In this document: positions 1 through 32,772 of the stretch, one piece after another
How positions within the stretch are numbered: the stretch's first letter is position 1
Layout: each line of letters opens with the position of its first letter
Assembly: GCA_902634515.1 (NCBI GenBank)
Contig: CACPKH010000014.1
Span: 1-32,772 of the forward strand
Length of the DNA stretch: 32,772 nucleotides
Direction: 5' to 3'
DNA from: an uncultured Prochlorococcus sp.
GTDB taxonomy: Bacteria; Cyanobacteriota; Cyanobacteriia; PCC-6307; Cyanobiaceae
The notes under the pieces: model-generated
What the model was told of the DNA's origin: nothing
What the model saw: the letters and a program-made list of their open reading frames with translations, nothing else
The model's database searches: none
Program-made: the position numbers and the translations under genes

Positions 1-1035
1 AAAATTCCAAACGTTAATACCTCCTTGTGAATTTACTGCTGCCAAAGCACAGTCATCAGGTCGCCAGGCAATGGCGGAGACAAGCTCTCCTGCGAATGCG
101 CCTCCAAGTGGGTCACCATCACCATTACTCTTGAGAAACCAAACAAGAACTGAACCATCTCTAGCTCCTGAAGCAAGAAGCATTCCCTGATTTGAAAAAG
201 CAAGACTAGAAATCGATTCAGCATGAAGAGATAATTGTCCAGGGACAGTGCCTTCAGGGCCCTTTCCGTCAAAGCTCCAAACTGTCACGACATCACTTCC
301 CCCAGTAGCGAGGACTGTACCGGTTTGATCAAAAGATAACTGGCTTGGCTTTCCTGGGTAACCAGTCATCTCAGAGTCTTCGTTAGTTGAGCGACGCCAG
401 AAATGAACAGAATTATCTTGACTGCCGCAGGCTACAACATCACCGTCAGGGCTAAGAGCCATAGAAACAAGTGAGCCTTGCCATTCAAACTTCTGATTAA
501 CCTCATTACGAACTACATCAAAAAAAGTTACTCGTCCGTAGCATGCAGACGCTAATTCATTCGACTTTGACCAAGCGATCGAGCTAACAGTGCTTGGGTG
601 TTCTCCTGATTTCCATTGCTCGTGGCCATCAATCCCATATACATGCACTCTGCGAGAAAAGGCTACAGCCAAGAAACGTCCATCTGGTGACCATCTCAGG
701 TGTTCGACCCAACCATCTCCAAGATCTATTACGTTAGTTGACTCACCTTGTTCGCTATTCCAAATAAGAACACGTCCATCTTGTCCTGAAGTAGCAAAAA
801 TATCTCCATCTGGGTGTATAGACAATGCTAGTAGGCCTCCTTTATGAACCTCTTTTTTCTGCCAAAGGGGAGTTCCAGATTTACCCTCAAATAAATACAG
901 TCCACCTGCAACATCACCTACTAAGAGTGCGTTGCTACCTAAAGTCCACCCACAAACTATGGCATAGTCTTCAACTTCAGCACTCCAGCCCTCGTGAAGC
1001 ATCCCCTTAGGACTAAATCCTTCTACACCAGGCAC
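1..1035 (-). CDS. WD40-repeat beta-propeller protein, C-terminus cut by window edge
   Basis: The reverse strand is open for 345 codons from 1035 to the window edge. The translation shows repeated WD40 units with blade endings such as DGRVLIWN, DNSVHFWRR, DVVTVWSF, DGSVLVWF and GGINVWN, and blade starts such as LSIHPDGDIFATSGQD and MALSPDGDVVACGSQD. WD40 propellers are protein-interaction platforms; no catalytic motif is visible. The preferred start is the GTG at 1033-1035: an in-frame TAA lies directly upstream (1036-1038) and an AGGGAG ribosome-binding site sits about nine bases ahead. An ATG at 1000-1002 is an alternative. The start overlaps the end of the upstream cobW-like gene by 13 bases, so the two are probably co-transcribed and translationally coupled. 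This suggests, without proving it, that the propeller works with the metal GTPase. The C-terminal end is missing. Confidence 0.85.
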   Translation of the reverse strand, partial: MPGVEGFSPKGMLHEGWSAEVEDYAIVCGWTLGSNALLVGDVAGGLYLFEGKSGTPLWQKKEVHKGGLLALSIHPDGDIFATSGQDGRVLIWNSEQGESTNVIDLGDGWVEHLRWSPDGRFLAVAFSRRVHVYGIDGHEQWKSGEHPSTVSSIAWSKSNELASACYGRVTFFDVVRNEVNQKFEWQGSLVSMALSPDGDVVACGSQDNSVHFWRRSTNEDSEMTGYPGKPSQLSFDQTGTVLATGGSDVVTVWSFDGKGPEGTVPGQLSLHAESISSLAFSNQGMLLASGARDGSVLVWFLKSNGDGDPLGGAFAGELVSAIAWRPDDCALAAVNSQGGINVWNF

Positions 1036-2405
1036 TTATCGAACTCCCTACACATTTCTTTTTCATCAAGATTTCGACCAATAAACACTAATTGATTATG
1101 GCGAGGTTCATTCCCCCATTCTTTATCTGGCTGAGCAGTGAAGAGCATATGAACTCCTTGAAAAACCATTCGCCTGGATTCACCCGCATAACTTATAAAC
1201 CCTTTTGTCCTAAATATATCTACACCTTTTTCTGACAGGAGTCGACTCAACCACTTATTGAGTTTTTCTGGATCGACATCACCTATTCGCTCAATAGCAA
1301 TTGAGCCCACTTCATCATCATGTTCATGCTCAGCTACCCAAGTCCGCTCAGTTTCAGGTTGGACCAAAACATCATTTTTACCATCACTTTTAGTTGTAGT
1401 AATTAAAGCATCAACTCGGGATACTTTGATATCAAATTCCTCTGCAGTGTGCTGGGTGAACAGTCCAATATGAGTAGGGTGATCAAGTTCTAAAAAGAAA
1501 GATTTACGCCCATTAGACTGAAGCTGAAGACTGACATGTTTTTCAATTGGGACTGTGCTTCCCGGATGAAGAAGTTCCGCAGGGTCAGCGTAAATTCTAA
1601 CGCAAGATTCCGCACCAGCATTAAGAGCTGCTTCGTCAATCCCCTGATCTTCAAGGACTACGAGTGACATAGTGGGATCAGGACCTTCTTCGAGGGCAAT
1701 TTCATAACGACCTTTCTCAAGAGAAAAGACACCTGTCCACTCGAATGGATATTCTGGCTCAAGGAAAGTGGGGCGACGCTTTAACACCTGATCTAGATCA
1801 AAAGCACTCAGGTTTAGCACAGTGTCAATAGACACCTCCGCTTGCTTGCTACGCACAACACGAGCCATACGGTTCATACCTCGTAGTCGTGATTCAAGAA
1901 TATCGAGTGATTCATCAGAGACTAAGTCCGTTTTATTTAGGACCAGGACATCTGCGAATGCAACCTGCTCAGAACTTTCATCACTGCGACCGAGTTGCTG
2001 ATCAATATGAGCCGCATCAACGAGAGTAACAATGCCATCAAGAGAAAATTCATTACGGATTTCATCATCCATAAAGAATGTCTGAGCAACAGGGCCAGGA
2101 TCAGCAAGTCCTGTTGTCTCAACCAACACATAGTCAAATTTATCTCGTCGCTTCATGAGGTTGCCTAATACGCGAATTAGGTCTCCACGAACGGTGCAGC
2201 AAATGCAACCGTTGGACATTTCAAAGACTTCTTCGTCAGCATTAATGACCAGACCCTGATCAATACCAACTTCACCATATTCATTTTCGATTACCGCGAT
2301 TCTTTTACCGTGTTCTTCACTCAGAATCCTATTAAGGAGGGTTGTTTTCCCAGATCCTAAAAAGCCTGTAAGGATTGTTACTGGTACTTTTTGTTCGATA
2401 GTCAT
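1023..2405 (-). CDS. COG0523 / CobW-family metal-binding GTPase
   Basis: This 460-residue protein belongs to the G3E P-loop GTPases of the CobW/ZNG1 group, which act as metal chaperones or support metal homeostasis. Visible motifs are the Walker A GFLGSGKTT (residues 14-22), the family's metal-binding C-x-C-C (C67, C69, C70), the ETTGLADPGPV switch region and the NKTD guanine-specificity motif. The C-terminal half holds a CobW_C-like domain with a histidine-rich stretch (AEHEHDDE) that could bind metal. It is longer than many family members of 330-400 residues. The ATG at 2405 fits the conserved N-terminus. A candidate Zur operator about 50 bases upstream and the family's known link to zinc favour a zinc role over cobalamin synthesis. 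The metal is inferred. It overlaps the WD40 gene downstream. Confidence 0.9.
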   Translation of the reverse strand: MTIEQKVPVTILTGFLGSGKTTLLNRILSEEHGKRIAVIENEYGEVGIDQGLVINADEEVFEMSNGCICCTVRGDLIRVLGNLMKRRDKFDYVLVETTGLADPGPVAQTFFMDDEIRNEFSLDGIVTLVDAAHIDQQLGRSDESSEQVAFADVLVLNKTDLVSDESLDILESRLRGMNRMARVVRSKQAEVSIDTVLNLSAFDLDQVLKRRPTFLEPEYPFEWTGVFSLEKGRYEIALEEGPDPTMSLVVLEDQGIDEAALNAGAESCVRIYADPAELLHPGSTVPIEKHVSLQLQSNGRKSFFLELDHPTHIGLFTQHTAEEFDIKVSRVDALITTTKSDGKNDVLVQPETERTWVAEHEHDDEVGSIAIERIGDVDPEKLNKWLSRLLSEKGVDIFRTKGFISYAGESRRMVFQGVHMLFTAQPDKEWGNEPRHNQLVFIGRNLDEKEMCREFDKCLV

Positions 2406-2455
2406 TCAATTAGCTATTTTCAAGCAAAAGAAATAGCAATAACGGATTTTAAAAA

Positions 2456-2470
2456 TGATAATCGTTTTAA
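2456..2470 (-). promoter_or_regulatory. candidate Zur (zinc uptake regulator) operator upstream of the CobW-like gene
   Basis: The plus strand reads TGATAATCGTTTTAA. The left half TGATAAT matches the left arm of the cyanobacterial Zur-type palindrome TGATAAT-N-ATTATCA exactly; the right half matches only 4 of 7 bases. It lies about 50 bases upstream of the COG0523 gene start, a normal operator position, and COG0523 genes are common Zur targets. In an AT-rich genome such a half-perfect site can occur by chance, so this is only a candidate. Confidence 0.35.
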
Positions 2471-2608
2471 CTGCGTTTAGCAATTTCCTCATCCAAATTT
2501 CTACTGAACTAACTAACAAATGAACATTAATAATTTTATGAGATGCGATCTGTAGATTCATTCTGTTCTTATTCCTTTCAAATCCTAATTAGATAGAGTA
2601 AAGAAAAG

Positions 2609-2650
2609 AGATGGAAGAATGAGGTTTCATTCCAACTCCATTCCAACCAT
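2609..2650 (+). repeat. small hairpin and CATTCCAAC direct repeat in the EVE-gene leader
   Basis: A perfect 6-bp stem, GAATGA/TCATTC with loop GGTT, lies near 2617-2632. Flanking bases ATGGA and TCCAT can extend it after a small internal bulge. CATTCCAAC occurs twice in tandem (about 2628-2647). The structure sits just upstream of the EVE-domain gene and could be part of its leader. The rest of the 269-base divergent gap after the CobW-like gene holds nothing else recognisable. Confidence 0.25.
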
Positions 2651-2674
2651 CGAGTATCGCTAAGATTACAGACT

Positions 2675-3145
2675 ATGACTGAACCTAACTATTGGATCAT
2701 GAAGAGCGAGCCAGATGCGTACGGGATCAAGGATCTTCAAAGTGAAGAGCAAACACTTTGGGATGGGATCAGAAATTACCAAGCAAGGAATTTGATGAGA
2801 TCAATGGGAATAGGTGATAAAGCATTTTTCTATCATTCAAATTGCAAACCTCCAGGCATTGTTGGCTTAATGGAAGTCATAGAAACAAATTTAATTGACC
2901 CCACTCAATTTGATCCCAATTCAAAATACTTCGACCCAAAATCATCATTAGAAAAACCTCGCTGGGACTGTGTCAAGCTTGTTTATAGAGGCCAATTTAA
3001 AAATCAACTAACTCTTCAAGAAATAAGGTCTAACTTTACATCTGAGGAACTATTACTAGTAAGGAAAGGAAATAGATTATCAATAACGCCAATGTCAAAA
3101 GAAACTGCACAGAAACTTTTTAGCTTTCTTGGAGAAGCCTCTTAA
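2675..3145 (+). CDS. EVE domain protein (thymocyte nuclear protein 1 / YTH-like fold)
   Basis: The protein has 156 residues, the usual length for single-domain EVE proteins. It has the family opening NYWIMKSEPDAYGIKDL, followed by LWDGIRNYQARNLMR, a GDKAFFYHSN strand, and the PRWDCVKL segment. EVE domains have a PUA-like fold related to YTH domains and are thought to bind modified bases in nucleic acid. The target of this one is unknown. The start is ATG at 2675. It is monocistronic, divergent from the CobW-like gene and convergent with the DUF2811 gene, with only three bases between the two stop codons. Confidence 0.88.
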   Translation: MTEPNYWIMKSEPDAYGIKDLQSEEQTLWDGIRNYQARNLMRSMGIGDKAFFYHSNCKPPGIVGLMEVIETNLIDPTQFDPNSKYFDPKSSLEKPRWDCVKLVYRGQFKNQLTLQEIRSNFTSEELLLVRKGNRLSITPMSKETAQKLFSFLGEAS

Positions 3146-3148
3146 TAA

Positions 3149-3427
3149 CTACTTACCTTGCAATAAAGACCTTGAATCAAACATATTACCTACATATAAA
3201 CGAGTTATTTCTCTTGAGCTAACACCATTTTGAACAAGGAATCCAGCTAACGCTGCTTGAATTAATCTGTATTGATCCCAGTTGGGATAACGTTCAATAA
3301 ACTTATTCATTGCCTTCTTTAAAGGGAGAGGCAACTCAGTTTGAAAGCTGATAATTGAATCTTGAATTAACTCTCTAGTCCCTTCATGAACATCTGCAGG
3401 CAATTCATTTAGTGTTTTAGTGGGCAT
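3149..3427 (-). CDS. DUF2811 family small protein
   Basis: This 92-residue protein resembles the cyanobacterial DUF2811 family. The recognisable core is ELPADVHEGTRELIQD near the N-terminus, followed by FIERYPNWDQYRLIQAALAGFLVQNG, which is the most characteristic part. No signal peptide, membrane segment or catalytic motif is seen. Its function is not known. The start is ATG at 3425-3427. The family assignment rests on remembered sequence patterns and was not searched. Confidence 0.7.
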   Translation of the reverse strand: MPTKTLNELPADVHEGTRELIQDSIISFQTELPLPLKKAMNKFIERYPNWDQYRLIQAALAGFLVQNGVSSREITRLYVGNMFDSRSLLQGK

Positions 3428-3728
3428 TTTTACTTAAATCTACAGACACTAGTTCCTCATATAGTCATAAAAACGTCAAGGGTTTCTTAATAGCAAAATC
3501 TCATTCTGTCTAGAAGTAAGACTAGAGGCAATAAAAGACTTTTAAGCCAGTCACAGAAGCTTGCCTTATAGCAAGGAAATCCAAAAAGTCAACCTAAATT
3601 CTTCATAATATCTTTTTCCACAAGGGCTTGATTGTAAAAGGGCTTTCAGAGTCTCTTTGTGGAAACTATGTGAAATTCCTTTTTAAGAGCGGGGAAAAAC
3701 CAGTAAAAGTTAATGATAAAGAAAATGT
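3428..3728. other. 301-base intergenic region between two minus-strand genes, with an inverted DnaA-box-like pair
   Basis: No convincing gene is present. A plus-strand reading frame that begins at 3628 runs antisense into the DUF1818 gene and looks like a shadow. The region holds a perfect 9-bp inverted repeat (3615-3623 and 3657-3665) that contains two DnaA-box-like sequences, plus a direct repeat of AAGGGCTT. These are listed separately. No tRNA fold or factor-independent terminator was found. Confidence 0.5.
3614..3666. repeat. inverted pair of DnaA-box-like sequences with internal AAGGGCTT repeat
   Basis: TTTTCCACA at 3614-3622 equals the cyanobacterial DnaA-box consensus as I recall it. 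The reverse complement of 3658-3666 is GTTTCCACA, which differs at one position. Together they form a perfect 9-bp inverted repeat (TTTCCACAA at 3615-3623, TTGTGGAAA at 3657-3665) separated by 33 bases. The octamer AAGGGCTT appears twice between the arms. A T-run does not follow on either strand, so it is not a standard terminator. It could be a DnaA-binding site, a structured RNA element, or coincidence. Confidence 0.3.
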
Positions 3729-4106
3729 TTATTTGTTGGAATCCCACATGGTTCTCATTGCAGATGTAATAAGTTGCGCAGTTTGTACAGGCCAAAACAT
3801 TTCTACACTTCTTGCTTTAAAACCATCCCCATCAAGAATTACCTTTAAGTTCCATAGATCTTTTTTTCCATCAAGGCAAGCCCAACAAGGAGGACGCTCT
3901 ATCTCTAAAGAAATGATCTCTTCAGGCATTAATTGATCTTTTAATTTTTCGTGTTCGTCAATTAAATCAAACAATGAAGTAGCCAAAATATTCCATTCAT
4001 CTTCTGAAAGCTCTACTGTCCAATTTTCCCCTCCTATTAAGTATGGGAAATACTTTCTTGAAGAATCCTTGGCAAGTCTCCAGCCAGGTCCTTCTCGATC
4101 AATCAT
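3729..4106 (-). CDS. DUF1818 family protein
   Basis: This 125-residue soluble protein resembles the cyanobacterial DUF1818 family. Distinctive parts are the opening [15 protein letters not shown], the [17 protein letters not shown] strand, a central acidic helix around residues 46-70, the [12 protein letters not shown] strand with two cysteines, and the closing [18 protein letters not shown]. The function is not known. The start codon overlaps the rpoZ stop codon in ATGA (4103-4106), so translation is probably coupled to rpoZ. This pairing suggests co-expression with RNA polymerase, but a role in transcription is only an inference. Confidence 0.78.
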
Positions 4107-4333
4107 CCTGGCAACAAGTCAGGTTGATCTTGTTCATCACTTAATTCCACTATCGCTCTTTGAACAGGCTTCACTGCAGACTCTTCAAGAAGGCCATCAA
4201 AATCATCAAAGCGTCTTTGCTTAGCCCTAAATGCAATACGAACTGTGGTTAGATATCTATTGCTTGATTGCCTTATAAGACTCTCGCCACGTTTAGCAAG
4301 ATCTTTAGAATCAAGTCCAGTACCACCAATCAC
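4103..4333 (-). CDS. rpoZ: DNA-directed RNA polymerase omega subunit
   Basis: This is a 76-residue omega subunit of the cyanobacterial type. The signature is [20 protein letters not shown], followed by [15 protein letters not shown], a valine-proline segment, and the acidic tail [12 protein letters not shown]. Omega binds the beta' subunit and helps assemble RNA polymerase; in cyanobacteria it also influences sigma-factor choice. The start is GTG at 4331-4333. An in-frame TGA lies four codons upstream and no ATG is available, so the start is fairly secure. It leads a two-gene unit with the DUF1818 gene (ATGA overlap) and diverges from the Hsp70-like gene across 70 bases. Confidence 0.92.
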
Positions 4334-4403
4334 AAAATTTTTTCAAACTCACTCAATTTTATATGAAAAAGGGAAAATCTAACTGGTTAAATTTCTAAAG
4401 AAA

Positions 4404-5999
4404 ATGCAAGATAACAATGCAAAATCGCAAATAATTGGAACTCTGGCAATAGACCTAGGTAGTTCAACAACAATTGTTGCTTTTCAATCAGAGACAAAAG
4501 ATCCGATACAACTTCTAGAACTTGAACCTATAAGTCGTTCCCCAGGAGAAGTCCCTAGTCAGATTTGGCAATCACCGAATGATAAAAGCTTGATTTTTTT
4601 TGGGCAAGAAGTAGAGAGTCTAAAACTAAAAGATAAGCAACATCCTTTTTTAATTAATGACTTCAAACGTTTTATTGGAGCTCCGAATCAATTTCAATTT
4701 GGAAAGCAAATCTTTTTACCTGAAGAAGCAGGCGAACTACTGATTAAAAAAATATGGGAAAAAATCCCAAAAAACTTACACATAAAACGACTTGTATTAA
4801 CTGCACCAGTTGAAACTTACAAGGCTTATAGGAAATGGCTTTACAAAGTCTGCTCTGATTTAGATGTTTCAGAAATAGCATTAGTTGATGAACCAACAGC
4901 AGCAGCAATAGGCGCCAATCAAAAAGGCGGGGCAAAATTATTAGTAATAGATGTAGGTGGAAGCACTATTGATATGTCAATGGTCATACTTGAAGGCGGT
5001 GAAGGTCGAGCTGAACCAATAGCACAATTAATTCGTTTTGACGGTCAAGATCTTGAGGGTAAAAGTCAACAAGTCCTTCGTTGCGCAAAAGTATTAAGTA
5101 AAGAGGGCCTTAGACTTGGAGGGCAAGATATTGACCGTTGGATAACAAATAATTTATTCCCAGATATGAAAAAAAATATTTTAGTTCTTAAAGCTGCAGA
5201 AAGACTTAAATGCAAACTAAGTGACGTCCAAATAGCAGATAACAAGACCCTTAATGAAGAGGCAATTATTAATGAAAAAGGTGATTCTATTTTGCTAAAG
5301 CTTAATCGAATTGATTTAGAAGAGCTTTTGAAAGATAACGGACTTGTACAAAGTCTTCAAAAGTTATTAGCTAAAACACTTGCTAGAGGAAGTGCAAAGG
5401 GGTGTGAATTAGATGAACTAACTGGAGTAGTACTTGTTGGGGGAGGAGCTCAATTACCACTTATTAAGAAATGGTTGTTCTCACAAATTCCATCTTCAAA
5501 GTTACTGACACCCCCTCCTATAGAAGCTGTTGCCTTGGGTGCATTAAAACTGACTCCTGGTGTAACTATTAAAGATGTATTGAATAAAGGAGTATCAATA
5601 CGTTGCTGGGACCAAACAACTAATTCACATATATGGCATCCTATTTTTTTGCCGGGTCAAACATGGCCAACAAGTAACCCAATGGAAATTATCTTTGCAG
5701 CAAGTAAAGATCAACAATTAGAAATTGATCTTCAAATTGCTGACAATGAATTAGATGGAGGGCACGAAATTATTTATGTCAATGGAATACCAACTATTAA
5801 AGAACTTTCTTTTCACTCAAGATTCATTGAATGGAAATCAAAAACAAAAAGAATTAAGCTGGTACCTCCTGGGAAAATTGGTGATGACTGCTTAAAATTA
5901 AAGTTTAGCATTGATAGTTTTTGTCATCTCATAGTTGAAGGAATTGACCTTAGAAGCAATCAAGCTATTTCAAAAGAAAATCTTGGAACAATTAGATAA
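4404..5999 (+). CDS. Hsp70-family (DnaK-like) protein with non-canonical C-terminal half
   Basis: The 531-residue protein carries the Hsp70/actin-type ATPase: phosphate-1 loop AIDLGSSTT near residue 16, the connecting VDEPTAAAIGA near residue 162, phosphate-2 VIDVGGSTIDMSM near residue 182, and the adenosine motif VVLVGGGAQLP near residue 344. After about residue 380 the sequence does not look like a standard DnaK peptide-binding domain, and the total is about 100 residues shorter than DnaK, with no EEVD-like or GGM-type tail. It is therefore an atypical Hsp70 and probably not the main DnaK. Substrates are unknown. The start is ATG at 4404. It is convergent with pyrR. Confidence 0.85.
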   Translation: MQDNNAKSQIIGTLAIDLGSSTTIVAFQSETKDPIQLLELEPISRSPGEVPSQIWQSPNDKSLIFFGQEVESLKLKDKQHPFLINDFKRFIGAPNQFQFGKQIFLPEEAGELLIKKIWEKIPKNLHIKRLVLTAPVETYKAYRKWLYKVCSDLDVSEIALVDEPTAAAIGANQKGGAKLLVIDVGGSTIDMSMVILEGGEGRAEPIAQLIRFDGQDLEGKSQQVLRCAKVLSKEGLRLGGQDIDRWITNNLFPDMKKNILVLKAAERLKCKLSDVQIADNKTLNEEAIINEKGDSILLKLNRIDLEELLKDNGLVQSLQKLLAKTLARGSAKGCELDELTGVVLVGGGAQLPLIKKWLFSQIPSSKLLTPPPIEAVALGALKLTPGVTIKDVLNKGVSIRCWDQTTNSHIWHPIFLPGQTWPTSNPMEIIFAASKDQQLEIDLQIADNELDGGHEIIYVNGIPTIKELSFHSRFIEWKSKTKRIKLVPPGKIGDDCLKLKFSIDSFCHLIVEGIDLRSNQAISKENLGTIR

Positions 6000-6034
6000 T
6001 CGATTTTTTAATGCAAAAGCAAAGAAAATATTGA

Positions 6035-6589
6035 TTAATCAATTGTTTTAGTTAGGAATACTCCTTCCTGGCCATCTACTTCCATCAATCTTAGGTTTAT
6101 CGACTCTTTTCTTCTAGTAGGAACTTTTCTGCCGCAAAAATCTGGTTGTATGGGTAATTCTCTATGACCTCTGTCAACCATAACCAAAAGCATTATCTTA
6201 CGGGCTCTCCCCCATGCCTGAAGAGCTTCAAGGGATGCTCTAACAGTTCTTCCTGTAAAAATTACATCATCTACTAACACCACCTGTCTGTCTTCAAGGC
6301 TTGTGGCGATATCTGTCGATCTTGTCATCCTTGTACCAACACGAGTCAAGTCATCCCTATGAAACGTTGGGTCAATGACTCCTTGATCTATAGGGTGACC
6401 GACTTTTTCCCTCAACTTTTCTGCCAAAACACCTGCTAGTTGAACTCCTCTTGTAGGGATACCTAAAAGTAAAAGTTTTTTGCTATCAGATACATTTTCA
6501 ATAATTTCCGAAGCAAGACGTACAAGAGTCTTACTTAGCTCTTCCTTAGAAAGGATCTCAAGACTTTCAGGCTTTGTTTTATCTGACAT
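6035..6589 (-). CDS. pyrR: PyrR: pyrimidine operon regulator / uracil phosphoribosyltransferase
   Basis: The 184-residue protein is a type I phosphoribosyltransferase of the PyrR group. The PRPP-binding motif VVLVDDVIFTGRT spans residues 103-115, preceded by GIPTRGVQLA (residues 43-52) and followed by the VDRGHRELPI and VPTRRKE segments typical of PyrR. In Gram-positive bacteria PyrR binds pyr mRNA to attenuate transcription and has weak uracil phosphoribosyltransferase activity. In cyanobacteria the RNA role is not certain, and no pyr operon is adjacent. The start is ATG at 6587-6589. A tiny ORF with a very strong ribosome-binding site lies about 95 bases upstream. Confidence 0.9.
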   Translation of the reverse strand: MSDKTKPESLEILSKEELSKTLVRLASEIIENVSDSKKLLLLGIPTRGVQLAGVLAEKLREKVGHPIDQGVIDPTFHRDDLTRVGTRMTRSTDIATSLEDRQVVLVDDVIFTGRTVRASLEALQAWGRARKIMLLVMVDRGHRELPIQPDFCGRKVPTRRKESINLRLMEVDGQEGVFLTKTID

Positions 6590-6684
6590 TTAAATTTTTT
6601 CGGTACTTAGATTTTGCAAGAACCACTAAAAGTTTAATATGTAATTGAATTCGCAAAAGCTGACGGAAGTGAATATAAATTGAG

Positions 6685-6732
6685 CTACTGGGCAAAAAGA
6701 AGTAATTTGATATCAAGGCTCCTAATAAACAT
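6685..6732 (-). CDS. candidate 15-residue leader ORF upstream of pyrR
   Basis: On the minus strand an ATG at 6730-6732 opens a 15-codon frame (MFIRSLDIKLLLFAQ, then TAG). It is preceded by GGAGGTGATTC (6735-6745), almost a full complement of the 16S rRNA 3' end, with ideal spacing. Such a strong ribosome-binding site stands out here, since most genes in the window have weak ones or none. The ORF ends about 95 bases before pyrR and could be a leader peptide, but it overlaps the upstream region of gpmI on the other strand. No homology supports it. Confidence 0.3.
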   Translation of the reverse strand: MFIRSLDIKLLLFAQ

Positions 6733-6750
6733 ATGAATCACCTCCGATAA

Positions 6751-8373
6751 ATGCCGAACAAAAGTCCCATCCCTCAAAAAAAATCAGCCCCTGTAGCACC
6801 TGTTGTTCTCGCTATACTGGATGGATGGGGCTATAGCGAAGATTCAGAAAATAATGCCATTAACCTTGCAGATACACCAGTCATGGACGCTTTGTGGGAG
6901 GCCTATCCTCATACACTTATAGAAGCTAGTGGAGGAGATGTTGGATTACCAGATGATCAAATGGGCAATTCTGAGGTTGGTCATTTAACAATTGGTGCGG
7001 GTAGAGTTATTCAACAAGAATTAGTGAGAATTACAAATACAATTCGTTCAAAACAGCTAGATCAAATAAAGGTTTTAGAAAATCTTGCTCAAACTTTACA
7101 AGGAAGCGAAAAGACACTTCACCTGATAGGGCTTTGCTCAGATGGAGGTGTTCATAGTCACATTAATCACCTCTGTGGACTGATTGATTGGGCAGCAAAT
7201 AAAGGGATTAAGAAAGTGGCTATTCATGCATTTACTGACGGAAGAGATACTCCTGCTCAAAGTTCCTTGAAATATTTAAATGTTATCAATGACAAAATAA
7301 ATTCATGTGGTGTTGGTGAATTAGCAAGCTTATGCGGGCGATATTGGGCCATGGATAGAGACAATCGTTGGGAGAGAACTGAAAAGGCATTTAACTTGCT
7401 AACGAATCCAGACTTTTCAGTGAGTGACTTATTGCCTGAAACGATTCTTGAGAAAAGCTATAGCGAAGGGATTACTGACGAATTTCTTGAACCAATCCGT
7501 TTGACAAACTCTTTTTTAAAGGATGGAGATGTATTAATAATGTTCAATTTTAGGCCAGACAGAGCCAGGCAATTGATTAAATCAATTGTTTTACCTACTT
7601 TTTCAGAATTCAAACGTAAATTTAGGCCTAATTTAGAAGCATTAACTTTTACGCAATATGAATCAGGCCTACCTGTGTCAATAGCATTCCCTCCTGAGTC
7701 TCTTGATGAGCTGCTTGGAGAAGTTATAGCCAAACATGGGCTAAAACAATATCGGACTGCAGAAACAGAGAAATATCCTCATGTAACGTATTTCTTAAAT
7801 GGAGGAATTGAAAAGCCTTTAGATGGAGAGGATAGATTTTTAGTCCCTTCGCCTCGAGTGGCAACTTATGACATAACACCAGAAATGTCTGCAGACACTC
7901 TTACTGATAGCTGTACCAAAGCAATTGAAAGTGGAATTTACTCATTAATAGTAATTAATTATGCAAATCCAGATATGGTTGGACACACTGGAATTCTTGA
8001 AGCTGCAAAAGAAGCAATAAATAAAGTAGATGCTTGTATTGGGAGAATACTTGAATCAACTGGAAAAATGAGCGGCACTCTTTTGATAACTGCCGATCAT
8101 GGCAATGCTGAAGTAATGCAAGGAGCTGATGGAGAGCCTTGGACTGCCCATACTACAAATCCAGTGCCTGTAATTTTAATTGAAGGAGAAAAAAGGAAAG
8201 TTTGTGGTCAAGGAAATTCAATTCAATTAAGAGATGATGGCGGCTTGGCAGATATAGCTCCTACACTTCTTCAATTATTGTCTTTACCAAAGCCAGCTGT
8301 TATGACAGGTTATTCTTTAATTGAAAGTAGTGATCTTCCTACAGTATCTAATCTAATTGCACAACCAGTCTAA
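6751..8373 (+). CDS. gpmI: 2,3-bisphosphoglycerate-independent phosphoglycerate mutase
   Basis: This 540-residue enzyme interconverts 3-phosphoglycerate and 2-phosphoglycerate in glycolysis. It has the alkaline-phosphatase-superfamily features of GpmI: the metal-binding AILDGWG (D24), the phosphorylated serine in MGNSEVGH (S74), [17 protein letters not shown], and the C-terminal TADHGNAE and TAHTTNPVP motifs. The length is typical for cyanobacteria. The start is ATG at 6751. The gene is followed after five bases by secG, so the two are likely co-transcribed, an arrangement I recall as common in picocyanobacteria. Confidence 0.97.
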
Positions 8374-8378
8374 ATATC

Positions 8379-8609
8379 ATGCTTATTTCTATCATTACTT
8401 GGGTTTGGGTTGCTACTGGCTTATTACTAATGTTTTTAGTTTTACTTCATAGTCCAAAAGGAGATGGTATGGGGGGGCTTGCAGCAAGCGGTAGTTCGAT
8501 GTTCTCTAGTGCTAGTAGTGCAGAGGCTACTCTAAATAAAGCAACATGGACTTGCTTATGCCTATTTTTGAGCCTTGCAGTTATTCTGAGTGCAGGATGG
8601 CTTAAATAA
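8379..8609 (+). CDS. secG: SecG, preprotein translocase subunit
   Basis: The 76-residue protein has two hydrophobic segments (about residues 3-22 and 55-74) separated by a glycine- and serine-rich loop containing the SecG signature SPKGDGMGGLAASGSSMF. SecG associates with SecYE in the membrane and speeds protein export. The start is ATG at 8379, five bases after the gpmI stop, so the gene is probably co-transcribed with gpmI. Confidence 0.92.
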   Translation: MLISIITWVWVATGLLLMFLVLLHSPKGDGMGGLAASGSSMFSSASSAEATLNKATWTCLCLFLSLAVILSAGWLK

Positions 8610-8656
8610 TTTTTTGAAGCCATATAAAATTCATCTTTTTATAAAGTGCAAAAGAC

Positions 8657-8953
8657 GTGTTTTCAAATAAGTTTTTAAAACATATTAGCTTTATATTTAC
8701 AATTTTTTTAATACCTTTAAATGTCTATTCGCAACAACGAATATGCAAAATTAAATATGGAGAAAGAATTAATGAAAAAAGACTAGAAAAAAAATTTTTT
8801 AAAGGAGATCTTTCAGAATCAATTAAAACCAAATATGGGTTTGATTGTTATAAAATTGGAGTAGAGCATGATAAAAACAAATTACCATTACAAACAAAAC
8901 CCATATATGCATGTTGCCAGAATTACATTCCTTTAATTTTCCAACCAGAATAA
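8657..8953 (+). CDS. small exported cysteine-containing protein of unknown function
   Basis: This 98-residue reading frame starts with GTG at 8657; an in-frame TAA five codons upstream and the lack of an ATG make that the only standard choice. The N-terminus is a clear signal peptide: a basic start, a hydrophobic core (about residues 9-22) and a likely cleavage after VYS (residue 25). The mature part is lysine-rich and has four cysteines (RICK, FDCY and the pair ACCQ), which could form disulphides in the periplasm. I do not recognise a family. It lies between secG and the groEL terminator and is more AT-rich than its neighbours. Confidence 0.6.
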   Translation: MFSNKFLKHISFIFTIFLIPLNVYSQQRICKIKYGERINEKRLEKKFFKGDLSESIKTKYGFDCYKIGVEHDKNKLPLQTKPIYACCQNYIPLIFQPE

Positions 8954-8971
8954 GCAAGGAAAATTTCTAAT

Positions 8972-9002
8972 AAAAAAGGGACAAGGAATAAACCCTGTCC
9001 CT
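8972..9002 (-). terminator. factor-independent terminator of groES-groEL
   Basis: On the minus strand a hairpin forms between AGGGACAGGG (8993-9002) and its near-complement at 8977-8986, a 7-bp perfect outer stem with one mismatch further in and a six-base loop. Six T residues follow (8972-8977 on the plus strand are A). This lies about 37 bases beyond the groEL stop. On the plus strand the hairpin has no T-tract, so it terminates the groEL side. Confidence 0.85.
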
Positions 9003-9038
9003 CATTGAAAGTGATGTAATAATGACTCCTGAAATCAA

Positions 9039-10697
<1,659 letters not shown>

Positions 10698-10739
10698 TTA
10701 ATAAGGTGTAAAAGTTTTCGCTTTGAAAAAGCAGAAAAG

Positions 10740-11051
10740 TCAGTTGACTATTGCAAGAATGTCTTTCTCAGAAAGGAGAACATACTCATCAGTACCGATC
10801 TTTATATCGGTGCCAGCATATTTGCTGTAAAGGACTTTGTCCCCAACACCAACCTCCGGAGACTGGCGAGAGCCATCATCATTCTTCTTTCCAGGTCCCA
10901 CTTGGGCGACTTCGCCCACTTGAGGTTTTTCTTTGGCGGTATCTGGAAGTAAAATTCCGCCCGCAGTTTTCTCTTCTGATTCAGAGACTTTAATAAAAAC
11001 ACGATCTCCAAGAGGCTTAACAGTGGAGACGCTGAGAGATACAGCCGCCAT
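10740..11051 (-). CDS. groS: GroES co-chaperonin (10 kDa)
   Basis: The 103-residue protein caps the GroEL ring. It has the family's [11 protein letters not shown] opening, the mobile-loop region [16 protein letters not shown], the [10 protein letters not shown] segment, and [13 protein letters not shown] followed by [14 protein letters not shown]. The start is ATG at 11049-11051. It heads the groES-groEL operon and diverges from atpD across about 225 bases that contain a K-box and a small GCGC hairpin. No CIRCE element was found. Confidence 0.97.
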
Positions 11052-11076
11052 GAATTAATGCAGGGTCAAGAACAGA

Positions 11077-11087
11077 GCGCAAAGCGC
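11077..11087 (-). repeat. GCGC hairpin in the groES leader
   Basis: GCGC-AAA-GCGC on the plus strand lies about 25 bases upstream of the groES ATG. The stem is only four base pairs but is all G-C in an AT-rich leader. Similar GCGC hairpins precede atpE and atpF' in this window. Confidence 0.35.
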
Positions 11088-11117
11088 CTAATACTGGAAC
11101 GAGTTTTTCTCGAAACG

Positions 11118-11133
11118 TATGTTCAACAACATA
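11118..11133. repeat. TATGTT/AACATA inverted repeat in the groES-atpD intergenic region
   Basis: Six-base arms TATGTT and AACATA flank the spacer CAAC. It lies between the K-box and groES. It could be an operator or part of a leader, but it matches no regulator consensus that I can name with confidence. Confidence 0.25.
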
Positions 11134-11167
11134 TTCACCTAACCAGCCTGACGACTACTACTGTTCT

Positions 11168-12743
<1,576 letters not shown>

Positions 12744-12829
12744 ATACTTATTGAGAAGAAGCAAACTCTTTTAGATAACTTTTATAAAAGCTCTTCCCCC
12801 ACTCATTCCCATTATCAACGATCCTTCCA

Positions 12830-13234
12830 ATGGCCCTGACACTTCGTGTACTAGCTCCTGATAAAAGCGTATTTGACGGAAGCGCCGAAGAAGTTATTCT
12901 TCCTAGCACTACAGGGCTTGTAGGAATCCTACCTGGTCATATTTCAATGGTTACTGCTATTGATATTGGTGTTCTAAGAGTAAGAAATAATGGGATTTGG
13001 GATTCAATTGCGCTAATGGGTGGATTCGCTGAAGTCGAGTCTGATGATGTAACTGTTTTAGTAAATGGAGCCGAATTAGGTAAAAAAATTGACAGTTCTT
13101 CAGCTGAGAGAGACTTTGAAGAAGCTAAGAACCAAGTAAATCAATTGGAAGGTAAAGAAAATTCGACAGAAAAAGTAAAGGCACAAGAAAGCCTCAACAA
13201 AGCAAGAGCTCGCCTACAAGCAACTAAATCCTAA
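12830..13234 (+). CDS. atpC: ATP synthase F1 subunit epsilon
   Basis: The 134-residue protein is the epsilon subunit, part of the central stalk and an inhibitor of ATP hydrolysis. It has the N-terminal beta-sandwich (TLRVLAPDKSVFDG, VILPSTTGLVGILPGHISMVTAIDIGVL) and a C-terminal helical region rich in lysine and glutamate. The start is ATG at 12830, 86 bases after atpD, and the two are probably co-transcribed. It is convergent with the PSRP-3 gene. Confidence 0.96.
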   Translation: MALTLRVLAPDKSVFDGSAEEVILPSTTGLVGILPGHISMVTAIDIGVLRVRNNGIWDSIALMGGFAEVESDDVTVLVNGAELGKKIDSSSAERDFEEAKNQVNQLEGKENSTEKVKAQESLNKARARLQATKS

Positions 13235-13273
13235 TGATGAAAATTAGTTAGAAGAAATTATTTAAAAAATAAA

Positions 13274-13765
13274 TTAAGCAGTACCACAAAAAGTAACTTC
13301 AGGAAATTTCAATTTTGCTTCTTCAAGAGTTTTACCCTTTCCTTCTTCTTGCCAATAATTAATTACTTCTGTTGCCTTATTCAAAATTTCAACTCTTTCA
13401 TTATCAGTAATCCATCCTTTACTTTCTAATTCTGTTTTAAGGACTTCCCAAGCGTCTTCCCTAGGCCAGAAGAAATATGCTGTCAATGGACTTGGACCGC
13501 CTCCAACAATTTGATCTACTGCTAAAGCAACATTATCTGGCAACCAAAGAATTTTTAACAAAAACCTTCCTTCATCTGCTTTAGGAGTTTGTCCTGATGG
13601 CACTCCATCAGCGTCAAAAGTCGCAGACGCAAGTGCTTCTACTGCCCCAAGCATTCCTTGGCGACTACCTTTAACCTTTTGATTACTTTCGTCTGCCGCT
13701 GAAGTTTGACCACCTTCTACAGCCGAAGCTTCATCAGAAACCGTCATTTCTAAAGTTGTTCTCAT
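13274..13765 (-). CDS. 30S ribosomal protein PSRP-3 / Ycf65-like
   Basis: The 163-residue protein carries the Ycf65/PSRP-3 domain from about residue 66 onward, recognisable by [34 protein letters not shown] and [17 protein letters not shown]-3 is a component of the small ribosomal subunit in cyanobacteria and plastids. The first 60 or so residues are a low-complexity acidic and serine/alanine-rich extension not seen in the shortest plastid forms. The start is ATG at 13763-13765; a second ATG (residue 7) is possible. It is divergent from the HAD-family gene across 45 bases. Confidence 0.9.
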
Positions 13766-13810
13766 CTAACAACCACCTAGGCTATCAGTATTAGTTACCA
13801 ATATTTTTTT

Positions 13811-14608
13811 TTGGACTTAAAAGGACTAATTCTATTTGATATTGATGGAGTCATTCGCGATGTATCATCCAGCTATCGCAATGCAATTCAAAAAACAGTT
13901 AGTAAGTTTTGTTCTTGGGAACCAACTTTTAAAGATATTGATGATCTAAAAACAGAAGGGCTTTGGAATAATGACTGGGATGCAAGCCTAGAGCTAATTA
14001 GAAGACATATTCAAGAAAACAATAATTATATTCAGTGTCCTTCTAGAGGAAAAATCATAGAGATATTTAATGATTTTTATTTTGGTGGGGATCCAAATGG
14101 AGACCCAAATCAATGGGAAGGGCTTATTAAAAATGAAACTCTTTTAGTAAGCAAAGATTTCTTTAATTCACTTACAAGTAAAAAATTCGGCTGGGGGTTT
14201 GTCAGTGGTGCTGAATTATCTTCAGCAAAATTTATTTTAGAAACTAAGTTAGGTTTAAAAAAGCCTCCTCTTATAGCAATGGGAGATGCACCAGACAAGC
14301 CAGATCCAGCCGGTCTTATTAAGCTTTCAGAAAATATTCTTTCAAAGCCACTTTCTTCAGAGACTCCAACGATCTCATACCTTGGAGATACAATTGCTGA
14401 TGTAAAAACGATACAAAAAGCTCGCAGAAAGGTCCCAAATCAAGAGTTTTTAAGTCTTGCAATAGCTCCTCCACATCTTCACAAAAAAGAAAATATATCT
14501 AATCGCTTAAAGTATGAAGCCAAGTTAAAAGAAGCTGGAGCAGATATAATTCTTCAGTCAATTAAAGAAATAGTTAAAGAGCTAGATTTGTATTTTCAAC
14601 AAATTTAA
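13811..14608 (+). CDS. HAD-superfamily phosphatase-like protein (TIGR01548-type)
   Basis: The 265-residue protein has HAD motif I as LFDIDGVIRD near residue 8, a motif II candidate GFVSGAEL, a KPDPAGL segment containing the motif III lysine, and motif IV as YLGDTIADVKT. These support a haloacid-dehalogenase-type phosphatase. The pattern resembles the TIGR01548 group, which I recall but could not search. The substrate is unknown. No ATG is available; the preferred start is TTG at 13811, directly after a run of nine T residues. It is convergent with pepP, leaving nine bases between the stop codons. Confidence 0.75.
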   Translation: MDLKGLILFDIDGVIRDVSSSYRNAIQKTVSKFCSWEPTFKDIDDLKTEGLWNNDWDASLELIRRHIQENNNYIQCPSRGKIIEIFNDFYFGGDPNGDPNQWEGLIKNETLLVSKDFFNSLTSKKFGWGFVSGAELSSAKFILETKLGLKKPPLIAMGDAPDKPDPAGLIKLSENILSKPLSSETPTISYLGDTIADVKTIQKARRKVPNQEFLSLAIAPPHLHKKENISNRLKYEAKLKEAGADIILQSIKEIVKELDLYFQQI

Positions 14609-14617
14609 AAGTTAAGA

Positions 14618-15943
14618 CTATCTTTCCATTTCTTTTGCAGATTTTAAGGCCTCGTCTGAAAGAACATCAGGACTAGAATTAGTTACTAAAACATCATCTT
14701 CAATACGAATACCAATACCCTTCCATCTTTCATCAATAACAGGTTGACCTTCGGGAATCGAAAGACGATCACTAATATATATGCCTGGCTCTACAGTGAG
14801 AATCATTCCTGGTTCAAGACTTACTTGATAATCTCCTAAACGATAAGCACCTACATCATGCACATCTAGTCCAAGCCAATGACCTGTTCGATGCATATAT
14901 AAATGAGTATATGAACCAGTTTCCAAGATTTCATCAACACTTCCTTTAAGCAAGGCAAGTTCAATCAAACCTTCAATTAATACTCTGACAGCTGAAAGAT
15001 GAACATTCTCAGTATCATTACCGGCAACAACATTTTCTATTGCCGTTTTTTGAGCCGATAAAACAATGTCATATAAAGCCCTTTGCTCACTAGTAAATCT
15101 GCCATTTATAGGGAAAGTTCTTGTGACATCGCCATTGTAATAATCATCTAAAGAACACCCTGCATCAATCAGCAATAAGTCTCCATCTTTCATCACAGAA
15201 TTATTGGAAGTGTAATGAAGAATGCAAGCATTATCTCCACTCGCGACTATCGAACCATAAGCCGCCCCCCGAGCTCCATTTTGAAGAAAATAATTTTCAA
15301 TAGCAGCTTGCACTTCTTTCTCCCTCATCCCAGGGCGAGTGATGTGTCGAGCTAATTCATGCGCCTTACTAGTAATTCTTGCAGCCTCTCGCATTCTTTG
15401 CACTTCCCATGAATCTTTACGCAATCTCAAATTATGCAGAAATAAACAAGGAGGGATTAATGCATAAGGAGCAGATCCCTTCCTAGGAGCTATATCTAGT
15501 TTCTCTGCCCAAGTATTTAAAACGATAGTCTCTATTTTCAGATGCCTCCCAATCCTAAAAGAAATTCCTTCTGCTCCTTCCAAGTAAGGTCCTAAAAGCT
15601 GAGAGAATTGATCTAAGGAGTGCGCAATATCTACTGCAAAAGTGTTAAGCGCACCTTCTACACCCCAACGGAAACCATTCCACACTTCAATAGAAGGTTC
15701 TTTAGGCAAAACAAACAAAACATATTGCTCACCCTCAGGTCGATAGGGAAGGAATAGAGCTACTGCATCTGGTTCGTCAAACCCTGTTAAATACCAAAAA
15801 TCACTATCCTGACGAAAAGCGAAATCACAATCAGCATGATGAGTAACCATATTGGCAGCAGGGATAATCGCAGCATTACCACCTAATAGATCCAAAAAGC
15901 GCTTTCTGCGCTCTTGAAAAATGTTCTGATTGGTCACAAGCAA
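14618..15943 (-). CDS. pepP: Xaa-Pro aminopeptidase (M24B family)
   Basis: The 441-residue metallopeptidase removes N-terminal residues that precede proline. It has an AMP_N domain (FLDLLGGNAAIIPAA through FWYLTGFDEPDAV) and a pita-bread catalytic domain with the metal ligands in place: two aspartates in LLIDAGCSLDDYYNGDVTRTF, histidine in HRTGHWLGLDVHDVG, and glutamates in LTVEPGIYI and GIRIEDDVL. The likely start is TTG at 15941-15943; GTG two codons on is an alternative, and the nearby ATG (15946-15948) is out of frame. It diverges from the CNNM gene across about 90 bases. Confidence 0.92.
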   Translation of the reverse strand: MLVTNQNIFQERRKRFLDLLGGNAAIIPAANMVTHHADCDFAFRQDSDFWYLTGFDEPDAVALFLPYRPEGEQYVLFVLPKEPSIEVWNGFRWGVEGALNTFAVDIAHSLDQFSQLLGPYLEGAEGISFRIGRHLKIETIVLNTWAEKLDIAPRKGSAPYALIPPCLFLHNLRLRKDSWEVQRMREAARITSKAHELARHITRPGMREKEVQAAIENYFLQNGARGAAYGSIVASGDNACILHYTSNNSVMKDGDLLLIDAGCSLDDYYNGDVTRTFPINGRFTSEQRALYDIVLSAQKTAIENVVAGNDTENVHLSAVRVLIEGLIELALLKGSVDEILETGSYTHLYMHRTGHWLGLDVHDVGAYRLGDYQVSLEPGMILTVEPGIYISDRLSIPEGQPVIDERWKGIGIRIEDDVLVTNSSPDVLSDEALKSAKEMER

Positions 15944-16033
15944 TTCATTTGATGATTGGGGATGGCAAGAGATGAAATTAATGGAAAAATACAGTCTAAA
16001 GACTCTTCATTATCCTCTGAAGATGACTGACGC

Positions 16034-17026
16034 ATGAGCTCAAACCCCCTATTACTAGCAATTCTTGTTATTGTCGTCCTGATTGGTTCCGCATTATGTT
16101 CCGGAACAGAAGCGGCATTCTTAGCAGTTAACCCATTAAGGGTTCATGAACTTGCTGGAAAGCATAAACCTCTAAAGAAGGCACAACAACTAGCAAAGCT
16201 TAGATATCGTCTTGGCAGAACACTTACAGTACTAACAATAACCAACAACGGCTTTAACATTTTTGGGAGCTTAATGCTTGGTATTTACGCTACAAAAGTT
16301 TTTCAAGGCAACAATTCAATTGCATTACCGATTTTCTCAATAGGTTTAACAATACTAATACTACTTTTAGGAGAAATACTGCCAAAATCAATTGGGACAA
16401 AACTTGCCTTAAAAGTTTCTCTTGCTAGTGCACCAATCCTTCATATTCTAAGCATTTTAATGAGACCAATAATTCTTCCATTAGAACAACTTCTGCCTGT
16501 AATTACAGCTGAAAACGAAATCAGTACTGATGAAGAAGAGATTAGGCAATTGGCAAGGATTGGTTCGCAAAAAGGACAAATAGAAGCAGATGAAGCCGCA
16601 ATGATCTCAAAAGTATTTCAACTCAATGATTTAACTGCTCGAGATTTAATGACTCCAAGAGTTGCTGCACCTACTCTTGATGGATATATGACACTTGAAA
16701 AGTTAAAGCCATCACTCATCACCAGTAATACTAAATCATGGGTTGTTCTTGGCAAAGGCATAGACAAAATCATTGGTATAGCGAATCGAGAAACTTTGCT
16801 TACAGCACTACTCCAAGGGCATAATCAACTAACTCCAAAAGACCTATCACGAAAAGTTGAATTTGTCCCAGAAATGATCCGAATAGATCATTTACTTACT
16901 AGTTTCAACAAAGATAAGGATGATGTAAAAGTTGTTGTAGATGAATTTGGAGGATTCGTAGGTTTAATTGGAGCAGAAGCTGTTTTAGCTGTACTTGCTG
17001 GCTGGTGGGGGAAGTCTGGAAAATGA
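16034..17026 (+). CDS. CNNM-type transmembrane protein with CBS domains (CorC/HlyC-like)
   Basis: The 330-residue membrane protein has an N-terminal DUF21/CNNM domain with hydrophobic segments at about residues 8-26, 66-85 and 97-114, followed by a CBS-pair region. DEEEIRQLARIG and DLMTPRV mark the start of the cytoplasmic part and DVKVVVDEFGGFVGLIG the second CBS motif. Relatives transport or regulate magnesium or other divalent cations. It ends right after the CBS region and lacks the CorC_HlyC C-terminal domain. The start is ATG at 16034. Its stop overlaps the next start in ATGA (17023-17026), heading a run of overlapping genes through nadE. Confidence 0.85.
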   Translation: MSSNPLLLAILVIVVLIGSALCSGTEAAFLAVNPLRVHELAGKHKPLKKAQQLAKLRYRLGRTLTVLTITNNGFNIFGSLMLGIYATKVFQGNNSIALPIFSIGLTILILLLGEILPKSIGTKLALKVSLASAPILHILSILMRPIILPLEQLLPVITAENEISTDEEEIRQLARIGSQKGQIEADEAAMISKVFQLNDLTARDLMTPRVAAPTLDGYMTLEKLKPSLITSNTKSWVVLGKGIDKIIGIANRETLLTALLQGHNQLTPKDLSRKVEFVPEMIRIDHLLTSFNKDKDDVKVVVDEFGGFVGLIGAEAVLAVLAGWWGKSGK

Positions 17027-18342
17027 AGAATTCATCAACTTCTGAATTATGCAAAGAACTTCTTAGTGATTGGCGAAGGAGGCTTGTGCTTAGCAAATAT
17101 GAGAAGACACAACAAGCCGGTAGCCTAATAGCCTTGGACCGTCAATTGAACCGTTTATCTAAGAGACATATAAGAATATCAGTATTTGGAAGGGTAGGAG
17201 TAGGCAAATCAAGTCTTTTGAATGCATTACTTAGGAAGAAAGTCTTTGAAACAGATGTAGCCCATGGGTCAACCAGAAAAACAAAAAGTGTTGCTTGGCA
17301 ACAAAATGTAGATAATTTAACAAAAGTTGAGTTAATAGATACTCCAGGCATAGATGAAATTGCAGCTATAGCAAGAGCCCGACTTGCTTCTCGAATTGCT
17401 TTAAACTCTGATTTGGTTCTTTTAGTTATTGATAACGATTTAAGTATTGTCGAAATAGAAGCAATAGAAACTTTACTAAAATGTGGGAAACCTCTTTTGT
17501 TAATTCTAAATCGTTGTGATCAGTGGGAGTCAAATGAAATAAATCAAGTAGTAAAAAGCATTAGAAATCGACTACCTAAAAAAGCACAACACCTTCAAAT
17601 TGAAGCCATCTCAGCAGCACCACGAATACCAAAAATAACTGCTAATGGTCTAATCAGAAGTGAACCATCCAACCCAAAGATTAAGTCGTTAGAAAAAACA
17701 TTAATAAAGCTTCTAGAAACTCAAGGAGAATTGCTGTTAACTCTAAATGCCCTTAGACAAGCAGAACATTTCTCTCAAGCACTCAAAAGCGCAAGACTAA
17801 AGCGAAGAAAATTAGAAGCACAAACCATTATTGGCAAATTTGCAGCCATCAAAGCTTCCGGAGTAGCAATAAATCCACTATTAATGTTTGACTTCGCTGC
17901 AGGGGTGGCATTGGATACAGCACTAATTATTCAACTAAGCAAATTATATGAATTGGAATTAAAAGGTTCTTCCGCAAGAAAGCTCTTAAAACGACTCTCT
18001 ATTCACAATTCATTTCTAGGTGGAGCACAAGTTGGCATTCAAGTCATACTAGGGATGATACGTCACCTTCTTGTCATAGCAACTCCTTTTACTGGGGGTA
18101 TCAGTCTTGCATCTTCAGCTCCGGTTGCTTTGGTTCAAGCCGCTGTTGCAGTTCATACAACAAAAGTCACAGGTAGACTTGCCGCAAAAGAATTCCTTGA
18201 AGGAAAGCACCACAAAGGTTATCAACCTAGTTCGATTGTCTATCGACTTGCTTCCATCGATCCAAGGATAAGAAACTGCCTTAATCATTGGCCAATATGG
18301 AATGCGCAAAAGGGAAAGAATATGCAAACTCTCCTTCCGTGA
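17023..18342 (+). CDS. Era-like P-loop GTPase with C-terminal membrane-associating domain (DUF697-type)
   Basis: From the ATG at 17023 the protein has 439 residues; an upstream GTG at 17005 is possible but the ATGA overlap with the preceding gene favours the ATG. The G domain shows Walker A GRVGVGKSSLLN, a switch threonine region GSTRKTKS, the G3 motif DTPG, and the G4 motif NRCD. The C-terminal part from about residue 270 is hydrophobic (GVAINPLLMFDFAAGVALD, VILGMIRHLLVIATPF) and resembles DUF697-type regions. Related GTPases are little studied; stress or cell-envelope roles have been proposed. It overlaps nadD downstream in GTGA. Confidence 0.8.
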   Translation: MKNSSTSELCKELLSDWRRRLVLSKYEKTQQAGSLIALDRQLNRLSKRHIRISVFGRVGVGKSSLLNALLRKKVFETDVAHGSTRKTKSVAWQQNVDNLTKVELIDTPGIDEIAAIARARLASRIALNSDLVLLVIDNDLSIVEIEAIETLLKCGKPLLLILNRCDQWESNEINQVVKSIRNRLPKKAQHLQIEAISAAPRIPKITANGLIRSEPSNPKIKSLEKTLIKLLETQGELLLTLNALRQAEHFSQALKSARLKRRKLEAQTIIGKFAAIKASGVAINPLLMFDFAAGVALDTALIIQLSKLYELELKGSSARKLLKRLSIHNSFLGGAQVGIQVILGMIRHLLVIATPFTGGISLASSAPVALVQAAVAVHTTKVTGRLAAKEFLEGKHHKGYQPSSIVYRLASIDPRIRNCLNHWPIWNAQKGKNMQTLLP

Positions 18343-18923
18343 AAGTTAACCCCAAACAGCTAGCATTACTTGGAACCAGTGCTGATCCACCAACCAATGG
18401 TCATCGGGCTCTTTTGGAGGGATTAAGCAAGTTATTCCCAAGGGTTATCACCTGGGCAAGCGATAACCCTTTAAAAGTGCATAGTGCTTCTCTATTACAA
18501 AGACAAGAACTATTAGAAATTCTCGTAGAAGATTTGAATGTTCCACATTTAGAAATCAACCAGAGTCTTAGTAGTCCATGGGCTATAAAGACACTGGAGA
18601 AGGCAGAAGAATTATGGCCAAATGCTGAGTTGATTTTAGTTGTAGGCAGTGACTTAACCCATCAGATACCGCGATGGGTTAAGTCAAAAGATATATTAAA
18701 AAAAGCTCGGCTTGGAATTGCACCTAGAGAAGGCTGGCCTGTAAATGAGTTGGATTTGTCAAAGTTAAAAGCACTAGGAGGGGAAATAACTGTATTGCCT
18801 CTTAATATCCCTGAAAGCGCAAGCTCATCCATTAGGAATGAAACTAAGATCACTCATATACCTACGGCAATACTTCCAACTCTTATTAAAGAAAATCTTT
18901 ACGGATTATCAAAACATACATAA
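18339..18923 (+). CDS. nadD: nicotinate-nucleotide adenylyltransferase
   Basis: The protein (194 residues from the GTG at 18339) adenylates nicotinate mononucleotide to deamido-NAD. It has the nucleotidyltransferase motif LLGTSADPPTNGH near the N-terminus and a C-terminal ASSSIRNE motif equivalent to ISSTxIR. The reading frame is open from 18288, but the added residues are not family-like and the GTG overlaps the stop of the preceding GTPase gene in GTGA, which suggests coupling. The stop overlaps the nadE start in TAATG. The neighbouring nadE performs the next step in the pathway. Confidence 0.93.
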   Translation: MKVNPKQLALLGTSADPPTNGHRALLEGLSKLFPRVITWASDNPLKVHSASLLQRQELLEILVEDLNVPHLEINQSLSSPWAIKTLEKAEELWPNAELILVVGSDLTHQIPRWVKSKDILKKARLGIAPREGWPVNELDLSKLKALGGEITVLPLNIPESASSSIRNETKITHIPTAILPTLIKENLYGLSKHT

Positions 18924-20632
18924 TGAAAATTACATTAGGACAGCTTAATCCAGTTATAGGAGACCTAAAAGGTAATAGCGAATTAATCCTTAAGGCATGT
19001 CAAGAAGCTTTTCAGCAAAAAGCAGATCTTTTAATTACTCCAGAACTCTCTTTATGGGGCTACCCCCCAAAAGATCTTCTACTTAACCCTGATCATATAA
19101 AAGAACAATGGCCTATCTTGAACAAAATGGTTAAGAGGGTTGAAAAAGAAACCCCTAATTTAATTCTATTGGTAGGCATTGCCGAATCAATAACTGATTA
19201 CAAGCTCCCATCTCTATTCAACTCAATTGCGCTTGTAGATAAGTCAGGCTGGGAAATAATAGCAAGAAAGCAACTACTCCCAACCTATGATGTTTTTGAC
19301 GAAAAAAGATATTTTCGTGCCGCTGAAAGTACAGGCAAAGTGAGCATTAATATCAATAAAAAGAAGTGGCATATAGGTATAACAATTTGCGAGGACCTTT
19401 GGGTCAAGCAAGAAATCCAAGGCCGTCTTATTGAAGGCCCAGACCCTCTAGATGAATTAGAAAAAAGTCCAATTGATTTACTGTTAAACCTTTCCGCATC
19501 ACCATTTACTCATAAAAAGGAGGCAATCCGTCACAAACTAGCAGCCAGTGCGGCAAGAAGGCTTAGCTGTCCAGTCGCATACGTCAACCAAGTCGGAGGA
19601 AATGACGAATTAATCTTTGATGGGGCGAGCTTTGTTGTCGATAAGAGAGGAGATCTAGCCTTCACTCTCCCAAGATGCCAAGAATCCATTAAGACTTGGG
19701 AAAGCACTACGAACTCAAAAACACTTTCAATCTCTCAACAAGATCCACAAAAAAAGCTTTTCGAAGCATTAGTTCTTGGCGTTAGGGATTACGCAAAGAA
19801 ATGTGGCTTTAAAAGTGCTTTGATCGGCTTAAGTGGAGGGATAGATTCTGCCCTTGTAGCAATAATTGCTGTAGCAGCCTTGGGACACGAAAATGTTTCG
19901 GCAGTATTGATGCCTTCTCCATGGAGTTCTAGTCATTCAATTACGGATGCAACTGACCTTGCGAAGAGACTTTGTATTCATACAGATCTGATTCAAATAG
20001 ACGCATTAATGAAAAGCTATGATTCTTCACTTGAAACAGTTCTAGGAGAATTGCCAACGGGTTTAACTGCGGAGAATCTTCAAGCACGGATTAGGGGAAC
20101 TCTCCTAATGGCAATAGCGAACAAACAAGAACATTTACTTCTTTCAACTGGTAATAAATCGGAACTTGCTGTCGGATACTGTACTCTTTATGGAGATATG
20201 AATGGAGGGCTGGCTGTTATAGGAGATTTATATAAAACAAGTGTATTTAAATTATGTGATTGGATAGATAGCATTGATGCTAAAGAATCCAAAAGATTAT
20301 TTAGATTACCAAAATCAGAACTTATTGGTCCAGCTATTCGGCATAAATCACCAAGTGCTGAACTAAGGCCTGGACAATTAGATAGCGATTCTCTTCCTCA
20401 ATATGAGACTCTTGATCCAATACTCAAAGTTCTAATCGAAAAGAAAGGAAACTTAAATGAGCTTTTAGAGAGAGGATATGATCCCAGGTTAATTAAACAA
20501 ATTCAAATAATGTTAAAGCAATCAGAATTCAAAAGAAGGCAAGCTCCTCCTATGCTTAAAGTCAGCAATCAAGCATTTGGAAGTGGGTGGAGAGTGCCTA
20601 TAGCAGCAAATTATGTCGAGCAAATTCATTAA
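18923..20632 (+). CDS. nadE: glutamine-dependent NAD+ synthase
   Basis: The 569-residue two-domain enzyme makes NAD+ from deamido-NAD using glutamine nitrogen. The N-terminal nitrilase-type glutaminase has the catalytic triad: glutamate in TPELSLWGYPPKD, lysine in ARKQLLPTYDVFDE, cysteine in ITICEDLW. The C-terminal synthetase has the pyrophosphate-binding LSGGIDSALV and the STGNKSELAVGYCTLYGD segment. The start is ATG at 18923, overlapping the nadD stop by one base. It ends the overlapping operon and is convergent with the DUF3326 gene, with 18 bases between. Confidence 0.97.
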   Translation: MKITLGQLNPVIGDLKGNSELILKACQEAFQQKADLLITPELSLWGYPPKDLLLNPDHIKEQWPILNKMVKRVEKETPNLILLVGIAESITDYKLPSLFNSIALVDKSGWEIIARKQLLPTYDVFDEKRYFRAAESTGKVSININKKKWHIGITICEDLWVKQEIQGRLIEGPDPLDELEKSPIDLLLNLSASPFTHKKEAIRHKLAASAARRLSCPVAYVNQVGGNDELIFDGASFVVDKRGDLAFTLPRCQESIKTWESTTNSKTLSISQQDPQKKLFEALVLGVRDYAKKCGFKSALIGLSGGIDSALVAIIAVAALGHENVSAVLMPSPWSSSHSITDATDLAKRLCIHTDLIQIDALMKSYDSSLETVLGELPTGLTAENLQARIRGTLLMAIANKQEHLLLSTGNKSELAVGYCTLYGDMNGGLAVIGDLYKTSVFKLCDWIDSIDAKESKRLFRLPKSELIGPAIRHKSPSAELRPGQLDSDSLPQYETLDPILKVLIEKKGNLNELLERGYDPRLIKQIQIMLKQSEFKRRQAPPMLKVSNQAFGSGWRVPIAANYVEQIH

Positions 20633-20650
20633 ATCAACAGGTTTTTCTCC

Positions 20651-21753
20651 TTACTCTAGTAGAGATAGTTTTTTCATAGGCCTATCAAATGCCGATATAT
20701 CAATTCCTTCATTTAATCCAAGCAAAATTCCTGCTGCTTCTACATAGTTTTGGACATGAAAAATAGGAGTTGATTGGCTTGCTTTTAAGTTATTTCCCAA
20801 ATCAAGGGCTTCAACCCCAACATTTAAAACATTTTTATTTGAAACAACAATTAGTGGAATATCTTTTTCAATGCAGGACAAAACAGATGCCCCCCCCCCA
20901 ACGCTCCTTTAGGGACTACTACAGCACTCAACTGATCTACACTTAACAACTTAGTATGATTATTTACCTTGCTTTGAATCAATGTATCTATTGGCACCAT
21001 ACTAGGAGCTCTACTTAATCCAACTAGAACAGAAGGCAAAAATGTATGCCCAATCTCTTCCGCAGAAGTAAGAGGATCTAAATCTCTCTGCATCGGCAAT
21101 GGTGACATAGCAGGAGCATGTGCACATGGTATACATAAATGCTTAACCAATAAATGGCTCACAACAGCTTCTGCCCCTGCCAAAGCATCTACACCTCGTC
21201 CTTTGCGATATTCATCTAATTGAGATTTATCAAACTCATCTGGGAATCTTGTTACTATTGCTAATGCAGATGCTCCAGCTTCTTTCAACCTGTCTCCGGC
21301 CCTTAACAAAGAATCAGGTGCTCCCACTTCTCCCCAACTTGAACCACTTGAGCCTCTCTCAAGAGATATTTTCAAGGGAACATCTGTAGTTACGATTGGA
21401 CCAATATTCAAACCCAAAGTTGCACGGCAAGCATTAATTACTTGAATATGTCTTTCCAGTAAATCAGGCTCTATAGCTTTATCAAATAAAACACCTACTT
21501 TTTGTTGTCGAACAGGAGACAACAATATCTTGCCAGAAGTGAAAAGATCAATGCCCAAACCTTCGACATATTGAATGCGCTTATCACTCCAATAAAGTGA
21601 GGCCCCATTCATCACATTCGGGTGGGTAATTAAACACCCACTTGCTGCTGCTAATAATCGAGCAGCAGGGATTGCGTCACCAGCGTATCCTCCAACAGAA
21701 CAACCAATACCGGTTGGAATTATTAATAAAGTTGGGGTAATAGGTTTAGGCAA
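20651..21753 (-). pseudogene. DUF3326 family gene, split by a frameshift at a G10 tract
   Basis: Two overlapping minus-strand frames encode one protein. The N-terminal part (21753 to 20851; TTG start, no ATG available) matches a DUF3326-type protein with LIIPTGIGCSVGGYAGDAIPA and ends in the family segment SAVVVPKGALGGG before running out of frame after 300 residues. The C-terminal part (frame ending at 20651) resumes with ASVLSCIEKDIPLIVVSNKN. The switch lies exactly at ten consecutive G residues (minus strand). One extra G would join them into a protein of about 367 residues, a plausible full length. Function unknown. The cause could be a sequencing error, a mutation, or slippage. It follows a 64-codon gene downstream of atpG. 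Confidence 0.8.
20890..20899. repeat. C10/G10 homopolymer at the DUF3326 frame switch
   Basis: Ten C residues on the plus strand read as ten G on the coding strand. With ten the reading frame breaks; with eleven (or eight) it is continuous. It is the longest G/C homopolymer I noticed in this AT-rich window and is a site prone to slippage and to sequencing error. Confidence 0.95.
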
Positions 21754-21796
21754 AAGGAACTTAGTAGTAGAAAATTGTATTCAAAGATGATCAGGC

Positions 21797-21991
21797 CTAA
21801 GGGATTATGACTACAGCTTCAACAATCAATTTGCGAAAACTTACAGCTTGTTCAGTTTCCTTTACCTCTGTAATAGCCCATCGCAAAGGATAGCCATATG
21901 ATTGAATCTCTTCTAAAACAAATTTTCTCAAGTGATATATTTCCAAGCCATTAGGCCAGTCAAGGTCTAACTCTATTGCTTCTACTTTCAT
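21797..21991 (-). CDS. small conserved-type protein downstream of atpG
   Basis: This 64-residue soluble protein begins MKVEAIELDLDWPNG and has no membrane segment or recognised domain. The composition is mixed, with a regular alternation in the C-terminal part (SFRKLIVEAVVIIP) that suggests a final beta strand. The start is ATG at 21989-21991, 14 bases after the atpG stop, so it is probably the last or second-to-last gene of the atp operon. I recall small genes of this kind at this place in other picocyanobacteria, but its function is not known. Confidence 0.65.
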   Translation of the reverse strand: MKVEAIELDLDWPNGLEIYHLRKFVLEEIQSYGYPLRWAITEVKETEQAVSFRKLIVEAVVIIP

Positions 21992-22005
21992 TAAAAGCTA
22001 TTGAT

Positions 22006-22956
22006 CTATGAACTTGCACCACCAACAACTTCCAAAATCTCTTGGGTTATAGCAGCTTGTCGAGCTTTGTTATATGTAAGATTCAATGTTCTTGCAAGTT
22101 CCTTTGCATTATCACTAGCATTGTTCATAGCTGTCATTCTACTAGCCAATTCTGAAGCAGCTGCTTCTTGAAGAGCTCTTAAAAGTTGATTTTGCAAATA
22201 TAAAGGCAGAAGAGCATTTAATAATTGATCTGGACTTTGCTCAAAAATAATATCTGAAGGCAACTCAGGCTGCTGATTGGCCGGAGCAGTTCCTTTCTCA
22301 ATAGTTAATCGACTATCTTTTGTTGTAAGTCTAAAGATCTCGTCATCTTCTTCAGCTATGCCCTGAGGGTCTAAAGGTAATAATGTTTGTACAACAGGGT
22401 TACAACTGACTAAACTCACAAACTTAGTATAAATAACTTCTACTCGATCAGTACTTTTTGATAAGAACTCAGCCAAAACCTCACTTGTAACTTTCTCTGC
22501 ATCCTGAGAATTAGGGACTTGTTCCAAATCTTGAAAAGTAGCGCGAATATTATATTGACTAGATCTATTTTGGAAATAAGTAGTCGCCTTACGACCAATT
22601 AAAACTAAGTCTATTTTAAAACCTTGTCTTTTTAATTCCGCATAACGTTGCTCGGTCTTCTTAATAATGTTTGTGTTGTATCCACCGCACAAACCTCTAT
22701 CTCCCGTTACTGCAAGGAGAGTAATATTGTCAACCTCTCTTTTCTGAAGTAAAGGAGCATCAGCTGTCTCAAACTGCATACGACATTGAATATTCTCAAG
22801 TACTCGAGCAAGACGATCTGCGAAAGGTCTACTCCTAAGCACTTGATCCTGAGCTCTACGAACTTTTGCAGCTGCAACAAGTCGCATTGCCTCAGTAATC
22901 TTTCTTGTGTTTTTAACAGAAGTGATTCTGTCTCTGATCTCCTTAAGGTTTGCCAT
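22006..22956 (-). CDS. atpG: ATP synthase F1 subunit gamma
   Basis: The 316-residue protein is the rotor shaft of F1. It has the N-terminal helix [24 protein letters not shown], the [11 protein letters not shown] motif, and the conserved C-terminal helix [17 protein letters not shown] followed by [16 protein letters not shown]. Between about residues 190 and 240 it carries an insert compared with E. coli gamma, as in other phototroph subunits, but without the two cysteines of the plant redox switch. The start is ATG at 22954-22956, 29 bases after the atpA stop. Confidence 0.97.
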
Positions 22957-22985
22957 AGATAATAATTTTCTTTTTTTCGTAAGGA

Positions 22986-24521
<1,536 letters not shown>

Positions 24522-24556
24522 TTAAAGAAAGGAAGTGTATAAAGGGTTTTGATTAA

Positions 24557-25105
24557 CTAGCTTACCTTTGCTAGCTCTAGACCCAGTCGACGCACCTGAC
24601 CAGAGAGGCTTGCATCGATAACTTTTGAGCCAACATTGACTACAAAACCACCAATTAAAGAGGGATCAACTTGGAGGTCAAGTTCCAAGTTGTCTGTACC
24701 TGCAATAGTTTGAATCTTTTTAAGGATTTCTTTTTGATGTTCTTCATCAAGCTCAGTAGCTGATGTCACTGTTGCAAGAGCAATATTACGTTGCTCTCTA
24801 TAAAGTTCTAATAATCGCTCAAGGACAGAGTCCAAATAGCCTATGCGTTTCCTGTCAGCCAACAGGTTCAAGAAATTAAGAAAAGATGTGGTGATTTTCT
24901 TAGAAAAAAGTTTTTCTATTGCTGCTTTTTTAGCTTCAACCTCTAGAACAGGTGAAGACATTGCTTCACTTAATTCAGGAGAATTGTTCCAAATCTCAAG
25001 AAGAGACTTTGCCTGAGAAATTACCTTATCAACTTCTTTGCTGTTCTCTGCAACTTGAAGGAAGGCTTCTGCATAGGGAGTTGTGATGGTGTTTAAAAGT
25101 GGCAT
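24557..25105 (-). CDS. atpH: ATP synthase F1 subunit delta
   Basis: The 182-residue protein belongs to the OSCP/delta family, which joins F1 to the peripheral stalk. The N-terminal helical domain opens with TPYAEAFLQVAE, and the C-terminal region has the conserved DPSLIGGFVVNVGSKVIDASLSGQ-type segment. The preferred start is ATG at 25103-25105, which shares one base with the atpF stop (TGATG); TTG one codon upstream is less likely. Confidence 0.95.
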   Translation of the reverse strand: MPLLNTITTPYAEAFLQVAENSKEVDKVISQAKSLLEIWNNSPELSEAMSSPVLEVEAKKAAIEKLFSKKITTSFLNFLNLLADRKRIGYLDSVLERLLELYREQRNIALATVTSATELDEEHQKEILKKIQTIAGTDNLELDLQVDPSLIGGFVVNVGSKVIDASLSGQVRRLGLELAKVS

Positions 25106-25620
25106 CAATCCTTACCCAAATTTTTAATGGATTGTGTTATCAATTTGGCCTGAGCATTCTCATCTAATTTTGCTGGGAGAGTGGACAGAGCTTTTTCAAT
25201 CGCAAGCTTAGCTGCTTCTCTTCGCAACTGAGCACTAACTCTTGAAGCTTCTGCATTTAAATCAGAAGCTGCTCCTTGTTTAATTCGAGCCATTTCCTCA
25301 ACAGTTCGTTTTTCACTATCCAAACGAATAGCTTCTGCACGCACTTTGCAATCCTCACGAATTTTTGAAGCCTTCTTCTCAGCTGAAGCCAACTCTTTTT
25401 TTGCCTTAGAAAGAGAGCTTGAAGCTTCTGCTAAACGATCTTCAGCATCTTTTAGATCTGCGAGGATTCCTTCTCTACGACGATCAAGAATTCCTCCTAA
25501 AAAGCTTGGAAGAAATTTATAAAGTCCAAAAATTACAACTGCCAAGTTAATGATATTAGTCTCAAAAAGATTGAGATTTATACCAAAACCTTCAGTTGCA
25601 AGAAAAACAGAGGAAGTCAT
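25105..25620 (-). CDS. atpF: ATP synthase Fo subunit b
   Basis: The 171-residue protein is one half of the b/b' peripheral stalk. It has a hydrophobic N-terminal segment ([18 protein letters not shown], about residues 25-42) followed by a long charged helix, from about residue 48 on, rich in alanine, glutamate and lysine. The start overlaps the b' stop by four bases (25617-25620), and the stop overlaps the atpH start, which suggests translational coupling through b'-b-delta. Confidence 0.95.
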
Positions 25621-26078
25621 TTTGATGCAAGCAATCGGTCAACAATTAATTCTCCAAGCTTTTCGGCATCAAGCTTAATTTGATTTAGTGCTGACTTTTT
25701 TTGAGAATCTATTTCTCTTCTAGTTTCTTCCCTTGAAGCATTAGCTTCTGCTGTTGCTAAAGCCAATGCTTCACGAAATAGATTGTCGGAATCTGCTTCA
25801 GCTTCACTGATAACTGATTGTGCAGACTGACGAGCTTCTTTGAGTTGACTTTTTAAGTCTGCCTCTAGTTGCTCAACCTCTGCAAGTTTCTTTTTAGCCT
25901 CTGCAAGACTAGAAACTACATAACCCTCTCTTTCTTCTACGACCTTGCCAACAGGCTTAAAGAAAAGAGTATTTAAGATGAAAGTGAGAATAACAACCTG
26001 CACCGCCATAAGCGGAAGAGTTGCATCGAAGTCAAATAGACCTCCTTCACTAGCACCAAACAGAATCAAGCTTGTCAT
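25617..26078 (-). CDS. atpF': ATP synthase Fo subunit b' (second b-type subunit)
   Basis: The 153-residue protein has one membrane segment ([18 protein letters not shown], about residues 23-40), the short [15 protein letters not shown] link and a long charged coiled-coil region. Phototrophs use one b and one b' instead of two b subunits. The gene is also called atpG in some cyanobacterial schemes, which should not be confused with gamma. The start is ATG at 26076-26078. No ribosome-binding site is seen, and a GCGC hairpin lies 15 bases upstream. Confidence 0.94.
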
Positions 26079-26093
26079 GTGGCAGGATTGCGA

Positions 26094-26108
26094 GCGCTTT
26101 TACAGCGC
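26094..26108 (-). repeat. GCGC hairpin in the atpF' leader
   Basis: GCGCT and AGCGC arms with a five-base loop lie 15 bases upstream of the atpF' ATG, in the atpE-atpF' gap. Further upstream in the same gap (about 26168-26185) a second perfect 7-bp stem AATTGAA/TTCAATT with a four-base loop lies nearer to the atpE stop. Both can fold in the mRNA between c and b'. Confidence 0.45.
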
Positions 26109-26209
26109 CTAGAAAAGGTTTGGGGAATTGAAACTAAAAAAGAAAAGTGGCTCAGATTAACCAAATTGAAAACCTTCAATTAAGTAAAAGCCTGAGTTCT
26201 TAAATCTTT

Positions 26210-26515
<306 letters not shown>

Positions 26516-26539
26516 TTATACCTGCGAGGGGTAAATCTC

Positions 26540-26619
26540 ATAGTTAATGAGTATTAGGTCTGAAAGAATTCGGACCTGCTAGCAGGGTGTTTGCCAAAAA
26601 ATTTATAAAGTTCTGGCAA
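26540..26619 (-). other. structured spacer between atpB and atpE
   Basis: The gap contains TTGCCA/TGGCAA (26591-26596 with 26614-26619), the 12-base perfect palindrome CCTGCTAGCAGG (26575-26586), AGGTC/GACCT (about 26556-26577, which competes with the palindrome), and CTCAT/ATGAG near 26538-26553. No T-tract follows a strong stem, so this does not look like a simple terminator. An mRNA processing, stability or promoter role for the c subunit is possible. Confidence 0.45.
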
Positions 26620-26625
26620 TAAAAG

Positions 26626-27351
26626 TTAATGGTGCTCTTCCACTGCTTCACCGATGTAGTAAGCAGCAAGAGTTGCAAATATCAAGGCTTGAATAGCACT
26701 TGTAAACAAGCCGAGAAACATAACTGGTACTGGTAGGACAAGAGGGACTAGGAATACAAGTACTGCGACAACTAATTCATCCGCCAAAATGTTCCCAAAT
26801 AAACGGAAAGAAAGTGAAAGAGGCTTAGTAAAGTCTTCTACAATCTTAAAAGGCAGCATAATTGGCGTTGGATGGACGTAATACTCGAAATAACGCAATC
26901 CCTTATTACTCAATCCCGCATAGAAGTAAGAAAGTGATACCAAAAGTGCCAAAGCTACGGTGGTATTAATATCCGCTGTTGGCGCACCTAATTCACCACT
27001 TGGAAGCTTAATAAATCTCCAAGGGATTAAAGCGCCTCCCCAATTACTGACAAAAATAAATAAGAAAAGAGTGCCAATAAAAGGCATCCAATCCCTATAA
27101 ACTTTCTCACCAATTTGAGTGCGAGCTAAATCACGAATGTAATCCCATAGGAACTCAAGAAGGTTTTGAACTCCTTTAGGATCTCGTTCCATTTTTTTTG
27201 TGCCTACTACAACTAGGGTTAGTAATGCACCTATAAGAATCCAGGAAGTCATAAAAACTTGACCATGAATTCTGATATTGCCTATTTGCCAATAAAGATG
27301 TTTACCAACTTCTAATTCGGCAAAAAGTAAATTAAATGGAGATAGACCCAT
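26626..27351 (-). CDS. atpB: ATP synthase Fo subunit a
   Basis: The 241-residue membrane protein forms the proton half-channels with the c ring. It has several hydrophobic segments, the conserved [15 protein letters not shown] motif containing the essential arginine (in SFRLFGN), and the [24 protein letters not shown] segment in the last helix. The start is ATG at 27349-27351. It follows atpI by 73 bases. Confidence 0.97.
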
Positions 27352-27424
27352 TGTGATTTAAATAAAAATCGAAAAAGCGAACACTTTTCTTTACCTCGCC
27401 TTGACCACTTTTGAATAATTTCAT

Positions 27425-27916
27425 TCAGTCTTGCTTGAATCTAGATTCAAGAAGAAAGTGCATTATCAAAGATGGCTTATAAAGGAAAAAACCTAACAAA
27501 GAAGGTAATAGCTGTAATTGAGGCAATCTTGTGACAGCCACAAATAGAACTACTGGAACAACTAACTGGACCTTGTTTACCCCTGAAGTGGTTTTCCCAA
27601 GTTTCCCAATACTGCGCGAAAGTAAGCGCAAATAAAGCAAACCTGAGAAGGCTCCTATCAGGATACTGAGAGAAACTTTTAAACCACAGAAAATAGCTGT
27701 TAGAAAAACTGCTATGGCTGAGATCGTCAAGGTCATAATAAATATGCGTCGCTGAAGCAAAACATATTCACTAGCTAAATCTCCAACATTGTTATTTGGA
27801 GATTGCAAGCTTGTTCCTTTCTCTGATGAAGAACTGACTTCCTTGAATTCTTCAGCCAAATAAGACTCTCCTACAGGAGAGCTTTTTGAAGACTTAGAAA
27901 GCGAGGAGGCCAGCAA
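27425..27916 (-). CDS. atpI: ATP synthase protein I (AtpI / Atp1-like)
   Basis: The 163-residue protein has a polar serine-rich N-terminal part of about 55 residues and then four hydrophobic stretches (about residues 59-78, 79-98, 118-130 and 134-150). Position directly before atpB and the membrane topology identify it as the cyanobacterial AtpI, which helps assemble the c ring. Sequence similarity in this family is low, so the call leans on context. No ATG fits; the likely start is TTG at 27914-27916, and a stop codon lies five codons upstream. Confidence 0.85.
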   Translation of the reverse strand: MLASSLSKSSKSSPVGESYLAEEFKEVSSSSEKGTSLQSPNNNVGDLASEYVLLQRRIFIMTLTISAIAVFLTAIFCGLKVSLSILIGAFSGLLYLRLLSRSIGKLGKTTSGVNKVQLVVPVVLFVAVTRLPQLQLLPSLLGFFLYKPSLIMHFLLESRFKQD

Positions 27917-28275
27917 AGGCTCAATGCTCTAAAGGCCCGCGGAATCTACCATGCAGAAGGTATAAAACCTATTAATGAAGTACCAGATTTCTACAAATCA
28001 GGTTGTTTGTATAAATAAAGACATGAATTCTCAGCAAATGACAAAGTATTTTTACGTAAAAAACAGAATTGTTAGAAAAAAACGAAGATGACATTGGAAG
28101 CAATCATAGAGATCTTAGTGAATCCAAAAGCAATTCTCTAATTTATAGAAGCATTTTCATTATTTCAAATTCATAGCCAAAGTAAAGATATATCAAATGT
28201 CTTCGTTTCTTAGCAAAAAGGCTTGGCAAGTAGGATTTTAAACGGCTCAATAGGTAAAAATTATTTACTCACATT
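27917..28275. other. 359-base divergent promoter region between atpI and ftsW
   Basis: This is the largest gap in the window and should hold the promoter of the main atp operon (minus) and of ftsW (plus). It is very AT-rich except for a GGCCCGCGG block near 27936-27944. A 22-codon basic ORF (28023-28091, plus) is present but has no support. No tRNA or terminator was found. Confidence 0.5.
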
Positions 28276-29514
28276 TTGAGAAGCCCATCTTTTCAAAAAA
28301 CTAATTCTGGGTTGCAATGGCCAAAAACTTCATATGCTCATCATGTAAGAAATACATCTCAGCAATCATTCATTGAAAGACTTCTTCCACTTCCTTGGAA
28401 TCTTTGGCCATCAGAAGCAAGAATATTATTATCTTTAATTATCTTTTGGACCATCGCAGGACTTTTTATTCTTGGTTCAGCGAGCTGGTGGGTCGCGACG
28501 AAAGAAATGGGAGATGGTACATACTTTCTTAAAAAACAATTATTATGGGTATTAACAGGCGGTTGCTTTGGTTGGCTAGTCATATCAATAAATCTAAGAA
28601 AATGGCTAAAAGTTTCCAAAATTTGTTTAATAATTGGACTTATTTTAGTTGGAGCAACTGTTTTTTTTGGCACCACTATTAATGGTTCATCTAGGTGGTT
28701 AATAATAGGCTCTATTCAAATACAACCTTCAGAATTAATAAAACCTTTTGTAATTCTTCAAGCGGCTAATATTTTTGCTCAATGGAAAAGAATAAGCAAT
28801 CTTCGAAAAACAATTTGGCTATCTCTCTTTGGAATATTACTTTTCCTCATTCTTTTACAGCCTAATTTAAGTACAGCTTCTCTTATAGGGATATTGCTTT
28901 GGATGATTGCTCTTTCTTCAGGTATTAAGTTCAGATATCTTTTATCATCTGCCTTCTTAGGTATAAGCCTAGGGTTAGCAAGTATCCATAAATATGAGCA
29001 TCAAATGAGACGCGTGACCTCTTTTATTAATCCTTGGAAAGACCAACATGATTCTGGTTATCAACTTATACAAAGTCTTTTAGCAATAGGCTCAGGAGGC
29101 ATGTTTGGAGAAGGATATGGATTATCCACTCAAAAACTTCTTTATCTACCTTTCATTAGCACAGATTTTATTTTCTCAGTCTTTGCAGAAGAGTTTGGCT
29201 TCATAGGTTCCTTAATGCTGATTCTATTTCTAGGTTTAGTTGCATTTATCGGATTACGAATCTCCCTAAGATGCACAAATAATTATTCAAAGCTAATAGC
29301 AATAGGATGTACTCTGTTGCTTGTAGGGCAATCAATAATGCATCTAGCAGTTACTTCTGGGTCAATGCCAACTACTGGCCTTCCCCTACCAATGGTTAGT
29401 TATGGTGGTAACTCGCTTTTATCCAGTCTCATTATAAGCGGCCTGCTTATGCGATGTTCCCTTGAATCAACTGGAGTAATTGGTGGTTTAAAAATTAAAA
29501 AGAAACTTGCCTAG
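28276..29514 (+). CDS. ftsW: FtsW/RodA-family SEDS protein (probable FtsW)
   Basis: The 412-residue polytopic membrane protein has about ten hydrophobic segments and SEDS-family motifs: LFILGSASWW in the first helix, NGSSRWLIIGSIQIQPSELIK, DQHDSGYQLIQSLLAIGSGG in the large periplasmic loop, FIFSVFAEEFG, and GLPLPMVSYGGNSL near the end. SEDS proteins polymerise peptidoglycan glycan strands, FtsW in division and RodA in elongation. FtsW is preferred from overall pattern, but RodA is not excluded. No ATG is available at the N-terminus; TTG at 28276 is the likely start. Confidence 0.85.
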   Translation: MRSPSFQKTNSGLQWPKTSYAHHVRNTSQQSFIERLLPLPWNLWPSEARILLSLIIFWTIAGLFILGSASWWVATKEMGDGTYFLKKQLLWVLTGGCFGWLVISINLRKWLKVSKICLIIGLILVGATVFFGTTINGSSRWLIIGSIQIQPSELIKPFVILQAANIFAQWKRISNLRKTIWLSLFGILLFLILLQPNLSTASLIGILLWMIALSSGIKFRYLLSSAFLGISLGLASIHKYEHQMRRVTSFINPWKDQHDSGYQLIQSLLAIGSGGMFGEGYGLSTQKLLYLPFISTDFIFSVFAEEFGFIGSLMLILFLGLVAFIGLRISLRCTNNYSKLIAIGCTLLLVGQSIMHLAVTSGSMPTTGLPLPMVSYGGNSLLSSLIISGLLMRCSLESTGVIGGLKIKKKLA

Positions 29515-29550
29515 ATATTATTAATATTAAAGTAAATCCAAAATCACTAA

Positions 29551-30276
29551 ATTCTTATTTTTTCTTTAAATCTTGCTATTTCTGATCTTGCTCAAAACAG
29601 TGAGCTAATAATTAGTAATGGGTTAAAAAGTCCTAGCCCACTAACATTTATAATTGTTTTTATTGGTGGACTACTAACTAGTCTAGGCCCATGTTCATTA
29701 TCGCTATTACCTATAACTATTGCTTATATTAGTGGGTTCAATAAGAAACAAACTCCTTTTCAAAGAAGCCTTACTTTCTGTAGCGGTATTGTTCTCGCAC
29801 TAGTAACTCTAGGCAGCTTAAGTGGTTTATTTGGAAAAGTTTATGGTCAATTACCATCAAGCTTCAACGTTGTAGTAGCAATAATTGCAATCCTAATGGG
29901 TCTAAATCTAATAGGGATTCTAAAGTTGCCACTGCCACAAGGTCCAAATCCTAATTTACTAACAAACAAAGTCCCTTCATCATTGGTCCCTATTGCGGCA
30001 GGTTTTACATTTGGATTGGCTTCATCACCTTGCACAACTCCTGTTTTAGCAGTTCTACTTTCTTGGATCACTCAAAGCGGGAGTCCTATTGCTGGAGTTT
30101 TTTTACTTGCAAGTTTTGGTTTAGGGCAAATAATTCCTCTTCTTTTAGCAGGAACTGTTGCAGGAACTATTCCGAAAATCCTGGCAATTCGTCCTATTTC
30201 ACAATGGATTCCAATATTCAGTGGCGTAGTTTTTATTACCATTGGATCTCTAAGTCTATTAGGGCATTGGTTTTAA
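29551..30276 (+). CDS. ccdA: cytochrome c biogenesis protein CcdA, no canonical start codon
   Basis: The frame is open from 29551 (after an in-frame TAA) to 30276, which gives 241 residues, a normal CcdA length. It has six or so hydrophobic segments and the two redox cysteine motifs, LGPCSLSLLP (first helix) and SSPCTTPVLAVLL (fourth helix). CcdA moves reducing power across the membrane for cytochrome c haem attachment. No ATG, GTG or TTG occurs in frame before 29896, which lies inside the membrane domain. The frame's first codon, ATT at 29551, gives the plausible leader (I)LIFSLNLAISDLAQNSE. ccs1 follows after three bases. Confidence 0.88.
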   Translation: MLIFSLNLAISDLAQNSELIISNGLKSPSPLTFIIVFIGGLLTSLGPCSLSLLPITIAYISGFNKKQTPFQRSLTFCSGIVLALVTLGSLSGLFGKVYGQLPSSFNVVVAIIAILMGLNLIGILKLPLPQGPNPNLLTNKVPSSLVPIAAGFTFGLASSPCTTPVLAVLLSWITQSGSPIAGVFLLASFGLGQIIPLLLAGTVAGTIPKILAIRPISQWIPIFSGVVFITIGSLSLLGHWF

Positions 30277-30279
30277 AAT

Positions 30280-31581
30280 ATGAAAATAATTTGGAAAGCT
30301 CTGAATTTTTTATCAAGTCTAAAAGTAGCAATATTTCTATTATTTATTATTGCAATCAGTAGTGCTATTGGAACAGCAATCCCTCAAGGAGAGAATGTTG
30401 AACTCTACTTAAGAAGGTACCTAGAAAGACCCTGGCTAGGAATCTTAAATGGCGAGGTTTTGTTAAGGCTACAATTCGATCATATATATACTAGTTTTTG
30501 GTTCTTAGCTCTTCTTTTCTGGTTGGGTTTAGCATTAATAATCTGTAGCTGGAAAAGGCAATGGCCAGCTCTTAAGTCAGCAATAACTTGGGTATACTAT
30601 GAAAAACCAAAGCAAATACTAAGATTAGCAATATCAGAAGAGGTAAGTACCAGTAATCCATCTAATGCGATAAGAGAATTAGCAAATTATTTAACAACAA
30701 AAGGCTGGCAAATCAAACAAAAAGAATATAGTTTCTCTGCAAGGAAAGGAGTTATTGGAAGGTTTGGTCCACCATTAGTTCACCTAGGGTTAATCTTATT
30801 AATGATAGGATCTACTTTGGGTGCAATACAAGGTGAGAAAGTTGAAAGTTTTATATCTAAAGGCAGGTCTATAGATTTAATAAGCCCTAATAAACAGAAT
30901 AGATTAAGCTTTGAATTACAAGACTTCTATATTGAAAGATCACCTAATGGACAGCCAGAACAATTTACATCTTCTTTAAAATTAATTGATCAATCTGAAC
31001 CTAATCCTATTTATAAAGAAATAAGTGTAAATCACCCTTTAAGATATAATGGTTTAACAATTTATCAAGCTGACTGGGCTCTTTCTTCCATAACAATAAC
31101 AATAGGACAAAGCCCTAAGTTACAATTACCCTTAACTTTATTGCCAGAACTAGGTGAACAAGTCTGGGGAGTAGTCTTGCCAGAGATGAAACAAGATGAA
31201 GGCCGTATTCTTTTAACTCTTACAAGCGAAGATGGTCCAGTCAAAGCTTTTAATGAAAAAGGTAGGCTAATAGGAATTACCAGAGCAAAAGCAAAGCCTA
31301 TAAAAATAAATAATTTAGAAATTAATCTGATTGATATATCTCCTAACAGTGGAATACTAATCAAATATGATCCAGGAGTGCCTTTGGTTTATATAGGTTT
31401 TGCGATTGCTCTGATTGGAAGCTTGGCTAGCATAATATCTACAAAGTTACTTTGGGCTATCTCTAAGGAGGAGATACAATCCTTATATATAGGTGGGCTT
31501 TCAAATAGAGATCTATCAGGCTTCTCAAAAGAATTTCCTACTTTTATCCAAGCAATCTCGAAAAAGGATTTAATTAGTTAA
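30280..31581 (+). CDS. ccs1: cytochrome c biogenesis protein Ccs1 (ResB)
   Basis: The 433-residue protein belongs to the Ccs1/ResB family of the system II haem-delivery complex. Three N-terminal-half hydrophobic helices are visible (about residues 14-31, 69-87 and 164-184), then a large lumenal domain, and a fourth helix near residue 365-385. Conserved segments include [27 protein letters not shown], the [17 protein letters not shown] segment with a conserved histidine, and [15 protein letters not shown]. The start is ATG at 30280, three bases after ccdA. The 3' end overlaps queF on the other strand by 12 bases. Confidence 0.95.
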
Positions 31582-31980
31582 CTTATTAGTTCCATGGCTT
31601 ACATTTATAACAGTATGTACATTACCTCTCGGATTAAAATCTGCTTTAATATTCATCCAAATAGGATTAGAAGCATCAACTAATTTATCAAGTATCTTAT
31701 TTGCAACCTCTTCATGAGATATTTTAACTTCTCTAAAGCTATTAATATAAAGTTTTAAAGCCTTAAGTTCTAATATTTTTTCACCAGGCTGATAAGTTAA
31801 TTTTATATTCGCAAAGTCTGGATAGCCTGAGAAAGGACATTTGCAAGTAAATTCTGGAAGTTCAATTGATATCTCATAAATTCTTTGAGGGCTTGGGTTA
31901 GGGAAAGAAATCAATTCAGTGCTTGCGATTACTCGCTCTCCATAGAGCTCTGAATTGGTATTTGACTCATGATTTTGCAA
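31570..31980 (-). CDS. queF: NADPH-dependent preQ0 reductase (QueF)
   Basis: The 136-residue enzyme reduces preQ0 (7-cyano-7-deazaguanine) to preQ1 in queuosine tRNA modification. It is the short, single-domain QueF type with the catalytic cysteine in [11 protein letters not shown] (C48) and aspartate D55, the [13 protein letters not shown] substrate-binding motif, and the closing [11 protein letters not shown]. The start is TTG at 31978-31980; an ATG a few bases inside is out of frame. Its 3' end overlaps the ccs1 gene by 12 bases. Confidence 0.93.
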
Positions 31981-32100
31981 GACTTAAGAATTTCAACTAA
32001 TAGAAAAAATAATTGTTTAAACAGCCAATTGAAAACTTTTACCTCTTATTTTTATAAATAATCTAATTCTGAACCTTCATTTTTTACAAAATAAGAATCT

Positions 32101-32114
32101 GTAGCATCAATTAC
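32101..32114 (+). promoter_or_regulatory. NtcA-binding site upstream of the small gene and glnB
   Basis: GTA-GCATCAAT-TAC fits the NtcA consensus GTA-N8-TAC exactly. A weak -10-like TAATAG starts 24 bases downstream (32139-32144), near the spacing seen in NtcA-activated promoters, and would place the transcript start about 15 bases before the 32165 ATG. glnB is a known NtcA target in cyanobacteria. The bare pattern is short, so chance hits are common; context is what supports it. Confidence 0.6.
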
Positions 32115-32164
32115 AAACGAAAGTCATATGACACCCCCTAATAGAGATACTCAAATGGTTTTTA

Positions 32165-32772
<608 letters not shown>

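Follow-up and report, generated by a model that had tools for sequence, protein, structure and literature searches.

We report that a DUF3326 gene of an uncultured Prochlorococcus sp. is interrupted at a run of ten G residues, and that this break is most probably a technical indel, introduced during amplification or assembly, rather than a genetic switch or a dead gene; we give this explanation roughly three chances in four. It is favored because the gene is unsplit in the relatives, because accD is also broken in the same assembly, and because such frame breaks are in excess in partial assemblies. The stretch of DNA analysed, 32,772 nucleotides in length, is called the window throughout.

Results

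The two halves of a DUF3326 gene meet at a ten-G tract

The tract is read as G10 on the minus strand and as C10 on the plus strand, where the sequence is GATG CCCCCCCCCC AACG, and the reading frame switches at this point (Table 1). It is the sole G run of at least 8 residues in the 32.8-kb window: the run search returned three hits that represent this one tract, and three hits were reached in 2 of 100 shuffles used as a control. The first frame has ...VVVPKGALGGGHLFCPALKKIFH* as its C-terminal end; from the tract onward, the other frame reads GGGASVLSCIEKD... and terminates at a stop codon at 20651-20653. Positions 2-280 of the PF11805 profile were matched by the 5' frame (E 6e-125, 417 bits, cut-off 25) and positions 276-335 of 337 by the 3' frame (E 2e-8, 33.8 bits, same cut-off). 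Since the DUF3326 profile continues from the 5' frame into the 3' frame, the two adjacent frames are the halves of one DUF3326 protein, and the split at ten Gs claimed in an earlier note on this DNA is confirmed by the tract, by both frames and by the PF11805 matches. Together the halves cover positions 2-335 of the 337 that describe this conserved cyanobacterial protein family. However, whereas in the relatives a single open frame spans the GALGG loop and extends to the C terminus, the window has a split of two extra bases at this conserved loop. As for the start of the gene, TTG is found at 21753 in the window and also in three related loci (L032, L034 and L035), an ATG being apparently missing near the expected start.

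Table 1. Features around the split DUF3326 gene (positions in the window)
Feature	Position	Strand	Remark
G10 homopolymer, frame switch	20890..20899	minus	in-frame length by relatives = G8
DUF3326 5' part, 300 aa, TTG start	20851..21753	minus	final ~12 residues are out-of-frame readthrough
DUF3326 3' part, 82 aa, other frame (P0001)	20651..20899	minus	PF11805 match
nadE (NAD+ synthase)	18923..20632	plus	convergent neighbour, intact
ATP synthase gamma subunit	22006..22956	minus	upstream neighbour, intact

Relatives of the gene point to an in-frame length of eight

About 110 related DUF3326 loci, not all of them distinct, were collected from Prochlorococcus and marine Synechococcus. Translation gave one unbroken frame of about 350-400 codons in every one of them, and no split gene was found among these loci. 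In all 75 distinct relatives with the motif found, the loop consists of G[A/S]LGG plus one residue, followed nearly always by xVL, and a third glycine after G[A/S]LGG occurs in none of these 75. In the genus-mate AG-363-M21 (L034) the loop reads GALGG-A-S-VL, for which the equivalent in the window would be TTG GGG GGG GCA TCT GTT, that is, G8. The G runs at the motif typically comprise 2-5 residues in the 75 distinct relatives, with a maximum of 8, and all are in frame; the length of 8 is found at the loop site in three Synechococcus loci. Because the G[A/S]LGG-x loop is fixed in the relatives, the window tract is, as judged by comparison with the family, two bases too long, its expected length being G8. 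The earlier note had stated that eleven Gs would restore a single frame, which is correct for eleven and yet incomplete, as eight is also in frame and is the length of the relatives. An ancestral G11 is unlikely, the third glycine being found in no relative. The gene is present in 365 of 400 genomes of the family and in 242 of the 251 high-quality ones, and is a near-universal single-copy core gene.

Both halves are conserved

Against a set of 88 distinct relatives, the window was found to retain 103 of the 108 near-invariant positions upstream of the junction and 15 of the 16 downstream of it, which bears out the earlier view that both halves are well preserved. An old pseudogene is ruled out, conserved positions having been retained in both halves. 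The 3' half shows a little more divergence than expected (mean residual -0.04, taxon SD 0.025, fourth lowest against 60), although intact genes can be as diverged as this. Several of the residues that are invariant in the alignment with the relatives lie in the cut-off 3' part, so a truncated product is probably non-functional. A survey of ferredoxins centred on Synechocystis reported DUF3326 genes next to fed3 and DUF650 genes (PMC4284462). We propose no enzymatic function for DUF3326, since no sequence match was found in the PDB and the predicted structure of the intact AG-363-N16 protein (L032, mean pLDDT 80) had no convincing structure match there, the best having an E value of 4.5e-4 and a TM score of 0.22. 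Phage records contained no relative, and no copy of the tract flank was present in the viral contig collection.

A second break in the same assembly

The assembly that contains the window amounts to 1.19 Mb in 41 contigs, is 65.7% complete and has near-zero contamination. Six G runs of at least 8 residues occur in the whole of it, three of which are G8 runs in frame inside genes; one G9 run lies outside any evident gene, and another run is the DUF3326 tract itself. In addition, accD is off frame by +1 at a G8 whose in-frame length is 7 (L120, contig C28:7245-7252), and its halves match positions 2-131 and 135-280 of TIGR00515. A real loss of accD in a living cell is implausible, because this gene is normally essential.

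Poly-G breaks in partial and finished genomes of the family

Runs of at least ten Gs are common in the family, 298 of 400 genomes having them. Of the G-run loci that were inspected first, many were off frame inside core genes. To tell biological from technical causes, we compared two panels of 28 genomes each for their coding G runs of at least 9 residues, one panel consisting of partial multi-contig assemblies and the other of closed or near-closed genomes. An automatic rule classified 29 runs as in frame and 17 as off frame in the partial panel, versus 35 and 5 in the finished panel. After reading of the translations, the same-gene breaks that were kept numbered 15 of 44 in the partial assemblies and 3 of 38 in the finished genomes, where the other 35 coding runs are in frame; several of the 15 off-frame calls rest on reading of translations, and some gene identities were assigned by eye. 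Four loci were dropped at this step, namely L265 (two adjacent genes), L253 (unclear), and L152 and L357 (no clear gene). Fisher's test gave p = 0.0065 for the kept breaks (15 vs 3) and p = 0.013 for the raw ones (17 vs 5), values to be read in the light of panels that differ in clade and GC and of a comparison designed after the first examples, some of which are inside the panels.

Profile continuity across the break was observed for infB, purH, secD, dapB, chlD, accD, a creatininase, ffh, prk, nadB and icd; ndhD, ndhB, menA, cobT and prmC were judged to be broken from their translations or from a profile match on one side of the break. Most breaks are of +1, and the prk break in L329 is of +2 like that of the window (G11 for G9). 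The poly-G breaks recur in unrelated indispensable genes of partial assemblies, and less so in finished genomes; a separate loss of a different indispensable gene in each living cell is implausible. Given that the finished genomes have up to three off-frame runs (rsmI, an infB linker and one unknown), some off-frame runs may be real.

Several loci deserve separate mention. In a closed genome (G032), infB is apparently off frame at a C9 in its proline/glycine-rich N-terminal linker (L367), for which an internal start, a sequencing error and true slippage are the alternatives. The C-terminus of rsmI is apparently off frame at a C10 in another closed genome (L161, G005), as is mutS at a G11 in a nearly complete one (L224, G054). 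In the genus g17, a poly-C run of 10-16 residues followed by an A-rich run occupies the same place immediately upstream of rpoA, with a length that differs from species to species (L180-L183, L186, L188, L190, L192, L233 and L234); it could be a slippery leader or a promoter element.

MutL is not found in the family

A profile search for MutL (PF01119) gave no match in the 25 family genomes sampled, among which is the genome of the window, and found the protein in all 15 of the other cyanobacterial families sampled. MutS is present in the sampled family genomes. The absence of mutL has been described in MED4 and several P. marinus strains (PMC2921402, PMC5101192). The lack of MutL might destabilize G runs in vivo and may be part of the reason why long G runs exist, but it does not explain why coding runs are mostly in frame in finished genomes and less so in partial ones.

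Discussion

In the scenario that we prefer, DUF3326 would have been a single, intact gene in the cell, its G run being in frame (most simply as G8), and two Gs would have been gained in single-cell whole-genome amplification, library PCR, base calling or assembly, at a tract that is possibly slippery in a family without MutL; the reads or the cell would then be expected to show G8. Several of the partial genomes match named Prochlorococcus single-cell assemblies by identical DUF3326 proteins, among them both genus-mates of the window, which correspond to AG-363-N16 and AG-363-M21. From its contig count, its completeness, its near-zero contamination and its neighbours, we infer that the window's assembly is a single-cell genome as well. 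In the single-cell Prochlorococcus and Synechococcus set, MDA or WGA-X amplification was followed by SPAdes assembly, with a benchmark error of 3.0 indels per 100 kb (PMC6122165), a rate that corresponds to about 36 indels in 1.19 Mb; according to that paper, the reads have been deposited. The break resembles such indels: it is a lone homopolymer indel in a gene that is otherwise intact, within a partial, multi-contig and clean assembly, the membership of the window in this class being itself deduced as above. One point against a technical indel is that a gain of two bases takes two steps and is less common than the +1 of most other cases. Among the four options that the earlier note had listed, namely a sequencing error, a fixed mutation, contingency variation and transcriptional slippage, an error of sequencing or assembly is the best supported, by the accD break and by the panel excess, and the part of that proposal that does not stand is the expected length, which would be 8 and not 11.

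A real and recent mutation from G8 to G10 in a MutL-less lineage, that is, a fresh loss of DUF3326 function with no time to decay, is unlikely. It would agree with a mismatch repair in which MutS is present and MutL was not found, with the abundance of long G runs in the family, and with the conservation of both halves. However, the gene is near-universal and every relative fetched has it unsplit, accD is broken in this assembly too, and the finished genomes, which are equally MutL-less, hold their coding G runs mostly in frame.

It is less probable still that the out-of-frame tract is genuine and tolerated, with slippage of the RNA polymerase or of the ribosome yielding some full-length protein. 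The downstream frame is indeed conserved after an out-of-frame homopolymer, as in the frameshifted homopolymer genes rescued by transcriptional slippage, on which there is a review (PMC5009743), and the breaks in infB, secD, ffh, prk and accD, if real, would need such a rescue. On the other hand, rescue would not require the coding runs of finished family genomes to be mostly in frame, as they are, and no distinct relative with the motif is out of frame at the tract site. Moreover, the better documented cases of slippage in bacteria involve A/T runs rather than G runs; the window differs from those genes in having a G rather than an A run, and no shared or selected tract was seen in the relatives. 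The broader proposal, that poly-G runs of core genes are out of frame in wild cells of this MutL-lacking Prochlorococcus/Synechococcus family and are rescued by transcriptional or translational slippage, is a long shot; if true, single-cell genomes would reveal a frame-tolerant decoding unseen in laboratory strains.

Least credible of all is a contingency locus in which replication slippage at the tract turns DUF3326 on and off: the tract lies inside coding sequence, its length and composition fit the poly-G contingency tracts known in other bacteria, and mismatch repair is incomplete, but nearly all relatives have no homopolymer tract at the site, so that the tract does not recur, and the gene belongs to the near-universal core rather than to the surface or restriction genes. 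A recurrent contingency site was rejected, as no relative is split and the longest G run at the motif is 8 and in frame. Contingency had been among the earlier options; comparison of the same locus in related genomes, the check suggested for it, returned intact genes with a mostly non-homopolymer site and leaves phase variation unsupported.

If the break is an artefact, as we think most probable, describing it as a pseudogene or a switch would be wrong, and gene loss should be claimed from frame breaks at G runs in partial picocyanobacterial assemblies only where the reads support those breaks. Looking at such runs in the finished genomes of a family, as was done here, is a simple control that can be applied elsewhere. 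With MutL absent across the family and G runs abundant, there is still sound reason to seek true slippage in read data.
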